DNA from: Desulfurococcales archaeon | GTDB lineage: Archaea; Thermoproteota; Thermoprotei_A; Sulfolobales; Acidilobaceae | Reading direction: 5' to 3' | Assembly (NCBI GenBank): GCA_015521115.1 | Contig: WAOT01000040.1 | Span: 1-64,000 of the forward strand | DNA: 64,000 bases | Shown: one piece after another, positions 1 through 64,000 of the stretch | Numbering within the stretch: position 1 is the first letter of the stretch | How the letters are laid out: every line of letters starts with the position of its first letter | Notes under the pieces: model-generated | What the model was told of the DNA's origin: nothing | The model's database searches: none | The model's input: only the letters and a program-made list of their open reading frames with translations | Program-made: the position numbers and the translations under genes

Positions 1-839
1 ATATTATATCGTTCTAATCTAAATATTATATCTTTAAAGTAATTTAAAGATTCGATTAATTTAACTGTATTGATATTTATGTTGAGCTGAACATTACTCA
101 GATTTTGTTCATGGCACATTATACCATAATCATAGTAGTTTATTCCTTCATGATATAAAGTTATAAATTTCCTCCACAAGTATGCTAAGATTTCTCCTGT
201 TTTTACAGCGGAGTCTAGTCTCAGTGTTTCATACATTAATCTGGTTTGTTTGCTAATATCTTCTGACTGTTTTCTAGATATATACACTTGTTTTCTAATA
301 TCTATAGCTTGAACAGCTACAGAATACGCCATCAATAGTGTTCCTGATGCGACTAATAATTGTAAAAAATTATGGATATCTCTTAATTCTGGAATTAATA
401 AAGAAATAACAATTAAGACAAAAATAAAAAATATAAATGAATTTAAAATAGAGTGATCTATTGTCCAAATTATATTATCGTTATTATCGTGACAACTAAT
501 TTGTAGGTCTGGACACTGTTTTCTAGGACAGTAGTATGGACACATGTTGTATATAGATATAATGCCTAGCCCTACAGTTATGATTAATAATCCTGTTGAT
601 AGAAACTTGTATAAATCCTCTGTTGATGATAATGTCAATCCATATAGAATAACATATGCTGACATTACAACTATTATAATCCAAAATGAAAATAGAAGGT
701 CAGGTTGATAACAAATATTATTACATAAAATTTCTATCGTTTTTATTTTACTTTTTTGTGTATTAAAATATTTAAAAATTATTAAAATCATAATAATTAA
801 TAATATGGAGCATAACGGTGAATTTAACACAGCATGCAC
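1..839 (-). CDS. Partial multi-span membrane protein, unknown function
   Basis: A minus-strand frame stays open from a stop at 870-872 to the window edge, so its 3' end is missing. From GTG 839 (TTG 867-869 is the other option; neither has a clear ribosome-binding site) it gives about 279 residues. About five hydrophobic segments are visible, near residues 8-25, 52-72, 88-106, 134-154 and 160-178. Between the third and fourth lies a cysteine-rich loop (MCPYYCPRKQCPD, then another Cys). After the last segment comes a polar stretch rich in Lys, Arg and Gln (IRKQVYISRKQSEDI). Low G+C suggests recent acquisition. I do not recognise the family. Confidence 0.6.
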   Translation of the reverse strand, partial: MHAVLNSPLCSILLIIMILIIFKYFNTQKSKIKTIEILCNNICYQPDLLFSFWIIIVVMSAYVILYGLTLSSTEDLYKFLSTGLLIITVGLGIISIYNMCPYYCPRKQCPDLQISCHDNNDNIIWTIDHSILNSFIFFIFVLIVISLLIPELRDIHNFLQLLVASGTLLMAYSVAVQAIDIRKQVYISRKQSEDISKQTRLMYETLRLDSAVKTGEILAYLWRKFITLYHEGINYYDYGIMCHEQNLSNVQLNININTVKLIESLNYFKDIIFRLERYN

Positions 840-1146
840 ATCGTTTGCGATGCTATTTTGTCCGATCAATTATATGACACCCAATATTATATTAGTGGGA
901 GTTTCGTTGCATTTATTGCTCGAGGGATTTTAGGCATCTTTGGTTACTTGATCCCGGGCGAGACCAAGTTTATCTTTATTGTGTTTTGGCTCTTCGAATT
1001 CATCCTTGTTGAATAATATGTTTACTTGCATGACCATATTTGGTCACTATCTTAGCTAGTTAGACAGTAAGATTTATTAGGTTTATCTAGCGGTTCTGCT
1101 TAGTTTTATAGGCAGTTAGTGAATTTAGTGTTTGGTTAGGATTCTG

Positions 1147-1311
1147 GTGTTTTCTAATTGGGTTGAGGAGGTTGAGGCTTCTCACGCTACTTTAAGTGTT
1201 AAGATTTTTGGTTTATGGCTTGAAGCTCGAACATGGATTGAGGGTGAGAGTGGTATCCTGAGGATAAATTGGGAGAAGCTTCTCATGATCCTTGTAGAGA
1301 GGATTTTTTAG
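1147..1311 (+). CDS. Short ORF, possible gene remnant
   Basis: GTG 1147 opens a 54-codon frame (59 codons from TTG 1132) ending at TAG 1309-1311. The peptide alternates charged and hydrophobic residues (HATLSVKIFGLWLEARTWI) and ends LLMILVERIF, like the tail of a beta-rich protein rather than random translation. There is no convincing Shine-Dalgarno sequence. It lies between the AT-rich flank and tRNA-His, so it could be the truncated end of a gene disrupted by integration. Family not recognised. Confidence 0.3.
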   Translation: MFSNWVEEVEASHATLSVKIFGLWLEARTWIEGESGILRINWEKLLMILVERIF

Positions 1312-1417
1312 GAAAAAGGGTCTGGTACTATATCTTTCCCTAGGTTTTCTGGGGGATTTTCTAGCGTGGGGGAGGGTTCTGTTGGTGATGGTGTAGAAGT
1401 GTTTGGTGGGGTGGTTG

Positions 1418-1496
1418 TGGGGCCCGGGCCGGGATTTGAACCCGGGGCCTCCGGATCCACAGTCCGGCGCTCTAACCAGGCTGAGCTACCCGGGCC
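1418..1496 (-). tRNA. tRNA-His (GTG)
   Basis: A full cloverleaf reads on the minus strand. The acceptor is GCCCGGG/CCCGGGC with an extra 5' G at 1496 (the G-1 of histidine tRNAs), discriminator C and an encoded CCA (1418-1420). The anticodon stem is CCGGA/TCCGG with loop CTGTGGA, giving anticodon GTG. The T-arm is CCGGG-TTCAAAT-CCCGG. There is no intron. Its 3' end faces the AT-rich flank, making it the likely integration target. A TATA-like element on the same strand near 1571-1579 implies a leader of about 50 nt removed by RNase P. Confidence 0.95.
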
Positions 1497-1569
1497 ACTG
1501 CCCGATCGCCCGGCTAGTATCTCATCGCCCCGTAGGGGCTCATCCCGGGCCCCAAGGCCATAGTGTACG

Positions 1570-1593
1570 CCTTATATGGCGGGCCTTATAAGT
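1570..1593. promoter_or_regulatory. Divergent TATA pair between tRNA-His and S25e
   Basis: Two TATA-like elements lie back to back: CTTATATGG (1571-1579), placed to drive tRNA-His on the minus strand, and CCTTATAAG (1584-1592), placed to drive the S25e gene on the plus strand. The positions suit archaeal TBP/TFB promoters, where the box sits about 25 nt upstream of the start site. Strand assignment is inferred because both boxes are nearly symmetric. Confidence 0.5.
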
Positions 1594-1668
1594 CTATTTT
1601 GCGGTTGGCTCCTAGGGCGGGAGACTTATTTGCTCCCAAGTATCGCTAGGCGGATGGGGTGTAGTGCT

Positions 1669-1962
1669 GTGGCTAAGAAGAAACAGAAGGGTGGCGGCAA
1701 GTCTCAGGCTAGGAGCCTGGTGCAGCAGGCCGAGTACGATGTGAGCCTCCCTAAGGAGCTCCTAGATAGGGCTAGAAGGGACGTCAAAAGAGAGAGGTAC
1801 TTGACACCCTTCAAGGTGCACCAGAAGTATAACGTGTCTCTAAGCACGGCTAGGAAGCTCCTGAGAGCACTAGAGGAAGAGGGTGTCATAGTAAAGTTTA
1901 CCGCCAATAGGAGGAGCCCCGTATATGTGCCTAAGGAGAAGATGCCGGAGGTAAAATTCTAG
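1669..1962 (+). CDS. rps25e: 30S ribosomal protein S25e
   Basis: This is a component of the small ribosomal subunit found in crenarchaea and eukaryotes but not bacteria. The 97-residue product starts with a lysine-rich tail (AKKKQKGGGKSQ) and continues with a winged-helix body: an YDVSLPKELLDRARRDV segment, KVHQKYNVSLSTARKLLRALEEEG as the recognition-helix region, and a final FTANRRSPVYVPK strand. GTG 1669 is preferred because GGTG lies eight bases upstream and the length fits the family. An in-frame ATG at 1654 and an earlier one at 1576 would add sequence unlike S25e. Confidence 0.93.
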   Translation: MAKKKQKGGGKSQARSLVQQAEYDVSLPKELLDRARRDVKRERYLTPFKVHQKYNVSLSTARKLLRALEEEGVIVKFTANRRSPVYVPKEKMPEVKF

Positions 1963-2031
1963 GCATAACTACCCGGGCCAGAACTGCAGATGCAAAGAGC
2001 GCAAGGACAACAGCTACATAGCGAGGGCTGA

Positions 2032-3528
2032 ATGTTGGAGACGGTTGCAGTGCTAGGTCTAGATGCACTACCATTCCGTGTGCTGGATAAGTTCTCTGAG
2101 GATGGGATAGCGCAAAACATCTTCGGCGAAAAAGAGAAAAGGAGAGCCGTGAAACTCACCGCAATACCGCCGATAACACCTGCAAGCTGGCCCAGCATTA
2201 TGAGCGGTGTGAACCCGGGTAAGCATGGTCTCTTCTCATTCTTCCACTACGACAGGAGAACACACGAACAGAAGCTCGTAACGGCCTATGAGCTCGAGCA
2301 CCCCCGAATCCATGAGATGCTAAGTTTTGAGGGGGTCGAGAGCTTCGTGTTAAACCCTATACCCGACTACCCCCTCCTCCCATCGAGGAGGGCTAGGATA
2401 ATTGCGAACCTGTTCTTCACCCCAGACCCAAGATCACATCCGGCCGGGTTACATGAGAGGTACTTTGACGGGATGAGATGGCCTCCCAAAAGAAACCCAG
2501 GCTACTACAAGGAATACCTTAGCCACGTTTTAGGCTTAGTGGAGGATCTAGCTAGGGAGAAGCCTCCTCTAGCCTGGATTAACGTTAACTTCCCAGACGC
2601 TATCTACCACAAGTTTCCCGAGACAATAGATAAGCCGTCTAAGGTTCGGAAGCTATGGGACATAGTTGATAAGATTGCATCAACCCTAAGACAAGAATTC
2701 GACCATGTCCTAGTGGTCAGCGACCACGGCTTTAGAATATTCAAGTATAGGGTGAACGTTAACGACATACTAGAGAGGCACGGATACGTTGTGAGGGCTG
2801 GGGAGGAGACGGAGAGAGTTGTAGAGGAGGAGCTAGTGAAAGCTAAGAAGAGCGGGACTTCCAGGATAAACGTCCCCACATGGTTCTACAAGCTTGTAGG
2901 CAGATTAGGCTTAGAACCGTTCGCCCGAAAAGTGTTCTACAATTATATCAGGCCATTATACAGCAAGCTAACAGGCAAGACACTAGTCGTCAGAAGCGGT
3001 GCCAGTATAGACCTGCACGCAAGCAAAGCCTATATGCCCTACGGCGGTGCGTACGGGGTGTACCTCAAGCCCGGAGTTAATATAGACGAGGTAATGAGCG
3101 TCCTTAAGAAATACAGAGGATTACTAGTATGGCGGAGAGAAGAAGTATATAGTGGCCCCCATGTAGGCCGCGGCCCAGACATAGTCCTAGTAGGTGACCA
3201 CGAGAATGGCTACGTGCTAGGCCCTGCCAGGCTTATAGGAGAGGTATACACGAGAACCGACTATCCGGGCCATGACATGTGGGGGGTCGTAATACCCGTA
3301 TCGGGCTTCGATAACATTAACTGGGACATTGTAAGGGATCAAGGGATCCCCAACTCCCTTGTCACACCACTAATTCAGTGCACCCTCGGTCTCCCCGTGA
3401 GCCACATGGTAGATCATATGGGTAAACTTACTGACCTATGTGGAGGGGCGGCCGTGAGGAGGAAGAACTATTTAGGTAAGTTCTTAATATCGAAGAAAAT
3501 TGCTCTTCGAAGAACATCATTTAAATAA
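2032..3528 (+). CDS. Type I phosphodiesterase / nucleotide pyrophosphatase family protein
   Basis: This 498-residue protein belongs to the alkaline phosphatase superfamily branch that hydrolyses phosphodiester or pyrophosphate bonds with two metal ions. It opens with VLGLDALPF, whose Asp would bind metal. [19 protein letters not shown] carries the usual nucleophile Thr/Ser region near residue 50, VSDHGFR near residue 230 carries a second metal site, and [12 protein letters not shown] carries the last His. There is no signal peptide, so it is probably cytosolic. Natural substrate unknown; archaeal relatives are annotated only at family level. The Shine-Dalgarno sequence before ATG 2032 is weak. 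Confidence 0.8.
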
Positions 3529-3591
3529 GAAACCTGTATGGTAATGAGACTATACTGCACGCAGCATTCCTTATTTATATACCTGCCGAGG

Positions 3592-3602
3592 GGCTTTTTA
3601 AA
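3592..3602 (+). promoter_or_regulatory. TATA box of the TBP gene
   Basis: GCTTTTTAAAG at 3592-3602 sits 20-26 bases before the GTG start of the TBP gene, the spacing expected if transcription begins at or next to the start codon. A second TA-rich stretch (TTATTTATAT, 3571-3580) lies further upstream and could be an alternative. Confidence 0.45.
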
Positions 3603-3617
3603 GGGGGTGTTATCGGA

Positions 3618-4229
3618 GTGTCCTCTGAGCAGGAGAGTCCGCTTGCAAAGCTCAAGGTTCCTCCGGGGTACAAAAGACCAGAGGCGAAGATCGAGAATAT
3701 TGTAGCGACAGTAATCCTCGACCAGCAGCTAGACCTGAATCTTATCGAAACAAGAATACCAGACGTCGACTATAACCCGGATCAGTTCCCAGGCCTAGTA
3801 TACAGGCTGCAAAAGCCTAAGGTTACAGCACTCATATTCAAATCGGGTAAGATGGTCGTAACCGGTGCAAAGAGTGTTAGACAGCTTGTGTATGTTGTGA
3901 AGAAAATAATCAAAAGTTTGAAAGATGCTGGTATAGAGATCAAGGGTGTCCCCAAAACACAGATACAGAACATAGTCGCAAGTGCCAACCTACACGCCAG
4001 AGTAGACCTAGAGAAAGCAGCCTTTGAGCTCGAAAACAGCATGTACGAGCCCGAGCAGTTCCCAGGCCTCATATACCGTATGAGAAAGCCTAGCGTAGTC
4101 CTACTGATCTTCAGCAGCGGTAAGATGGTGATCACCGGGGCGAAGAGGGAGATCCACGTGGAAGAGGCGGTCGCCAATATATATAAGAAACTATGGACAA
4201 CGGGCTGCATCATAGGCCCTACAGACTGA
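3618..4229 (+). CDS. tbp: TATA-box-binding protein
   Basis: TBP binds promoter TATA boxes and nucleates pre-initiation complexes with TFB and RNA polymerase. The 203-residue protein shows the two-fold saddle: a repeat at about residues 25-105 and another at about 116-196, each containing a QFPGL-(V/I)YR...KP-V...IF-SGK-M-V-TGAK block (near 56 and 147). The internal duplication and the length match archaeal TBP. It starts at GTG 3618, directly downstream of a TATA box, suggesting a short leader or leaderless mRNA. It appears to be monocistronic; the next gene is on the opposite strand. Confidence 0.97.
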
Positions 4230-4262
4230 CCTGTGACTCTATACTTAGCTTCACATCAAAAA

Positions 4263-5015
4263 CTACACTATACTCTGGAGGACGGAGAGTTTTGGGAGAG
4301 GCATCAGCCCCTCCTTTTCATCAAATATAACCGGCACAATCTCCCCGGTCTCAACCTTTTCTCTCATTATAGGGCTGAGATAGGACTCCCAGTCAAGGCT
4401 CACAGGATTACCGGTCTGATATGCTCCAAGGGCGGGTAGAACCACTACTATACTCCCGCTACGGAGAGGTGCTATAAGAAATACGGGGAATCTTGCCTTC
4501 GCTCCCCCTATACTGACGGATATACTGGGGTGTTCATGACCTATTATGATGACCTCGGCGTCGGTCTCAGCCTTCTTATGCCCGTGTGTCAGCAGTATGT
4601 CTCCATCTTCGAGATCCTCTACCACCTCGCCTCCGAGAGACTCTATTATCGGTTTAATGTAGTTGTCATGGTTCCCCCTCACTAGGATGATCTCCCTGAA
4701 TCCAAGCTGGAATGCGGTTGAGATGAGTTTGGCTGACTCAAGCTTCTCACTCTTGAGGAGCTTAGAGAACTCGTGCTTCAGATCCCCGTCAATTATGAGC
4801 CTCTTCGCCCCCGTAACCCTCTGTGCCTTCGATATGTGTTTGAGGGCCTTCCTCAACTGGAGTCTAGGGAGGAATACGCCTTGTTTCGCCATACTCTCCT
4901 CATACCCCAGATGGAGGTCTGCAACGACAACGGCGTCGAGCTTCTCCACATATATTCCTGGGACGTCTTCAAGCAGGTATACACCCTCTTTGACCTCCAA
5001 ACCCTTAATACTCAC
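4263..5015 (-). CDS. Calcineurin-like metallophosphoesterase (COG1407-type)
   Basis: A 250-residue two-metal phosphoesterase. The metal-ligand motifs appear in order: VVADLHLGYEE (DxH, near residue 32), IDGDLKHEF (GD), LVRGNHDNYI (GNHD), LTHGHKK (GH) and IIGHEHPSI (GHxH). This series is typical of archaeal ICC-like phosphoesterases. Some members of this family lie next to Lhr-type helicases, but not here. Substrate unknown; nucleic-acid or nucleotide ends are plausible. ATG 5015 heads it, and a 158-bp divergent promoter region separates it from the gene at 5174. Confidence 0.88.
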   Translation of the reverse strand: MSIKGLEVKEGVYLLEDVPGIYVEKLDAVVVADLHLGYEESMAKQGVFLPRLQLRKALKHISKAQRVTGAKRLIIDGDLKHEFSKLLKSEKLESAKLISTAFQLGFREIILVRGNHDNYIKPIIESLGGEVVEDLEDGDILLTHGHKKAETDAEVIIIGHEHPSISVSIGGAKARFPVFLIAPLRSGSIVVVLPALGAYQTGNPVSLDWESYLSPIMREKVETGEIVPVIFDEKEGLMPLPKLSVLQSIV

Positions 5016-5173
5016 TATACCCCCCGAGGAGGCACATGTACTGCTAGACCTAATTAGGACTCAGAGAACCGCTCATACTGGGGGATGAGGAAGCGAGCAG
5101 CCTGGGACTCCTCTCCCAGCCGGGAGGATGATATGCCTAGTCTCACACCGACCCCCATTGGAGGCATGCGGAG

Positions 5174-5608
5174 ATGCCCGATAGGAGGACGCACATCGTT
5201 TGCGGGCACAGATTTGCGCGGGTTACCGGGCTCAAGGATGTACAGGTGGAGGTCATAGAGACGATAATTGACCATCCAAGCAGGGCTATACCATACCTTA
5301 ATGATGCCGCAGAAAAGATCTGTGCAGAGAACCCGCTAAGTAGGGAGTGTAAAATTCTCTCAACATTCCTCGCCGGGCTCAGGGTGAGAGGTGTAGGTGC
5401 TCACGACTGGAACGGTAAAGCGGCCCAGAGTCTCCTCAGGTCAATATTAGAGACGCTATGGCCTGGCTCCTCCATACTAGTAGACCTCCACAATGCATTA
5501 GACTGTTTAGAGCAAGGTAATTGGCAGTGCGAGTTTACAAGCGAGGAAGTCATAGAATGGGCGAAGAGCTCCTGTCAGATACATAGGAAGACTAGAAGAA
5601 CCCATTAA
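5174..5608 (+). CDS. Hypothetical protein
   Basis: A 144-residue protein I do not recognise. It is cytosolic by appearance, mostly helical, and has six Cys, with an acidic helix near the C-terminus (EFTSEEVIEWAKSSC) and a basic tail (HRKTRRTH). ATG 5174 has only a weak GGAG just upstream. It is divergent from the metallophosphoesterase and followed 50 bases later by a membrane protein gene. Coding is supported by frame length and codon use like the neighbours; a competing minus-strand frame (5054-5275) is less convincing. Confidence 0.55.
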   Translation: MPDRRTHIVCGHRFARVTGLKDVQVEVIETIIDHPSRAIPYLNDAAEKICAENPLSRECKILSTFLAGLRVRGVGAHDWNGKAAQSLLRSILETLWPGSSILVDLHNALDCLEQGNWQCEFTSEEVIEWAKSSCQIHRKTRRTH

Positions 5609-5659
5609 TTCTCACATTAGCCGACACTAACTGGGTCTCTAAGGAGGGTGTGTGTCCTC

Positions 5660-6211
5660 GTGATCCCCAGGAAGGCTCTCATAATGGTCTTGCTAGCTGT
5701 CTTCATCCTAGCGGCTGCTCTAGCGGCACTCTACTGGTATCCTGTCAAAGACTCACAGGTGTATAGCGGTGCTGCGTCTCTGGCAGGTAACAGCCTCTTC
5801 AGTATCGACCTGAACCCTCCCCCTCTCGCCGAGCCCATCCATGTTAAGGTGGTTATCGCGCTATCACAGAACTCGACAGGGCCCGTTCAGGTAGCAGTGG
5901 TGTCAGGCGGGAATATTCTAGTCAGTGACCAGGTATTCCCGGGCCAGTCCTATACTCTAGAAGCAGACCTCCCTCACGGCCAGGCAAGCGTATACGTAAT
6001 GCAAGGTTACGGCACGTCCACCTTCAGGTATTCAGCGATTGTAACATACTCTATCAGAGCAATTGACACCGGCACAGCCTCATACCTAGCTCCTGCATCC
6101 GTTATAGCAGGGTTCCTAGCGGGCCTAGCCCCCTGGATGGGTTGGAGGGCGAACTCTAAGTATCCCGTCAGACAACAGGATGAAAGCGGTGAAAGCAGTG
6201 GAGAGGCCTAG
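5660..6211 (+). CDS. Membrane-anchored extracytoplasmic protein, unknown function
   Basis: About 183 residues. A hydrophobic anchor near the start (ALIMVLLAVFILAAALAAL) is followed by a beta-rich outer domain with one clear N-glycosylation sequon (QNSTG). A second hydrophobic segment (APASVIAGFLAGLAPWMGW) precedes a short hydrophilic tail ending ESGESSGEA. The topology looks like an outer domain held by an N- and a C-terminal helix. GTG 5660 fits the AAGGAGGG at 5641-5648 better than GTG 5648, which overlaps it. The end overlaps the RidA start, so the two may be co-translated. No family recognised. Confidence 0.6.
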   Translation: MIPRKALIMVLLAVFILAAALAALYWYPVKDSQVYSGAASLAGNSLFSIDLNPPPLAEPIHVKVVIALSQNSTGPVQVAVVSGGNILVSDQVFPGQSYTLEADLPHGQASVYVMQGYGTSTFRYSAIVTYSIRAIDTGTASYLAPASVIAGFLAGLAPWMGWRANSKYPVRQQDESGESSGEA

Positions 6212-6593
6212 AAAGGAGGCAGTCTACACGGATAAGGCCCCTAAGCCCGTAGGCCCTTACAGCCAAGGAATAGTAGCGGGTGGATGCATTCTCTTCATCT
6301 CAGGCCAGATCCCAATTGACCCGGAGAGCGGGAAACTTGTAGAGGGTGACTTCGAGGACAAGGTAAGGCGCGTGATGGACAACATTAAGGCCATTGTCGA
6401 GGCGGCAGGAGGAACAATGGATGACATCGTGAAAGTTAACGTATACGTACGGGACATCGGTCTCTTCAAGAGGTTCAACCAAGTCTATGCAGAATACTTC
6501 AAAGGAGTCCCTCCAGCAAGAGCTGTCGTAGAAGTATCAAACCTCCCATTAAACGTTGACCTCGAGGTAGAAGCTATAGCGTACCTATGCTAG
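6198..6593 (+). CDS. ridA: RidA family 2-iminobutanoate/2-iminopropanoate deaminase
   Basis: RidA (YjgF/UK114) hydrolyses reactive enamine/imine intermediates released by PLP enzymes. The sequence has the N-terminal KAPKPVGPYSQG motif, GQIPIDPESGKLVEG, and the PPARAVVEVSNLP segment whose Arg binds the substrate carboxylate. It matches the family over its ~130-residue length. GTG 6198 has GGTGA five bases upstream; ATG 6180 has none. It lies 19 bp upstream of threonine ammonia-lyase, whose product 2-aminocrotonate/2-iminobutanoate is exactly the RidA substrate. This makes a functional pair, probably in one operon. Confidence 0.95.
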   Translation: MERPRKEAVYTDKAPKPVGPYSQGIVAGGCILFISGQIPIDPESGKLVEGDFEDKVRRVMDNIKAIVEAAGGTMDDIVKVNVYVRDIGLFKRFNQVYAEYFKGVPPARAVVEVSNLPLNVDLEVEAIAYLC

Positions 6594-6612
6594 CACACGG
6601 AGGCGGCCCTCA

Positions 6613-7842
6613 TTGTCTGAGGAGGCATTAGACCTAATCAGAGAGGTAGTAGCGAAGAGCAGGGAGGCTCTAAAAATAATCCGCGAGTACACGCACAAGA
6701 CGCCTGTAGAGGTGTCGGCAACCTTCTCCCGTATGACTGGAGGGAGGGTTCTCCTAAAATATGAGAACCTGCAGAAAACCGGGGCCTTCAAGGTTAGGGG
6801 GGCCCTCTACAAGGTCTACAGGATAAAGGACAAGTACGAGGGCGTAGTCGCCGCTAGCGCTGGAAACCATGCGCAGGGCGTAGCCTACGCTGCACGCATC
6901 TTCGGGCTTAAAGCGATCATCGTCATGCCAGAGGGTGCACCAATAAGCAAGATCGAGGCTACCAAGGGATACGGTGCAGAGGTAGTCCTAGCAGGCAGGG
7001 TATTTGACGAAACCTATAGGGAGGCGGTAAGGATTGCAAAGGAAAGGGGTTACGCTCTAATCCACGCGTTCGACGACGTAGACGTGATCGCAGGCCAGGC
7101 AACAATAGCTTATGACCTCATGGAGCAGGTCGATGAGTTCGACCAAGTCATTGTACCGATAGGCGGGGGAGGGCTCATCGCTGGAGTATCATCAGTATTG
7201 AAACACTACAGGCCCCAGACACAGATAATTGGCGTTGAGCCCTCAGCAGCCCCAAAAACGCTTGCAGCCCTACGGGAGGGTAGGCCCGTGGAGATCCAGC
7301 CAAGGGCGACTATAGCCGACGGACTGCTTGTGAAGAAGATCGGCGAGATAACATTCAAGATCATAAGGGAACTTGTAGACGGCGTTTACACGGTCGAAGA
7401 GGACGAGATAGCCCACGCCATATACCTACTACTAGAGAGGGGCAAGGTTCTAGCTGAGGGGGCAGGAGCCGCCTCCCTCGCGGGACTACTATCTGGGAAA
7501 GTCGATACGAGGGGCAAGACAAGTGTAGCACTGATAAGTGGAGGTAACATCGACCTCACCCACATCTACAGGATAATCCTCAGAGGCCTCACAAGAGAGG
7601 GCAGGCTAGCCCGAATAACAGGGTACTTACCTGACAGTCCAGGCCAGTTAAAGACGGTACTAGACATAATCGCGAAGCACAGGGGTAATGTTATAGGTAT
7701 ACAGCATGACAGGATTGACCCGGCCCTACCTGCATGGCACGCTAAAGTCACGATAACCTTTGAGGCCGCGGGGAAGGCGAGAATAGAGAAAATATTGGAA
7801 GAACTCGAAAACGCTGGCTACACGTTCAGGCTGGAGTCCTAG
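6613..7842 (+). CDS. ilvA: Threonine ammonia-lyase (threonine dehydratase)
   Basis: A PLP enzyme converting threonine to 2-oxobutanoate and ammonia, the entry to isoleucine synthesis or threonine catabolism. Domains: fold-type II catalytic core with the Schiff-base Lys in TGAFKVRGA (near residue 58), the SAGNHAQGVA phosphate/cofactor motif, the GGGGLIAG loop near 190, and SGGN near the end of the core. The last ~80 residues form an ACT-like regulatory domain (GYLPDSPGQLKTVLDIIAKH) with GNVIGIQHDR. TTG 6613 sits nine bases after GGAGG. Coupling to ridA supports the assignment; serine dehydratase activity is also possible. Confidence 0.93.
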   Translation: MSEEALDLIREVVAKSREALKIIREYTHKTPVEVSATFSRMTGGRVLLKYENLQKTGAFKVRGALYKVYRIKDKYEGVVAASAGNHAQGVAYAARIFGLKAIIVMPEGAPISKIEATKGYGAEVVLAGRVFDETYREAVRIAKERGYALIHAFDDVDVIAGQATIAYDLMEQVDEFDQVIVPIGGGGLIAGVSSVLKHYRPQTQIIGVEPSAAPKTLAALREGRPVEIQPRATIADGLLVKKIGEITFKIIRELVDGVYTVEEDEIAHAIYLLLERGKVLAEGAGAASLAGLLSGKVDTRGKTSVALISGGNIDLTHIYRIILRGLTREGRLARITGYLPDSPGQLKTVLDIIAKHRGNVIGIQHDRIDPALPAWHAKVTITFEAAGKARIEKILEELENAGYTFRLES

Positions 7843-8180
7843 CAAACCTTTGACCCAGGCTCTACTGGCTCTGCCACTGTGAGTAGAACGGGCTTCGTCT
7901 CGCCACTGCAGGGGGCAGCGAGTATCATCCCCTCGCTGACCATGCCCGCCATCCGCTTTGGTTTCAGGTTAGCGACAACAATGACATACTTCCCGATGAA
8001 GTCCTCAGGCTTATACCATTTCGCTAGACCAGCAAGTACAGTCCTCTTCTCACCACCAAGGTCAACTACAACCTTCACCAGCTTCCTACTCCCAGGGACT
8101 GGCTCAGCGCTGATAACCTTGCCGACTCTCAGGTCAACCTTCGCGAAGTCATCGATACTGATATAGTTGTCTCCGCTCAC
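7839..8180 (-). CDS. tRNA-binding domain protein (MetRS-beta / Arc1p-like)
   Basis: A 113-residue OB-fold protein of the family found at the C-terminus of bacterial MetRS and as stand-alone archaeal MetRS beta subunits. Markers: FAKVDLRVGKVISAEPVPG, KLVKVVVDLGGEKRTVLAGLA, IGKYVIVVANLKPKRMAGMVSEGM and ILAA. It is expected to bind tRNA elbows non-specifically and assist methionyl-tRNA synthetase. It is convergent with ilvA, overlapping its last four bases, and divergent from the RFAP synthase gene. It starts at ATG 8180. Confidence 0.9.
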   Translation of the reverse strand: MSGDNYISIDDFAKVDLRVGKVISAEPVPGSRKLVKVVVDLGGEKRTVLAGLAKWYKPEDFIGKYVIVVANLKPKRMAGMVSEGMILAAPCSGETKPVLLTVAEPVEPGSKVC

Positions 8181-8346
8181 GGCCTATCACCTTATGGATC
8201 GTTCACTGTTAGATTGCTAGACCCCACAGCTACTTAAGCCAAATCCCGCCCGGCTTGAGACATGTGGAGGTCTCTAGAAGGGACGGGCCAACCACTATAT
8301 GGGGCCCCTTCTACCGGCCAGCCCTGGAGCCAAAGGGCGGTGCAAT

Positions 8347-9303
8347 ATGAGAGGAGTGCTCATCAACGCCCCAGCACATCTACACGTAGGAAACCCTGAC
8401 ATAGAGGGGCGCTATGGCAGGCTATATGGGACACTGGGTTTCACAGTATCGGAGCCCAAAGTAGTTGTCAGGGCTAGGCCCGGTGAACCGTCATGCCAGT
8501 GTTCCAGGTGGGAGGCGGAGAAGATCTTCTCAGACTTTATGGTGCGCTACCGAGAGTGCCCTGTACAGGTAGAAGTTGTTGAAGAGATCCCACCGCACAT
8601 AGGACTCGGTTCAACAACCCCCCTCTTATTGTCAATAGCCCACGCAATATCAACCCTCTGCGGAAAAAGATTCGACCCCCTAATCGAGGCCCCGCGAATG
8701 GGTCGAGGGTTAGTTAGTGGGCTAGGCGTGCACTCATACGTACACGGCGGATTCATAGTTGACGGGGGCTTTAGAACTAGCGGTAAGAGGAGTGTCCCCC
8801 CACTAATATTCCGAGCCGAGATCCCCGGGAACCTCTCATTCCTAATAGCGGTACCAAGTAGACCATTACCCAGGATCTTAAGGCTCAAGGAAAAGGAGGA
8901 TGAGATCCTGGAGCAGATGCCGAAAATGGATCCTCAAATGGCTGACAAACTGTCGCGTATAGTCTTGATGGGCATACTTCCCTACATCGCGGAGGGAGAC
9001 TGGATTACTGCTGGCAAACACATAACATTATTCAACAGGATGTTAGGTGAGTACTGGTCAAAAGAGCAAGGGGGGATCTACTGCTGTGAAGAATCAGAAA
9101 TATTAGTAGAACTCATGGAAAAGAGGGGAGCAGTGCTCGTAGCCCAATCGAGCTGGGGGCCGACAGTTTATGGTCTATTCCCCGAGAAGAGAGAAGGGGA
9201 GATTCTACCCGAGATCCAGGAAACCATAGAGACGATCGGTGGCGGACAGGCTTGGATTGCAAACCCGAGAAACCGTGGAGCGAAGGTGATCGTACAGTGG
9301 TGA
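8347..9303 (+). CDS. Beta-ribofuranosylaminobenzene 5'-phosphate synthase family protein
   Basis: A GHMP-fold enzyme that condenses PRPP with 4-aminobenzoate (or 4-hydroxybenzoate) to begin methanopterin-type cofactor synthesis. Features: APAHLHVGNPDI at the N-terminus, IPPHIGLGSTTPLLLSIAHAI (the glycine-rich GHMP loop), GRGLVSGLGVHSYVHGGFIVDGG, and a final QSSWGPTVYGLFP block typical of RFAP synthases. I start it at ATG 8347 (318 aa); a start at 8299 adds only an unrelated N-terminal stretch. Its TGA overlaps the next gene's GTG (GTGA at 9300-9303), implying translational coupling. Confidence 0.85.
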   Translation: MRGVLINAPAHLHVGNPDIEGRYGRLYGTLGFTVSEPKVVVRARPGEPSCQCSRWEAEKIFSDFMVRYRECPVQVEVVEEIPPHIGLGSTTPLLLSIAHAISTLCGKRFDPLIEAPRMGRGLVSGLGVHSYVHGGFIVDGGFRTSGKRSVPPLIFRAEIPGNLSFLIAVPSRPLPRILRLKEKEDEILEQMPKMDPQMADKLSRIVLMGILPYIAEGDWITAGKHITLFNRMLGEYWSKEQGGIYCCEESEILVELMEKRGAVLVAQSSWGPTVYGLFPEKREGEILPEIQETIETIGGGQAWIANPRNRGAKVIVQW

Positions 9304-10460
9304 AGGCGGCGGGAGTAGACCCGGGAACCGGTAGCATGGATATTTTAGGGTTTGACGAGGACGGTATGAAAGTAATCCTGGATGTAGCGATCCCTAGGAC
9401 TGAGGTTACAAGGAACCCATCAATCATTATAAGAATACTCGAGCAGTCACACAAGGTGCATAGACTCGACGCCATAGTAACGCCATCCGGATACGGAATG
9501 CCTCTCAAGAGAGCCCAGGAGGCCGAAGACTGGGAGATCAGGGAGGCGACATTTATTCACTGCGACGACTATAGGAGGAGGCTCCAGATCGTGGGCTTGA
9601 GAGAGCTCATGTTCCGATTTAGAGAATCCGGACTGCCAGCATGGTTCACTCCGGGAGGGGTTCACCTGCCAACAATACCCTACTATAGAAAGTCCAACAA
9701 GATCGACATGGGCACGGCAGACAAGATCTTCACAATAGCAGCGAGCCTCGCCAGGGAAAAAGACGAGTTCGGTGTTGAACCCGGTGATATCGATATAATA
9801 GTGATCGAGGCGGGGAAGGCGTACAACAGTGTAATGCTTGTATCAGGCGGAGAGCTCGTAGATGCAATAGCAGGGACAGCAGGCTTCTGGGGTTTCATGG
9901 GGGCAGGCCATATGGACTCCGAGCTAGCCTATGCACTTGCAGCAGTAAAACCACGGTTCTCTAAGGCACTCCTCTTCCGGGGCGGGGTATCAACGCTCAC
10001 GGGGATAGGTGATCTCCAGGAGCTTGCAGATCGCTTACAAGCAGGAGATACCCGGGCCCTACTAGCGGTCAGGATACTTTCAGAGTCAATCACAAAGGCG
10101 GTAGCAGCACTAGCAATCGCCAACAATGTGAGGCCCCGAAGGGTATATGTTAGTGGCCGCATATTCAGGGTGGATCCAATAGCCTCCCACATAGTCACAG
10201 AGCTGCGGAAGACCGCCAGGCATCTACCGGGAACCCCCAAAGTGGTGAGGCCTATGAGGCTAGGATTAAAGACTAAGGAGGCGGCAACGGGGGCGGCCCT
10301 GATAGCCAACGGTCTCGCCGGTGGGAAGTACTCCTGGATAGTGGACTCACTACGTCTAAGGGAGGCTAAAGGTTCGATCTTCGACACGGTCAGCAACGAT
10401 CTCGCCGAAGAGCTTAAACAATACTTCCACAAGGAGTGCCCGGGAGAGCCTTTTGCATAG
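9300..10460 (+). CDS. DUF1464 family protein, ASKHA (acetate kinase/Hsp70-actin) fold
   Basis: A 386-residue archaeal protein of unknown function. The N-terminal AAGVDPGTGSMDILGFDE is the phosphate-1-like motif of the actin/Hsp70/sugar-kinase superfamily. IDIIVIEAGKAYNSVMLVSGG and GTAGFWGFMGAGH lie mid-protein, and VRPRRVYVSGRIFRVD resembles the adenosine motif. This suggests ATP binding. GTG 9300 has GGTGAT nine bases upstream and overlaps the stop of the RFAP synthase gene. The coupling suggests a role with pterin synthesis or PRPP-linked metabolism, but this is inference. Confidence 0.8.
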   Translation: MKAAGVDPGTGSMDILGFDEDGMKVILDVAIPRTEVTRNPSIIIRILEQSHKVHRLDAIVTPSGYGMPLKRAQEAEDWEIREATFIHCDDYRRRLQIVGLRELMFRFRESGLPAWFTPGGVHLPTIPYYRKSNKIDMGTADKIFTIAASLAREKDEFGVEPGDIDIIVIEAGKAYNSVMLVSGGELVDAIAGTAGFWGFMGAGHMDSELAYALAAVKPRFSKALLFRGGVSTLTGIGDLQELADRLQAGDTRALLAVRILSESITKAVAALAIANNVRPRRVYVSGRIFRVDPIASHIVTELRKTARHLPGTPKVVRPMRLGLKTKEAATGAALIANGLAGGKYSWIVDSLRLREAKGSIFDTVSNDLAEELKQYFHKECPGEPFA

Positions 10461-10556
10461 GAGGAGTAGTGCAAGACCTAGAGCAATATGGAAGCCACCA
10501 CGATAATCCCCCTCATCAGCAATTCGTATGCGAGTAGAACGGGTGGGGTGTCCGTT

Positions 10557-11732
10557 ATGCCCGCGAAGAAGGTGGTTATAATTGGCGGTGGAATAGCAGG
10601 CATGGGAGTCGCTAAGACCCTCAGGGAGCAGGCCGGTGACGCCTTCGACATAACAGTAATAACTAAGGACACATTCTACATGGCAGGGCCCAGCAGGCCC
10701 CTCATTCTTACAGGAGAGCAGAGCTATGATAGGATCACAAGAGGTTATGAGGAGGCAGCCAAGAACCTAAAAATCAACCTGGTCAACGGCCTCGTAACCA
10801 GAATAGACCCGACAGAGAGGAAAGTATACCTGGCTGAGTCCCCCACTAAACCCACCGTCCCCAGCATAGAGTACGACTACCTCATAGTAGCACCGGGCGT
10901 AGTCCTAGACGGAACCTCCATAGAGGGCTACTCAGAGAATAGGGCCAACATAGCTAACGTCTACGAGCCCGGTAGGGTGGATGTCCTCAAGAAGAGAGTG
11001 TGGAGCATAAACGAGGGCACCGTAGTAGTCTACGCACCCAAAATGCCGTACCGATGTGCTCCCGCCCCCAGCGAGACCACACTCCTAATCCACACAGTAT
11101 TGAAGCACAGGGGTGTTAGGGAGAAGGTTAGACTAGTCCACATAGACGCAAACGACAAACCCCAGCCGCCAGTAATAGCTGACATAGTGAAGTCCCTCTT
11201 CGAAAGCGCCGGCATAGAGCTTATCACTAGCAGGGAGATAGCCGAGATAGGGGCAGACTACATCGTGCTAAGCGACGGAGAAAAGATCGAGTATAACATA
11301 CTAGCAATGCTAGAACCCAACAGGGCCCCACAATTCGTGGCGGAAGCAGGCCTAGGCGACAAGTGGTTCGAGGTCAGGAGCCCCACCGACCTGAGGAGCG
11401 TGAAGTATGACGACATATACGGGGTAGGAGACGTCGCGAAACTACCGTTCCCTAAGAACCAGGAAATAGCGTACGAGAGTGCACTCTTCGCGGCAAACAA
11501 GATCCTAGATGAAACAGGCACCGGCGAACCGGTGAAAGTGCAGTACGCCTTCCTCGGCTGGGCATATGTTGGCAACCTGGAAGGGAGGCTAGAGAGCCTC
11601 AGTGTCAGGTTCGGCCTAAACTTCACCACTAAACCACCAAAGCCCACGAAAGACCCGGAGCCGAGAGCAGAGTACACGAAGGCAAAGGACAGCTGGGAGC
11701 AGGCATACCTGAGGAACCTATTCCTTTATTAA
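10557..11732 (+). CDS. SQR-like FAD/NAD(P)-dependent oxidoreductase
   Basis: A 391-residue flavoprotein of the sulfide:quinone oxidoreductase / flavocytochrome c family. The Rossmann FAD motif [17 protein letters not shown] is at the N-terminus; [10 protein letters not shown] is the typical ATG-like motif; [11 protein letters not shown] near residue 185 has a Cys at the position of a redox-active cysteine; and [11 protein letters not shown] is the second FAD motif. ATG 10557 follows GGGTGGGG. If an SQR, it would pass electrons from sulfide to membrane quinones, fitting a sulfur-metabolising hyperthermophile. The absence of an obvious second catalytic Cys leaves the substrate open. Confidence 0.75.
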
Positions 11733-11819
11733 CCCCCTACAACCACTTATTTGATCTTTTACACAGGGAATGCGTTAGCCTTTCCTTTATCCCATATTCC
11801 AATGTGAAAACCGTTGGTT

Positions 11820-11875
11820 AGGTATATATTGCGTACTGACCACTTTTCTCCCACCGGATAGTGGGAAAAGAGTGG
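11820..11875 (+). promoter_or_regulatory. Subtilase promoter with operator-like inverted repeat
   Basis: A TATA box (GTATATATTG, 11822-11831) lies about 65 bases before the subtilase start. At the expected transcription start, CTTTTCTCCCAC (11843-11854) and GTGGGAAAAGAG (11861-11872) form an imperfect inverted repeat around CGGATA. It could bind a dimeric regulator or fold at the mRNA 5' end. The sequence is visible; the function is inferred. Confidence 0.4.
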
Positions 11876-11891
11876 GGATCCGGAGTTGAGA

Positions 11892-14396
11892 ATGGGATAT
11901 GTCTTTGCGGTTCTCATGATTGCCGTCTTCCTGGCGGCCCCAGTCGCTTCCTCATTCACCCCTCAGTTTTCTCATAACAACCTCGCGTATAATTCGCTCA
12001 CATTAATGATGAGCTTCTCTAAGATCGATCCTGCAGTATTGCAGGATCTCCTGGATGATGGGAAGGCAACCTTCATGGTCATAATGACTAACGCCCCGAG
12101 CGGCTACGCCTCGAACAATCCATTCTCCATCGCCTCGTATCTCAGGGAGTACGCATCATATTATCAGGCCCAGACCGTCCCCTTAGTCCTAGCGACGGGA
12201 GGAAAGGTTCTGAGACAGTTCTGGATTGAGAATGCAGAGCTCGTGGAGGGCTCTCTCCTGACAGCCCTCGCACTGGCAAAGCTCCCATTCGTTAAGGCTA
12301 TTGTTCCAAACTTCGAAGTCCACGCCCTCGATCTTGGGAGGGGGCCACAACCCCTAGTAGCTCTAGACGATGTAGCGCCCCAGAGCGTCTCAAGCTGGGG
12401 TATATACAAGATTAAGGCCCCAGACGTTTGGAGCCAGTACGGCGATAGAGGCCAGGGCATCCGAGTGGCAGTACTGGACACGGGGGTCGACATAAGCCAC
12501 CCAGCACTCCAGGGTAAGATGTTCACCGTAAACCCGAGCGACAGCAGGTATCCAGGAGGTTGGATAGAGTTCGACAGCAACGGCAATGCTAAGTGCTCGA
12601 CACCACATGATAGCGGAGAACACGGTACACACGTTAGCGGGACAGTCCTGGGAGGAGACGGGCAAAACATAGCGATAGGGGTAGCCCCCGACGCGAAACT
12701 CATGCACGCCCTAGTACTCCCAGGCGGCAGCGGCAGCTTCGCCAGCGTCCTAGCGGGGATAGAGTGGGCTGTAAGCCCATACGACTGTAACGGCAACCCC
12801 ACCAACGCACCAGCACACGTTATAAGCATGAGCCTCGGAGCCAGCGGCTACTACGGCGACTACCTGCTCGACGCCATAAAGAACGCCCTACAGGCGAACA
12901 TAGTCGTAGTAGCAGCTATAGGCAACGAAGGCCAGGGCACGAGCAGCAACCCAGGAAACATCTGGGGAGTCATAGGCGTGGGCGCAACCGACCAGAACGA
13001 CAACCACGCAAGCTTCAGCAGCGGCGAGGTAGTGAACTGGAACAACCCGCCCAGCAGCTGGCCCTTCTACGGCTACTACCCAAGCCAGTACATCAAGCCT
13101 GACGTGAGCGCGCCCGGAGTGAGCATAACAAGCTCAGTACCAGGAGGCGGATACGCCAGCTGGGACGGTACAAGCATGGCCACACCACACGTAGCAGGCA
13201 CAGTTGCACTCATACTCTCAGCCCTAGGCTGGACAGACTGGAGCGTACAGGACACCCCTGAGAAGGTCTATGAGGCCCTCATAAACACCGCAGTAGACCT
13301 GGGACAGTCGGGCCAGGACACGGAGTACGGATACGGTAGGATAGACGCCTACGAGGCCGTAACATACGCCCTCAACCACTACGGCGGTGGCGGAGGTGGT
13401 GGCGGTGGCGGTAACGAGCCGCAGCCACAGCCCGGTAAGATCTATGGCTACGTATACAGTCAGGCAACAGGCCAGGCCATCGCAGGGGCTGTTGTGACGG
13501 TTGAGGGCGTGGGCAGCACTACAACGGACAGCAACGGGTACTACGAGATAACAGTGAACCCGGGGACATACACCGTGAAAGCCGAGGCAGACGGCTACTA
13601 CTCACAGACTAAGAACGTCACAGTAGGAGACGGACAGCAGGTGAAGGTAGACTTCGCGCTCCAGCCAATACCGCAGAATGGAGAGAAGGTTGCAGTGATA
13701 GGCGACACAGCAGGGAACATAGTGCAGTACCTGCAGCAGAAGGGATATACGGTAGTAGCATACCAGAGCGTGACCAGCTTCCTAAGCCACGCTGACAGTG
13801 ACATAAAAGTGGTAGTCGTAAACTACTGGGACGGGAGCGACCACGATAAGATGCCGAGTAAGGACGAGCTGCTCCAGTTCCTATCATACATAGATAGCCA
13901 CAACATAGGCCTAGTAGCCTTGGATGGAGCATATGAGGGCAAGGGCACAATGGGCTACATACTTTACCACTACAACAAAGCAGTAGAGCAGGCGGGCTAC
14001 GCGGCACCAGATAGCAGGGACTATGGGTACACCTATGACACATACGTTGCCGTATACGTAGTAGACAGCAGCCACCCGATCTACAACGGAATAGACGGCC
14101 ACTACTACCTAGTAGACACAAGCAATAGCCAGTACGCAGACTACGTGTATGTAGACTTCAACGATGACAGCGGAGTACAGGTGCTAGGAAAGATAGCAGT
14201 ATACACATGGTGGGGATGGACTATTAAGGGAGCAACAATAGCCGTCTACGACGCACCCGGCCCGGAGAACTGGGTGTTCCTGTTCAGCGGGCTCGACGGC
14301 TACTGGCTACAGTACCTACAGCCCGGGGCAGACGGCGAGTACAGCCAGCAGAGCCATCTCGTGCTCTCCAACGCAATAGAAGTAGCAAGCCCATAA
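11892..14396 (+). CDS. Secreted subtilisin-like serine protease (S8) with C-terminal accessory domains
   Basis: A large exported protease of 834 residues. A signal peptide (MGYVFAVLMIAVFLAAPVASS) is followed by an I9-like propeptide and then the catalytic domain: Asp in AVLDTGVDISHP (~196), His in EHGTHVSGTV (~244), Asn in AAIGNEG (~345) and Ser in GTSMATPHVAG (~428). A poly-glycine hinge (~498-507) leads to a carboxypeptidase-regulatory-like Ig module (GKIYGYVYSQATGQAIAGAVV). The C-terminal ~250-residue domain (KVAVIGDTAGNIVQYLQQKG) resembles a ThuA/GATase-like alpha/beta fold. ATG 11892 follows GGAG. It lies upstream of the S-layer gene and may work at the cell surface. Confidence 0.93.
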   Translation: MGYVFAVLMIAVFLAAPVASSFTPQFSHNNLAYNSLTLMMSFSKIDPAVLQDLLDDGKATFMVIMTNAPSGYASNNPFSIASYLREYASYYQAQTVPLVLATGGKVLRQFWIENAELVEGSLLTALALAKLPFVKAIVPNFEVHALDLGRGPQPLVALDDVAPQSVSSWGIYKIKAPDVWSQYGDRGQGIRVAVLDTGVDISHPALQGKMFTVNPSDSRYPGGWIEFDSNGNAKCSTPHDSGEHGTHVSGTVLGGDGQNIAIGVAPDAKLMHALVLPGGSGSFASVLAGIEWAVSPYDCNGNPTNAPAHVISMSLGASGYYGDYLLDAIKNALQANIVVVAAIGNEGQGTSSNPGNIWGVIGVGATDQNDNHASFSSGEVVNWNNPPSSWPFYGYYPSQYIKPDVSAPGVSITSSVPGGGYASWDGTSMATPHVAGTVALILSALGWTDWSVQDTPEKVYEALINTAVDLGQSGQDTEYGYGRIDAYEAVTYALNHYGGGGGGGGGGNEPQPQPGKIYGYVYSQATGQAIAGAVVTVEGVGSTTTDSNGYYEITVNPGTYTVKAEADGYYSQTKNVTVGDGQQVKVDFALQPIPQNGEKVAVIGDTAGNIVQYLQQKGYTVVAYQSVTSFLSHADSDIKVVVVNYWDGSDHDKMPSKDELLQFLSYIDSHNIGLVALDGAYEGKGTMGYILYHYNKAVEQAGYAAPDSRDYGYTYDTYVAVYVVDSSHPIYNGIDGHYYLVDTSNSQYADYVYVDFNDDSGVQVLGKIAVYTWWGWTIKGATIAVYDAPGPENWVFLFSGLDGYWLQYLQPGADGEYSQQSHLVLSNAIEVASP

Positions 14397-14521
14397 CCCC
14401 CTGTCCATTTTCCCCCCATCCTATCAGGAACTACTCGATTTTCCCATCTGGGGTTTCCGGCTGACAATCCTGTTAGAGGCCTAAAACCACCCGCCCATAC
14501 ACCGACTCGAGGGGTCTGGGT

Positions 14522-14983
14522 TTGGACATCCTCTTTGAGGGAACTATAATCGTAGTAGATATAGACAGGATGGAGGAGACCGTCAAGGAAAGAGGGTGGA
14601 GCGAGTATAAACCAAACCCGGCAACCGGTAAACTCTCACAACTTATTGAGAAGTTTGCGAGTAAGTGGGGGGCCGTAATAGTATATGGGCTTGACTGGGA
14701 GAGGGGGACTGAGGAGGCTGTAATTGAGATACCCCTCACCGACCCACACGATGTGAAAGATGATTTAGTGGAAATTGCGAGAGAAATGGAGGAGACTGGA
14801 GTGACTCTGACCATAGTAGCAATACGCTCCCCTATAACAGGGAGACCCGCAAGGAGTAGGAGAGAAGCGTATAGCGGTTACAGGAGGAGGGCTAAGAAGA
14901 TCTTAGAGTCCCTAAAAAGGAAAGGGGGAGGAACCGTCTACATAGACGGCGAGATAGTATACAGGCGTGGAACGCCATGCTAG
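14522..14983 (+). CDS. Conserved archaeal hypothetical protein
   Basis: A 153-residue cytosolic protein starting at TTG 14522. It begins with a strand-rich half (MDILFEGTIIVVDIDRMEE, then WGAVIVYGLDWERGTEEAV) and ends in a basic helix (SRREAYSGYRRRAKKILESLKRKG) and a beta-hairpin (GTVYIDGEIVYRRG). The basic C-terminus hints at nucleic-acid binding. I do not recognise a named family. It stands 50 bp before the MATE gene and may share its transcript. Confidence 0.6.
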   Translation: MDILFEGTIIVVDIDRMEETVKERGWSEYKPNPATGKLSQLIEKFASKWGAVIVYGLDWERGTEEAVIEIPLTDPHDVKDDLVEIAREMEETGVTLTIVAIRSPITGRPARSRREAYSGYRRRAKKILESLKRKGGGTVYIDGEIVYRRGTPC

Positions 14984-15035
14984 AGAAGACTTATCAAATA
15001 AGAGAACACTCCCCCGCAAACTCTAGGGGCATTAG

Positions 15036-16391
15036 GTGCAAAAACAGCCTATCGGAAGAGCCGAGATCTGGCGGGAGCTGCTGCGGATAGGACTACCCCT
15101 AATGCTAGCAGAGTCGCTGGATAGTGTCCTATGGATAACCGATACGTACTTTGTCAGCAACCTAGGAGACGTTGCAGTCGAGGCGGTAGGACTTGGAGGG
15201 TATATCGGCTGGCTGACATTCACTGTGTCGTCAATATTCTACATGGGAGCCCTAGTCCTCGTCTCCCAAGCAGCAGGCGCGGGAAAGCACGAGAAGGCTG
15301 AAGAGGCCCTCGCGGAGACCCTCTCCCTCTCCCTCCTACTCGGCTTGCCCGTCGGGATATCCATGTGGCTATTCTCACCCCTACTCGCAGGCCTTATAGC
15401 CGGGCCCCGAGTATCGGGAGAGGCTGTCAGGTTAGCTGTAGCTTACTATAGGGCTAGGATCCCAGGTATTCTAGTCTCATACCCTGCAGCAGCACTGGCC
15501 AGTGCATACAGGGGGTATGGAAGGACTAAGCCGATACTCTGGGGTTCAATGACTTACACTACAGCTAACATCCTACTCGACCCGATCCTAATCTTCGGCC
15601 TCCTAGGTACCCCAAAACTGGGAGTTATAGGGGCAGGCGTGGCGAGCTCTATAGCCTCGCTCGTATACCTGCTCGTCCTCCTACTCCTGTTAGCTGCGAG
15701 CCTGCCCATAAGACCACGCTTATACATGCCGAGAAAGTATGCGGTAACGGCAGTAAAACTGGGTGTCCCCACATTTATTGAGAGGCTTGTCACGGTCTCC
15801 GGGCACATGGCGTACTTAGGCGTTATAGCTAGATGCGGGGACGAGAGCCTTGCAGCGCATACTATAGGAGTTAGGATAGAGAGCCTCGCATTCCTCCCAC
15901 TATATAGTATGTCAGAAGCGGCAGCCGCGTTGACGGGGCAGGAGATCGGGAGGGGGGACTACCGGGCAGCTAAGAGAAAGGCGTGGCTCTCGGCAGAGCT
16001 AAACCTCTTAGTTGGCGTAGCTGTGGGGTTACTGCTCGTAACGTTAAAGGATACCCTTCCAGGAGTCTTCACCGAAAACCCGTATACAAGGCAGCTCGCG
16101 GGCATCTACCTCCTCCTCGCAGCAATATCTGAGCCGCTCTTCGGGGAAGCAATATCGCTAACGATGTCAATAAGGGCTGCCGGGAACACCATGATACCTC
16201 TAGCAATCAACACGATAACATACTACTCAGTAAGAGTAACCCTCTCTCCAATCCTAGCAGCACACTTCCCAACCCCCTACTGTGCAGCTGGCGCATGGAT
16301 CACAATGATCCTAGACCACGGTAGCCGAGCAGTCTTAGCATCACTACTACTTGAAAAATACTTCTACCGCCTAGCCAGACGCCTAATATAA
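15036..16391 (+). CDS. MATE family efflux transporter
   Basis: A 451-residue polytopic protein with about twelve hydrophobic helices in two homologous halves, the layout of multidrug and toxic compound extrusion transporters that export organic cations or drugs with Na+ or H+. N-terminal family signatures are present: IGLPLMLAESLDSVLWITDTYFVSNLG, then VGLGGYIGWLT. RIPGILVSYPAAALASAYRGYG and AHTIGVRIESLAFLP correspond to the conserved repeats. It starts at GTG 15036. The actual substrate cannot be told. It sits between surface genes but shows no specific link to them. Confidence 0.92.
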   Translation: MQKQPIGRAEIWRELLRIGLPLMLAESLDSVLWITDTYFVSNLGDVAVEAVGLGGYIGWLTFTVSSIFYMGALVLVSQAAGAGKHEKAEEALAETLSLSLLLGLPVGISMWLFSPLLAGLIAGPRVSGEAVRLAVAYYRARIPGILVSYPAAALASAYRGYGRTKPILWGSMTYTTANILLDPILIFGLLGTPKLGVIGAGVASSIASLVYLLVLLLLLAASLPIRPRLYMPRKYAVTAVKLGVPTFIERLVTVSGHMAYLGVIARCGDESLAAHTIGVRIESLAFLPLYSMSEAAAALTGQEIGRGDYRAAKRKAWLSAELNLLVGVAVGLLLVTLKDTLPGVFTENPYTRQLAGIYLLLAAISEPLFGEAISLTMSIRAAGNTMIPLAINTITYYSVRVTLSPILAAHFPTPYCAAGAWITMILDHGSRAVLASLLLEKYFYRLARRLI

Positions 16392-16463
16392 ACCCCCAAA
16401 GGGCGCCCCCGGGAATCTCCCCCCTTCTCCCCGGGTCTACAATGGTAATGCCCCGGCTTAACC

Positions 16464-16522
16464 CTTAAATAACGAACCACACGACCCATACTGAAAACGA
16501 CAGCCCGAACCCTATCTCGGGC
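16464..16522 (+). promoter_or_regulatory. S-layer gene promoter and 5'-UTR stem-loop
   Basis: CTTAAATAAC at 16464-16473 is a TATA-like box, predicting a start near 16490-16495 and a leader of about 50 nt. Within it, GCCCGA (16503-16508) and TCGGGC (16517-16522) form a perfect six-pair stem with an eight-base loop. AAGGGTG (16531-16537) is the ribosome-binding site. A stable 5' stem could protect this presumably abundant mRNA. Pairing is visible; its role is inferred. Confidence 0.5.
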
Positions 16523-16544
16523 TTAAAAAGAAGGGTGTATGAAT

Positions 16545-19500
16545 ATGAACTGGAAGAAAACGATATTCGCGGCCCTACTAATAGCCCTCATGGTTGCCGC
16601 TTACGCACCCTCGATGCCAGCAAAGGCCGCAGGCCAGGGAGTAGTAGTCCTAACACAAACCGTATCAGCCAACAACTGGATCTACTTCTTCATAAACCTA
16701 ACATACCTAAGGGACACCTTCGGATGGATAGGCTCAACAGCAGACATCTACCTATCAAACAACGGATACAGCAGCCTAAACCCAGGCGTAGACGACCTAG
16801 CACTCGAGACAGGCATCTACGTAGCCGGTAAGGACTACATCGCAGGTATGCTCTACATCAACTGGAGCGCAGCATCATACCTACTCGGCGGAAACGACTC
16901 AGGCTACCTATACCTAAAGTTCTTCGACGGCAACTACGCTCACATCGCAGTATCCAACAGGTTCTACGTAGTCCTCAACGTAAGCAAAGTGTTCGAGCAC
17001 GTAGACTACAACCTCTCCATGACAGGATACAGTGACTCCACAATAACGACATCCAACACAGAGTACCTGAAGATGAACTTAACAGGCATAGTAGATCCCA
17101 CCTTCAACCTAAGCTCCTACGACATAAGCGTGACCCTGATAAGCACCACCAACCCACTATACCAGCTCTCCCTCTACAAGAGGGTATGGGTGAACTCCAC
17201 CACGGTAAACGAGACTAGCGATGTCCTAAACCTGACATCAACTAACGTCACAAACACAACCCTAACAGTAAACGGGTCGCTCAAGAACTTCGCCCTAGAG
17301 GAACTAAACAGTAACATGACTGTAATGGGTCTCATTATTAGCTATGAGGAGTTCAGCTTCGCACTACAAGCACTAAGCCAGCCCGTAAACCTCAGCGGTA
17401 ACATCGTGTGGATCAACCACGCCCCGTCCACAGTACTAGAGAATGTAACCGTCAACATTGGAAGCATAAACGAGACAATCAACATCTTTCCAAGCGTCGA
17501 GGTAGTGGGCTTCACGCAGAACGCGACCACAAACACCACCGAGATCAACCCGAACGACTATGTAACCGTGCACGTATACAACTTCAACGGCTCCAACACA
17601 ACCGCTACTACCGTAGACATGGTAGTATGCTTCTTCTCATACGACAGGGGAGTCAGGATCGTAAACACTGCCCCAGTCACCGTATCGCTCGTACATGGAA
17701 ACGCGACATTCACGGTCATGCTACCAGAGGGCCAGTACGGTGGAGACCAGGTATGGCTCGCTGTAAGGGAGATCACCAGCTCAGGCATGTACAGGGGCCT
17801 GCCAGGCACCAACTCAACAGTACTACTCGGCCCATCACTCTTCAGAGTACACCCATACCTTGACATAGCATTCGTGACAAATGACGGCAACTTCACGTCA
17901 TTCTATGGAGAGTACAGGACTGCACCAGGAGACTATGTGCTAGTGAAGGGACACGGATTCATAGCAGAGAACATTAGCGTCTACACGGTATCCAGCTCTA
18001 CCAAAGTAGACGAGCTGATACCACTCCTAGACTCAGATGGTGACAACGTGATTACAGTCAACTCTAAGGGGATGTTCTTCACAATACTCAAGATACCCGC
18101 AGACGCAGACATAACAGCCTCACCCTTCAAGTTCGTGGCGGAGGGAGTACTCACTGACCACCCCAACAACTTCGGATTCAGCACTGACGCAACAACATTC
18201 ACTTACGACCTAGCAGACAATGCCGTGGCCAAGGTCTTTGTCAACCCGATGCCGATATGGAAATCTGGCTTCGACGCTAACAACACTGCAACATGGGATA
18301 GCACCTACGCATACGTCTACCAGGACACTGTATCCCCAGCCTATCCACACGACGTACCATGGCTCGATCAGCTAACTGGAGAGTCCGAGTTCACAGTTGA
18401 GGTAATAGGAGTGAACTTCACTACAGCAGACATCGCACTAACTAACTCACTCATACCCTACGCTCCAGTAACGGTCGTAGCAGGAGTGAGTATAACGAAC
18501 GGCTACTACAAGAGCAACGTGTACGTCCCAATCGCGCCATACGGAGGCTACAACGTGACAGCCTTCGACAGCACGAACTATGCCGTTAACGTCAGCACAT
18601 ACAAGAAGATGGTGTTTGTCGAGCACACTGAGAGGATCAAATACACAGCGGGCAGCACAACCCTCTACCTAACCAGCCTATACCTAGACACCGCCCAGGA
18701 CATAATAGTAGAGGGCTACGGATGGCCGAGCAGCGGAACGGTCTCTTGGACATTCAGCAAGGTAGGCAGCCTAGTCACACCACTCGCTGGCACATTCACA
18801 ACTTACCCGAACGGAACATTCAACGAGACCTTCATGGTGAGCTCATACCTAACAGACAACGGGCCTGGAGTGTACAAGCTAGAGCTAACATACAACAGCA
18901 CCATAACAGCAGTATTCTACATCTACTACAAGACACTACCCAATGTGACTATAGAGGTGCACACAGGCACGCTCAAGCTAGTATACCCAGGTGATGTAGT
19001 AGACGTATACGTAGTCGTCTACCTAGGCAGCCAGCTAGCAAAGCCAAGCGACTTCAACTACATCCACGTATACATATCAGTCTACTACTACGACGGGTCA
19101 GCAGTGAACAAGCTAATAGACAACGATGAGGCCACCTACTCGGGCCACGAAGGAATATGGCACTACAGGTTCGCAGTACCTGTAACAGTTGAGGGTGACG
19201 ACTTACTAGTCAAGGCCTACGTGAACGCCAGCATAACCAACAATATAACGAACACCAGCGTCAAGAGGGAGGCAGTAGCGTTCACAAGCCTCACAGTCGA
19301 CCACAGCATTCTAGCTCTATTCAACGCCACACTAGAGGCTATCGAGAACAACTCAGAGATGCTGAACGAGACGATTAACACGTTCTACAACAACCTAATA
19401 CATGCGATACAGAGCGGAGAGGCCAACCTAACAGACCTGATCAACATGACTAGAACACTAATACTCAACGCAATAGAGAACAATGCGACCCAGATACTAG

Positions 19501-20576
19501 GCCTGATCCAGAACAAGTTCAACAGCCTCAACCTAACCATTGAGGAGATAGACGGCAAGCTAATGGTAGTCAGCGACACCCTCAACGAGACCTACGCAGA
19601 CGTGGGTGCCCTCATGGCCCTAGCCAACACGATCAACGCCAACATAACCCTGCTAACGACTGAGACCCTCTACCTCGAGGGCCTAATCAACGCCAGCACA
19701 AGCGAGGTGCTCAACAGCACAGGCCAGCTATACCTTGCTCTAACAATGTACGGTGACAACATACTCTACAACCAGTACCTGATACTAGTAGGCCTAAACG
19801 CCACCCTAGACAAGCTCGACGCACTACTGACAAAGGTCGACAACAACACTGCTATACTACTCACAAAGCTAGGCCTAGTAGAGGCCAACCTAAGTGAGAT
19901 GATAGACGAGCTCAACATGAGCATAACAGGCGCGATAGCCGACAGCACAGGAAACATACTATTCGTAATCAACACCAGCAAGGGCGAGATACTAGCGACA
20001 ATCAACGCGACAGCTGATATGCTGGAGTACAACATAACCATGGCTAAGAACGAAGTGATCAACAGCATACTAGCACTAGGCAGCTCCCTTAACACAACCG
20101 CAACACAGATACTAACAGACCTCGGAATCATAAAGGGCAACCTCACCAAGCTAGACAAGATCATGGGCCTAATCAACGGCACCAAGTCAAGCCTAATGAA
20201 CGAGATAAACGGAGCGGTGGACACCGTTAGCACGAAGATTGACAACGCACAGCTCAAGATAAACAACAACGTGAACAACACAGCCAACAAGGTAATCGGC
20301 GAGATAAACAAGCTCAACTCAACCCTCACGAACGCGACCAGCTCAATCACAGACCTGATAAACGGTAAGGCCAACGAGATAAGCGGAAAGATCAGCGACC
20401 TCCAGACAGCACTAAGCCAGAAGATAGACAGCAGCATCAGCAGTCTCAACCAGACCCTCTCTGAGAGCAACAACGCAGTAAAGAGCAGAGTAACCACGAT
20501 GACAAGCCTTAGCACAGTTGTGCTGCTAGCAGCAATCATAGGTATTGGCTTCGCCCTCACCAGGAGGCCCACATAA
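16545..20576 (+). CDS. S-layer glycoprotein with coiled-coil stalk and C-terminal membrane anchor
   Basis: A 1343-residue surface protein. A signal peptide (TIFAALLIALMVAAYAPSMPAKA) leads into about 890 residues of beta-rich, Thr/Asn-rich repeats resembling S-layer modules. From about residue 918 to 1315 a long coiled coil follows (NATLEAIENNSEMLNETIN to LSQKIDSSISSLNQTLS), then a transmembrane helix (LSTVVLLAAIIGIGFAL) and RRPT. N-X-S/T sequons occur throughout, so heavy N-glycosylation is expected. The architecture recalls tetrabrachion of Staphylothermus: outer arms on a coiled-coil stalk anchored in the membrane. ATG 16545 is seven bases after AAGGGTG; ATG 16539 is too close. Codon use is uniform. 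Confidence 0.88.
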   Translation: MNWKKTIFAALLIALMVAAYAPSMPAKAAGQGVVVLTQTVSANNWIYFFINLTYLRDTFGWIGSTADIYLSNNGYSSLNPGVDDLALETGIYVAGKDYIAGMLYINWSAASYLLGGNDSGYLYLKFFDGNYAHIAVSNRFYVVLNVSKVFEHVDYNLSMTGYSDSTITTSNTEYLKMNLTGIVDPTFNLSSYDISVTLISTTNPLYQLSLYKRVWVNSTTVNETSDVLNLTSTNVTNTTLTVNGSLKNFALEELNSNMTVMGLIISYEEFSFALQALSQPVNLSGNIVWINHAPSTVLENVTVNIGSINETINIFPSVEVVGFTQNATTNTTEINPNDYVTVHVYNFNGSNTTATTVDMVVCFFSYDRGVRIVNTAPVTVSLVHGNATFTVMLPEGQYGGDQVWLAVREITSSGMYRGLPGTNSTVLLGPSLFRVHPYLDIAFVTNDGNFTSFYGEYRTAPGDYVLVKGHGFIAENISVYTVSSSTKVDELIPLLDSDGDNVITVNSKGMFFTILKIPADADITASPFKFVAEGVLTDHPNNFGFSTDATTFTYDLADNAVAKVFVNPMPIWKSGFDANNTATWDSTYAYVYQDTVSPAYPHDVPWLDQLTGESEFTVEVIGVNFTTADIALTNSLIPYAPVTVVAGVSITNGYYKSNVYVPIAPYGGYNVTAFDSTNYAVNVSTYKKMVFVEHTERIKYTAGSTTLYLTSLYLDTAQDIIVEGYGWPSSGTVSWTFSKVGSLVTPLAGTFTTYPNGTFNETFMVSSYLTDNGPGVYKLELTYNSTITAVFYIYYKTLPNVTIEVHTGTLKLVYPGDVVDVYVVVYLGSQLAKPSDFNYIHVYISVYYYDGSAVNKLIDNDEATYSGHEGIWHYRFAVPVTVEGDDLLVKAYVNASITNNITNTSVKREAVAFTSLTVDHSILALFNATLEAIENNSEMLNETINTFYNNLIHAIQSGEANLTDLINMTRTLILNAIENNATQILGLIQNKFNSLNLTIEEIDGKLMVVSDTLNETYADVGALMALANTINANITLLTTETLYLEGLINASTSEVLNSTGQLYLALTMYGDNILYNQYLILVGLNATLDKLDALLTKVDNNTAILLTKLGLVEANLSEMIDELNMSITGAIADSTGNILFVINTSKGEILATINATADMLEYNITMAKNEVINSILALGSSLNTTATQILTDLGIIKGNLTKLDKIMGLINGTKSSLMNEINGAVDTVSTKIDNAQLKINNNVNNTANKVIGEINKLNSTLTNATSSITDLINGKANEISGKISDLQTALSQKIDSSISSLNQTLSESNNAVKSRVTTMTSLSTVVLLAAIIGIGFALTRRPT

Positions 20577-20578
20577 CG

Positions 20579-20620
20579 GGGAAAAATATAGCATAAACTA
20601 TAAAATTAAATATTTTTCCC
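20579..20620 (+). terminator. Inverted repeat after the S-layer gene
   Basis: GGGAAAAATAT (20579-20589) and ATATTTTTCCC (20610-20620) are perfect 11-base complements separated by 20 AT-rich bases, starting only two bases after the S-layer stop codon. The RNA hairpin would have a T-rich right arm, suiting termination or 3'-end protection of an abundant transcript. Confidence 0.6.
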
Positions 20621-20756
20621 TATATAATTAAATCCTCCTATAAAGTCCTCCCAAGGAGTGTGCTTATAATTCTCGACTGTAACGTTTACAAGGCATAAAA
20701 GCCGACCCGTATAACTACACATATCCCCGGTCGAACCCGGCTAAGGGAGGACAATC

Positions 20757-21548
20757 ATGGTTGTTAGTGTCGACATTACAGGTATACTAGAAGAAAGGCT
20801 GAGAAGGCTAGTAGACCTAGGAATATATGCCTCGATCTCGGAAGCAGTAAGGGATGCTCTCAGACGTTTGATGGATGAGCTAGACCTGAAGAGAATATCC
20901 CTGCAAATGTATACTTCCAAGGAGGTCTCACTACACTACACCTGCCACTTTGCAGGCTCCCCATGCAGAACAATAATAGACTACATGCTGAAGAACGGTG
21001 TAATGCCACTGCTTGGTGAGACCTCAAGCGAGCAGGAAGAGGTGGCACACACACGTTTTGTGTTAGATCCCTCAGCTATCTTCGTATCCTACAACTCGCT
21101 CCTAGTAGATGTTCTATCGAGGCTTGAGAGAGAAGGTTTCGAGTTCTATACTGTACCATCACTTATGAAGCAAGTAGAGTTGCTTGAAGCTTATGCAGTA
21201 TATAGGAGGCTGACCGCTTCTCTCCTCAACATCCGCTCTCTAACTAGATGTGTCTCCACTAGGAGCCCTCATGTCTCAGAGGTCAAGAAGAGGCTAATCA
21301 TATCTCCTCACGAGGAGGATACCTTAGAGGCCGCCTTATCGTGCGGTATACCTATAGTCTCATCAGATATCAGGATACGAAGGGTTCTTAAGAGCATCGG
21401 TATCCCGGTCTACTCTCTGCTATCTATATTTAGGGAGGCAATTGAGAGGGGCCTAGTTGATGAGAGTGAGAGGGTGGAGATAATTCTCTCTCTCCGTGGA
21501 GTACCCATAGTCTTACCTCCCGAGTGGAAGCACCCCTCTACAGGCTAG
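20757..21548 (+). CDS. RHH - PIN fusion protein (toxin-antitoxin-like)
   Basis: 263 residues combining two modules normally encoded separately in VapBC-type toxin-antitoxin pairs. Residues ~1-45 form a ribbon-helix-helix DNA-binding domain (SVDITGILEERLRRLVDLGIYASISEAVRDALRRL). The middle has Cys/His residues (HYTCHFAGSPC). From ~100 a PIN-like nuclease domain follows: FVLDPSAIF (first Asp), HEEDTLEAALSCGIPIVSSD (Glu and later Asp), and IGIPVYSLLSIFREAIERG. GGGAGGA lies five bases before ATG 20757, giving strong translation. It is followed by two VWA genes in the same direction. Whether the nuclease is active is unknown, since not all four PIN acidic residues are certain. Confidence 0.75.
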   Translation: MVVSVDITGILEERLRRLVDLGIYASISEAVRDALRRLMDELDLKRISLQMYTSKEVSLHYTCHFAGSPCRTIIDYMLKNGVMPLLGETSSEQEEVAHTRFVLDPSAIFVSYNSLLVDVLSRLEREGFEFYTVPSLMKQVELLEAYAVYRRLTASLLNIRSLTRCVSTRSPHVSEVKKRLIISPHEEDTLEAALSCGIPIVSSDIRIRRVLKSIGIPVYSLLSIFREAIERGLVDESERVEIILSLRGVPIVLPPEWKHPSTG

Positions 21549-21563
21549 GAGAGGTGGGTGGAA

Positions 21564-22109
21564 GTGCCTCTCATAGTTTATGCGCTAGACGTGTCAATAA
21601 GCATGGCAAAGAGCTACTCAGATATGACACCGTCAAAATTGGTGGCCTCAATAGACTCCCTACTAACAGCTGCCAAGAGGGCAGTAGAGAATGGGTGGAG
21701 GATAGGGTTAACACTGTTCGCCGGTTGGACTCTCCCGGTGATCCCGCCCACATATAATTATAGGTCATTTCTCCGGGCCCTCAGACACGTCGATAAAGCG
21801 TACCTTGGTTCAGCCCCCGGCACCGCGATCGTTGAAAGCGTTAAGCTCATGAGGTTCCTGCCGGATCCAAGAAAAGAGGTCGTCCTCATAACAGACGGTG
21901 ACTACAACGCGGGTGTCCCAGTAGGTCATGCAATAGCATTTGCGAAGTTGAACGGTGTAAACTTACATATCATACTTCTAGCACAGCCAGAGCATACCCC
22001 GATAATATCCGTATATGAAAAGTACAGAGAGGATGCAGACTGGATCATAGTTTCCCGAAAGGCAGAGCTGGACGCAGCACTCCTATCCATGGTGGAGGGT
22101 GAAGGGTAG
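21564..22109 (+). CDS. VWA domain protein 1
   Basis: A 181-residue stand-alone von Willebrand factor A domain. The metal-ion-dependent adhesion site is intact: DVSISM (DxSxS) near residue 9, a Thr in the GTAIVESVKL region near 92, and LITDGDYNAG near 110. Such proteins usually bind partners through a metal ion; many cytosolic archaeal ones accompany AAA ATPases, none of which is adjacent here. There is no signal peptide. GTG 21564 is seven bases after GAGGTG; GTG 21558 is too close. It begins 15 bases after the RHH-PIN gene and abuts a second VWA gene. Confidence 0.8.
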   Translation: MPLIVYALDVSISMAKSYSDMTPSKLVASIDSLLTAAKRAVENGWRIGLTLFAGWTLPVIPPTYNYRSFLRALRHVDKAYLGSAPGTAIVESVKLMRFLPDPRKEVVLITDGDYNAGVPVGHAIAFAKLNGVNLHIILLAQPEHTPIISVYEKYREDADWIIVSRKAELDAALLSMVEGEG

Positions 22110-22110
22110 A

Positions 22111-22647
22111 GTGCTAGTAATCGGTTTGGACGTCTCAAAGAGTGCTTCACCATACCTGTCATGGCAGGTGGAGAGCACGAGATTCCTAGTAGAAAAATGC
22201 CTCACTAACTCCGAAGACAGAGAGTATTCCATACTCCTCTATTCAGAGGTAGCATCGCCTCTCATCGAACCAACAACGGATAAGTCTAAGGCGGAGGAGG
22301 CACTATCACAAATCGAGCTAATAAAAGGCGTGCCAGAACCCATATGGGCGGTCAAAGAGGCCGTAGAGACGATATACTCGTATGGAATGGGTCTACCGGG
22401 TAGGAGCAAGATAATCCTGTTCTGGTCAATGGCTAAGAAACCAAGATACCCGGTCTCCCTAATACCTGCGATGGTAGAAGCTGTTGGCGCGGAACTTGTA
22501 ATCGTGTCACTACAGTATGCCCCGCCCAGATGGTCTAAAACTCACCCGCTACCACAAGAGATCAGGCAGTCAATAGTTTATAGGAGGAGGCTCAAACCTG
22601 CAGATATCCCAAAGAGGGTGGGTTGTACTAGTAGACGTTCCCGCTAG
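22111..22647 (+). CDS. VWA-like domain protein 2
   Basis: A 178-residue protein starting VLVIGLDVSKSASPYLSWQ, which keeps the DxSxS metal-site pattern. The second-site TDGD of its neighbour is replaced by LFWSMAKKPRYP, so metal binding may be altered. The middle (YSILLYSEVASPLIEP) and AELVIVSLQYAPP correspond to core strands. It looks like a diverged tandem partner of the preceding VWA protein, perhaps forming a heterodimer. GTG 22111 lies eight bases after GGAGGGTGA; GTG 22099 is possible but sits on that signal. It ends in a basic tail (GCTSRRSR). Confidence 0.65.
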   Translation: MLVIGLDVSKSASPYLSWQVESTRFLVEKCLTNSEDREYSILLYSEVASPLIEPTTDKSKAEEALSQIELIKGVPEPIWAVKEAVETIYSYGMGLPGRSKIILFWSMAKKPRYPVSLIPAMVEAVGAELVIVSLQYAPPRWSKTHPLPQEIRQSIVYRRRLKPADIPKRVGCTSRRSR

Positions 22648-22709
22648 AGGGATATATTGTCCCTCTAAAAGCCCCACGGGTTTCAAGACCCATCGTGGAG
22701 GTGTGGGCA

Positions 22710-23588
22710 GTGCCTGGTAAGAAGAGATTCTGGTTTGGCCCAGCCGGGAAGCCGATATCTATGAAGAAGTCAGCCAAGATAGAACAGGCCCCCGCATTCC
22801 TCAGAGAGCTCGGCTTAGACGCTATGGAGTATGAGGCTGTAAGGGGGGTCAAGATTAGTGAGTCAAAGGCCAGGAGGCTGGGTGAGGAGGCCGAGAAACA
22901 TGGCGTAGTCCTTAGCCTCCACGCACCATACTACATAAACCTGGCCAGTACCGAGGAAGAGAAAAGGAAAGCAAGCATACGCCGAGTAATAGATAGTATG
23001 AAAGCAGCCGAGTGGATGGGAGCATACGCAGTCGTAGTCCACACAGGATACTATAAAGGGTACAAAGACAGGAGAGAGGCGCTCCGCGTCGCAATAGAGT
23101 CCTACAAGGAAGCCCTTGAGGGTCTCCCCTCCTGGGTGAGAAAGCCCGACATTTCACCCGAGGTAATGGGGAGAAAGCAGGCTATCGGTGATATCGAGGA
23201 GGTCATAGAAATATGCAGGGAGCTGGGGAGCAGGTGCAGACCAACCATCGACTGGGCGCATCTATATGCACGATATGAGGGTCAGAGGGTTACAAGTGTA
23301 GACGACGTGATATCAGTCATAGAGGCATTCGAGAAAGAGCTCGGATCCAGGGTACTCCGCCCGCTACACACTCACTTCTCAAAAATAGAGTATGGGCCGG
23401 GAGGAGAGAGGGAGCACCACATATTATCCGAGGAGGAGTATGGCCCTGAGTGGGCGATCGTGTGTAAGGCGTATGTCGAGACCGGCATAGAGGCAGTAAT
23501 AATAAGTGAGAGCCCAGTGCTCGAACAGGACGCCCTAGTTATGAAGAAAAAGTGTAGTGAAATAGCGCCGGAGGCGGTCGGCCTCTAA
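22710..23588 (+). CDS. nfo: Endonuclease IV family (AP endonuclease, TIM barrel)
   Basis: A 292-residue xylose-isomerase-like TIM barrel of the endonuclease IV family, which cleaves DNA 5' to abasic sites during base excision repair. Zinc-ligand candidates appear in order: LSLHAPYYINLAS (His), VVVHTGYYKGYKD (His), PDISPEVMGRKQAIG (Glu), PTIDWAHLYAR (Asp, His), PLHTHFSKIEYG (His) and VIISESPVLE (Glu). GTG 22710 is six bases after GGAGGTG. It follows the VWA pair by 60 bp; a shared transcript is possible. Confidence 0.88.
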   Translation: MPGKKRFWFGPAGKPISMKKSAKIEQAPAFLRELGLDAMEYEAVRGVKISESKARRLGEEAEKHGVVLSLHAPYYINLASTEEEKRKASIRRVIDSMKAAEWMGAYAVVVHTGYYKGYKDRREALRVAIESYKEALEGLPSWVRKPDISPEVMGRKQAIGDIEEVIEICRELGSRCRPTIDWAHLYARYEGQRVTSVDDVISVIEAFEKELGSRVLRPLHTHFSKIEYGPGGEREHHILSEEEYGPEWAIVCKAYVETGIEAVIISESPVLEQDALVMKKKCSEIAPEAVGL

Positions 23589-23643
23589 CCCATATATATC
23601 CCAGCCCATGCCACGGGAGTGACAATGAGAGGTGAAGAAAGGG

Positions 23644-23967
23644 TTGGCGAAGATCAAGAAGATAATACTTGACGCAGCAGAGTTCCACCCACTCCATAAG
23701 GCGTGGCTTAATCTAGCTAAGAGAATAGCGGAGGAGCTAGGGGTAGAGCTGGAGGTCAAGAAGGAGGACTACCTGTTCGCGATAGAGCATGGTCAGACAG
23801 ATGACCTTGGAATGGCCAGCCTCCCACAGCTATTCGCAGAGCTAGAGGATGGAAGAATAGTTCTACTCCTAGCAGAGTACCCATTCGACCCGAAGACCAC
23901 CAAGCCGGATAAGGAGATGGCTTACGAGGCGGTCAAAAAGAAGATCGAGGAAATCCTATCCCAGTGA
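23644..23967 (+). CDS. Small conserved hypothetical protein
   Basis: 107 residues, starting at TTG 23644, eight bases after GAGGTGA. It is a basic/acidic alternating alpha/beta protein: AKIKKIILDAAEFHPLHKAWL, RIAEELGVELEVKKEDY, a middle strand region GRIVLLLAEYPFDP, and a final helix (EAVKKKIEEIL). It has no Cys pairs, no membrane segment, and no family I can name. It ends six bases before the TrmY-like gene and so probably belongs to the same operon. Confidence 0.65.
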   Translation: MAKIKKIILDAAEFHPLHKAWLNLAKRIAEELGVELEVKKEDYLFAIEHGQTDDLGMASLPQLFAELEDGRIVLLLAEYPFDPKTTKPDKEMAYEAVKKKIEEILSQ

Positions 23968-23973
23968 GTAAGG

Positions 23974-24582
23974 TTGAGGGAGGCATTCCTCCTATTTTTC
24001 GGGAAACCCCTAAACATTAGAGGCCGTCTGACCCTAAGAGGGTACGCTTCAAGGTACTCAAGGATAGACATACTAGCAAGGGCTGTTCAAACCGCTTCCT
24101 TCCTAAAGCTTAACGGGAGGATGAGGGTTGCGGGAGCATTCCCATTAGGTGAACCCGACCATTATCTCCTCCTTGTATACGAGATAGACGAGAACTGTAG
24201 ACTCTATAACGAGAAGGAGATCGTCCACAAACTCCTCAGGGGGCTTATAAAACATGATCGAGATGGATGCGTGTGGACTGATACGGTAGAGCTTGAAGAC
24301 ACTCTAAACATAGTAGGGAGGAAGATGACCCCTGTGAGGCTCTCCGAGGAGGCCCGGGACATATCGGGGTCAAAACTCTACTTGCAAGCCCCTCTACTAT
24401 GGGTTTTAGGGGCTAACGTAGACCCCCCTCCCAAAGTTGATAAACTTTTAGAGGAGAGGAGAGCCCCACGCCTCTCCATCGGCCCTAAGAGTTACCTAGC
24501 GAGCCATGTGATAGCCTTTATCCTTTGGAGGAGGAACTTAACGTATCAACTACGGAGCCCGGGTGGTGATATTGGACTATAG
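23974..24582 (+). CDS. trmY: TrmY-like tRNA pseudouridine-54 N1-methyltransferase (SPOUT family)
   Basis: TrmY makes N1-methylpseudouridine at tRNA position 54, where it replaces ribothymidine in many archaea. The 202-residue protein has the N-terminal SRIDILARAVQTASFLKLNG segment of the family. The C-terminal SPOUT knot part reads LLWVLGANVDPPPKVDKLLEERRAPRLSIGPKSYLASHVIAFI, matching the glycine-rich SAM loop and the Gly-Pro-(K/L)-S turn. The middle is divergent from euryarchaeal TrmY. It overlaps the next gene by about 20 bases. TTG at 23974; the Shine-Dalgarno signal is weak. Confidence 0.7.
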   Translation: MREAFLLFFGKPLNIRGRLTLRGYASRYSRIDILARAVQTASFLKLNGRMRVAGAFPLGEPDHYLLLVYEIDENCRLYNEKEIVHKLLRGLIKHDRDGCVWTDTVELEDTLNIVGRKMTPVRLSEEARDISGSKLYLQAPLLWVLGANVDPPPKVDKLLEERRAPRLSIGPKSYLASHVIAFILWRRNLTYQLRSPGGDIGL

Positions 24583-25636
24583 CTACACGGACGTGATCAT
24601 AGCTTCGACAATATCTGCAGCGATGACGTTAGGACTCGTTGGGGGATGGATTAGGACAGTGTTTAGAGACTTTGAAAGGCTGAAGAAGAGTAATGAAGAC
24701 GACAGGCTTAAGGTTCTCATTAGACTAGCGATGGGCAGGGACATGAACAAACCCCATAAGCCCCTAGCAGTCCGGTTCGGGGGCGTCTGGGTTCCGATAG
24801 CAATAGTTTTTGGCGTCCTGATACTGGAAGCGTACCACATATACGTTCTATCCACTCCCTACAGCCTCTCAGAGGTCATGGCCGTCTCGACCCTGCTCCT
24901 CCTGGGCGTCCTGGTAGGTCTTGTCGACGACCTAAGCGTATGGAGGGGAGGTGTGAGCGTCCGGTATAGGGTGGCAGCCTCCTTCATAATAGCACTCCCA
25001 CTCTCCGTGGTCAAGGCGGGCCAGAGCACCATGAGCATACCTCTAATTGGAAAAGTAGACTTCGGGATCTTCTACTCCACACTCATCGTCCCAATAGGCG
25101 TAATGGGGGCCTCAAACGCATTCAACATCCTAGCCGGGTACAACGGGCTGGAGGCTGGTATGGCCACAATAATACTTTCAGGGTATGCAGCATACGCACT
25201 GCACCACGGCCACGAGCTCGCCCTCAAGCTAAGTCTAATATCAATTGCAGCTCTACTAGCCTTCTTGGTCTACAACTGGTATCCAGCAAAGACTTTCCCG
25301 GGAAATGGCTTCACATACGCTATAGGAAGCCTTCTCGCAGCTGTGGTAATAGTTGGAAACTTCGAGAAGTTCGGTGTAATGGTCTTCCCACTATACTTCC
25401 TAGAGCTCATACTCTTCCTGAGGGGGCTAAAGAACGGTATATACAAACAGAACTTCGGCATACCACAACCAGATGGTAGCCTCGAACTCCCCTACGATAA
25501 GATCTACAGTGTGACACACCTAGCTATATACACACTGAAACGTCTCACCGGTAAGGCGACAGAAAAGGGGGTTGTAGCCCTCATCCTAGGAGTACAAGCC
25601 CTCATAACAGTCCTAGCCCTAATCGCTACATGGTGA
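24563..25636 (+). CDS. AglH-like UDP-GlcNAc:dolichyl-phosphate GlcNAc-1-P transferase
   Basis: A polytopic enzyme (357 aa, about ten helices) of the MraY/GPT/WecA family that transfers a sugar-1-phosphate to polyprenyl phosphate, the first step of N-glycan assembly. Motifs: HKPLAVRFGG, VGLVDDLSVWRGG (the DD pair binding Mg2+), GASNAFNILAGYNGLEAGM and YNWYPAKTFPGNGFTYAIGS. These match the eukaryal GPT/archaeal AglH branch rather than MraY. It would act in the cytoplasmic membrane and likely serves glycosylation of the sequon-rich S-layer protein nearby. GTG 24563 overlaps the upstream gene. Confidence 0.88.
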   Translation: MVILDYSYTDVIIASTISAAMTLGLVGGWIRTVFRDFERLKKSNEDDRLKVLIRLAMGRDMNKPHKPLAVRFGGVWVPIAIVFGVLILEAYHIYVLSTPYSLSEVMAVSTLLLLGVLVGLVDDLSVWRGGVSVRYRVAASFIIALPLSVVKAGQSTMSIPLIGKVDFGIFYSTLIVPIGVMGASNAFNILAGYNGLEAGMATIILSGYAAYALHHGHELALKLSLISIAALLAFLVYNWYPAKTFPGNGFTYAIGSLLAAVVIVGNFEKFGVMVFPLYFLELILFLRGLKNGIYKQNFGIPQPDGSLELPYDKIYSVTHLAIYTLKRLTGKATEKGVVALILGVQALITVLALIATW

Positions 25637-25642
25637 GAGAAG

Positions 25643-26083
25643 GTGCAATGCAAGCCAGCCGTCGAAGTTCCCTTAAAAGTAATCTCTGGAGAAATCAAGA
25701 GAGTCATAGGCCCGTATGTTAGAGTAAGGGGCCATTACTACCTCCAGCTAAACCTTAACATCCCCGACCCCGTATCAGCAAGGTGGGAGCTACACATTCT
25801 CACAGACCCAGAAAACCACATCAACGAGGAAGAGGGGGTGGCAGTAGTAGAGGGATACAAGTTCCTAGCAAAACACAAATGCCTTAGAAAGGTCATCCAC
25901 CCCTTACCACCAGGCTTGAGAGGAAGCCTATTCTACAGGCCATGGGGGGTCGCAGGCGTGTGGGTTACACAGACCACAAAGGCACACCCCGAAGACCTAG
26001 AAGTATTAAGGGCTTATGGCATGGGGGGTGCCATAGCCCTCCTAAGAAGGTTAGCGGGAGAAGTTGAGATCATAGAAGTATGA
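25643..26083 (+). CDS. Hypothetical protein
   Basis: 146 residues with no motif I can name. The N-terminal two thirds look beta-rich (VEVPLKVISGEIKRVIGPYVRVRGHYYLQLNLNI split by turns), followed by GLRGSLFYRPWGVAGVWVTQTT and a C-terminal helix. It may be a small RNA-related or cupin-like barrel, but this is only an impression. It starts at GTG 25643, six bases after the AglH-like stop and 11 bases before threonine synthase, so operon membership is likely. Confidence 0.6.
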   Translation: MQCKPAVEVPLKVISGEIKRVIGPYVRVRGHYYLQLNLNIPDPVSARWELHILTDPENHINEEEGVAVVEGYKFLAKHKCLRKVIHPLPPGLRGSLFYRPWGVAGVWVTQTTKAHPEDLEVLRAYGMGGAIALLRRLAGEVEIIEV

Positions 26084-26094
26084 GGTAGGGTAGG

Positions 26095-27087
26095 ATGGCT
26101 TCCTGGAGACTATATTGTCCGAAGTGCGGCTGGGAGGGGGCAGGCGAGGAATACTACCATAAATGCCCACGGTGTGGTGCTCCACTAGAGATCCGAGGGA
26201 CTATACCAAGGCCGGCCCGCCCTGTCCTAGGTGAGGGACACACCCCACTAGTGGAGTATTCCGGAGTATTGTACAAGCTAGAGTATCTCAACCCAACAGG
26301 AAGCTTTAAGGACAGGGGTGTAAGCCTCAGCCTCTACATAGCGAAAGACCTTGACTATAGGTGCGTTGTGGAGGACTCCAGTGGAAACACGGGCCTATCA
26401 ACAGCTGCATACGCCGCACACTTCGGGCTCAGGGCTAGGATACACGTCCCCCAGACCTCAGCCCCCTCAAAGCTTACGCTTATAAAAGGCTTGGGGGCAG
26501 AGCTCGTTATACACCCCACTAGGAGAGAGGCAGCTTTAGCCGCGGAGAGGGAATCGGAGAAATGCTTCTATGTAGCCCACGCGTACAGCCCAATATTCAT
26601 AGAGGGCATAAAAAGCATAGCCCGAGAAATAAGGGAACCTTTATACCCGATAGTGGTTCCTGCCAGTAGTGGTACACTCCTACTTGCCATATACAGAGGT
26701 TTCAAGGAGGCGGGTAAGAAGGTAGAGATAGTAACGGTGCAAGCGGCGGAGGCAGCAAGCCTAGAACAATACATAACCCCGAAGGCGAAGATTGGAGGCC
26801 CAACCAGCAAGCTGGCCGACGCACTAGTATATAAAGACCCTCCTAGAATAGAGGAGATGGCCCGGGCGACAGACGTGCTTGTAGTTGTAGGGGATAAAGC
26901 TCTACTAAAGGCGTTAAAGAGGCTCTGGCGCAGTGGTTTCATCGTAGAACCATCATCTGCAGCTGTAGAGGCGGCGAGGGAAGCACTAGGCCTAAACCAG
27001 GCCCTCCTAGTGCTAACAGGGTCGGGCCTCAAAACGCCAGGAGCAGTGGAGGAGTCGGAGAAACACTTAAATAGAGTGGAGGCATAG
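26095..27087 (+). CDS. thrC: Threonine synthase family PLP enzyme
   Basis: A 330-residue fold-type II PLP protein with an N-terminal zinc ribbon (CPKCGWEG, CPRCGAPLE), as is usual in archaeal threonine synthases. EGHTPLVEY, NPTGSFKDRGVSLS (Schiff-base Lys near 73), EDSSGNTGLSTAAYAAHFG, PASSGTLLLAIYRGF and VLTGSGLKTPG match the family. It converts O-phosphohomoserine to threonine, the substrate of the ilvA product in this window. A related cysteate/cysteine synthase role is a less likely alternative. It is slightly short for the family. It is followed within 15 bp by tRNA-Asp. Confidence 0.88.
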   Translation: MASWRLYCPKCGWEGAGEEYYHKCPRCGAPLEIRGTIPRPARPVLGEGHTPLVEYSGVLYKLEYLNPTGSFKDRGVSLSLYIAKDLDYRCVVEDSSGNTGLSTAAYAAHFGLRARIHVPQTSAPSKLTLIKGLGAELVIHPTRREAALAAERESEKCFYVAHAYSPIFIEGIKSIAREIREPLYPIVVPASSGTLLLAIYRGFKEAGKKVEIVTVQAAEAASLEQYITPKAKIGGPTSKLADALVYKDPPRIEEMARATDVLVVVGDKALLKALKRLWRSGFIVEPSSAAVEAAREALGLNQALLVLTGSGLKTPGAVEESEKHLNRVEA

Positions 27088-27101
27088 AACACTAGTGGCG
27101 A

Positions 27102-27179
27102 GCCGCGGTAGTATAGCCTGGCCTAGTATGCGGGCCTGTCAAGCCCGTGACCCGGGTTCAAATCCCGGCCGCGGCGCCA
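27102..27179 (+). tRNA. tRNA-Asp (GTC)
   Basis: A complete cloverleaf. Acceptor GCCGCGG/CCGCGGC, discriminator G, encoded CCA (27177-27179). Anticodon stem CGGGC/GCCCG with loop CTGTCAA, giving GTC. T-arm CCGGG-TTCAAAT-CCCGG. No intron. It starts 14 bases after the threonine synthase stop. Apart from five positions, it is identical to the tRNA-Glu gene at 27825, including all of the acceptor and T arms. Confidence 0.96.
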
Positions 27180-27331
27180 AACCGTCCTGAAACCTATCCA
27201 CTTCCTGCCTCAAACGACCCCATCCTATACAGTTAGCTCACATAAACGCTCTCTTAACATTCCAACAGATAATTAAACGCATTAGACAAACCAGCAATTT
27301 TTAAGTTACTAGATATTCAAAGTATACTGGC

Positions 27332-27351
27332 TTGATCATTATTGATCATTA
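27332..27351. repeat. Two-copy tandem repeat beside tRNA-Tyr
   Basis: TTGATCATTA occurs twice head to tail (27332-27341, 27342-27351), within an AT-rich 185-bp gap (27180-27365) that holds no other gene. It lies 15 bases beyond the tRNA-Tyr 3' end and contains the palindrome TGATCA twice. Possibly a remnant of trailer or target-site duplication; function unknown. Confidence 0.6.
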
Positions 27352-27365
27352 TTAGAAGGATTGGG

Positions 27366-27502
27366 TGGTCCCGCCGCGGGGATTCGAACCCCGGACCACC
27401 CGGTTTCTGCCCGTACAGGGGCAGGGCCCCTATGAGGGTCCTTGCCTCGGGCAGGCGCCCACCCCCCTACAGCCGGGCGCTCTGCCGCTGAGCTACGGCG
27501 GG
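27366..27502 (-). tRNA. tRNA-Tyr (GTA) with 62-nt intron
   Basis: Minus-strand tRNA with acceptor CCCGCCG/CGGCGGG, i.e. the archaeal C1-G72 tyrosine identity pair, discriminator A and encoded CCA (27366-27368). The anticodon stem is CCCGG/CCGGG. The loop starts CTGTAG, giving anticodon GTA and G37; the intron then occupies 27405-27466 and the 3' exon resumes with A38. Insertion after position 37 is the canonical archaeal site and would be cut by the splicing endonuclease at a bulge-helix-bulge. T-arm CGGGG-TTCGAAT-CCCCG. Confidence 0.93.
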
Positions 27503-27695
27503 GCCCTTATGCGGGCCACTGATTACTATCGTCAAGGGAGCTTTAAAGAGTTTACTTGTAGGGTGGTATACGGTTGTGGCCATGGCGAGCTCCTTCCTCA
27601 ATCTAGTCGTCATTAGCCTGGATTAGCTGTGTGTGCCAGGTTTAGGGGGAGAAGGGAATAAAACCCCGCCACGATATAATAGGCTATGGGATAGG

Positions 27696-27804
27696 GCCGG
27701 GGTGGCCGAGCGGTCGAAGGCGGCGGGCTGCAGAGGCCCCGCGTGGGACGTGCCCATCGTGGAGACCCGTTATGTCCCGGGTTCGAATCCCGGCCCCGGC
27801 TCCA
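27696..27804 (+). tRNA. tRNA-Cys (GCA) with 31-nt intron
   Basis: Acceptor GCCGGGG/CCCCGGC with discriminator T73, the cysteine identity base, and encoded CCA (27802-27804). The anticodon stem is GCGGG/CCCGT; the loop begins CTGCAG, giving GCA, with the intron at 27734-27764 directly after position 37 and A38 beyond. T-arm CCGGG-TTCGAAT-CCCGG. A TATA-like GAATAAAAC near 27656 fits its promoter. It lies 20 bp upstream of tRNA-Glu and is probably cotranscribed with it. Confidence 0.93.
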
Positions 27805-27824
27805 ACGTCCGGCGCAGGGGATGT

Positions 27825-27902
27825 GCCGCGGTAGTATAGCCCGGCCCAGTATGCGGGCCTTTCGAGCCCGTGACCCGGGTTCAAATCCCGGCCGCGGCAC
27901 CA
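27825..27902 (+). tRNA. tRNA-Glu (TTC)
   Basis: Acceptor GCCGCGG/CCGCGGC, discriminator A, encoded CCA (27900-27902). Anticodon stem CGGGC/GCCCG, loop CTTTCGA, anticodon TTC. No intron. It differs from tRNA-Asp at 27102 at only five bases: two T-to-C changes in the D region, wobble base G34 to T34, position 37 A to G, and the discriminator G to A. The 163-bp gap that follows, up to Nop10, contains nothing I recognise. Confidence 0.96.
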
Positions 27903-28065
27903 CGACATATTCATTTAATACCCTACTACAGAGTGATTGAAAGGTACTCGCAGGCTAGTACCCTTAGATATTACTACGTTAATGTGTGATCTACTGTTGA
28001 GGCCGATGCGGTGCCCTGTAGGATTTCAAGGGTCTGGAGCTCGAATCACGGGGAGAGGAAGAGTT

Positions 28066-28242
28066 CTACGGGGGTATGATCCCGGCCCTCTTCAGCATCT
28101 CATACTTGTACCTTAAGAACCGGTCGTCAGGTGAGAACCGGGGCGGGTGCGGTACTCTCACTGGCCCTCCACACACGGGGCACTTGTCTCTTCTCAGCGT
28201 GTACCTCCCACATACGGTGCAACGCCTCAGCAGCCATTTCAT
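28066..28242 (-). CDS. nop10: H/ACA RNP protein Nop10
   Basis: A 58-residue protein that scaffolds Cbf5 in H/ACA RNPs, which guide pseudouridylation of rRNA. The zinc ribbon is clear: RRCTVCGRYTL and KCPVCGGPV. The C-terminal linker and helix read PHPPRFSPDDRFLRYKYEMLKR, the family's hallmark. ATG 28242 is seven bases after a GGGAGGTGAGG run on the minus strand. It is the last gene of a minus-strand series with the membrane protein at 28250 and aIF2-alpha, mirroring the widespread archaeal aIF2-alpha/Nop10 linkage. Confidence 0.96.
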   Translation of the reverse strand: MKWLLRRCTVCGRYTLRRDKCPVCGGPVRVPHPPRFSPDDRFLRYKYEMLKRAGIIPP

Positions 28243-28249
28243 ACTTTCC

Positions 28250-28588
28250 TCACCTCCCCTTTAGAGTGAGTATGAACGATAATATTGTGACCGCGAGGAT
28301 CAGAGCTAGTAGTGGGAGGTGTTGCAGGGCTAGCTCCTGGATCTCGCCCCTCGGGCTAACTATACTCCTCGACACTCTCCCCGCGTTGAACGATGAAACG
28401 AGAAGTGCTAGGGGCTGTGCTAGCGGTCTCCCTTTGACGATGGCCACTAGGGTTAATGTGTATAGGGTTGCGTATAGGAGGTTCTCCCCGATCAAGAACT
28501 TTGGGAGATCTGCTGTGAAGTTAATTCCAATATACGATACGATTAACAGCACTATTAGGGCAGCCTCAACCTTGACCGGGCCCAGCAC
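28250..28588 (-). CDS. Small integral membrane protein, unknown
   Basis: 112 residues with about three or four hydrophobic helices: AALIVLLIVSYIGINF near the start, NLLYATLYTLTLVAIV, a Pro/Leu stretch PLAQPLALLVSSF, and HLPLLALILAVTILSFILTL at the end. The loops carry few charges. It ends eight bases before Nop10, whose ribosome-binding site lies in its last codons. I know of no function. It separates aIF2-alpha from Nop10, which are adjacent in many archaea. Confidence 0.6.
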   Translation of the reverse strand: MLGPVKVEAALIVLLIVSYIGINFTADLPKFLIGENLLYATLYTLTLVAIVKGRPLAQPLALLVSSFNAGRVSRSIVSPRGEIQELALQHLPLLALILAVTILSFILTLKGR

Positions 28589-28694
28589 TTGAACCCTCCC
28601 CGACCCCTGTGCATTGGATTACTGGAGGCAGTAAAACTCTTATTCTACGGTAGAAGTAGCTGACAACCCGGTACCTAAATGTTCTCCGTTATTA

Positions 28695-28771
28695 CGGCTC
28701 AGGGCCATCCTCTTACAGCATCGCCTTACAGCTCCTGCTCTGAGCTGGCAGCTCACCCTTTCATCATCGCC
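28695..28771 (-). ncRNA. Candidate C/D-box guide RNA
   Basis: In the 216-bp gap between aIF2-alpha and the membrane protein gene, the minus strand reads GGCG, then a perfect C box ATGATGA (28761-28767), and about 58 bases later a D box CTGA (28699-28702) followed by GCC. GGC/GCC closes the ends as in archaeal C/D sRNAs. The inner C'/D' pair is not clear-cut (CGATGCT is C'-like), and an internal GAGCT-GCC-AGCTC hairpin is unusual. No promoter was identified. Tentative. Confidence 0.35.
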
Positions 28772-28804
28772 TTCACTCATAATGTTGTGTTAGTGGTGCT
28801 AAAT

Positions 28805-29635
28805 CTACTTTATCTTCTCAAAGCTTAGGTTAACGTTTAACTCTGAAGCCTCTTCCTCTGCCTCCTCGAGTATCTGGGATACAGTCCTGTCAATGGTCTT
28901 GGGGTCGTGGCCTGTCACGTCTAGCCTGTACCTCGGGGCTCCTATTGTGTAGAGCCTCAAGTTTGAGATCTCCCCCTTAAGGTTTTCCGAGATCTTGTCC
29001 CTTATCCAGCTTAGGACGCGTTTAATTCTGTCTACACCATCGGGCTCCTTGCTTGTCGCTTGGATTATCCATGTCAGTTTGACCTGCTTGACCTCCACGT
29101 GGGTCTTGGCAGCCTCTAGGAGCGGCTTGATCCACTCCTCCGGGACTCCCGCCTCCCTCAGGGCTTGCTCGCCGTAGAGGACTGCGTTTTCGAGGCCCGT
29201 CATGGCGTCTCCGTACTTGTCTTCGAGCTTCCAGATCACCTCGCGGTATGCCTCATCCTCCGTCTTACCCAGCTGCTGGCCGACTAGTTTTATTATGGTG
29301 GCCGCCTTCACCTTCCTTTTGAACTCCATCATCTTCCTCTTCTTCTCGCTCTCTATCACTCTCTTGAGGCTTACGTCGACCTGCCTCCTCTTCCTGTACA
29401 CTCTTATGACCTTAACCACGATCTTATGGCCCGGCTTGACAACCCTCTCAATGTTCCTGACCATCCTAGAGGCTACCTCGCTCCATGGGAGGAACGCCCT
29501 TATACCCCCGTACTCGTCTAGGGAGAGGTATGCGCCGAAGTCGTATACCTCCTCCACAGTCCCTACAACCAGCTCTCCCACACGCGGTAGCGGGTATCGA
29601 CTCTTCAAGACAGTACTTCTTCCCTTCTCAGACAC
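28805..29635 (-). CDS. eif2a: Translation initiation factor aIF2 subunit alpha
   Basis: The 276-residue alpha subunit of aIF2, which with gamma delivers initiator Met-tRNA to the small subunit. An N-terminal S1 RNA-binding domain (~residues 15-90: VGELVVGTVEEVYDFGAYLSLDEYGGIRAFLPWSEVA) is followed by a helical domain with the SLKRV and KLEDKYGD segments. A C-terminal alpha/beta domain carries TIGAPRYRLDVTGHDPKTIDRT, which binds gamma. The 51-Ser loop region (WSEVASRM) is recognisable. It lies downstream of the translin gene; in many archaea L44e and S27e precede it, but here they are 9 kb away. Confidence 0.96.
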   Translation of the reverse strand: MSEKGRSTVLKSRYPLPRVGELVVGTVEEVYDFGAYLSLDEYGGIRAFLPWSEVASRMVRNIERVVKPGHKIVVKVIRVYRKRRQVDVSLKRVIESEKKRKMMEFKRKVKAATIIKLVGQQLGKTEDEAYREVIWKLEDKYGDAMTGLENAVLYGEQALREAGVPEEWIKPLLEAAKTHVEVKQVKLTWIIQATSKEPDGVDRIKRVLSWIRDKISENLKGEISNLRLYTIGAPRYRLDVTGHDPKTIDRTVSQILEEAEEEASELNVNLSFEKIK

Positions 29636-29675
29636 TCTCCCACACCCTCCACGAATACGGGTGCCGGCCCTTAAT

Positions 29676-30362
29676 TTAAGCAGGCCTATCTAGGCCCTCC
29701 AAAGCCTTCCTAAGGAGGTTGGCTAGCTCCTCCCTCTTGGAAAGGTCTATAAGTAGCCCCTTAAGGTCGTCAACAACTTTGCGGGCGACATCAGCTTTCC
29801 GCCTAACACCCGGGATTAACGCGTCAGGGTAGTCCAGGCTCTGGAGTTCCAGGTAGACTGCTTCGGCGATAGACAGCAGGCGCCACGCCTGCTCGTAGTC
29901 CCCCTCCCTGATGAGCTCAAGGGACAGCCTCTTCAACTCCCCAACGAGATCCCCAAGCCCCTGAAGATACGGTACTAATGGGACTCCCAGCCCAGCCAGC
30001 TCCCTAAGGGGAGGGAGCCGCCCTTCGGCGGCTAGCGAGTATAGGAGCTTAGCCTCCACATACTCGCTCAAAGCATTGTTCACGAGGCCCGTATAGAGGA
30101 GCTGGGGCTTGCTAGATGCGAGCCGGATCATTGAGAGGGCCCTCTCCTCACAGACCTCGAGGTGACCCTTTGCCGTATCAAAGTTACCCTTGTGGATCTC
30201 AACGATGGAGCGGCCAGACTCTCGGATGACCTCCCTGGAGAGCTTAATGAGCTGCTCTCTAACAGCGTCCAGGGAGTCAAGCTCCCTCCTCGCCTCCTCC
30301 ACGCTCTCAGCAATCGCCTTTCTCGCTTCATCAATACCTGCGTCGTCCAATCTTATCCTCAC
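29676..30362 (-). CDS. Translin family protein
   Basis: A 228-residue all-helical protein of the translin/TRAX family (COG2178), which forms ring oligomers binding RNA or single-stranded DNA; some members act as RNases with TRAX. Conserved blocks: ALSEYVEAKLLYSLAAEGRLPP, YLQGLGDLVGELKRLSLE and SLDYPDALIPGVRRKADVARKVVDD. GTG 30362 is seven bases after GAGGTG; the longer TTG start at 30377 lacks such a signal. It lies upstream of aIF2-alpha, 40 bp away, on the same strand. Catalytic acidic residues of TRAX are not evident, so RNA binding only is likely. Confidence 0.85.
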   Translation of the reverse strand: MRIRLDDAGIDEARKAIAESVEEARRELDSLDAVREQLIKLSREVIRESGRSIVEIHKGNFDTAKGHLEVCEERALSMIRLASSKPQLLYTGLVNNALSEYVEAKLLYSLAAEGRLPPLRELAGLGVPLVPYLQGLGDLVGELKRLSLELIREGDYEQAWRLLSIAEAVYLELQSLDYPDALIPGVRRKADVARKVVDDLKGLLIDLSKREELANLLRKALEGLDRPA

Positions 30363-30458
30363 ACGACAGCACCTCAAACCTGCCTGCTAGCCTAGGAGGA
30401 GGGCAATCAGCCTTTTAAGGTGCCTCCACACCCTACCCCCGGTGCGGTGGAGGAGGAG

Positions 30459-30668
30459 ATGTCAACGATAGAGATCAGGAAGATAGACGTCTACGACGAG
30501 GTCAACCCCCCGATATGTACAAGCTGCGGGAAGATCATCGCTCCCGGAGAGAAGGCTGTAGCATTCCTATGCCCCAACTGCGGACAGTCAGTCATCTGGA
30601 GGTGCAGTAAGTGCCGTGCACAGGGCACCCCATATAAGTGCCCCAACTGCGGCTTTGTAGGGCCCTGA
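30459..30668 (+). CDS. Zinc-ribbon RNA-binding protein (HVO_2753-like)
   Basis: A 69-residue protein made of two treble-clef zinc sites: [31 protein letters not shown] and KCPNCGFVG. This arrangement of four CxxC pairs is that of small archaeal zinc-finger proteins of the HVO_2753 type. ATG 30459 directly follows an AGGAGGAG run, hence the choice over the 13-codon longer start at 30420. It is 25 bp upstream of aEF1B, and the two are commonly adjacent in archaea. It is probably tied to translation. Confidence 0.88.
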
Positions 30669-30693
30669 GAACATAGTTGGAGGTGTATCAGAG

Positions 30694-30966
30694 ATGGCTA
30701 GAGTGGCAATACTCATGAAGGTCTACCCAAGCTCGGTCGAGATCCAGCCTAGTCAGCTCCTAGAGAAGATAAGGGAGGTGCTCCCAGAAGGGTACAAGAT
30801 TGAGGCGAGCGGCGAGGAGCCCATCGCCTTCGGCCTAAAAGCCCTAAAGCTCGTCATATCTATGCCCGAGCAGACCGAGGGCGGCACAGCCCAAATAGAA
30901 GAACTCATCAGAGGTCTGGATGAGGTAAACGAGGTAGAAGTAGAGGCAGTACACAGGATGAGCTAG
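30694..30966 (+). CDS. ef1b: Translation elongation factor aEF-1 beta
   Basis: A 90-residue guanine nucleotide exchange factor for aEF1A. It shows the alpha/beta sandwich: MARVAILMKVYPSSVEIQ, LLEKIREVLPEGYKIE, EEPIAFGLKALKLVISMPE and ELIRGLDEVNEVEVEAVHRM, the last strand being typical. The length is that of the family. Its GGAGGTG lies ten bases before the ATG. It forms a two-gene unit with the preceding zinc-ribbon gene. Confidence 0.96.
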   Translation: MARVAILMKVYPSSVEIQPSQLLEKIREVLPEGYKIEASGEEPIAFGLKALKLVISMPEQTEGGTAQIEELIRGLDEVNEVEVEAVHRMS

Positions 30967-31000
30967 CCGCTCTACAAGGAGAAAAGGTTGGTAACTATCT

Positions 31001-31903
31001 TCAGAGCTTTTTGAGCCTCGACTTAAGCTTATATTTTCCGCGTTCTGAGAACGCTATAGTCCAGTAGATGAAAGCGCCTGGAGCACCTGTCAGTGCTGAG
31101 GATACAGTTCCGATTATCGGCATACCAAGCTTGTATCCTACATAAACTCCTACACCCATTGGAATCAGGAGGAATCCGGATCCTCCTACCAGGAGCTTCT
31201 TTTTCTTGCTCTCCTCTATCGGGTATTCAACGTATACTACACTACCATCCACAGCATCGACAAGCGCGTTATACTCCCGCCCGCTATACTCGTACGTGAT
31301 CTCCCAGAAGGGGTAGTGGACTATCCCCTCCCATCTAGTCTCATCATTTATTTTTGGGTTAGAGCAGCTTGCCTCCCATTTAGCCCTCCCTCTAGCCTTC
31401 TTCGAGACCTTACCAATATAATGCTCTGGAGAGACTTCGGGCTGGTGGTATACGCCTCTTTCAAGCCTCCTAGGCTCGAAGTATCTCCTGGAGCCGAGGG
31501 CGAACCTGTATGTGGAGGTAAGACCTAAGGGGAGTTTTTTGACCGCTGAGAGTGTAGTCCAATCCTCCTCTATACCTGACTCCTCCTCCTTGGGGCACTT
31601 AGCCACTACCTTGATATGGTAGATGTATAGGGGGATGAAGTGCAGCCTACCACTCTTCGGGGTTGCGGTCTCAGCGAGGTCGGCTGGGGCTGCATACTGT
31701 CTCTCCGCAATACCCACTACGTTCCTGAATGACATGTTAAAGCTAATGTTATCAGGGTACATATAGTGTTCTGTTATTCTCTCGCCAGACTCTATCCATA
31801 TGGCCGTACCACAGTATGGGCAAACGGTCACGCTCACAGTCTTTGGAACCTCAAAGGTAGCCCCGCAGTAGGGGCACCTTACCTTCACCATTTGACTAGC
31901 CAT
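31001..31903 (-). CDS. Zinc-ribbon membrane protein A
   Basis: 300 residues. An N-terminal zinc ribbon (VRCPYCGATFEVPKTVSVTVCPYCGTAIWI) is followed by a long beta-rich middle with a SWEITYEYSGREYNALVDAVDG-like strand set near residue 220. Two hydrophobic segments (KLLVGGSGFLLIPMGVGVYVGY and a later GAFIYWTIAF) and a basic tail follow. The ribbon and soluble part presumably face the cytoplasm. It overlaps the stop of its neighbour by 19 bases, with GAGG eight bases before ATG 31903. It is clearly a paralogue in design of the next gene. Function unknown; an assembly or stress role at the membrane is only a guess. Confidence 0.7.
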   Translation of the reverse strand: MASQMVKVRCPYCGATFEVPKTVSVTVCPYCGTAIWIESGERITEHYMYPDNISFNMSFRNVVGIAERQYAAPADLAETATPKSGRLHFIPLYIYHIKVVAKCPKEEESGIEEDWTTLSAVKKLPLGLTSTYRFALGSRRYFEPRRLERGVYHQPEVSPEHYIGKVSKKARGRAKWEASCSNPKINDETRWEGIVHYPFWEITYEYSGREYNALVDAVDGSVVYVEYPIEESKKKKLLVGGSGFLLIPMGVGVYVGYKLGMPIIGTVSSALTGAPGAFIYWTIAFSERGKYKLKSRLKKL

Positions 31904-33051
31904 TCTATCAGCCTCTCACTCGCACTCTCCTTCTCCTTTTTCTTATCATCAATTTTTTCGATTCTAGCACCTTTAATACTGAGAGAGGCGAATTTCCCGT
32001 TGACAAGTAACCCTACGAGAAGTAGACCTATCCCTATCAGCGGGTCACTACCCGACTTTATAGCGCTTATCAGTATAGCGGAGCCCAGACCAGCCAGTAA
32101 TCCTGTGGAGGTTAAGCCTGCTGTGTAGTAGAGGAGCCTTTGCGTAGGGAGTATTGGTTCTTCACCCCACACCCTCATTCCATCCCATCCCGAGAAGACC
32201 GCTTTGTAGATTTTTCCTCCATAATCGTACAATGCAACTATGTACGGGACTAGCATTAGCGGTGACATTTGGAATTTCTCTATATTGCATGGGATCTTCT
32301 TTTCGAGAACATCTGCTGAGGTGGCCCTCCAGCCCGGGTTCCTTCTCTCGGCTATCTTCTTAGCCTTCCTCCTCATCCCGTCTATGACGTCCGATATTAG
32401 CATGTCACAGGTCTCATCCCTAGCGTAGCTCTCTGCATCCTTAGGCGGTATCTCGGCGCTTAGGACGTCTCCCTTAATCTTACTCCAGTCTGCCCTGGCT
32501 AGAGGCTGAGGTGTCACGTATCTGTTATTATAGTCCTCCCTGAAATGGGAGAGGATGGGGTCAACTATGGTTTTATCAACAGACCTCCTAGCCACAATGT
32601 TAATCTGATACTCCTTTTCGAAGTGGCCGTCAACGGTTACCGTTACACTCTTCCTCCTAATCTCAGTATAAGTATTCCCCTCGGAATCCTTCTTCGTAAC
32701 CCTCTTTTCTAATCTCACCCTCAGCTTACCGTAATAGTCGGTTGAAGTATACGAATCAGCAAGATATGCGGGGACATATGTAGTCTGAACCTGCTTTAGT
32801 ACTACTCTGCTAGCGATCTTTCTCATATCTTTATCCGTCTTAAGCCAGGATTCAAAGAACCTTGAGGCGTGCTCCGAGTAAGACGGCACAATATAGATCG
32901 GATAGACGTAGGCCTGACTAGTCCAGTAAGGGTATCCACAATACTTGCACACTACTAGGATACTCTCAGGTGTTATCTCGAGCGGGGCACCACACCTGGG
33001 GCATCTTATACCTACAGTCCTGGGGGCGTCTGAGGACAATCCGCTCCCCAT
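31885..33051 (-). CDS. Zinc-ribbon membrane protein B
   Basis: 388 residues. The zinc ribbon (IRCPRCGAPLEITPESILVVCKYCGYPYW) is followed by a ~230-residue soluble region (YVPAYLADSYTSTDYYGKL, LARADWSKIKGDVLSAEIPPKDAESYARDETC), a strand pair YDYGGKIYKAVFSGWDG, two hydrophobic helices (LTSTGLLAGLGSAILISAI, LIGIGLLLVGLLV) and a charged tail. I start it at ATG 33051 because a TATA box (AATATATATG, 33074-33083) lies about 25 bases before it, excluding GTG 33072. It is divergent from cdc48 and overlaps gene A. Function unknown. Confidence 0.68.
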   Translation of the reverse strand: MGSGLSSDAPRTVGIRCPRCGAPLEITPESILVVCKYCGYPYWTSQAYVYPIYIVPSYSEHASRFFESWLKTDKDMRKIASRVVLKQVQTTYVPAYLADSYTSTDYYGKLRVRLEKRVTKKDSEGNTYTEIRRKSVTVTVDGHFEKEYQINIVARRSVDKTIVDPILSHFREDYNNRYVTPQPLARADWSKIKGDVLSAEIPPKDAESYARDETCDMLISDVIDGMRRKAKKIAERRNPGWRATSADVLEKKIPCNIEKFQMSPLMLVPYIVALYDYGGKIYKAVFSGWDGMRVWGEEPILPTQRLLYYTAGLTSTGLLAGLGSAILISAIKSGSDPLIGIGLLLVGLLVNGKFASLSIKGARIEKIDDKKKEKESASERLIEWLVKW

Positions 33052-33073
33052 GTATTCTGATGTTATAAGCACT

Positions 33074-33307
33074 CATATATATTCCTCTCTCCCATGTAAT
33101 TACGTTGGGGCCTCGAGTTAGTAAATATAATATCATAATTTATAATAATATAGCATAATATAGATAACAAGTATAAGTGGCTAAGTGTATGAACCCGGCG
33201 AGCCTATACTATAAGAACTCGGACTAAGAACAATAAGTAAACTAGGGAGACCCCCATAAATGCGCGAATAATACCGCTCCCCGCCCGCTAGAGGATAAGG
33301 CATAAGG
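33074..33307. promoter_or_regulatory. Divergent AT-rich promoter region
   Basis: 234 bp separate the zinc-ribbon pair from cdc48. On the minus side, AATATATATG (33074-33083) is a good TATA box. Bases 33118-33178 are an AT-rich tract with runs such as TAATATAGCATAATATAG, suggesting easy melting or A-tract bending. Near cdc48, several TATA-like sites (CTATACTATAAG, 33206-33217) exist. I see no repeats like replication-origin boxes and no gene here. Confidence 0.4.
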
Positions 33308-33316
33308 GTGCAGGCC

Positions 33317-35545
33317 ATGGTAGAACCGGGTAGAAGAGGCCCAGGACGAGGCGGAGAAAGACCCAGAGAGGCGATCCTAAGGGTTGAAAAGGCATCACAG
33401 AGGGACAACGGCAAGAGAAGGGTTCGGATAGACCTAACCGTTATGAGGAAGCTTGGGATAGAGCCCGGAGACGTCGTAGAGATCGAGGGGAAGAGGAAGA
33501 CTGTAGCAATAGCCTGGCCGAGCCTGCCCGAGGATCAGGGTAGGAATATCATAAAGATGGACGGAGTCCTCAGGAAGAACGCCCAGGTAAACCTAGGAGA
33601 CAAAGTCATTGTCAGAAAGGCCAGAGTCAAGCCCGCTATTAGGGTTAGGCTAGCCCCCACCACCCACACCATATCTGTAGACGAGAGCTTCAAGAACTAT
33701 GTAAAGAAGAAGCTTAAGGGCACCCCACTTATAGAGGGCGACATCCTCGTAGTCCCCGTCCTAAGCCAGGAGATATACCTCACAGCGGTCATGACCAAGC
33801 CTAAAGGGCCCGTAATAATCACAGACCGGACGATTATCGAGATACTTGAAAAGCCTGTCAGCACAGTCAACGTGCCGAAAGTTACTTACGAGGATATTGG
33901 GGGTCTCAGGGATGTTATAGTAAAGGTTAGGGAGCTAATTGAGCTACCCCTCAGGCACCCCGAGCTATTCGCCCGGCTCGGGATCGAGCCCCCAAAGGGA
34001 GTCCTCCTCTACGGGCCGCCCGGTACTGGTAAGACCCTGCTCGCAAAGGCCGTCGCTAACGAGAGTGATGCACACTTCATAGCGATCAACGGCCCCGAGA
34101 TCATGAGCAAGTTCTATGGTGAGAGCGAGCAGAGGCTCAGGGAGATCTTCGAGGAGGCTAAGAAGCATGCCCCGAGCATAATATTCATCGACGAGATCGA
34201 CGCCATAGCCCCCAAGAGGGAGGAGGTCGTAGGTGAGGTAGAGAGAAGAGTAGTTGCTCAGCTCCTAGCACTACTCGACGGCCTAGAGAGCAGGGGCCAG
34301 GTCATAGTGATAGCAGCGACCAACAGGCCGAACGCCATAGACCCGGCACTAAGGAGGCCTGGAAGGTTCGACAGGGAGATAGAGATAGGCCTCCCAGACA
34401 AGCATGGCAGGCTAGAAATCCTACAGATCCACACCAGGCACATGCCCCTAGCCAGCGATGTAGACCTGGAGAAGCTTGCCGAGATGACGAAGGGATACAC
34501 CGGGGCAGACCTTGCCGCCCTAGTGAAGGAAGCGGCGATGCACGCACTCCGGAGATACCTGCCGGAGATAGACCTTGAGCAGGAGCAGATCCCAGTGGAA
34601 GTCCTAGAGAAGATGGAGGTCAGGATGGAGGACTTCCTCGCAGCTTACAGGGAGATAACCCCGAGCGGCCTGAGGGAGATCCACGTCGAGATCCCCGAAG
34701 TGCACTGGGACGACATAGGGGGGCTGAAGAAGGTCAAGCAGGAGATAAGAGAGGCCGTAGAATGGCCCCTCAAATACCCCCAGGCCTTCGCCAGGATGGG
34801 CATCAAGCCGCCACGGGGCATCCTACTCTTCGGCCCGCCCGGTACTGGTAAGACCCTGCTCGCTAAGGCCGTCGCTACAGAGAGCGGGGCGAACTTCATA
34901 GCAGTGAGGGGCCCGGAGATCCTGAGCAAGTGGGTCGGAGAGAGCGAGAGGGCGATAAGAGAGATCTTCAGGAAAGCGAGACAGTACGCCCCAACCGTAG
35001 TGTTCTTTGACGAGATAGACGCAATAGCCCTAACCAGGGGGGCTGATACTAGCACTAAGGTGACGGAGAGGATCCTGAGCCAGTTACTAACAGAGATAGA
35101 CGCAATAACCGAGATGAGCAACGTCGTGGTAATAGCGGCTACTAACAGGCCAGACATGATAGACCCGGCCCTCCTCCGGCCTGGAAGGCTGGAGAAGATC
35201 ATCTACGTCCCACCACCGGACTTAGAGGGCAGGCTTGAGATCCTCAAGATCCATACTAGGGAGGTACCATTATCAGAGGACGTAGATCTCCTCGAGATCG
35301 CTAAACAGACAGAGGGCTATACGGGGGCAGACCTTGCCGCCCTAGTGAGAGAGGCCGCAATGCTAGCCCTACGCGAGGACATAAACGCTGGAGAGGTGCA
35401 CATGCACCACTTCAAGGAGGCCATGAAGAAGGTGAGGCCAAGCGTCACCCCCGAGATGATAAGATACTACGAGCAGTGGATGCAGAGCTACAGGCAGATG
35501 AAGGCGAGGGAGAAGAGGAGGATCGAGCCACACATAACTTACTAA
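33317..35545 (+). CDS. cdc48: Cdc48/p97-type AAA ATPase (VAT)
   Basis: A 742-residue hexameric unfoldase working with the proteasome and in protein extraction. Order: N-domain with double-psi barrel ([23 protein letters not shown]), first AAA module with Walker A PPGTGKT (~236) and Walker [11 protein letters not shown], second AAA module with Walker A (~509) and Walker [11 protein letters not shown], each followed by ATNRP and arginine fingers. The C-terminal tail ends EPHITY, close to the HbYX tail that engages the proteasome. ATG 33317 fits AAGGGTG upstream; GTG 33308 is less likely. Confidence 0.97.
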
Positions 35546-35580
35546 CCCGCTTCTAACCTACTATTGTGAGGTGGATATTG

Positions 35581-35838
35581 TTGGTAAGGAGCGATATATG
35601 GGTTGACAGGCACCACATAAACGTGGTCTACGAGAAGCTCCTCTCCCTCAGCAATAATGGTAGTGTGCCTGTGGAGGAGGGGCAGCTTACCGACTCACTC
35701 GCAAGGGACGGCTACAGCTTCTCCCGTAGGGAGCTGGCTAAGATCCTCATGACCCTGGAGATCCTAGGGAAAGTAGCTGTCGAGTCGAGCGGGCTGCGGA
35801 AGGAGTTTAGGATAAAGGTTAGGCCTCCGAGTTCGTAA
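35581..35838 (+). CDS. Small hypothetical protein, possible winged helix
   Basis: An 85-residue protein starting at TTG 35581, seven bases after GAGGTGG. The sequence HHINVVYEKLLSLSNNGSVPVEEGQLTDSLARDGYSFSRRELAKILMTLEILGKVAVESSG looks like a helix-turn-helix/winged-helix core with a wing at EFRIKV. It lacks Cys and membrane segments. Its position between cdc48 and FEN1 suggests an accessory role in information processing. Unnamed family. Confidence 0.55.
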   Translation: MVRSDIWVDRHHINVVYEKLLSLSNNGSVPVEEGQLTDSLARDGYSFSRRELAKILMTLEILGKVAVESSGLRKEFRIKVRPPSS

Positions 35839-35892
35839 TAGAAGAGATATCCATTCTACCACACTACAACATATACACCTGGGGTGGTCACA

Positions 35893-36942
35893 GTGGGGGT
35901 GAACCTTAGAGAGCTCATACCGGAGGAAGCAAAAGAGGTAGTAGACATCAGGGGGTTGAGGGGCAGGATAATAGCGTTAGACGCATATAACATGCTATAC
36001 CAGTTCCTCACAGCAATCCGACAGCCGGACGGGACACCATTAATGGACAGGCAGGGCAGGGTCACGAGCCACCTAAGCGGGCTATTCTACAGAACCATAA
36101 ACATGGCAGAGGCAGGAATAAAACCAGTCTATGTATTCGACGGCATCCCCCCCGAGATGAAGAAGAGGGAGCTAAGTGAGAGGATGAAGAGGAAGAAGGA
36201 GGCGGAAAAGAAGCTCGAAGAGGTCAGGAGGACAGGCAGGATCGAGGAGGCAAGAAAGTATGCTATGCAAGCAGCCCACCTAACACGGGAGATGGCAGAG
36301 GAGGCGAAGAAGCTGTTAGACGCCATGGGAATACCGTGGGTTCAGGCCCCGAGTGAGGGTGAAGCCCAAGCCTCCTACATGGCGAGGAAGGGGGACGTCT
36401 GGGCCGCAGGCAGCCAGGACTATGACAGCCTCCTCTTCGGCGCCCCAAGGCTTGTTAGAAACCTAGCGATAACTGGGAGGAGGAAGCTTCCGGGGAGGAA
36501 CGTGTATGTCGAGGTCAAACCCGAGATAATATATCTCGACAAGCTGCTCAATAAGCTCGGGATAACAAGGGAGCAGCTCGTAGTTATCGGGATACTGCTG
36601 GGGACAGACTATAACCCGAAGGGCATCCCTGGGTTCGGCCCTAAAACCGCCTTAAGACATGTGAAGACATACCGTGACCCAATAAAGGCGTTGAAGGCTG
36701 TTGAGAAGATGGCTGGAGACTATGATATAGTCGCTATCTACAACTACTTCCTCAAACCTGACGTGACCGACGACTACAAGATACAGTTCAGACCCCCTGA
36801 CGAGGAGAAAATCTACCAAATACTCGTTGAAGAGCACGACTTCAACCCTGAGAGGGTGAAGAGAGCGACTGAGAGGCTGAGGAAAGCCTACAGAGAGCAT
36901 CTAAAGGCGAGGCAGACAAGCCTGGACGCATGGTTTGGTTAG
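35893..36942 (+). CDS. fen1: Flap endonuclease 1
   Basis: A structure-specific nuclease (349 aa) that removes 5' flaps from Okazaki fragments and in repair. N-region MGVNLRELIP..., LRGRIIALDAYNMLYQFL (first Asp), VFDGIPPEMKK, then the I-region AGSQDYDSLLFGAP (acidic residues) and the helix-hairpin-helix GTDYNPKGIPGFGPKTA. The C-terminal QTSLDAWFG is a PIP box, binding the PCNA encoded 4 kb away. GTG 35893 yields the conserved Met-Gly-Val start, whose Gly is needed for activity; longer starts are unlikely. It overlaps the convergent gene's end by four bases. Confidence 0.97.
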   Translation: MGVNLRELIPEEAKEVVDIRGLRGRIIALDAYNMLYQFLTAIRQPDGTPLMDRQGRVTSHLSGLFYRTINMAEAGIKPVYVFDGIPPEMKKRELSERMKRKKEAEKKLEEVRRTGRIEEARKYAMQAAHLTREMAEEAKKLLDAMGIPWVQAPSEGEAQASYMARKGDVWAAGSQDYDSLLFGAPRLVRNLAITGRRKLPGRNVYVEVKPEIIYLDKLLNKLGITREQLVVIGILLGTDYNPKGIPGFGPKTALRHVKTYRDPIKALKAVEKMAGDYDIVAIYNYFLKPDVTDDYKIQFRPPDEEKIYQILVEEHDFNPERVKRATERLRKAYREHLKARQTSLDAWFG

Positions 36943-37541
36943 AACCTGTCAAGCCTGTCAAGCAGGCTCCGTAGGTCTTTGACCGAGATCTTAACGCCAG
37001 GCTCCTCCTCTTCCTCCTCAACATACTCGAGGTACACGCCAGCCCTAAACCTCTTCTCTATGAGATCCAAGACAATCTTCAAGACACCGGCATCCAACTT
37101 CCCCCTAGCATTACTGGGAAGCCTTACGACATAGTAGACTGACCCGTCCGGGCTATACACCTTAGACACGTCTACAACCTTGAAAGGCCTAATAGCGGCC
37201 TCCACGAGCTCTTTCACGCCAACGCCCCTAGCCGGTAGGACTATAACACTATTCACTGTTGGATCGTCGAGAGCCGCTTGAAGCTCCCTGTTGAGCCAAA
37301 CAGGGAGCGTACCACTAGTAGACTCAAGGAGAACTACAAGCTTATGGTCAACCCTATAAGACCTCACAAACTTGACTTTAAGCTGGCCAAGTTTCCCCTC
37401 TATGCTGAGGAGTGCCCTCATAACGTTGAGATCATCCTCAGTATACTTCTCCTCCCTAACCTTCCGCTGACACGAGGGGCATAGTAGTCCAGTCCTAACA
37501 CAGATCCTATCCAAGGGGATCTCGACCGGCACCGCTACCAC
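36939..37541 (-). CDS. Zinc-finger/KH-like protein, possibly NusA-related
   Basis: 200 residues. Near the N-terminus IPLDRICVRTGLLCPSCQRKV gives a Cys cluster (CxxC plus a further Cys). The rest has GTLPVWLNRELQAALDDPTVNSVIVLPARGV and a GKLDAGVLKIVLDLIEKRF stretch with KH-like helix/strand pattern, an acidic run of seven residues (YVEEEEEE) and a terminal helix (LRSLLDRLDRF). Archaeal proteins of similar make-up are annotated as NusA-like, but I hold that loosely. It shares four bases with the FEN1 stop (tail to tail). Confidence 0.5.
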   Translation of the reverse strand: MVAVPVEIPLDRICVRTGLLCPSCQRKVREEKYTEDDLNVMRALLSIEGKLGQLKVKFVRSYRVDHKLVVLLESTSGTLPVWLNRELQAALDDPTVNSVIVLPARGVGVKELVEAAIRPFKVVDVSKVYSPDGSVYYVVRLPSNARGKLDAGVLKIVLDLIEKRFRAGVYLEYVEEEEEEPGVKISVKDLRSLLDRLDRF

Positions 37542-37654
37542 CCGCTGAGCCTATACAGTAGGCGGGGAGTCCAAATGTATCCACTGCTACCACCACTAGC
37601 TTAATTTATCCCCCCAAATACCGGTAGGATGGGGCAAGGGGGAGGAGATGGAAC

Positions 37655-37807
37655 ATGCCGATAACAGATCCGGAGCTAATAGCGATAGTTGAGAGGCGAG
37701 TGCTCAATAAGATGGTCTGCAGAAAGTGCGGAGCCCTAAACCCTCCAGGAGCGAAGAAGTGTAGACGGTGTAAGAGCAAGAATCTTAGGCCGAAGAAGAA
37801 GAAGTAA
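37655..37807 (+). CDS. rpl40e: 50S ribosomal protein L40e
   Basis: A 50-residue ribosomal protein. The first half ([17 protein letters not shown]) leads to a zinc ribbon, [24 protein letters not shown], and a lysine tail (RPKKKK), the exact pattern of archaeal L40e. ATG 37655 follows a GGGGGAGGAG run by eight bases. A TATA-like CTTAATTTAT (37598-37607) precedes it. It stands alone, tail to tail with the S27e cluster. Confidence 0.96.
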
Positions 37808-37944
37808 CGAAACAGTCCCCCCTTTCTGAAAGGCATATTACATCCTAAACCTCATCATATGGAAGCCGTGCTAAATGCATTTCTCAGAGGCTAACCAACA
37901 CGTAGATAGCATACTTTATTGTTAAGGGGGATGAGGTCATCGTC

Positions 37945-38046
37945 TTGCTAGGCGACCACTATAGGATAATAGTGGACATCTCCTCGTGGTTCATTGGTAA
38001 AGAGGTGAGAGTAAAAGGGAGGGTGCCTCTGATCCGCTCTCTTTAG
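37945..38046 (+). CDS. Very short ORF, doubtful
   Basis: TTG 37945 (seven bases after GAGGT) starts a 33-codon frame ending at TAG 38044-38046. The peptide GDHYRIIVDISSWFIGKEVRVKGRVPLIRSL reads like a compact beta domain, and the frame stays open for some 15 codons upstream without a usual start. It could be a small protein or the end of a degraded gene. It overlaps the S27e stop by four bases, tail to tail. Family unknown. Confidence 0.3.
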   Translation: MLGDHYRIIVDISSWFIGKEVRVKGRVPLIRSL

Positions 38047-38246
38047 CCTAGTACCTTTTCGATTTTTCCAAGGATCTCGGCTTTACCCCCTGTTGGGCGG
38101 ACTAGTAGGGTTCCACAGCTGTGGCATCTCACGGGGAAGGTTGCGTGGCTGAAAACCACCTGTTTTCTACCACAGTTCGGGCAGACCACCAGCAGGAACC
38201 TGCTCTTAGGCCTTGGAACCAGTATCTTCCTCTTCTTTGTGACCAT
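38043..38246 (-). CDS. rps27e: 30S ribosomal protein S27e
   Basis: A 67-residue zinc-ribbon protein: LVPRPKSRFLLVVCPNCGRKQVVFSHATFPVRCHSCGTLLVRPTGGKA. The pair of CxxC sites and the TGGKA turn are diagnostic. I take the ATG at 38246 (GGCGGTGG just upstream) over the four-residue longer GTG start. It follows L44e by about 33 bases. It is the last gene of the PCNA-PriS-GINS-L44e-S27e series. Confidence 0.96.
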   Translation of the reverse strand: MVTKKRKILVPRPKSRFLLVVCPNCGRKQVVFSHATFPVRCHSCGTLLVRPTGGKAEILGKIEKVLG

Positions 38247-38279
38247 GAAGTGTGCCACCGCCCTTCACCCTCCCCTCAG

Positions 38280-38567
38280 CTACCTGGTTACATCCACAAG
38301 CTCAATCTTCTTTAGCCTTATGCCCAGGATGTGCCTTCTGTATCCGCACTGGGTGCACTGGATGCGGAGTACCACCTTCTTTGTGACCTTAGCGTAACGC
38401 TTCTGCTCGGGCCTCCTCTTACTACCATATCCCTCCTGCTTTCTCATATACCTCCTCTGACCCTCAGACATTGTCCTCCTCTTACCGTGCTTGTATACCT
38501 GCACCGTGTGCACTGTGTGCGTGTTACACCTCGGACAGTACGTTCTAATCCTCTTTGGGAACTTCAC
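38280..38567 (-). CDS. rpl44e: 50S ribosomal protein L44e
   Basis: A 95-residue large-subunit zinc-binding protein near the E site. RTYCPRCNTHTVHTVQVYKHGKR and RIQCTQCGYRRHILGIRLKKIEL carry the CxxC pairs. The YGSKRRPEQKRYAKVTKKVVL middle is highly conserved. ATG 38567 lies five bases from the previous stop, so translation is likely coupled. In many archaea aIF2-alpha and Nop10 follow L44e-S27e directly; here they are split off (28-30 kb). Confidence 0.97.
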   Translation of the reverse strand: MKFPKRIRTYCPRCNTHTVHTVQVYKHGKRRTMSEGQRRYMRKQEGYGSKRRPEQKRYAKVTKKVVLRIQCTQCGYRRHILGIRLKKIELVDVTR

Positions 38568-38572
38568 TCCTG

Positions 38573-39070
38573 CTACCCCTCCTCCACACTATTGCACTCC
38601 TGGGCCGCTTTAAAGGCTGTCGCTCTCCCCGGCTCAACCAAGCCTGCTAGTGTGAGGGCAGCTGCCTTCCCGGGTGTGAGCCTGACATACTCTCCAGGGT
38701 ATAGGAGGTGGCCCTCTAACCTGAACGCCTCCCTCACCCTAACTATAACATCCTCAGCATAGCCCAGCAGGAGGCCCGAGATGTAGCCGCTATAAAATTC
38801 TAGGAGGCCCGAGAAAAGCTCTATCACCTCCTTGTCCAGACCCTCATACTTACTGTCGCCAGCAAGATCCTCCAAACGTGCACGGGCCACGAGAGGGGCT
38901 ATCCTCTCAAGCATTGAAATAACGGTACAGCAATATCCCCTGCCGGATCCACAGTATGTTGAGAGAATCTTCCTCGCCTCAGACAAGTGCTCCAGGTTAA
39001 AGCCTTCGTGAAGGCCTATAGCGGCCCTGTAGGGGCCTCCCGCAGGAACTCGCTCTGACAACAACCTCAC
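38573..39070 (-). CDS. Putative GINS complex subunit (Gins15-like)
   Basis: GINS activates the MCM helicase (CMG) and links to primase. The protein is mostly helical (165 aa from GTG 39070; TTG 39061 or TTG 38986 could be the real start, since the long form overlaps PriS by 74 bases). It ends in a small beta module, HLLYPGEYVRLTPGKAAALTLAGLVEPGRA, resembling the B domain of GINS subunits. It lies immediately downstream of PriS, where crenarchaeal gins15 is found. The helical part has no motif of its own, so the call rests on the C-terminal pattern and context. Confidence 0.55.
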   Translation of the reverse strand: MRLLSERVPAGGPYRAAIGLHEGFNLEHLSEARKILSTYCGSGRGYCCTVISMLERIAPLVARARLEDLAGDSKYEGLDKEVIELFSGLLEFYSGYISGLLLGYAEDVIVRVREAFRLEGHLLYPGEYVRLTPGKAAALTLAGLVEPGRATAFKAAQECNSVEEG

Positions 39071-40163
39071 CCCTAACCGGCTCCACTACACCCTTTGTTG
39101 CCAGATGGACGGCTATATGGGCGGGGAGGCTCTGCCCTTCACCCCTTCTACCCTGAACAGTGACTCCCATTATCTTGAGAGGGGGTAAATCCGACTTAAA
39201 GAGAGCATCTATGTCGCCCTTAAAAGGTGAGAGGTGCGGGCCTGGCCTGAAAGTCTCTGTTGCATCATATACTAGGAAGCTCCCCTTACCGTTCAGGCTC
39301 CCAAACAGTCTCGTGAGCCTCGTGGGATCCTGGGTGACCATTGTGTCGATCGGCACAGCAGCGCTTGATATGAGCCTCCTGATCTCGTCGGGCCACCTCT
39401 TACCGTAGGCCTCAACGAGGCTCCTCGCACCGGGGGCTTCAGCCTTAATGTAGGGGGCCACCCACCCCCTCCATCCAGGCTCCTCCTCACCTGGGATCGC
39501 GGGAGCTGTCTTCCTCCTCCCCCCACTTGCAGGTGGGAAGATAAGGGTGGGCTCGACCGACTCCCCGGCAAAGTACTGGGCTATCTGCCTCCTAGCCCCC
39601 CTATCCAGGCTTCTACACCTTTCGCATATGACTCTAAGGTGGAACCCCCTATGGCCTGTGTAGTAGATGGTAACCTTGTCAGGCTTCAAGTCTCTCCTTA
39701 TCATAGCCGACAGCTTCTGGGCCAGTCTGTATCCCTCCAAGAGGCACCCGTCGCCTATGAGGATTTCACCGCTCTCCATTCTAACGCTATCTTCGAAGCA
39801 GGCTTCCACATGGTCTAGGTCAATATCAAATAGCAGGTCTGAGCCTAGCCAGTTCTTCTCCTCCATAGACCCCGCTTCAGGTAGCTCGTAAAGGGCTATG
39901 GAGTAGTAGGCGTGGCGTGGTGCCTTGGATGATAGGTACTCGATGAGGTCGCTGTACGTGTCAAACGAGATATGCCTGACGTAGCTCTCAGAACCCCATA
40001 GCTGGAAGGCGAACTCCCTCATGGGAAGATTAGGGGGCTCCTCTATGCACCTGGATATACTGTAATAGATCCTATAGAGGGCCTGTAAAAGTGGTTGGGT
40101 ATCCCCCTTAAACTGCGATACCTCTAGTACAGCACCCCCTCTACTCCGTTCTCGGCGATACAT
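38997..40163 (-). CDS. priS: DNA primase small (catalytic) subunit
   Basis: The catalytic subunit of the archaeo-eukaryotic primase (388 aa), making RNA/DNA primers with PriL. The active-site DLLFDIDLDH (three carboxylates) lies near residue 110; TIYYTGHRGFHLRV carries the conserved SGxRGxH-like site; CERCRSL and the earlier Cys could bind zinc; TRLTRLFGSLNGKG is the conserved basic block. The ATG at 40163 overlaps the PCNA stop by 23 bases. It is co-directional with PCNA, suggesting coordinated synthesis of replication-fork proteins. Confidence 0.95.
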   Translation of the reverse strand: MYRRERSRGGAVLEVSQFKGDTQPLLQALYRIYYSISRCIEEPPNLPMREFAFQLWGSESYVRHISFDTYSDLIEYLSSKAPRHAYYSIALYELPEAGSMEEKNWLGSDLLFDIDLDHVEACFEDSVRMESGEILIGDGCLLEGYRLAQKLSAMIRRDLKPDKVTIYYTGHRGFHLRVICERCRSLDRGARRQIAQYFAGESVEPTLIFPPASGGRRKTAPAIPGEEEPGWRGWVAPYIKAEAPGARSLVEAYGKRWPDEIRRLISSAAVPIDTMVTQDPTRLTRLFGSLNGKGSFLVYDATETFRPGPHLSPFKGDIDALFKSDLPPLKIMGVTVQGRRGEGQSLPAHIAVHLATKGVVEPVRGEVVVRASSCGRPLQGRYRPSRRL

Positions 40164-40899
40164 AGAAGGTCAACCTTCCCTCCGGAGCGTACAGCATATC
40201 GACCCTTACAGGGGCATCAGCACTGTAGCCTATGTTCACGGTGTTCGCTGCCTGCGCGGCTTGGAGCATCTGGGAGAAGTACTCGAGGGTGTAGAGGCTC
40301 CTGTCAGGGCTCTCGACCTGGAGGTCTAGGAGGCTCCCCCTCTCTATGCTTAGGACTAGCTCCGCTTTCTCAATGTCTCCCTCCCCACGGACGTAGAGCG
40401 TGTCCTCGGAGGCCTCAAGCTCTATAGCTTCTGCTATGACTTCTATCGTCCTGATGGTCTCCCTAAACACTGTCCCCGTCATCGAGGCTCTCACGGTGAT
40501 GGGGATCTTAGGCTCCGGTAGCCTCTCATATGTGAGTGCTATCTGCGGTATTCTAAAGATCCTCTTACCACGCCCCCTGAAGATGATCTCTATGTGTGAG
40601 TCGCCCACAGAGATCTCGAGTTCATCGTTCTTCCTAGCCCTCCTAAGAACCTTTGAGAAGACTCCGAATGAAACGCCGAACTCGACTTGCTCCCCCTCAA
40701 CTTCATACTCTAGGAACGCACTCTCAGGGTAGAAGAGGTCTACCATCGCAACCCTGCTTGTGTCAAGGGCCCGTAGGCTTATCCCCTCCTTGGTAAGGAG
40801 GAAGACACCCTCATCTAAGATCTTCTCCACGCTAGCAATCATATACCTCCAGACCCTAGCATCGCCGAACACGAACCTGGCCAACTTCAACCCCCTCAT
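40141..40899 (-). CDS. pcn: PCNA sliding clamp
   Basis: A 252-residue DNA sliding clamp; three subunits encircle DNA and tether polymerases, FEN1 and ligase. Markers: VFLLTKEGISLRALDTSRVAMVDLFYP (interdomain region), GKRIFRIPQIALTYERLPEPKIP (the interdomain connector loop) and MLYAPEGRLTFYVSP at the end. Many crenarchaea have several PCNA paralogues; this window shows one. It is the head of the replication cluster and follows the 77-residue unknown gene by ~110 bp. A shorter TTG start with a GAGGGGG signal is possible. Confidence 0.95.
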   Translation of the reverse strand: MRGLKLARFVFGDARVWRYMIASVEKILDEGVFLLTKEGISLRALDTSRVAMVDLFYPESAFLEYEVEGEQVEFGVSFGVFSKVLRRARKNDELEISVGDSHIEIIFRGRGKRIFRIPQIALTYERLPEPKIPITVRASMTGTVFRETIRTIEVIAEAIELEASEDTLYVRGEGDIEKAELVLSIERGSLLDLQVESPDRSLYTLEYFSQMLQAAQAANTVNIGYSADAPVRVDMLYAPEGRLTFYVSPRTE

Positions 40900-41012
40900 T
40901 CATGGTAGAGGGTTACCCCCCAGCAGTTATACCCAGACTGAATTGGTGTCCTCCATACATTAAAATGGTGTGAGGCAACCCCAAGGCACTAACAGGACGT
41001 ATCTAAAACCTC

Positions 41013-41246
41013 CTAGATCCCGGTATCTCGAGTGCCCTGTTTCCCGCACTCCGATAAGAGGTTCTGGAGGGCTATCGCCAGGCGGTATGCTTCCTCCACG
41101 AATTGCCTGCTAGTGATGGAGGGGGGAGTTCTAACTACTGCCTCGTCCAGCAACTTTCGGATCTTAGCCGCTATCAGGCTCCCCGTTTTGCAAGCCTCAT
41201 CAGGGTCTAGTCGTACTCCCTCCACGAGTATCCGCATTTCAGACAC
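41013..41246 (-). CDS. Small hypothetical protein between TFS and PCNA
   Basis: 77 residues: DEACKTGSLIAAKIRKLLDEAVVRTPPSITSRQFVEEAYRLAIALQNLLSECGKQG, mainly helical with an N-terminal strand (MRILVEGVRL). ATG 41246 lies inside the end of the TFS gene (40-base overlap), so translation may be coupled. I could not place it in a family. It is not RpoL, which is at 52.2 kb. Its company suggests a small transcription/replication factor, but this is inference. Confidence 0.55.
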   Translation of the reverse strand: MSEMRILVEGVRLDPDEACKTGSLIAAKIRKLLDEAVVRTPPSITSRQFVEEAYRLAIALQNLLSECGKQGTRDTGI

Positions 41247-41590
41247 CTGTAGAATCTAGTTGGGGGCTCGTCTGCGGCCCTGGTCTGCATCATCCAGAAC
41301 AGTATCTCGTCGTGCCCGCATCTCGGGCATCTCACCTGGCCTTTTAGCACGGTAGCCGTAGGCGGGGGCTGGTTTGCGTCTACTACTATGATCTTATCCT
41401 TGGGGCTCTTCTTCTTTGGGGCCCCGAACTTGTAGGCGTCGTCGTCCTCCAGCTCGATAGTATATCCACAGTTAGGGCAGACTAGAACTTTCCTACCATT
41501 AACGATCTTGGGTATCATAAGCTTCTTACAGCGGGGGCAGAACCTTAGCCTCCCCCTCCTCCTCGGCCTTTGGACTGGCACACTACCCAC
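41207..41590 (-). CDS. tfs: Transcription factor S (TFS, TFIIS/RPA12-like)
   Basis: TFS rescues stalled RNA polymerase by stimulating transcript cleavage. Two zinc ribbons are present: FCPRCKKLMIPKIVNGRKVLVCPNCGYTI (N-terminal) and RCPRCGHDEILFWMMQTRAADEPPTRFYRCLKCGYSWREYD (C-terminal). The C-terminal ribbon carries the acidic ADEPPT hairpin that enters the active site. At 127 residues it is a little longer than typical (an acidic/basic linker LEDDDAYKFGAPKKKSPK). It heads the cluster TFS-unknown-PCNA-PriS. Confidence 0.95.
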   Translation of the reverse strand: MGSVPVQRPRRRGRLRFCPRCKKLMIPKIVNGRKVLVCPNCGYTIELEDDDAYKFGAPKKKSPKDKIIVVDANQPPPTATVLKGQVRCPRCGHDEILFWMMQTRAADEPPTRFYRCLKCGYSWREYD

Positions 41591-41677
41591 CTATTCTCCT
41601 AGCCAAGGCCCTGTCAGAGCTAAAATAGATAATACCAACGATATGATGAACCGCAGGGAGACTATGGGGTCAGCGTA

Positions 41678-42973
41678 TTGAGCGAGGATCACATTGATTG
41701 GGGCTACCTCGAGAGGAAGGCCTGGGAGGTGCTGAAGAAGTACCCCTTATGTGACAGGTGCTTAGGCAGGCTCTTCGCGAGGCTGGGCCATGGCCTCTCA
41801 AATAAGGATAGGGGGAGGGCCATAAAGACCTCCCTGATAATGACCCTGCACAAGATGATAATCGAGGGGGCACCGCAATCGATCTTCACAGACGTGGCAC
41901 CCAATATCGGCGGGCCGGCATCAGGCCTCTACAGGAAACTCACAGGGCAAGATCTCGAGGAGAGAACATGCGCTATATGTGGCGGTAGACTAGAGACCTT
42001 CATTGAGGAGGCTGTTGAGAGGGCAATCCCCCTCATCAAAGCCTACGGTGTTAAGCGGTTCATCGTCGGAGCTAGGGTCAGCCCCCCAATCCTGGAGAGA
42101 GAGGAGAGGATCAAGGAAGAGTACAAGCTAGAGCACGGAGAGAGTATAAGGGCCGAAATAAGGAGGGAGATAGGGAAGCTAATCCAGGAGAGAATAGATG
42201 CTGTAGCCGAGTTCGAGAGGCCAGAGGCCACCATCCTAGTAGAGTTCCCGAGCGGAGCAGTATGGATACAGGTGAACAGCCTCCTCCTCCGTGGTAGATA
42301 CTGGAAGCTCGGGAGGATGATAAGCCAAGCATACTGGCCAACACCCGAGGGCCCAAAATACTTCAGCATAGAGCAGGCACTATGGCCCCTCCTCAAGCTA
42401 ACGGGAGGGGAGAGGGTCATACTTCACGCGAGCGGCAGAGAAGATGTTGACGCTCGGATGCTAGGGACAGGCCGGCCGATGGTGGTTGAGGTAAAAGTCC
42501 CCAGGAGGAGGGATATCCCCCTACAGGAGATGGAGGAGACCATTAACAAATCTAACAGGTGGGTTAAGATAGCCTTAGAGGGGTACGCGACGAGGCAAGA
42601 CATAACACTGTACAAGAGCGAGGAGGCTAGAAAGGAGAAGACATACAAGGCGCTCATAGCCGTAGAGGGCGGAGTCGCGGAGGAGGAGCTTCGCAAGATC
42701 GAAGAAGAGCTTACCGGAAGGGTAATCATGCAGAGGACACCAACCCGTGTACTGCACAGGAGGCCTGATATACTACGGAGGAGGAGGGTTCTCGAGACCT
42801 CGTGCAAGACCCTAACGAAAACACTAGCGGAGTGCCTCATAACGGCTGAGGGGGGATTGTATGTGAAGGAGCTCATAAGCGGTGACAATGGCAGGACGAC
42901 ACCTAGCTTCTCCGAAATACTAGGCAGGGGAGCGGAGTGCGTGGAATTGGACGTTGTCGCAGTCAAGTTATGA
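41678..42973 (+). CDS. pus10: tRNA pseudouridine synthase Pus10
   Basis: Archaeal Pus10 makes pseudouridine at tRNA positions 54 and 55. The 431-residue protein starts with a Cys-containing RNA-binding region (CDRCLGRLFARLGHGLSNKDRG, CAICGGRLETF), and the catalytic domain has GREDVDARMLGTGRPMVVEVKVP, whose Asp is the nucleophile. TPTRVLHRRPDILRRRRV and EGGLYVKELISGDNGRTTPSFSEILGRGAECVELDVVAV close the fold. TTG 41678. The gene is linked to L21e and RpoF downstream. With TrmY (~24 kb), it accounts for m1-pseudouridine-54. Confidence 0.95.
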   Translation: MSEDHIDWGYLERKAWEVLKKYPLCDRCLGRLFARLGHGLSNKDRGRAIKTSLIMTLHKMIIEGAPQSIFTDVAPNIGGPASGLYRKLTGQDLEERTCAICGGRLETFIEEAVERAIPLIKAYGVKRFIVGARVSPPILEREERIKEEYKLEHGESIRAEIRREIGKLIQERIDAVAEFERPEATILVEFPSGAVWIQVNSLLLRGRYWKLGRMISQAYWPTPEGPKYFSIEQALWPLLKLTGGERVILHASGREDVDARMLGTGRPMVVEVKVPRRRDIPLQEMEETINKSNRWVKIALEGYATRQDITLYKSEEARKEKTYKALIAVEGGVAEEELRKIEEELTGRVIMQRTPTRVLHRRPDILRRRRVLETSCKTLTKTLAECLITAEGGLYVKELISGDNGRTTPSFSEILGRGAECVELDVVAVKL

Positions 42974-43030
42974 GTGTAGCAACCTTTTTAGTATCCAACA
43001 AAATCCCCAGAGAAGGGCCGGTGGAAGGAT

Positions 43031-43348
43031 ATGGTCAAAGCGCCAAGAGGTTACCGGCACAGAACAAGGAAGCTGCTAAGGAAGCATGTTAGAGAGAAGG
43101 GTTCAGTCCCTAAACTGTCGGTCATACTTAGGGAGTACAAGGTGGGGGAGAAGGTCGCCATAAAGATCGACCCGTCCTTCCATTATGGGATGCCCCACCG
43201 CCGCTTCCACGGTCTAACAGGTACTGTGACGGGCAAGAGGGGTAGGGCATACGAGGTAGTCGTCTACCTTGGCAGGAAGAAGAAGGTTCTCTACGTCCCT
43301 CCCGAGCACCTAAGACCTCTTCCACAGCCCGGAGAGAAACGCTCCTAA
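43031..43348 (+). CDS. rpl21e: 50S ribosomal protein L21e
   Basis: A 105-residue basic large-subunit protein. MVKAPRGYRHRTRKLLRKHVREKG at the start and YKVGEKVAIKIDPSFHYGMPHRRFHGLTGTVTGKRG in the SH3-like barrel are diagnostic. The ATG at 43031 follows GGTGGAAGG. It is the first of a conserved archaeal gene string with RpoF, DUF655 and KsgA. Confidence 0.97.
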   Translation: MVKAPRGYRHRTRKLLRKHVREKGSVPKLSVILREYKVGEKVAIKIDPSFHYGMPHRRFHGLTGTVTGKRGRAYEVVVYLGRKKKVLYVPPEHLRPLPQPGEKRS

Positions 43349-43388
43349 AACTCTCTAACCCCCATCTCTCCTAGCGGGGTGTGCAGTA

Positions 43389-43739
43389 TTGCCTAAACGA
43401 ATAGAGAGCGTGAGGAACGTCACGTGGGCTGAGGCCAAGGAGCTCATAGAGAAGAGGATGGCCGAGGGGGCAACGACCATCCACCACGACAGAGTATACC
43501 AGTACCTCGAAACGTTTGCACTCATGCCGGCGGAAGAGGCCAGGAAGCTAGTGTCGGAGCTAATGGAAAAGGTGGGCCTGGACGAGGAGGTGGCAGTAGT
43601 CGTAGCCAACATATGTCCTGTAACACCTGGCGAGGTAAGGTCTATACTGGAGATGAGGAGGGAGGTAAAGTATGACGAGGAAACGGTGAAGAAGACGCTA
43701 GAGGTTGTGGAGAAGTACTGCGGTGTACCCAGCGAATAA
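43389..43739 (+). CDS. rpo4: RNA polymerase subunit Rpo4 (RpoF)
   Basis: Rpo4/RpoF (116 aa) pairs with Rpo7 to form the polymerase stalk that aids initiation and transcript handling. The sequence VRNVTWAEAKELIEKRMAEGATTIHHDRVYQYLETFALMPAEEARKLVSELMEKVGLDEEVAVVVANICPVTPGEVRSIL follows the Rpb4 helical fold closely. It starts at TTG 43389. It lies in the L21e-RpoF-DUF655-KsgA string, a widespread archaeal arrangement. Confidence 0.95.
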   Translation: MPKRIESVRNVTWAEAKELIEKRMAEGATTIHHDRVYQYLETFALMPAEEARKLVSELMEKVGLDEEVAVVVANICPVTPGEVRSILEMRREVKYDEETVKKTLEVVEKYCGVPSE

Positions 43740-43876
43740 CTTGCACCCCAATATCCAGGCGATTATATAAGGGAGGATCTCCTTATCTAATAAGCTTGGA
43801 GATCAACACAACGACCCCATATCCCTGGAGAGAGTAGCCGCACAAGAAAGACACGGGGTAGCCAGAGGGGTAGCCG

Positions 43877-44785
43877 ATGAGAAGAGAAAGGAGACCACAC
43901 AGAGGAGAGCATGTACAACAACACACATACCACCCCGCTATGGAAGTAGAAGCGATAGTCCTCGACTACATGCCAAGAGGCTACTACGCAGACCCCCACA
44001 AAGAGCACAGAACATCACCTGTTGCACAGGCCCTTGGCCTTAGGAGCTTCCTCCTACTAGATGGGACTCCCCTCGAACCAGTTGAACCCCTCGAATACGT
44101 CACCCTAGCCCGAGAGATAGTGAGAGCTATACCCGTCCCTACAGCTAGAACCCCAACCACACGAAGAATACAGCTAGCCTGCATGCCAGGAAAAGACAAG
44201 CACATCTACTGCTACCCGTACGAGGTCAGAGAACCCCCGCTTATGAGGCTTATCGTGGAGGCAGTGGAGGCCGAGGATCCCAGGGTCGTAGTGGTGACGA
44301 GCCTTGAGGCGCTTAAAAGCGTAGCGAGGGAGAGAGGGCTTCCCGAGAAGATCCTAGTTGTCCCGAAGACCCCCATCACATTTAGGGATCTCTCGGACTT
44401 CGCTAGGAAGACCCTGGAGGACGCACTGAGAAAGGTTATCAGGGATAGAGAGGAGTTCTTCGTCGAGTTCTTCAACATAGCGGAACCCATAAACATAAGG
44501 CTACACAGTCTAAGCACCCTAAAAGGTGTTGGTAAGAGGACTCTCATTCAGATCCTGAGGAGGAGGGAGAGACAGCCCTTCAGAAGCTTCGATGAGGTCA
44601 AGAGGATCATGAAGAGCGACCCCGTGGATAGCTTAGTAGATAAGATACTAGAAGAGATACGGGGTGAGGCACGCTACTACCTCTTCGTGCGCCCGCCCGA
44701 CCCTAGGGAGCCCTTCCTGAACTATATGGAGGCTCTGAGGAGGAGGATGAGGCAGAAGCATGCCCTTAGACCCCACGAGGAGTAG
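43877..44785 (+). CDS. DUF655 family protein with extra inserted domain
   Basis: 302 residues, longer than the ~190 I would expect for DUF655. The N-terminal OB-like part (MEVEAIVLDYMPRGYYADPHKEHRTSPVAQALG) and C-terminal helix-hairpin-helix part (FVEFFNIAEPINIRLHSLSTLKGVGKRTLIQILRRRE, then ARYYLFVRP) match the family, which is thought to bind nucleic acids. Between them lies ~80 residues (QLACMPGKDKHIYCYPYEV, then MRLIVEAVEAEDPRVVVVTSLEALKSVARERG) not typical of it. ATG 43877 follows GAGGGG. It overlaps ksgA by 26 bases. Confidence 0.82.
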   Translation: MRRERRPHRGEHVQQHTYHPAMEVEAIVLDYMPRGYYADPHKEHRTSPVAQALGLRSFLLLDGTPLEPVEPLEYVTLAREIVRAIPVPTARTPTTRRIQLACMPGKDKHIYCYPYEVREPPLMRLIVEAVEAEDPRVVVVTSLEALKSVARERGLPEKILVVPKTPITFRDLSDFARKTLEDALRKVIRDREEFFVEFFNIAEPINIRLHSLSTLKGVGKRTLIQILRRRERQPFRSFDEVKRIMKSDPVDSLVDKILEEIRGEARYYLFVRPPDPREPFLNYMEALRRRMRQKHALRPHEE

Positions 44786-45587
44786 CCGTGGAGTGATCCT
44801 GTCCTACATCAGAGGGCTCCTCCAACACTACTCTGCAAGGCCTAGAAGGGTTCTAGGCCAAAGCTTCCTCATAGACCCAAGGGGCTATAGGCTATTCAAG
44901 GAGGCACTATCTAGGGCGGGCGTGAAATGTGGGGACATGCTCGAGATCGGCTCTGGCCCAGGGCTCCTAACATGTGTAGCCTCACCACTAGCAAGGCGTA
45001 TAGTGTCAGTGGAACTAGACAGAGCACTCGCCCTCGCATCACGAGACACATGTAGAGAGTATCCTAACGTTCAGGTTATGAACGCTGATGGCTCCAAGAT
45101 CCTAAGAGTTTGGAGGGGGTCTACGGCTTTCTCAAACACTCCATACCATCTAACATCAAAGATTATCTCAGTAGCGGCGAAGAACAACAACCTAAAAGTC
45201 CTAGTACTCGGAATGCAGAAGGAGCTAGCCCTACGGATAGTAGCTAGGCCTGGGGAGAAGGACTATGGGAGACTCACAGTCCTATCAAAACTGTTCTTCG
45301 AAGTAAATGTAGTCGGCTTCCTAGACAGGAGATGGTTCTATCCTCTCCCTGAGGTTGACGGCATGATAGTGCATATGAAGAGGAAAAGGCTATGGGAGGA
45401 CTGGATGGAGGGTTTCGAGCAGTTCACCGCATGTCTCTTCTCTCAGAGGAATAAGAAGGCCTCGAAGGTTGTCCTAAAGTGCACGGACGGGGCGGTAAAG
45501 ATCCTACGGGAGGAGAGAAGAGTGAGAGACCTCCCGCCAGAGAAAATCATAGAGGTGTACAAGGCTTGGGCACTGCGGAGGTCATAG
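44760..45587 (+). CDS. ksgA: 16S rRNA dimethyladenosine transferase KsgA/Dim1
   Basis: A 275-residue SAM-dependent enzyme that dimethylates two adenosines in helix 45 of 16S rRNA. Motifs: RRVLGQSFLIDPRGY at the N-terminus, MLEIGSGPGLLT (SAM loop), SVELDRALA, and SNTPYHLTSKI (a variant of the N-L/I-PY catalytic motif, here with Thr). WFYPLPEVDGMIVHM and a basic C-terminal helical region follow. It starts at ATG 44760, inside DUF655, and its 3' end overlaps the HemK-like gene. A conserved archaeal operon. Confidence 0.95.
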   Translation: MPLDPTRSSRGVILSYIRGLLQHYSARPRRVLGQSFLIDPRGYRLFKEALSRAGVKCGDMLEIGSGPGLLTCVASPLARRIVSVELDRALALASRDTCREYPNVQVMNADGSKILRVWRGSTAFSNTPYHLTSKIISVAAKNNNLKVLVLGMQKELALRIVARPGEKDYGRLTVLSKLFFEVNVVGFLDRRWFYPLPEVDGMIVHMKRKRLWEDWMEGFEQFTACLFSQRNKKASKVVLKCTDGAVKILREERRVRDLPPEKIIEVYKAWALRRS

Positions 45588-46210
45588 TAGACGGGCTATC
45601 ATTAGAGGTCGAGCTTGGCGAGTGTGTCTACCCTCCACTCGAGGATACTACCCTAGCAGTGAAGATGCTCCTAAGAATAAGGGAGACGGGTGAGAAGCCA
45701 CGTAGGATTCTAGATGTCGCGACTGGGAGTGGTATCTTAGCGTTGGCCTCGTACATCCTCCTCAAACCCGACACCCTCATAGCAACAGACATATCCCCCT
45801 ACGCGGTAGAGGTCGCTAAACGAAACCTGAGGGGGACTGGGGCGCTGGTTGTAAGATGTAATATGGCCTCCTGCATTGCACCCAGAGGCTGGGATCTCCT
45901 GATAGCAAACCCCCCGTACCTTCCAGGTGAAGATCTTCTCGAAGACTGTGATGGGTATGAGGTCATGCAGTGGTCGTCGCCGAAGGCGTTAGAAGCCCTA
46001 TGTAGGGACATATCACGGCTTGCCCCGTGGAGCGTTGTCCTAGTGTACTCCAGCCTCACCCCAATTGACCTTGGGAGGTGTGTGGAGGGTCTGGGCTATA
46101 GGGTTCTGCTATCCGATTTCCTACCCTTTTTCATGGAGAAGATCAAAGCTATCTATGCGGTCAAGGGTGCTGGAGGTGGAGAGGCTCCGTCTAGTACTAG
46201 TCGGTACTGA
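45566..46210 (+). CDS. HemK/Mtq2-like class I methyltransferase
   Basis: A 214-residue SAM-dependent methyltransferase of the PrmC/HemK-Mtq2 type that methylates the glutamine of the GGQ loop in release factor 1. VYPPLEDTTLAVKMLL, ILDVATGSGILALASYILL (SAM loop), TDISPYAVEVAKRN and the catalytic ANPPYLPGED (NPPY) are present. The TTG at 45566 lies eight bases after GAGGTG and inside the end of ksgA. In eukaryotes the homologue needs Trm112. Its 3' end overlaps the next gene. Confidence 0.88.
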   Translation: MGTAEVIVDGLSLEVELGECVYPPLEDTTLAVKMLLRIRETGEKPRRILDVATGSGILALASYILLKPDTLIATDISPYAVEVAKRNLRGTGALVVRCNMASCIAPRGWDLLIANPPYLPGEDLLEDCDGYEVMQWSSPKALEALCRDISRLAPWSVVLVYSSLTPIDLGRCVEGLGYRVLLSDFLPFFMEKIKAIYAVKGAGGGEAPSSTSRY

Positions 46211-46907
46211 GGGCCCGGTTAACCTTGGCATGATCGCAAGGCTGGCAGACAACTTCGACGTGGACGAACTATACCTAGTCGCACCAAAGGCGAGCATAGA
46301 GGAGGCGAGGGAGTACGCGGTTAGAGCAGCATATAGGCTGGACGAGGCCATTATAGTGGGAGCCCTAGAAGAGGCCCTCCAAGACGTGTCCCTCTCCATA
46401 TGTACCTCGGCTAAGGCGGGAGGATCTATTCTCCGCGAGCCGATTCCACCATGGGATGCGGCTAGGCTAGCAGTTGAAGCAAGGGGGGTAGTAGCCCTTG
46501 TAATGGGGAGAGAGAGCGTTGGCCTAACGAGGAGAGAGATAGCAATGTGCAATCTCCTCGCAACTATCCCGGCTAGCCAGAAATACCCGGTGCTAAACCT
46601 GGCGAACGCCACTGCTATAATGCTCTACGAGTTCTACAAGGCTAGGAGGGAGCCGAGGGGGGCAGGTAGCCCGGTATCACCCAGGACTATTCGCATACTA
46701 GAGGCGTATGCGAGGGCTCTCTCCAGCCTCCTAGTGCAGGATCCCATCAAGCGGGGTGACGTTGTGCTCTCAATAAGAAGGATTGCCTCGAAGAATATAT
46801 CTTCGAAACGGGAAGTTGAAAACCTCCTATACCTACTTTCGAAGGCGTGTAGGAGGATAGAGAGCTGTGAAGAAAAAGTACGTAGCTACCTGCAACCCGG
46901 GCCTTGA
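46176..46907 (+). CDS. TrmJ/SpoU-type tRNA 2'-O-methyltransferase
   Basis: A 243-residue SPOUT-family methyltransferase, likely TrmJ, which 2'-O-methylates tRNA position 32. LRLVLVGTEGPVNLGMIARLADNF is the SpoU motif 1; LVMGRESVGLTRREIAMCNLLATIPASQKYPVLNLANATAIMLYE contains motifs 2 and 3 with the conserved Glu and Asn residues. A helical C-terminal extension (~80 aa) follows, as in TrmJ. GTG 46176 is preferred because AAGGGTG is six bases ahead; ATG 46155 is the alternative. It overlaps the HemK-like stop and the next start. Confidence 0.85.
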   Translation: MERLRLVLVGTEGPVNLGMIARLADNFDVDELYLVAPKASIEEAREYAVRAAYRLDEAIIVGALEEALQDVSLSICTSAKAGGSILREPIPPWDAARLAVEARGVVALVMGRESVGLTRREIAMCNLLATIPASQKYPVLNLANATAIMLYEFYKARREPRGAGSPVSPRTIRILEAYARALSSLLVQDPIKRGDVVLSIRRIASKNISSKREVENLLYLLSKACRRIESCEEKVRSYLQPGP

Positions 46908-47931
46908 AGACATAACGGCTAAGGAGCTAGAGGAGGAACTCGAAGCTGATATAGAGGAGATAAGGCAAGGCCGGGGTAGAGTCCTATTCTCGGCGGGAGC
47001 GAGCGAACCACTCCTATCCCGGATCTACAGGCTTAGGAGCGTACATAGCGTAGCCCTAATGATGTCAGAGGGCAGAGTACGCCTCGATGAGGACGGTCTT
47101 AAGGACGTGTTCGATATAGCATACTCGAGCGGAGTCCACAAGCTCATACCATACGGTTCAACATTCGCAGTCAGAGCCACCAGGATAGGAGAGGGCCACG
47201 CCTACACGAGCATAGACGTGGCGAGAGTAACGGGAGACGCTGTATCTAGGGCGTACAAGGACGAGTATGGAGTAGAACCCGTAGTCCGCCTAAACGCCCC
47301 CTCAACAGCTGTATACGCTGAAGTGGATGGAGACAGGTATAGGGTCGGACTACTCATAGCTGGAGAGCACAGCCTCCACAGGAGGGGCTACAGGGTCTAC
47401 GACCATCCAGCAGCACTCAAGAGCACGATAGCCTATGCAATGCTACGCCTAGCAGGGGCAAGGGACTCCTCAACGATACTCGACCCCATGTGTGGGGGCG
47501 GAACGGTAGCAATAGAGGCCGCACTCCTCTTCGAAAACGCCAAAATAGTATGCATCGACAAGAGCAGAAGACACATACAGGGGGCAATCAGGAACGCCCT
47601 CGCAGCGAGGGTCGCCAACAGGATAAGATTCATCGCCCACGACGCCACAAGACTACCGGAAGTACTCGAACAAGCAAGCATCGACTATGTCGTGAGCAAC
47701 CCACCATACGGCATAAAGATGGGGGATCCGTGGAGCGTCAGACGACTATACGACCGCTTCCTCCCAAGCCTCAGAACAGTAATGAACCCCCAGGGAAGGG
47801 CGGCACTGATAACGGCTGACCCTGTCTACTTCCAAAGAGCCGCTGAAAGGGCGGGCTTCCGAATAGTCCACGCAAGGAAAGTGAGACATGGAGACCTGTG
47901 GACGACGGTCTTCGTCCTAGCCCCCAGCTAA
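46867..47931 (+). CDS. THUMP-domain tRNA guanine-N2-methyltransferase (Trm14-like)
   Basis: A 354-residue two-domain enzyme: an N-terminal THUMP RNA-binding domain (ATCNPGLEDITAKELEEEL, then HKLIPYGSTFAVRATRIGEGH, IDVARVTGDAV) and a Rossmann methyltransferase with ILDPMCGGGTVAIEAALL (SAM loop) and the catalytic VVSNPPYGIKMG. This is the build of archaeal Trm14/Trm-G10, which methylates guanosine N2 in tRNA (position 6 or 10). GTG 46867 overlaps the preceding TrmJ-like gene by 41 bases. It is the last gene of a methyltransferase run. Confidence 0.9.
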   Translation: MKKKYVATCNPGLEDITAKELEEELEADIEEIRQGRGRVLFSAGASEPLLSRIYRLRSVHSVALMMSEGRVRLDEDGLKDVFDIAYSSGVHKLIPYGSTFAVRATRIGEGHAYTSIDVARVTGDAVSRAYKDEYGVEPVVRLNAPSTAVYAEVDGDRYRVGLLIAGEHSLHRRGYRVYDHPAALKSTIAYAMLRLAGARDSSTILDPMCGGGTVAIEAALLFENAKIVCIDKSRRHIQGAIRNALAARVANRIRFIAHDATRLPEVLEQASIDYVVSNPPYGIKMGDPWSVRRLYDRFLPSLRTVMNPQGRAALITADPVYFQRAAERAGFRIVHARKVRHGDLWTTVFVLAPS

Positions 47932-48005
47932 CCTTTATAATAGTCCCCTACTGACTATCCCCCTGGAAACTTAGAAGCATAGAGACCTGTGGAGGGGTGT
48001 AGGTT

Positions 48006-48518
48006 ATGCCGCTAAGACCCGCGAGATGCTATACACACTTCAGTGGCCCCCCATACACGAGGAAGGAGTACATACACGGAGTGCCCCAGCCTAAGATAAC
48101 AAAGTTTGAGATGGGCAACCATGACATGATGGAGAACGCCGAGGTGAAAGGGGAGCTATACGCTCTAGAGGCCGGCCAGATAAGGCATAACGCTCTAGAG
48201 GCCGCTAGGATAGCGGTGAACAAGTACCTATCGAACTCGGTCGGCGACGCGAACTTCTACTTCAGAATAAGAGTGTACCCCCACCACGTGCTAAGAGAGA
48301 ACAAGATGATGGCGTTCGCGGGAGCAGACCGACTTCAGGACGGCATGAGACAGGCATTCGGCAAGCCGATAGGCACGGCAGCACGCGTATACCCTGGCAC
48401 CATAATACTCGAGATATGGGGCAGGGCGAGCGACGTAGAACACATTAAGGAGGCGCTAAGGAGAGGGGGAGACAAGTTCCCCATACCTACAAGGATTAGG
48501 ATCAAGAAGCTCAAGTGA
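48006..48518 (+). CDS. rpl10e: 50S ribosomal protein L10e (uL16)
   Basis: The 170-residue archaeal uL16. [31 protein letters not shown] at the start and [53 protein letters not shown] in the body match closely. It helps shape the peptidyl-transferase centre and tRNA binding. ATG 48006. It has its own upstream region (~75 bp) and appears to be monocistronic. Confidence 0.97.
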
Positions 48519-48614
48519 CACGCTGATTTTAAATTTTAATATCTCTACTCCATCTCCCCACAAGACTAATACTATAATGCCCTCATAAGCTTCCTCCAAG
48601 CCGGTGCTTAGGAG

Positions 48615-49295
48615 TTGTCCGGCCAGACCAGGAGGAGACTACTAGGAGCAGTCATAACTGTTATAGGTGTAACTATAATTATAGTGGCCCTATCATCATG
48701 GCACACACAACAAACCGGAGAGACCCAAGGAGGCCATAACTCCCCATTTTGCAGGGCATACTGGGCGAACACCTCGGAGGCGGTAGTCTCAAGTGATGGG
48801 ACAATACTTCTAGTCATAGGTAAGGGTGGTGGTGCCACCGTATATGAGACCACGATCTTCTTCCTTAAAGCTGAGGGCTTCATAAAGAACTACACGCTCT
48901 CAGAAGTTGTCAACGCCTTGAAGAGAGAGAACGTGATAAATACAATAATAGAGAATGCAGGTACACCTACAGTGGCCGAGATTAACGTAAGTCGGGTACA
49001 GGGATACAAGATCCTCCTACCCGATTCAAAAGACTGCGTTGCTCGAGTTCTACCCACGCTATTCCCCGCAGGCCAGTCATTGAAAGCCTATTATAGAGGA
49101 TACGCTGAGGTGCCAGTCCCATACGAGGGCTGGATATACTATGGCAAACCTCTCCCCTACTGGGAGGTCTATAAGGGCGGCGAACTGGTGGCGAGGGTTT
49201 GGGTGGATCCCTCCAAGGGGCTGATAGTGGCCGAGCAGAGGGGCAGTTCCATCTACATTGACGTGCAAGCGATCGTCCCGCTGGGTGGAGGGTGA
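48615..49295 (+). CDS. Signal-anchored extracytoplasmic protein, unknown
   Basis: 226 residues: an N-terminal anchor RRRLLGAVITVIGVTIIIVALSSW preceded by Arg residues (inside), then an outer domain with a few N-glycosylation sites (NTSEA, NYTLS, NVSRV), Cys residues at ~47 and ~140, and beta-rich C-terminal sequence (YEGWIYYGKPLPYWEVYKGGELVARVWVD). TTG 48615. No known domain seen. Its 3' end lies only four bases before Dph2, so the two may be cotranscribed even though the functions look unrelated. Confidence 0.6.
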   Translation: MSGQTRRRLLGAVITVIGVTIIIVALSSWHTQQTGETQGGHNSPFCRAYWANTSEAVVSSDGTILLVIGKGGGATVYETTIFFLKAEGFIKNYTLSEVVNALKRENVINTIIENAGTPTVAEINVSRVQGYKILLPDSKDCVARVLPTLFPAGQSLKAYYRGYAEVPVPYEGWIYYGKPLPYWEVYKGGELVARVWVDPSKGLIVAEQRGSSIYIDVQAIVPLGGG

Positions 49296-49299
49296 GGAT

Positions 49300-50343
49300 A
49301 TGGACAATAGAGCATGTAATAAGCTGCCCTACATCATAGACCTGGAACCCCTAACTAGGGTGAAGCCCGGGCCTAAAGTAGTGCTTCTACAGCTCCCCCC
49401 AGGGATGAGACAATACGCCAACACCGTTGCAGAGTGCATAGAGGAGATCCTCGGCTCTAAAATCATAGTACAGCTAGACCCGGTATATGGGGGCTGCGAC
49501 CTCTTCTACCCGCAGGCGAGAGAATTGCTCGACGCCGACTTAATTGTACACATAGGCCATACACCATACCCCACCGACATATCCTCCCCCAAGTCAATGC
49601 CGAGAGGTGTAAGGACAATATTCCTCCCAGCACTAAGCAAGACAAACCCCACGACATCTCAGATAAAGGTCGCAGCGGAGATCCTCAGATCATATGGGGC
49701 CGGGAGACCGGTGGTAGTATCTACGGCACAGCATGTGCACATGTTACAGGATGTCATGAGAGCCCTAGAGGGCCTCGGCCTTAAACCGGTAGTCCCCAAA
49801 GGAGTTGAGCCCTACTTCCTTGACGGCCAGATCCTGGGCTGCGATTATAGGCTAGCAAGATCCGTGAGGGACGCCGACTCCTATATTTACGTCGGTGGAG
49901 GCCTATTCCACCCACTAGGCCTCTATCTCGCCACACAGAAGCCAACAGTGCAGGTAGACCCATACACGGGCAGAACCGAGGACATAACACCAATCGGAGA
50001 ACGCACATTGAAGGTTAGGATGTACAAGGTTATGAAAGCTATGGACGCAAAGAACTGGGCACTCATAATCGGGCTAAAGACGGGGCAGTACAGGCCATGG
50101 CTGACTTCTCTACTGGGGAAGCAGCTCAGAATGACAGGCAGGAAGTATAGGCTCTACGCTTCCGACCGGCTGACACTCGAAGACCTGAGATCCCTTCCAC
50201 CAGAGCATGACTCCATAGTAGTGACAAGCTGCCCCCGCCTGCCTATAGACGACCTAGCAGACTTTGAGAAACCCGTGCTAACGCCTGGAGAGGCGTTCAT
50301 GGCTATTGAGGGGAAGCTCGAGCCGTATAGGTTCCCGTGGTAG
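49300..50343 (+). CDS. dph2: Diphthamide synthase subunit Dph2
   Basis: A 347-residue radical SAM-like enzyme (archaeal Dph2) that attaches the aminocarboxypropyl group to the EF2 histidine, the first step of diphthamide synthesis. Three conserved Cys bind a [4Fe-4S] cluster: VYGGCDLFY, ILGCDYRLA and VVTSCPRLPID. LIVHIGHTPYP and PPGMRQYANTVAECIEE are family blocks. ATG 49300 follows GGAGGGTGAGG, an ideal signal. It overlaps the next gene by seven bases. Confidence 0.95.
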   Translation: MDNRACNKLPYIIDLEPLTRVKPGPKVVLLQLPPGMRQYANTVAECIEEILGSKIIVQLDPVYGGCDLFYPQARELLDADLIVHIGHTPYPTDISSPKSMPRGVRTIFLPALSKTNPTTSQIKVAAEILRSYGAGRPVVVSTAQHVHMLQDVMRALEGLGLKPVVPKGVEPYFLDGQILGCDYRLARSVRDADSYIYVGGGLFHPLGLYLATQKPTVQVDPYTGRTEDITPIGERTLKVRMYKVMKAMDAKNWALIIGLKTGQYRPWLTSLLGKQLRMTGRKYRLYASDRLTLEDLRSLPPEHDSIVVTSCPRLPIDDLADFEKPVLTPGEAFMAIEGKLEPYRFPW

Positions 50344-50978
50344 ACATGAGGCGCCTACGCATCTCTAGACTAGCCAAGCTCCTGGAGAGGAGCATCCCAC
50401 CAATCAAGCACCCCGACCCCAACTTGGAACAGTATACGACGCCAGGAGAGCTCGCCGCAAGACTTGCAATCCTAGCGGCACTCGCTGTGGAAGAGCCGGA
50501 TATGGCTTCAGCATTGGATCTCGGCTCAGGGACTTGTAGGATTGCAGCGGCCCTAGCCCTAGTAGGGTTCTCTCGGGTTGTAGCCGTAGAGTTGGATCAG
50601 AGACTCCTCCCCCTTTGCCTCGAGGGGTTGAGAGCACTTGGCATTGGGTCGGTGGTGCTACCAGTCAATGCCAGGGCTGAGGCCCTCCCGCTCCCAGAGG
50701 GGAGGGTTGACGTGGTGGCCATGAACCCTCCCTTCGGAGTGTGGAGGAGGAGGGCTGATACTAGGTTCCTAATGAGTGCCTTCAGGCTAAGGCCTGTCAG
50801 GGTAGTAGCTATCCTTAAGGGTGGCAACACACAATACTTTGAACGGCTTGCTAGAAGGTGGGGTTACAGGGTTGCGGTTGAGGGTGAATACTTGTTCCCC
50901 ATACCCGCCTCAATGCCTAAACACAGGAGCAGGATTAGGAGGATAGCGGTAGAGGTGATAGTGTTTGACAGAGAATGA
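50337..50978 (+). CDS. METTL5-like N6-adenine methyltransferase
   Basis: A 213-residue class I methyltransferase with the N-terminal LEQYTTPGELAARLAILAAL segment, ALDLGSGTCRIAAALALVGF (SAM loop), VAVELDQRL and catalytic AMNPPFGVWRRRADTRFLMSAF. The QYTTP and NPPFG motifs are hallmarks of the METTL5 branch, which methylates a single adenosine in rRNA. GTG 50337 overlaps the Dph2 stop. Its 3' end overlaps Csl4, so the genes likely form an operon; the METTL5-Csl4 neighbourhood fits a shared RNA theme. Confidence 0.85.
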   Translation: MVDMRRLRISRLAKLLERSIPPIKHPDPNLEQYTTPGELAARLAILAALAVEEPDMASALDLGSGTCRIAAALALVGFSRVVAVELDQRLLPLCLEGLRALGIGSVVLPVNARAEALPLPEGRVDVVAMNPPFGVWRRRADTRFLMSAFRLRPVRVVAILKGGNTQYFERLARRWGYRVAVEGEYLFPIPASMPKHRSRIRRIAVEVIVFDRE

Positions 50979-51591
50979 GAAGAGAGTGCTGCCAGGCGAG
51001 GCCCTCGCGATAGTTGAAGAGTTCGACCCAGGCCCGGGAACTTACGTTGACGAGAGCGGTTACGTTAGGGCGGCCATCCCGGGGATAGCGGTCTTCGACG
51101 TGAACCTCAAAATCGTCCGTATAAAACCCCTCCGATCCCCCAGGCTCCCACGCGTAGGGGCTGAGGTCGTGGCGACAGTCACCAGCGTTAGGCATGACGT
51201 CGTCTTCGTCGATATACTTGGTGAGGTATCGCTCAGGGGAGTACCCCGCTTCCTCTACGAGTACTCCAGTATCTTCCCCGGTGCGATCTCGATAGCGAAC
51301 ATCAGTGACGAGTATGTTAAGGACATAAACGACTACTACAGGCCTAGCGATGTCATCCTAGCTAAGGTTGTGAGCAACACGGCACCATACCACCTCTCAA
51401 CTAAAGAGCCCATCTATGGAGTGGTCTACGCCCGATGCGCACGCTGCGGCCACCTGCTAGAGCCTTTGAATAATAGGGCCATGAAATGTCCCAGGTGCGG
51501 GCATGTGGAGAAGAGGAAGGTCTCGTCACTGGCAGGCTCAAAACTCCTCAGGATAAACATCAAGCACTTCCTAGTCAGAACTAGATCCTAA
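50965..51591 (+). CDS. csl4: Exosome subunit Csl4
   Basis: A 208-residue cap protein of the archaeal RNA exosome. It has an N-terminal barrel (VLPGEALAIVEEFDPGPGTYVDESGYVRAAIPG), an S1 domain (VGAEVVATVTSVRHDVVFVDILG, PSDVILAKVVSNTAPYHLSTKE) and a zinc ribbon (ARCARCGHLLEPLNNRAMKCPRCGHVEKR). It recruits substrates to the Rrp41/42 core. TTG 50965 overlaps the METTL5-like gene by 14 bases. No Rrp4/41/42 genes are in the window. Confidence 0.96.
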   Translation: MTENEKRVLPGEALAIVEEFDPGPGTYVDESGYVRAAIPGIAVFDVNLKIVRIKPLRSPRLPRVGAEVVATVTSVRHDVVFVDILGEVSLRGVPRFLYEYSSIFPGAISIANISDEYVKDINDYYRPSDVILAKVVSNTAPYHLSTKEPIYGVVYARCARCGHLLEPLNNRAMKCPRCGHVEKRKVSSLAGSKLLRINIKHFLVRTRS

Positions 51592-51606
51592 GTAAGGGTG
51601 GGCTAA

Positions 51607-52221
51607 GTGGGCCGTGCGAAGAAGACTGTAGTAACAATCAAGATCCCACCACTAGCGAGAGCGAACCTGGAGAAGTTCCTTGAGAGGCTTGAAAAGTCGA
51701 TCTTCAGTGAGACAGTAATAGGGGAAATAGAGGGTGACACAATAAGACTTCAAATCTATGGTAGTAAGCTAGCGGTCAACAGAACGCTGAAAATGCTTAG
51801 AAAACTGCTGAAGGAGTATAGCACGCCGAAAACGGGCAGAAAGAAAGCGTACAGCCTGCAGTTGCTCAGCAGGGAGGCCGGCATCGCCCTGCCACAGGAC
51901 GTTCTAATAGAGGTGCTAAAGGCTGAGGGGTTTGGTGCGAGAGTAGAGGAGGGGAGACTATATACAGATGCAGATGAGGACACAGTGCTAGGCGTGGCAT
52001 CCCTAATCGCTAACGCCATTAAAAAATTGGAGCATGTCCACTCTACTAGAACCGCTAAGAAACTCCTAATCGCATACCTTGCTCTAAACCCCACGCTAAA
52101 CCCTTCAGAGGCGGTGATGAAAGCGCTTGCAGCGGGGGTGCTTGAAGAGGACGACGACGGTAAGCTGTACGTCCGAGGCGACTGGAGGGAAGCGCTAAAA
52201 ACGCTCCTGGGATATGCCTAA
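51607..52221 (+). CDS. DUF2067-like archaeal protein
   Basis: A 204-residue soluble protein, basic in its first half (VVTIKIPPLARANLEKFLERLEKS, then KLLKEYSTPKTGRKKAYSLQLLSREAG) with an acidic C-terminal region (VLEEDDDGKLYVRGDWREALKTLL). The pattern agrees with my memory of DUF2067, a crenarchaeal family of unknown function. GTG 51607 follows GGTGGGC. It overlaps the RpoL gene region and lies in the Csl4-RpoL operon, suggesting involvement in RNA synthesis or decay. Confidence 0.65.
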   Translation: MGRAKKTVVTIKIPPLARANLEKFLERLEKSIFSETVIGEIEGDTIRLQIYGSKLAVNRTLKMLRKLLKEYSTPKTGRKKAYSLQLLSREAGIALPQDVLIEVLKAEGFGARVEEGRLYTDADEDTVLGVASLIANAIKKLEHVHSTRTAKKLLIAYLALNPTLNPSEAVMKALAAGVLEEDDDGKLYVRGDWREALKTLLGYA

Positions 52222-52240
52222 AGAGGGCGGTGAGAAGAGG

Positions 52241-52567
52241 ATGTCTGCAGAGTTCAACTTGAAAATAGTCAAGGTGTCTGAGGACACGTATGAGCTGAGG
52301 ATTGACGGAGAAGACGACACGATAGGCCACCTCCTATCGACATATCTAGAGCTATCCGATGAGGTTCAGCTCTCATACTATACAAGGCCCCATCCACTAG
52401 AGGAGAAGATAATAGTTTATGTGCGCCTCAAGGATCCAAAGGCTGATGTTGGGAAAGTCGTCGACAAGGTAATAGATAAGATACTATCCGATCTCAATAG
52501 CCTCAAGCAGGACTACGTGGATGCCCTTAGGAAAGCCGGTGTAGACGTGGAGGAACTAATCCGTTGA
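52241..52567 (+). CDS. rpo11: RNA polymerase subunit Rpo11 (RpoL)
   Basis: A 108-residue subunit of the polymerase assembly platform, partner of Rpo3. NLKIVKVSEDTYELRIDGEDDTIGHLLSTYLELSDEVQLSYYTRPHPLEEKIIVYVRLKD gives the alpha-like dimerisation fold with the DTIGHLL and HPLEEKI landmarks. I start it at ATG 52241, after GGTGAGAAGAGG; a frame reaching back to 52214 would overlap DUF2067. Its TGA overlaps the next start (TTGA). Confidence 0.93.
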   Translation: MSAEFNLKIVKVSEDTYELRIDGEDDTIGHLLSTYLELSDEVQLSYYTRPHPLEEKIIVYVRLKDPKADVGKVVDKVIDKILSDLNSLKQDYVDALRKAGVDVEELIR

Positions 52568-52857
52568 AGCCGGAGGCGCGTGTTCTCCTCTCCTCATGCG
52601 GCCAAGTCTTCGGCCAAGAGCTCTGCCTTGCCCTCATCCTCCGAGGCAGTGGGGTGGACGGCGCAGTCTCGGGTAGGGGGTGCAGAGACCTGTGTAAGAA
52701 TGCGGAGGAAAAGGGCTACAGCGGAGAGCTACGCTACGCTCTGGGAGACTGCAGCTGTGGCCTACCAACTCCCCCGGCATCAAGGCCGGAGTGGGAGAGG
52801 GCTCTAGCGGCGATCAAGGAGAGCTGGGAGTGGTTCACCTACTATAAAGACCCGTGA
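52564..52857 (+). CDS. Small Cys-rich hypothetical protein
   Basis: 97 residues with seven Cys (SSCGQVFGQELC, GRGCRDLC, GDCSCG). The Cys spacing suggests metal or cluster binding, but it is not a standard zinc ribbon. TTG 52564 overlaps the RpoL stop (TTGA). The end WEWFTYYKDP is aromatic. Conserved context with RpoL suggests a crenarchaeal accessory factor. I do not know its function. Confidence 0.6.
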   Translation: MKPEARVLLSSCGQVFGQELCLALILRGSGVDGAVSGRGCRDLCKNAEEKGYSGELRYALGDCSCGLPTPPASRPEWERALAAIKESWEWFTYYKDP

Positions 52858-52866
52858 CCCACCATA

Positions 52867-52908
52867 TTTATTAAGGGCCCACTGCTTAGAGGGAACCGCA
52901 TGGGTTCC
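52867..52908 (+). promoter_or_regulatory. upp promoter with palindrome at the start site
   Basis: TTTATTAA (52867-52874) is a TATA-like box. GGAACC (52892-52897) and GGTTCC (52903-52908) form a perfect palindrome around the predicted start, three bases before the upp ATG. It may be an operator or a 5' stem-loop covering the translation start; either could tune uracil salvage. Confidence 0.45.
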
Positions 52909-52910
52909 AA

Positions 52911-53549
52911 ATGAAGCTCGTGGTACTCTCGAGGAGTCAGCCTTACGCTAGGGTCATTCTGAGGTACCTTAGAGACAGGAGGACACCGTACCCCCTCTTC
53001 AGGTCATGGCTCCGACGGGCAGGATGGCTCCTAGGGCTCAGCCTGGCAGCCGACCTCCGCCTAGTTGAGGTCGACGTGGAGACCCCTCTAGGGGCAGCTA
53101 GAGAGCTGGAGCTCCCTAAACAGCCACTCATCGTTAATATCCTCGGGGCAGGAGAGTTCCTAGTCCAAGGTATACTGGACGTATATCCTGGCGCCCCACT
53201 GGGCTTCATAGCGACGAAGAGAGTTGAGAAGGGCGAGGATGTCAGCATTAAGGTTTTGTATGAGAGGCTGCCGAGGGAGTGGAGAGATCCGGCCATAATA
53301 GGAGACCCAATGCTGGCCACCGGAGGGACGCTCTCCTACGCCATAGGCCGCCTGAAAAGCGCGGGGGCCGACCCCATAATAGTGGCTACAGTAATAGCGG
53401 CACCGGAAGGCCTTGAAAGGCTTGAGGCCGAGTACGGCGATAGCGCCATAGTGTATACTCTAGCAGTTGACGAGAGGCTAAACAAGGAGAAATTCATAGT
53501 GCCGGGGCTGGGTGACGCCGGGGATAGGAGTCTAGGGGTAGAGTTCTAG
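52911..53549 (+). CDS. upp: Uracil phosphoribosyltransferase
   Basis: UPRTase (212 aa) salvages uracil with PRPP to give UMP, feeding the CTP synthase encoded at 63 kb. IIGDPMLATGGTLSYAIGRLKSAGADPIIVATVIAAPEGLERLEAEY holds the PRPP-binding loop, followed by VYTLAVDERLNKEKFIVPGLGDAGDRSLG, the uracil-binding segment. It starts at ATG 52911. Its 3' end overlaps a convergent gene by four bases. Confidence 0.95.
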   Translation: MKLVVLSRSQPYARVILRYLRDRRTPYPLFRSWLRRAGWLLGLSLAADLRLVEVDVETPLGAARELELPKQPLIVNILGAGEFLVQGILDVYPGAPLGFIATKRVEKGEDVSIKVLYERLPREWRDPAIIGDPMLATGGTLSYAIGRLKSAGADPIIVATVIAAPEGLERLEAEYGDSAIVYTLAVDERLNKEKFIVPGLGDAGDRSLGVEF

Positions 53550-54163
53550 TGCCTAACTACTAGTGCAAGGCCCAGCAGGGCTAAGGCAATGCCTACTCCA
53601 AGCATTGTAAGCTTTGACGTTGAAGTCGAGATCTCCTCGATGTTATCGGCTCCGTTAGTCCTATTCATTCCTATACTGGTTGGCTGAACTGTTGTGATGT
53701 TTTGGGATCCTCCCTGAGTGGATACCCCTTGCTCTCCGATAGTAGCGTTTTCGTTCTCAACGCCTAGGGGGTGTCCCGAGCATGACGTTTCATATACTTT
53801 GGAGCTGTTCACATATATTCTGAGGTAGTCTACGGTACCGTTGACTGTTATACTAAATCCTCTGATAGTTATAACCTGTATAACAGGTTTCTTTGGGGGC
53901 TCAACTTTTATGTAGATGTCTACTGTCCCATTATTTACCTCGTATTTAACGCCAGTGATGTTGTAGCCTGGGTTTGGTAGTCTTAGCATGACTGATATTA
54001 TAGTTGTGCCGTTCTCGAGGGGCTTACAAGCCACACTGTCAACCCGGATAGGCACGTGACCTCCTCCTCCCTTAGCCCCTAGAGCGCCAACTACCCCCGC
54101 CATCAATGCTGGCAGGGCTAAGAGGATCACAAGTGTGAGCCTGATGTGCCGGGGCCTCAACAT
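53546..54163 (-). CDS. Exported, C-terminally anchored protein, unknown
   Basis: 205 residues: a signal peptide (LTLVILLALPALMAGVVGALGA), a beta-rich outer domain with several sequons (NGTTI, NITGV, NGTVD twice, NSSKV), a low-complexity Thr/Ser/Gln linker (GVSTQGGSQNITTVQPTS) and a C-terminal helix (LTMLGVGIALALLGLALVV) ending RH. The plan is that of a small archaeal surface glycoprotein. It overlaps the upp stop tail to tail. Possibly S-layer-associated; no family seen. Confidence 0.65.
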   Translation of the reverse strand: MLRPRHIRLTLVILLALPALMAGVVGALGAKGGGGHVPIRVDSVACKPLENGTTIISVMLRLPNPGYNITGVKYEVNNGTVDIYIKVEPPKKPVIQVITIRGFSITVNGTVDYLRIYVNSSKVYETSCSGHPLGVENENATIGEQGVSTQGGSQNITTVQPTSIGMNRTNGADNIEEISTSTSKLTMLGVGIALALLGLALVVRH

Positions 54164-54216
54164 TTACACCACATTAGATAGTGGTGCCGGAACGGTTTAT
54201 GCTTATGACATGAGTG

Positions 54217-54597
54217 CTAGCATTTCAGGGGTTCCTCCACCTTTTCTGCGGTGGGCTTAGAAGGTATAACACATATGAACCAGAGCTCATCCTCCGACCA
54301 GTACTCATGCTCAACGTTAGGCGGTATGTATAGGAACGTGCCTTCCTCAACATTATACGTCCTGCTCCCTATTCTCACACGCCCTCTGCCGCGTACAACG
54401 AAGATCTCGTGCTCCCACGGGTGGAAGTGGGCTTTTATGTGTCCTCCAGATTCCATCCGGAAGAGGCGCATATAGAAGTTCTTGGCCCCTTCGGGTTCAG
54501 CTATGAGCCACCTAATGTATGTCTTGGAGGCCATCTCCTCCGGCACTCTCTTCTCTTCCACCCTTGAGTAGTGTGAGACCTTCTCCCCACATGACAT
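54217..54597 (-). CDS. Cupin domain protein
   Basis: A 126-residue single cupin barrel. GGHIKAHFHPWEHEIFVVRGRGRVRIG holds the metal-binding His/His/Glu set of motif 1, and LYIPPNVEHEYWSEDELWFICVIPS the His of motif 2. Such proteins act as metal-dependent isomerases, dioxygenases or sugar-binding proteins; no substrate can be inferred. ATG 54597. It lies 40 bp from the Clp1-like gene on the same strand. Confidence 0.88.
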   Translation of the reverse strand: MSCGEKVSHYSRVEEKRVPEEMASKTYIRWLIAEPEGAKNFYMRLFRMESGGHIKAHFHPWEHEIFVVRGRGRVRIGSRTYNVEEGTFLYIPPNVEHEYWSEDELWFICVIPSKPTAEKVEEPLKC

Positions 54598-54636
54598 GCC
54601 ACGCCACCCTCTAAGTTTCCATTAAGCCCGGGGGAG

Positions 54637-55764
54637 TTAAACATAGGAGTCTATGCTTACCCTCACCCTACCAACCCATAACATTTTTGGCATGCAGGGT
54701 GATAGTAGTTTGATCCTCCGCTGCCTATAATTGATTGAGTCGATAAGTGCGACCTCCTGCACACCCTCGCCGCAGTCGACAGCCGCTAAGAGCCCCCGCT
54801 CCCAGCCCGGCTTTAGCCATGTGGCGCCTAACTGGCGGGGTGGAGGGTATCGGGATACTATTACAAGCGTACCTCCATGAGTTTCAGCGTAGAGGGATCC
54901 CCTGACTCCCAACGCCTCTAAGCCGTCCCTATCTAACGGTTTACCGTGGAAGACCGGTAACCCTATGACTATGAGGTCATCAACGGATACACTATACATC
55001 CTAGAGCCCTGGAGGCGTTTCGCGATGAGCCTATCCCGGTGTGTCCTCCGCTCGTCCCTAGACTTAGTGACCCCACGGGCTAATGGGGGGAGGGAGAGCA
55101 CAGGTAACCCAGTAGAAGCCTCAAGAGCCTCTATATCAATCCTGTCAAGACCCACCCCCACAACTACATCAGCACCAACAACAGCTGCTAGGGAAGCCTT
55201 ACTTAGTAACCCCTCCCACCTAGACACCCACCCATCAGTATCGACTACGAGCCGGTCGTTGGCATGAGAGGCAAGCCTGCCCGCACATCCGAGGTACTCC
55301 AATGGGGCCCTGCTCGGCGTGAAAGAGCCGACAAAGCACCTCCTCACCTCGCCCCTGACTGATCCTGGAACATAGAAGCCGGGTTCAAGAAGGAGGGCCT
55401 CAAAGCCTGGCGCATATAGCTCGTTCTGCCCAAGGTCGACTGTGAGAAGGCTCCCTCCTCCCATGTTTACAGTGAAACTAGCCAACGTGCTCTTCCCCGT
55501 ATCTGACGGGCCTACGATTAATATACGCCTCCCATACTCAGAGGCCTTGGATGAGGCACTCCTATATGACTCGTAGACCTCACTACTTACAGGGTGAAGA
55601 CTACAGTTACCCTCTATGCTACCCCCCTCAACTCTCACCAGATAGCTGCGTCCAGTAGGGACTACTAGTGACGTTCCATCTGGCCTTCCCCCGTTAACCT
55701 CGACATCGACCCTGCTGCCCCACTCTAACCTGCAGGGGCCTCTGATTATGAAATAGGAGGCCAC
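54637..55764 (-). CDS. Clp1/Grc3-type polynucleotide 5'-kinase
   Basis: 375 residues. IIRGPCRLEWGSRVDVEV at the N-terminus, then Walker A ILIVGPSDTGKSTLASFTV (~residue 86), SLLTVDLGQNELYAPGF and LVVDTDGWVS form the kinase domain; a C-terminal barrel ends with MLWVGRVRVSI. This matches archaeal/eukaryotic Clp1-Grc3 kinases that phosphorylate RNA (or DNA) 5'-OH ends, useful in tRNA splicing, relevant to the tRNA introns here. It starts at ATG 55764. Confidence 0.9.
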   Translation of the reverse strand: MASYFIIRGPCRLEWGSRVDVEVNGGRPDGTSLVVPTGRSYLVRVEGGSIEGNCSLHPVSSEVYESYRSASSKASEYGRRILIVGPSDTGKSTLASFTVNMGGGSLLTVDLGQNELYAPGFEALLLEPGFYVPGSVRGEVRRCFVGSFTPSRAPLEYLGCAGRLASHANDRLVVDTDGWVSRWEGLLSKASLAAVVGADVVVGVGLDRIDIEALEASTGLPVLSLPPLARGVTKSRDERRTHRDRLIAKRLQGSRMYSVSVDDLIVIGLPVFHGKPLDRDGLEALGVRGSLYAETHGGTLVIVSRYPPPRQLGATWLKPGWERGLLAAVDCGEGVQEVALIDSINYRQRRIKLLSPCMPKMLWVGRVRVSIDSYV

Positions 55765-55818
55765 GATACCACCTTCTGGCGTCCTTCTCTACCCGTGAAG
55801 AGGGTCGCCGTACAGGGT

Positions 55819-56757
55819 TTAGACTAGGTCGAAAACACGTGTGTAATCGACCCCAGCCTCCTCGAAGAGCTTTTTGACGAGGAAGACTGGTATGAGCCTG
55901 AACATTGCCTTGTACTCCTCTTTGAAAGGTATATTATCTACTATACTGGCAGCCTGCCAGACCTGCTCTCTCAAGAACTCTATACTAGCGTCGATGGGGT
56001 TCTCCCTGTTGAGGCTTTTAGCCCACTTTATGAAGAGCTCCTCGCCTGGCTGTAGAGGTACATCTTTCCGTGTTTTCACCGTGTAGTCGGCTAGGTCGTC
56101 AGCCACCTGGTATATTATACCCACCTTTAGACCATACCTTCCAACATTGTCTAACAGGTTATCGTCACTTACACCTGCAGAGAGCGCTCCCAGAATAGTG
56201 GAGAGCTTGAATAGTGCGGCAGTCTTCTCCTCAACAAGTCTCATGTAGCTCGTTGGAGGGAGCCTTCGGCCTAGGATGGAGTCCATGACCTCGCCCCTAA
56301 CGGTGACCTCCCAGGTTCTTATGACGTGGAAGAGCGCTTTGAACCCGAGCTTCTCCACTATCCTCTGAGCTACGGGTATGAGTATTAGGCTTGTTAGAAC
56401 AGTCTTCTCCACCCCAAATAGAACCCATGCAGCCCTCTTACCCCTCCTCTCGGAGTCCCTGTCTATTATGTCGTCTATTGCAAGGCTCGCCGCCTGTACA
56501 AGCTCTATGGCTACGGCGGCGTCGAGCGCGTCCTCGACCTTTGCGCCTAACGCCTTAGCGGTGGCTATTGTCAGAAAGCCGCGGAACCTCTTACCACCTG
56601 TTATGATATGTTTCGCCACTGAGGGGAGAGCGTCCTCGCCTAGTGTGGATAGGATCTCCTCGAGGCGCTCGTCTATCAGCTTCTTCGCCTTCTGCCACTC
56701 AATGGCTATCTTAGCCTTCTCCTCAAGGTACTGTTGCTTTGCCACGCTATACTTCAA
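55819..56757 (-). CDS. Polyprenyl synthetase family protein
   Basis: A 312-residue trans-prenyltransferase building isoprenoid diphosphates for archaeal lipids. GGKRFRGFLTIATAKAL (substrate-binding basics), first aspartate-rich motif IDDIIDRDSERRGKRA (~94), VEEKTAALF, and second motif YQVADDLADY (~219) are present. The product (geranylgeranyl or farnesylgeranyl diphosphate) cannot be assigned without modelling residues before the first motif. ATG 56757. It precedes the Clp1-like gene; no other lipid gene is adjacent. Confidence 0.92.
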   Translation of the reverse strand: MKYSVAKQQYLEEKAKIAIEWQKAKKLIDERLEEILSTLGEDALPSVAKHIITGGKRFRGFLTIATAKALGAKVEDALDAAVAIELVQAASLAIDDIIDRDSERRGKRAAWVLFGVEKTVLTSLILIPVAQRIVEKLGFKALFHVIRTWEVTVRGEVMDSILGRRLPPTSYMRLVEEKTAALFKLSTILGALSAGVSDDNLLDNVGRYGLKVGIIYQVADDLADYTVKTRKDVPLQPGEELFIKWAKSLNRENPIDASIEFLREQVWQAASIVDNIPFKEEYKAMFRLIPVFLVKKLFEEAGVDYTRVFDLV

Positions 56758-56835
56758 TCCTTAGCACCCTACAGTTACCCCTCGTTATCCATGACTGTTT
56801 AGATAGAGCGGCAATTATAAGGATGGGGCTCTTAC

Positions 56836-57261
56836 CTAGACGCTGAGCCCAACGAATACCAGGCTCTTATACCTTTTCAGTATCTCCCTGAACTCAGAGA
56901 CCTTGAGTTTCTCGAGGCCCTCATAGGTGTATGAGCCCCTGAGCATTATCTCGGCAAGCCTCCTCTGCCACCTGCTCCCAAGCACCCTATAGTATGAGAC
57001 GGTGCCCACTGTTTCATACCGGAGTAGGAGTGGCAGGCGGAGGTATGGCCAGAGGAAGGGGGGTATGTCTTTAAGGAGTTTCTCTACTTCGTCCTTGGAG
57101 AAACTATGTGTTCCGCCTCCTTGGAGGCGTATTGTGAGTTTACCTTCATTGGCTTCTTCGAGGGTCACGGTTTCGGCAGGCCAGTATAGGCTGAGCTTCC
57201 TGATCTCGTCCTTATACCTCTTCTCGACTATCTTCCGGGTTCTCCCGAGCTTCTCGCTCAA
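56836..57261 (-). CDS. DUF61 family protein
   Basis: A 141-residue archaeal protein: EANEGKLTIRLQGGGTHSFSKDEVEKLLKDIPPFLWPYLRLPLLLRYETVGTVSYYRVLGSRWQRRLAEIML is characteristic of DUF61, of unknown role. The basic, partly aromatic body suggests RNA binding. It lies six bases from the fibrillarin stop, in the Nop5-fibrillarin-DUF61 order, which hints at an RNP or rRNA-processing connection. ATG 57261. Confidence 0.85.
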   Translation of the reverse strand: MSEKLGRTRKIVEKRYKDEIRKLSLYWPAETVTLEEANEGKLTIRLQGGGTHSFSKDEVEKLLKDIPPFLWPYLRLPLLLRYETVGTVSYYRVLGSRWQRRLAEIMLRGSYTYEGLEKLKVSEFREILKRYKSLVFVGLSV

Positions 57262-57267
57262 CAGGTT

Positions 57268-57972
57268 TTACCCTCTCTTGAACCGGCCATATATCATTGC
57301 GTGGTCTTTGTCGAAGGGGTCTAGGTGTACTACGTCAACGATCTCGAACCCTCCCCTCACCAGTGTTTCCACCTGGCTCCTGTAGATCTCGCTTGGCTCT
57401 CTTGTCACGTCTATGCTCCTGGCCTTGATCGCCATGAGCATGTATCCACCGTGTTTTAGGAACATTTTGGCGTTCCTCACGACTATGTCGGCCTGGTCGG
57501 GCTGTGCGACGTCGGCGTATAGCCCGTCTACGCCCTCTACTAGGTGCCTGTACTTCTCGGGGAAGCGGGCGTCTCCCAGTATTGGATATACGTTTCTCCT
57601 GTCCCTGACGACTAGGAGTAGGTCTCTCATCACTCTCGGCGCAAACTCTACACCATAGATCCTCCCCTTAGGCCCGATTATGTCGCTTATATGGCTGGCG
57701 GTGGTTCCACTGGCTATGCCAAGGTAGAGGATCCTGTCGCCCTCTTTCACGGGTAACTCTTCGAGCCCTTTTAGGAGTGCTCCTGCTAGCTTACTCCTAT
57801 AGGCGTTCCACTCCCTATACTCCTCTCCCTCCCAGCGGAATATTCTCTCACCATACACGCGCTGGCCTGGTACCAGGTTTTTGGTGGCTATCCTAAGGCT
57901 TCCATCCTCGAGCTCTACAACGTACACTCCCTTCCACTTGGGGTGCTCCCTAACCTCTACAACCTCTACCAT
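57268..57972 (-). CDS. flpA: Fibrillarin (box C/D RNP 2'-O-methyltransferase)
   Basis: A 234-residue methyltransferase that 2'-O-methylates RNA at sites chosen by C/D guide RNAs. The N-terminal beta domain (VYVVELEDGSLRIATKNLVPG) is followed by the catalytic fold: RILYLGIASGTTASHISDIIGPKG (SAM loop), VEFAPRVMRDLL, LYADVAQPDQADIVVRNA and MLMAIKARSIDVTREP (Lys/Asp of the K-D-K-H set). ATG 57972 is six bases from the Nop5 stop. Confidence 0.97.
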   Translation of the reverse strand: MVEVVEVREHPKWKGVYVVELEDGSLRIATKNLVPGQRVYGERIFRWEGEEYREWNAYRSKLAGALLKGLEELPVKEGDRILYLGIASGTTASHISDIIGPKGRIYGVEFAPRVMRDLLLVVRDRRNVYPILGDARFPEKYRHLVEGVDGLYADVAQPDQADIVVRNAKMFLKHGGYMLMAIKARSIDVTREPSEIYRSQVETLVRGGFEIVDVVHLDPFDKDHAMIYGRFKRG

Positions 57973-57978
57973 CCAACG

Positions 57979-59250
57979 TCACCTCCTACCTCTCCTGCCG
58001 GGCCTCCTGCCTCTCCCTCTACCCTTACCTCTCCTGGGAGGCCTTCCCCTCCTCCTCTCAGGCCTTCTCGCAGGCTTCTCCTCCTTCACACGCTTAGGCG
58101 GTTTAGCGTAGATCTTCTTAATCTCCTCTATCCTCCTCTCCAGCTCCTCCTTCAGCTTGTCCCCTATGAACCTGCCGGTGAAGGCGTCAACCTTTGCGGC
58201 TATTGCTAGCTTAGCTGCTAGGGCCCTCGCTATCTTACCCCTCTGCCACTTGGGGCTCCTGTGGATGTGTGGGTACTGGAATATGATGCCGTGCTTAGGA
58301 GGCTTTCCACCCGTCCTCAGTGCCCTGAAGAGTGCCTTCTCGGCCCCTAGCACCTGTATGGTGCTCGCCGGCATCCTAGCTAGCTTCTCCAGGCCTCCCG
58401 CTAGGCTGATGAGTCTAGCCCCTAGGAGTGGGCCGACTAGTGCTGTGATGTTGGGGGCTACCTCCTTCATGACCTGGTCTATGTACTCTGTCAGGCTCCT
58501 CCTAAGCCTATACATCTCCAGGGCGATCCTGGCGAGCGTTTGTACAGCGTTTATGTCGAACTCCGAGAGGTCTGCGCCGATGCTTGTCTTAGCGGCGTTC
58601 GCGATCTTCTCCGCCTTAGCCTCACTGAAGCCGAGGTTGACTAGGGCCTCCTTGGTTATGTTGTTTCGGTGGCCGAGCTCTGCCACGATCTTAACATAGT
58701 CTTCGTGCTCCCTAACGAGGTCGTTCAACTCTGGGAAGTGTAGGCTGTACCACTCCCTCAGCCTAGCAACGAACAGGTTGACTGTCTTATCTATATCGTC
58801 AATAGCCCTTATGGCCTGTGCGGCGAGGAGATCCCTCTTCTCAGCGGCGCCCTTCAGCTTCCTCCTAGTATACTCTAGCTCCGCCTCAAACAGCCACTTC
58901 GCGAACTCCTCCTCACTCTCGGCGAAGCCTGTATCGACGGCCAGCTTGAAGAGGGACTCCCTGGCCTTGAATGCTATCTCATTAGCTGGGGCGGTCTCAG
59001 CCTCGAACCCCAGCTTTGATATGTTTCTTGCCAGCTCGTCGTGCTCTACTATAACCTTCTTCACACCCTTGCCTTTAAGATCGTCGAGCAGCTCTGAGAG
59101 GGCCTTGTAGATCTTCCCCTCCTCAATACGTAATGCCTGGTCGACAGCCTCATCCATGTCCCTCGGGGCGAGCTTGTAGGCGATTATTTTCCCGTCATCC
59201 CCTAGGGCCACAGCCCCAATTACGAGGTCAGCAATATAGACCTTCTCCAA
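57979..59250 (-). CDS. nop5: Nop5 (Nop56/58) C/D RNP scaffold
   Basis: A 423-residue scaffold that bridges L7Ae-bound guide RNA and fibrillarin. N-terminal fibrillarin-binding domain, central coiled coil (LVREHEDYVKIVAELGHRNNITKEALV), and NOP domain ALVGPLLGARLISLAGGLEKLARMPASTIQVLGAEKALFRALRTGGKPPKHGIIFQYP. The C-terminus is an Arg/Gly/Lys-rich tail (RRPERRRGRPPRRGKGRGRGRR) that may bind RNA non-specifically. Genes nop5 and flpA are six bases apart, a typical pair. Confidence 0.97.
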   Translation of the reverse strand: MEKVYIADLVIGAVALGDDGKIIAYKLAPRDMDEAVDQALRIEEGKIYKALSELLDDLKGKGVKKVIVEHDELARNISKLGFEAETAPANEIAFKARESLFKLAVDTGFAESEEEFAKWLFEAELEYTRRKLKGAAEKRDLLAAQAIRAIDDIDKTVNLFVARLREWYSLHFPELNDLVREHEDYVKIVAELGHRNNITKEALVNLGFSEAKAEKIANAAKTSIGADLSEFDINAVQTLARIALEMYRLRRSLTEYIDQVMKEVAPNITALVGPLLGARLISLAGGLEKLARMPASTIQVLGAEKALFRALRTGGKPPKHGIIFQYPHIHRSPKWQRGKIARALAAKLAIAAKVDAFTGRFIGDKLKEELERRIEEIKKIYAKPPKRVKEEKPARRPERRRGRPPRRGKGRGRGRRPGRRGRR

Positions 59251-59389
59251 CTCTTACCCCTCCACAGGGCTCATAGGCGCCCGACACGGTTTAAATACTA
59301 AAAGATCCCGTCCCAGGATCCTCGGCCACCCGGGAGAAGCATAGGCATTTAAGCCTGCAGATAGTAACGGAGGCTTGGAGGGAAGAGTC

Positions 59390-59563
59390 ATGCCCACGCA
59401 CGGATCAATGACTAAGGCTGGGAAGGTCAGGAAGCAGACGCCTAAGATAGAGCCCAAGCCTAGGAAGAACCTCCCGCCTAGGATAAGGAACAGGATGAAG
59501 TATATTGTCAGGTTCATCGAGAGGAAGGAAGAGCTGGTCGCAGGGAGGAGGCGCAGAAGGTAG
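59390..59563 (+). CDS. rps30e: 30S ribosomal protein S30e
   Basis: A 57-residue very basic small-subunit protein found in crenarchaea and eukaryotes: [20 protein letters not shown], then [26 protein letters not shown] and an Arg tail. ATG 59390 is chosen over an earlier start at 59375 because the family begins MP(T/S)HGS. GGAGGG precedes it by ten bases. It lies alone upstream of GatD. Confidence 0.95.
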
Positions 59564-59617
59564 CGTACCAGGTTAATCCCCTCTATTTTAATCCTCCAAG
59601 CAGCTGCCCCCACTCTT

Positions 59618-60988
59618 ATGGGGGTCAGATTGGAGCAGTATAGGGGTAGGAGTAGCGAGCTTCTAGCGGGGGCAAAAGCCCGCCCGGGCTCAATAGTTAG
59701 GATCGTTAGAGATGACGGCCTCACCGTTGAGGGAACCTTAATGCCCCGATACGCGCTCGCGGGGCGCGATGTCATTGTTGTAAAGCTGGAGAACGGCTAT
59801 AATATTGGGATAAGGGCTGATAGGATAGTGAAGCTTGAGGTAGTAGGTGAGAGGAGGCCTAGAGGCCACGCGGGCGCGCCTGCCCCACTAGCGGAGCCGG
59901 CCCGAGGGGTTGATAAGAGGGTCTACGTCGTCGGTACCGGCGGCACTATTGCCAGTAGGATAGACTATGAGACGGGTGCTGTTAAACCCTACATTGAGGC
60001 GGAGGAGCTCATCCAAGCAGTTCCCGAGGCTACTCGATACGCCGAGATATACGCTGGGGAGCTCATGAGCGTCTTCAGCGAGAACATGAGGCCCGATCTA
60101 TGGGAGAAGATCGTCGATGAGGTAGCCAGGAGGGTCAGGGAGGGATACGACGGAATAATAGTGGCCCATGGAACAGACACGATGGGATACACAGCTGCCG
60201 CACTTAGCTTCGCCTTCCACAGAGGCCTCCCCGTCCCTGTAGTCCTCGTGGGTGCGCAGAGGAGCAGTGATAGGCCGAGTAGTGACGCTGCCTTCAACTT
60301 TACAGCCGCAGTCCTAACGGCAGCGAGAGCGCCATTCGCTGAGGTGACAGTAGTAATGCATGGGACGCTGAGTGACACGTACGCTCTAGCACATAGGGGT
60401 ACGAGGGTTAGGAAGCTACATAGTAGTAGGAGGGACGCTTTCCAGAGTGTTAACACGCTACCCCTAGCGAGGGTATGGCCCCTTAAAGGGGAGATCGAGA
60501 TGCTCAGGGACGACTATAGGAGAAGGGGGGAGTCCGAGGGTCTCATCGTTGAAAACGGGTTCTGCCGGAGGGTCGCACTGATCAAATACTACCCCGGCAT
60601 GACCAGGGAAGTCATAGACATGTTCATTGACAACGGGTTCAGAGGTCTAGTCATAGAGGGGACAGGCTTCGGCCATGTGAGCGACGACGTTATTGAGGGT
60701 ATAAGGAGGGCCACCCGTGAGGGTATACCCGTGGTAGCAGCTACACAGACCGTCTTCGGCCGTGTAAACCTTCGGGTATACGCTACTGGCAGGAAGATGC
60801 TTGACGCCGGCGTGATACCAGCGGATGACATGCTGGCTGAGACCGCGTATGTCAAGCTGAGCTGGGCCCTGAAGAGGGCCTCAGACTTGGAAGAGGTGAG
60901 GAGGATCATGACCACGAACCTAGCAGGGGAGATCGGTGAGAGGCAGAGCATCCGATACTACCCCCAGTGGTATCACGGCAGGCTCTGA
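59618..60988 (+). CDS. gatD: Glutamyl-tRNA(Gln) amidotransferase subunit D
   Basis: The 456-residue archaeal L-asparaginase-like subunit that releases ammonia from Gln or Asn for GatE. N-terminal AnsA-like barrel (GSIVRIVRDDGLTVEGTLMPRYALAGRDVIVVKLENGYNIGI), then VVGTGGTIASRIDYETGAV (nucleophile Thr), VAHGTDTMGYTAAALS (second Thr-Asp) and AAFNFTAAV. With GatE it converts Glu-tRNA(Gln) to Gln-tRNA(Gln). ATG 59618; gatE follows after 16 bp. Confidence 0.97.
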   Translation: MGVRLEQYRGRSSELLAGAKARPGSIVRIVRDDGLTVEGTLMPRYALAGRDVIVVKLENGYNIGIRADRIVKLEVVGERRPRGHAGAPAPLAEPARGVDKRVYVVGTGGTIASRIDYETGAVKPYIEAEELIQAVPEATRYAEIYAGELMSVFSENMRPDLWEKIVDEVARRVREGYDGIIVAHGTDTMGYTAAALSFAFHRGLPVPVVLVGAQRSSDRPSSDAAFNFTAAVLTAARAPFAEVTVVMHGTLSDTYALAHRGTRVRKLHSSRRDAFQSVNTLPLARVWPLKGEIEMLRDDYRRRGESEGLIVENGFCRRVALIKYYPGMTREVIDMFIDNGFRGLVIEGTGFGHVSDDVIEGIRRATREGIPVVAATQTVFGRVNLRVYATGRKMLDAGVIPADDMLAETAYVKLSWALKRASDLEEVRRIMTTNLAGEIGERQSIRYYPQWYHGRL

Positions 60989-61004
60989 GGGAGGGTGAGG
61001 GGCG

Positions 61005-62912
61005 ATGGCAGGAATAGACTATAAAGCAGTAGGGCTCAAAGTCGGGCTCGAGATCCACCAGCAGCTGGCCACGAGGCACAAACTATTCTGTCCCTGCCCA
61101 ACCGGCCTATCGGAAAAAGAGCATGACGAGTTCGAGAGGAGCCTGCGCCCCACGAGGAGCGAGGTCGGAGAGGTAGACGTTGCAGCCCTCTTCGAGTGGA
61201 GGAAGGGGAGAAGATACCTATACGAGGCCCCAGTAGACGCGTCCTGCCTTGTAGAGGCCGACGAGGAACCCCCACACGAGATGAACAGGGAGGCAATAAC
61301 GATAGGGGCGGCTATGGCCCTGGCCTTCGGGTCACATATCGTTGATGAGATCCATGTGATGAGGAAGATAGTCATTGACGGGAGCAACACGACCGGCTTC
61401 CAGAGGACAGCCATCGTAGCACTAGGAGGAAAGGTCGAGGTAGACGGTAAGGAGATCCCAATAGAGACTATTGCTATAGAGGAGGACGCCGCCAGGAAGC
61501 TGAAGGAGGAGGGCCTCCGAATTAGGTACAGGCTCGACAGGCTCGGGATACCACTCATCGAGATCAGCACGGGCCCTGTAATAGAGACGCCGGAGGAGGC
61601 CCGGCAGGTGGCACTGACAATAGGCCAGATGCTCAGGCTCACCGGGAAGGTGAGGAGAGGTATAGGGACGATAAGGCAGGATCTCAATGTGAGCATAAGG
61701 GGAGGGGCTATCACCGAGATCAAGGGGGTGCAGAGGCTAGACCTAATACCCAAAGTTATAGAGTACGAGGTGCTGAGGCAGCTCAGGCTCTTAGAGATAA
61801 GAGATGAGCTCCACAAGAGGGGAGTGAGGGAGGAAGACTTAGATCAGGAAGCCGTAGAAGTATCTCAGATCTTCTCGAACACTAAGAGCAAGATAATAAA
61901 ACGAGTGCTAAAACGGGGTGGAACGGTTCTAGCAGTCAAACTACCAGGCTTCCACGGCCTCCTCGGCAAGGAGCTCATGCCTGGCAGGAGATTTGGCACG
62001 GAGATCGCAGATTACGTGAGGTTCTGGTCTGGCGTGGGCGGGATATTCCATAGCGACGAGCTACCCGCTTACGGGATAAGTAGTGGGGAGGTCGACGCGG
62101 TATTCGAGGCCCTGGACGCCGAGAAAGGAAGAGACGCTATAGTTATAGTAGCCGAGGAGAGGGAGAAGGCACAGAAGGCCATCGAGGCGATAATCGGGAG
62201 GGCTAAGGCGGCTTTAAGAGGCGTCCCCAGGGAGACACGGGGAGCTCTGGAAGATGGGACTACACGCTTCCTCAGGCCTAGGCCCGGTAGTGCGAGGATG
62301 TACCCGGAGACGGATACCCCGCCAATACTTGTGGACGAGGAGATCCTGAGGGAGGCAGAGAAGATCAAGCCGGAGCCGCCATCGCTCAAACTGGAGAAAC
62401 TAATGCATAAGTATGGCCTGCCAAGGGAGCTCGCAGTTGGGGTGCTGAGGGATCTAAGGCTCGACCTCATAGAGGGGTTAATGGAGAGGTATGGTGACAA
62501 GGTTTCACCTAAGCTCATAGCCTCAATATTCGTGGTAACCCTGAGAGGCCTAAGGGGTGAGGTCAACGTGGAGAACATAAGCGACACGCAGCTGGAAGGA
62601 GTAGTGAGGCTCCTTGCGGATGGCATTATAGCTAAGGAGGCCGTCGAGGAGCTCCTAAAGTACTTGGCAGAGCACCCAGACGCCTCACCGGAGAGGGCTG
62701 CGGAGGAGCTAGGGTTAAAGAGCGTGTCCCGGGAGGAGGCTGAGAAGATCGTGGAGGAGATAGTCAAGGCCAACATAGAAGTTATCAGGGAGAGGGGTAT
62801 GAGGGCGATGGGCCTCATAATGGGTAGGGCAATGGCGAAGCTACGGGGTAGGATCGACGGGAAGATCGTGGCAGAGATAGTAAAAGAGAAGATAAGGGAA
62901 GCCCTAGGCTAA
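61005..62912 (+). CDS. gatE: Glutamyl-tRNA(Gln) amidotransferase subunit E
   Basis: The 635-residue kinase/amidotransferase subunit of the archaeal Gln-tRNA pathway. GLKVGLEIHQQLATRHKLFCPCPT, VIDGSNTTGFQRTAIVALGG and IGTIRQDLNVSI are GatB/E signatures; the AspRS-like insertion (GVGGIFHSDELPAYG) is specific to GatE; a C-terminal YqeY-like helical tail binds tRNA. It produces phosphorylated Glu-tRNA and amidates it using ammonia from GatD. GAGGGTGAGG precedes ATG 61005. Confidence 0.97.
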   Translation: MAGIDYKAVGLKVGLEIHQQLATRHKLFCPCPTGLSEKEHDEFERSLRPTRSEVGEVDVAALFEWRKGRRYLYEAPVDASCLVEADEEPPHEMNREAITIGAAMALAFGSHIVDEIHVMRKIVIDGSNTTGFQRTAIVALGGKVEVDGKEIPIETIAIEEDAARKLKEEGLRIRYRLDRLGIPLIEISTGPVIETPEEARQVALTIGQMLRLTGKVRRGIGTIRQDLNVSIRGGAITEIKGVQRLDLIPKVIEYEVLRQLRLLEIRDELHKRGVREEDLDQEAVEVSQIFSNTKSKIIKRVLKRGGTVLAVKLPGFHGLLGKELMPGRRFGTEIADYVRFWSGVGGIFHSDELPAYGISSGEVDAVFEALDAEKGRDAIVIVAEEREKAQKAIEAIIGRAKAALRGVPRETRGALEDGTTRFLRPRPGSARMYPETDTPPILVDEEILREAEKIKPEPPSLKLEKLMHKYGLPRELAVGVLRDLRLDLIEGLMERYGDKVSPKLIASIFVVTLRGLRGEVNVENISDTQLEGVVRLLADGIIAKEAVEELLKYLAEHPDASPERAAEELGLKSVSREEAEKIVEEIVKANIEVIRERGMRAMGLIMGRAMAKLRGRIDGKIVAEIVKEKIREALG

Positions 62913-62940
62913 TACCCTCCCACCAGTCAATAGCCTAAAT

Positions 62941-63020
62941 GGCGGGCCTATGAAGTGTACTCCCGACACCGACCCAGGGCCGGAGCGGGGTGACGTGAAG
63001 GCATTTGTCTGAGGCCCGCC
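62941..63020 (+). ncRNA. Structured RNA candidate upstream of CTP synthase
   Basis: GGCGGGCC (62941-62948) and GGCCCGCC (63013-63020) are perfect complements closing an 80-base segment. Just inside the left arm is TATGAAG and just inside the right arm GTCTGA, resembling C and D boxes, with TGACGTGA and CCGA internally. It is longer than usual for C/D sRNAs and the C box is imperfect, so a leader or terminator hairpin for the next gene is equally possible. Confidence 0.3.
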
Positions 63021-63038
63021 CCCTCTGGGGGGCTGTGA

Positions 63039-64000
<962 letters not shown>

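Follow-up and report, generated by a model that had tools for sequence, protein, structure and literature searches.

AT-rich DNA beside a tRNA-His gene of an Acidilobaceae archaeon as the probable worn-down cargo of an element that entered at that tRNA

Results

The stretch of DNA analysed here (the window, 64,000 nucleotides) is G000:C40:1-64000, the larger part of an 81,440-bp contig in an assembly (G000) of 59 contigs and 1.73 Mb that is 99.9% complete and comes from an uncultivated member of the Acidilobaceae. At its left end lie an orphan membrane-protein gene, a truncated gene for a ribbon-helix-helix (RHH) regulator, a small divergent ORF that is probably decayed, and a tRNA-His gene (Table 1). 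The encoded CCA of the tRNA (1418-1420) faces the AT-rich segment, as the first-pass annotation had stated. The Cys-containing membrane-protein ORF on the minus strand was also rightly recognized there but was placed at 1-839 instead of running from 869 down to 3 with its TTG start, a codon found at the same alignment position in the relative from genome G002. In the spacer before the tRNA the integrase frame is open for 36 codons, and several empty sites are equally open. Farther into the window, Rfam reported two more tRNA genes, at 27369-27502 (minus strand) and 27696-27801 (plus strand), which are absent from the ARAGORN list and probably contain introns.

Table 1. Features in positions 1-1495 of the window
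Feature	Position	Strand	Basis or remark
Orphan membrane-protein gene, AT-rich, at least 289 codons, TTG start, cut by contig end	3..869	-	ORF, G002 alignment
Truncated RHH regulator gene, 34 codons matched, then stop	936..1037	-	Homology to intact copies
Block 70% identical to G004:C70:10574-10812	939..1177	-	RHH gene, promoter region, start of divergent small gene
59-codon ORF at the position of a divergent helical small protein in G004, G017 and G025	1132..1311	+	Start alone alignable
tRNA trailer and spacer	1178..1417		No integrase, no GYTATACG repeats
tRNA-His (GTG anticodon)	1418..1495	-	ARAGORN, Rfam; target of integrase family in related genomes

Bases 1-869 have a G+C content of about 28% compared with 53% for the contig. 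In 500-bp windows with starts at 1-700 the values are 25-32%, and the remainder of the window has a mean of 52.9% (standard deviation, 3.1) and a minimum of 42.8%. Steps of 100 bp give mostly 13-36% up to about position 870 and 34-45% across 900-1400, so that the earlier description of a drop to 25-30% over the first ~1.1 kb was right about the drop and slightly generous about its extent. Along the 81,440 bp of C40, G+C falls below 38% only at the two ends (1-1250 and 80751-81440). We rejected low G+C as stand-alone evidence, since the spacers beyond tRNA-His are equally AT-rich in relatives, with 32-37% G+C in several that are free of an element.

Base 1 of the window is a contig end that lies inside the orphan ORF, with no element boundary there, and because AT-rich genes are places where contigs of this MAG break, the sharp left edge of the window is biologically meaningless. 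A continuation of the orphan was sought on the other contig ends of G000 and was not found. Among the 116 readable contig ends, 17 have less than 38% G+C over the last 400 bp; these ends, and a gene apparently split between contigs C13 and C12, show that AT-rich contig edges in G000 are in part an assembly effect. The right end of C13 and the left end of C12 appear to carry the two halves of this single AT-rich gene, an intact relative of which (228 amino acids) is found at G002:C8, and the two contigs are probably adjacent. The opposite end of C40 (80521-81440) likewise ends within an AT-rich ORF that follows AbrB-like and RHH genes. The coincidence of the window edge with a contig end and the over-representation of AT-rich ends in G000 could suggest a chimeric contig or a binning artefact, but independent genomes from the genus contain, close to tRNA-His, relatives of the tRNA trailer as well as of the orphan, which makes an artefact scarcely credible.

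The orphan had no match in Pfam or PHROG, a search of a phage collection gave no match either, and scans of IMG/VR with the orphan and with the integrase described below found nothing. The protein has the conserved motifs LCxxxCxxP and CxYxC, and the G+C content at third codon positions is 22%, compared with 57-60% in host genes. An AlphaFold model of the G002 protein had a mean pLDDT of 52 and a pTM of 0.31, and no fold search was based on it. Among the 214 genomes of the order, 5 contain a relative of the orphan, which in one case is a fragment, and a search in G017 did not find it. There are four other full copies, and every one lies within ~5 kb of an SSV-type integrase or a fragment of one: the two copies in G002 are 0.3 kb and 3.1 kb beyond tRNA-His, by an integrase fragment, the copy on G004:C70 is ~5 kb from the intact integrase that this genome has at tRNA-His, and that in G005 is ~2 kb from an integrase at tRNA-Gly.

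The long copy on G002:C4, with its match at 3.3-4.2 kb beyond tRNA-His, shares 78% nucleotide identity with the window orphan over 895 bp (68% at the amino acid level), and the values of pN (0.16), pS (0.41), pN/pS (0.39) and Jukes-Cantor dN/dS (0.30) between G000 and G002 indicate that the gene is under purifying selection. SRP54 is 71% identical at the nucleotide level between the same two genomes, below the value for the orphan. AT-rich genes can seem similar through codon bias, and since a raw comparison of pS alone is therefore unsafe for such a gene, we used instead a saturation control in which codons at identical amino acids were compared with codons sampled at random from the genes concerned. 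Identical codons made up 71% in the orphan, compared with 46% expected at saturation (z 7.8), whereas four core genes were at or near saturation (SRP54, z 0.8; SDR, -0.4; DJ-1, 2.3; a fourth gene, 0.9). The unsaturated silent sites of the orphan, beside the saturated ones of the core genes, show an exchange of the orphan between G000 and G002 after their lineages had separated and the silent sites of the core genes had become saturated.

With a silent divergence below that of core genes, and as one of the genes common to integrase-bearing loci and missing from most relatives, the orphan is a mobile-element gene. The earlier proposal of foreign AT-rich DNA carrying such an orphan is supported by the sparse relatives near integrases and by the silent-site similarity, and genome G003, of the same genus, has instead a radical-SAM gene ~0.5 kb beyond its tRNA-His, which agrees with the presence/absence pattern that the first-pass annotation had proposed to check. 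An AT-rich spacer native to the genome, holding a vertically inherited gene specific to the genus, would fit both the purifying selection and the AT-rich DNA beyond tRNA-His in several relatives. It is nevertheless highly improbable in view of the sparse distribution of the orphan and its differing contexts and orientation, and it is contradicted by a silent-site similarity far above that of core genes.

The integrase family is present in 14 of 48 Acidilobaceae genomes and, wherever a tRNA is in view, immediately follows it (tRNA-His, -Asn, -Thr, -Val or -Gly). G004, of the same genus as the source, encodes a tyrosine recombinase of 498 amino acids (Pfam PF00589, 1.8e-7; PHROG 5127, 3.7e-42) whose reading frame crosses the 3' half of tRNA-His, and the contig (G004:C70) breaks off at the core boundary, which falls in the anticodon region of that tRNA. 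At tRNA-His of G012 there is an integrase copy with in-frame stops, and the fragment in G002 consists of the first 114 residues, with 98% DNA identity to G004. In related genomes, one intact and two broken copies thus bear out the view that SSV-type integrases use tRNA-His as a target. The catalytic motif in the relatives is (K/R)xxR, and relatives of the integrase in the named collection are from Acidilobaceae MAGs.

A complete tRNA followed at once by int(C), in the frame that reads through it, was found in G017, G025, G016, G005, G063 and G000:C44. In G004 this arrangement can be followed as far as the end of the contig, which falls inside the tRNA. The far end can be seen in G017 (1,669,696 bp), where tRNA-Val is followed by int and an exact 50-bp copy of the 3' part of the tRNA, the att repeat, lies 38,049 bp on (G017:C1, ~542,636-580,734); the attR copy is entered by a short int(N) reading frame that has a Shine-Dalgarno sequence. 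From its size, and not from a sequence comparison, we take this 38,049-bp element to be probably the APSV1 provirus. APSV1 is a provirus of A. pernix K1 (PMC10769869). These loci show that Acidilobaceae elements carrying a tyrosine recombinase of the SSV type insert into the 3' half of tRNA genes, from the anticodon loop to the CCA and with tRNA-His among the targets. Such elements leave behind a complete tRNA with int(C) after it and, at the far end as seen in G017, int(N). At least one copy of GYTATACG was present in 10 of the 12 integrase-linked att flanks examined. Seven integrase loci have a pair of them spaced by 11 bp, 81-101 nt past the tRNA and inside the integrase coding sequence, and one further copy lies ~33 nt before the attR core of G017; these repeats are candidate arm-type sites.

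Other traces of the family were seen in the source genome and around the same tRNA in relatives. An intact int(C) of this family lies at tRNA-Asn on a 3.5-kb contig (G000:C44:505-2056), because of which the source genome probably holds a provirus or plasmid at tRNA-Asn, and at G000:C46:4748-4999 an old integration scar is left in the form of a decayed integrase start (SAIRVPYA motif) after tRNA-Thr. In G002, the protein of 344 amino acids beside the integrase fragment (L043:13878-14912) matches the PADLOC candidate defence family PDC-M41A (3.9e-19). On the 5' side of tRNA-His the window is syntenic with G001 only, and G002, G003 and G004 differ, which suggests frequent rearrangement at this tRNA.

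No integrase was found beside the tRNA-His of the window, where a complete tRNA is not followed by an int(C) that continues in frame through it. The integrase frame after the tRNA lacks the QS[VA]IRLLYA-like motif that is kept even in the decayed copies of G012 and C46, and GYTATACG repeats are absent both beside this tRNA and at the empty site of G003. A candidate integrase remnant at 1359-1463 (57% identity over 38 residues; E, 0.0018) was rejected as mostly tRNA and trailer, and the weak 22-codon match after the tRNA is A/C-rich trailer (CAAACCATCC-like), which is present at empty sites too.

The segment had been interpreted as one edge of a present-day provirus or plasmid, with the integrase and a second att to the left of base 1. 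This would be an arrangement like that of pNOB8, with the integrase at the far end. Position, composition, the orphan gene and an assembly broken at base 1 all suit an intact element, but the large integrase fragment of this family, int(C), and the GYTATACG repeats would adjoin the tRNA and hence lie inside the window, and because both are missing there the interpretation is unsupported. The truncated RHH gene also speaks against it, as does the search for the predicted second tRNA-His 3' end, which found none in the 99.9%-complete G000 at up to 3 mismatches in 30 bases; the first-pass annotation had named such an absence as refuting, but the fragmented assembly limits the test. An intact edge at this site is therefore improbable.

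The block at 939-1177 is collinear with the orphan in G004:C70. Intact homologues of the RHH gene, encoding 44-51 amino acids with the RHH domain as a weak Pfam match, were found in G000:C13, at the right end of G000:C40, on the G004 contig and in G025, among others. In other Acidilobaceae genomes the RHH gene is followed by differing partners, namely a Fic/Doc protein (Pfam Fic match, 3.3e-7), a PIN-like protein (judged by eye, with no confirmation from Pfam) and AT-rich unknowns. An RHH toxin-antitoxin module would have an intact antitoxin directly upstream of the toxin, and the window has a truncated RHH gene. An accessory or toxin-like function of the orphan under RHH control is plausible, since elsewhere the same RHH gene stands before Fic/Doc and further unrelated genes that are AT-rich.

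At three places (the right ends of G000:C13 and G000:C40, and G002:C8) the RHH cassette occurs with neither tRNA nor integrase in the retrieved flanks. The orphan block in G002 is inverted with respect to tRNA-His, which shows that this region was rearranged, and because the DNA common to the window and G002 also stops ~23 bp before the orphan start codon, the orphan may have arrived as a cassette and not with a whole element. An RHH and AT-rich gene cassette could even have been inserted beside tRNA-His by homologous or illegitimate recombination between cassettes, with no tRNA-targeted integration at all, and the swapped downstream genes, the breakpoints at gene starts and the inversion in G002 agree with this. 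However, all four other full orphan copies are near a tRNA-targeting integrase or fragment, and the same tRNA-His site is involved in three genomes of the genus, which leaves insertion of a cassette alone unlikely.

Discussion

We conclude, with a probability of roughly two-thirds, that bases 1 to ~1180 of the window are what is left of the cargo of an element whose point of entry into the chromosome was tRNA-His, and the segment is best read as a worn-down remnant cut by the contig end and not as the edge of an intact virus or plasmid. One element with an SSV-type integrase would have inserted at tRNA-His in an ancestor of the source strain, and its integrase and most of its other genes would later have been lost or rearranged. 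What remains would be an RHH-regulated membrane-protein cassette with a regulator that is now broken. Less firmly, the membrane protein could have been an RHH-controlled accessory gene with a defence, exclusion or toxin-like role.

The split-gene ("suicidal") arrangement is that of SSV-type integrases, as in SSV1, pTN3 and pT26-2 (PMC8371274). Like these, the related Acidilobaceae elements have an att inside the integrase gene, which is split upon integration, encode the att as protein, target the 3' half of a tRNA and have (K/R)xxR; unlike SSV-type elements (PMC8371274), the window has no integrase. Among named plasmids, the G004 enzyme matches integrases of Sulfolobales plasmids, that of pNOB8 included, at 25-32% identity over up to about three quarters of the protein. 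An integrated plasmid of the pNOB8 type has an intact integrase adjoining one att and a YxxR motif, in contrast to the (K/R)xxR of the Acidilobaceae relatives. The "dark matter islands" of archaeal genomes likewise contain fast-evolving orphan membrane genes tied to integrated elements (PMC4158269), whereas here one tRNA is the hotspot and the integrase family can be traced.

In type II toxin-antitoxin modules and spindle-shaped viruses, RHH (CopG-type) regulators have a similar layout, with a small RHH gene, an inverted-repeat promoter region and a partner gene that follows. The window differs from toxin-antitoxin modules in that its RHH gene is truncated and the partner is an uncharacterised membrane protein. 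A more speculative and rather doubtful extension is that archaea possess a new RHH-controlled module that pairs one conserved regulator and promoter with interchangeable effectors, of which the orphan is one, and that SSV-type elements of the Acidilobaceae that target tRNAs have spread it as cargo for toxicity or virus exclusion. Fic/Doc, the PIN-like protein recognized by eye and a number of membrane or helical proteins from AT-rich genes would, equally tentatively, be the other effectors of such a module.

A hint from base composition thus becomes a traced history, in which tRNA-His is a hotspot in the Acidilobaceae that is used by SSV-type integrases. At this hotspot a cargo gene has been swapped between species, and its regulator is paired with partners that can themselves be swapped. 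The related loci provide a testable set of attachment sites, each a core with GYTATACG repeats in the integrase gene, for a virus lineage with few described members.
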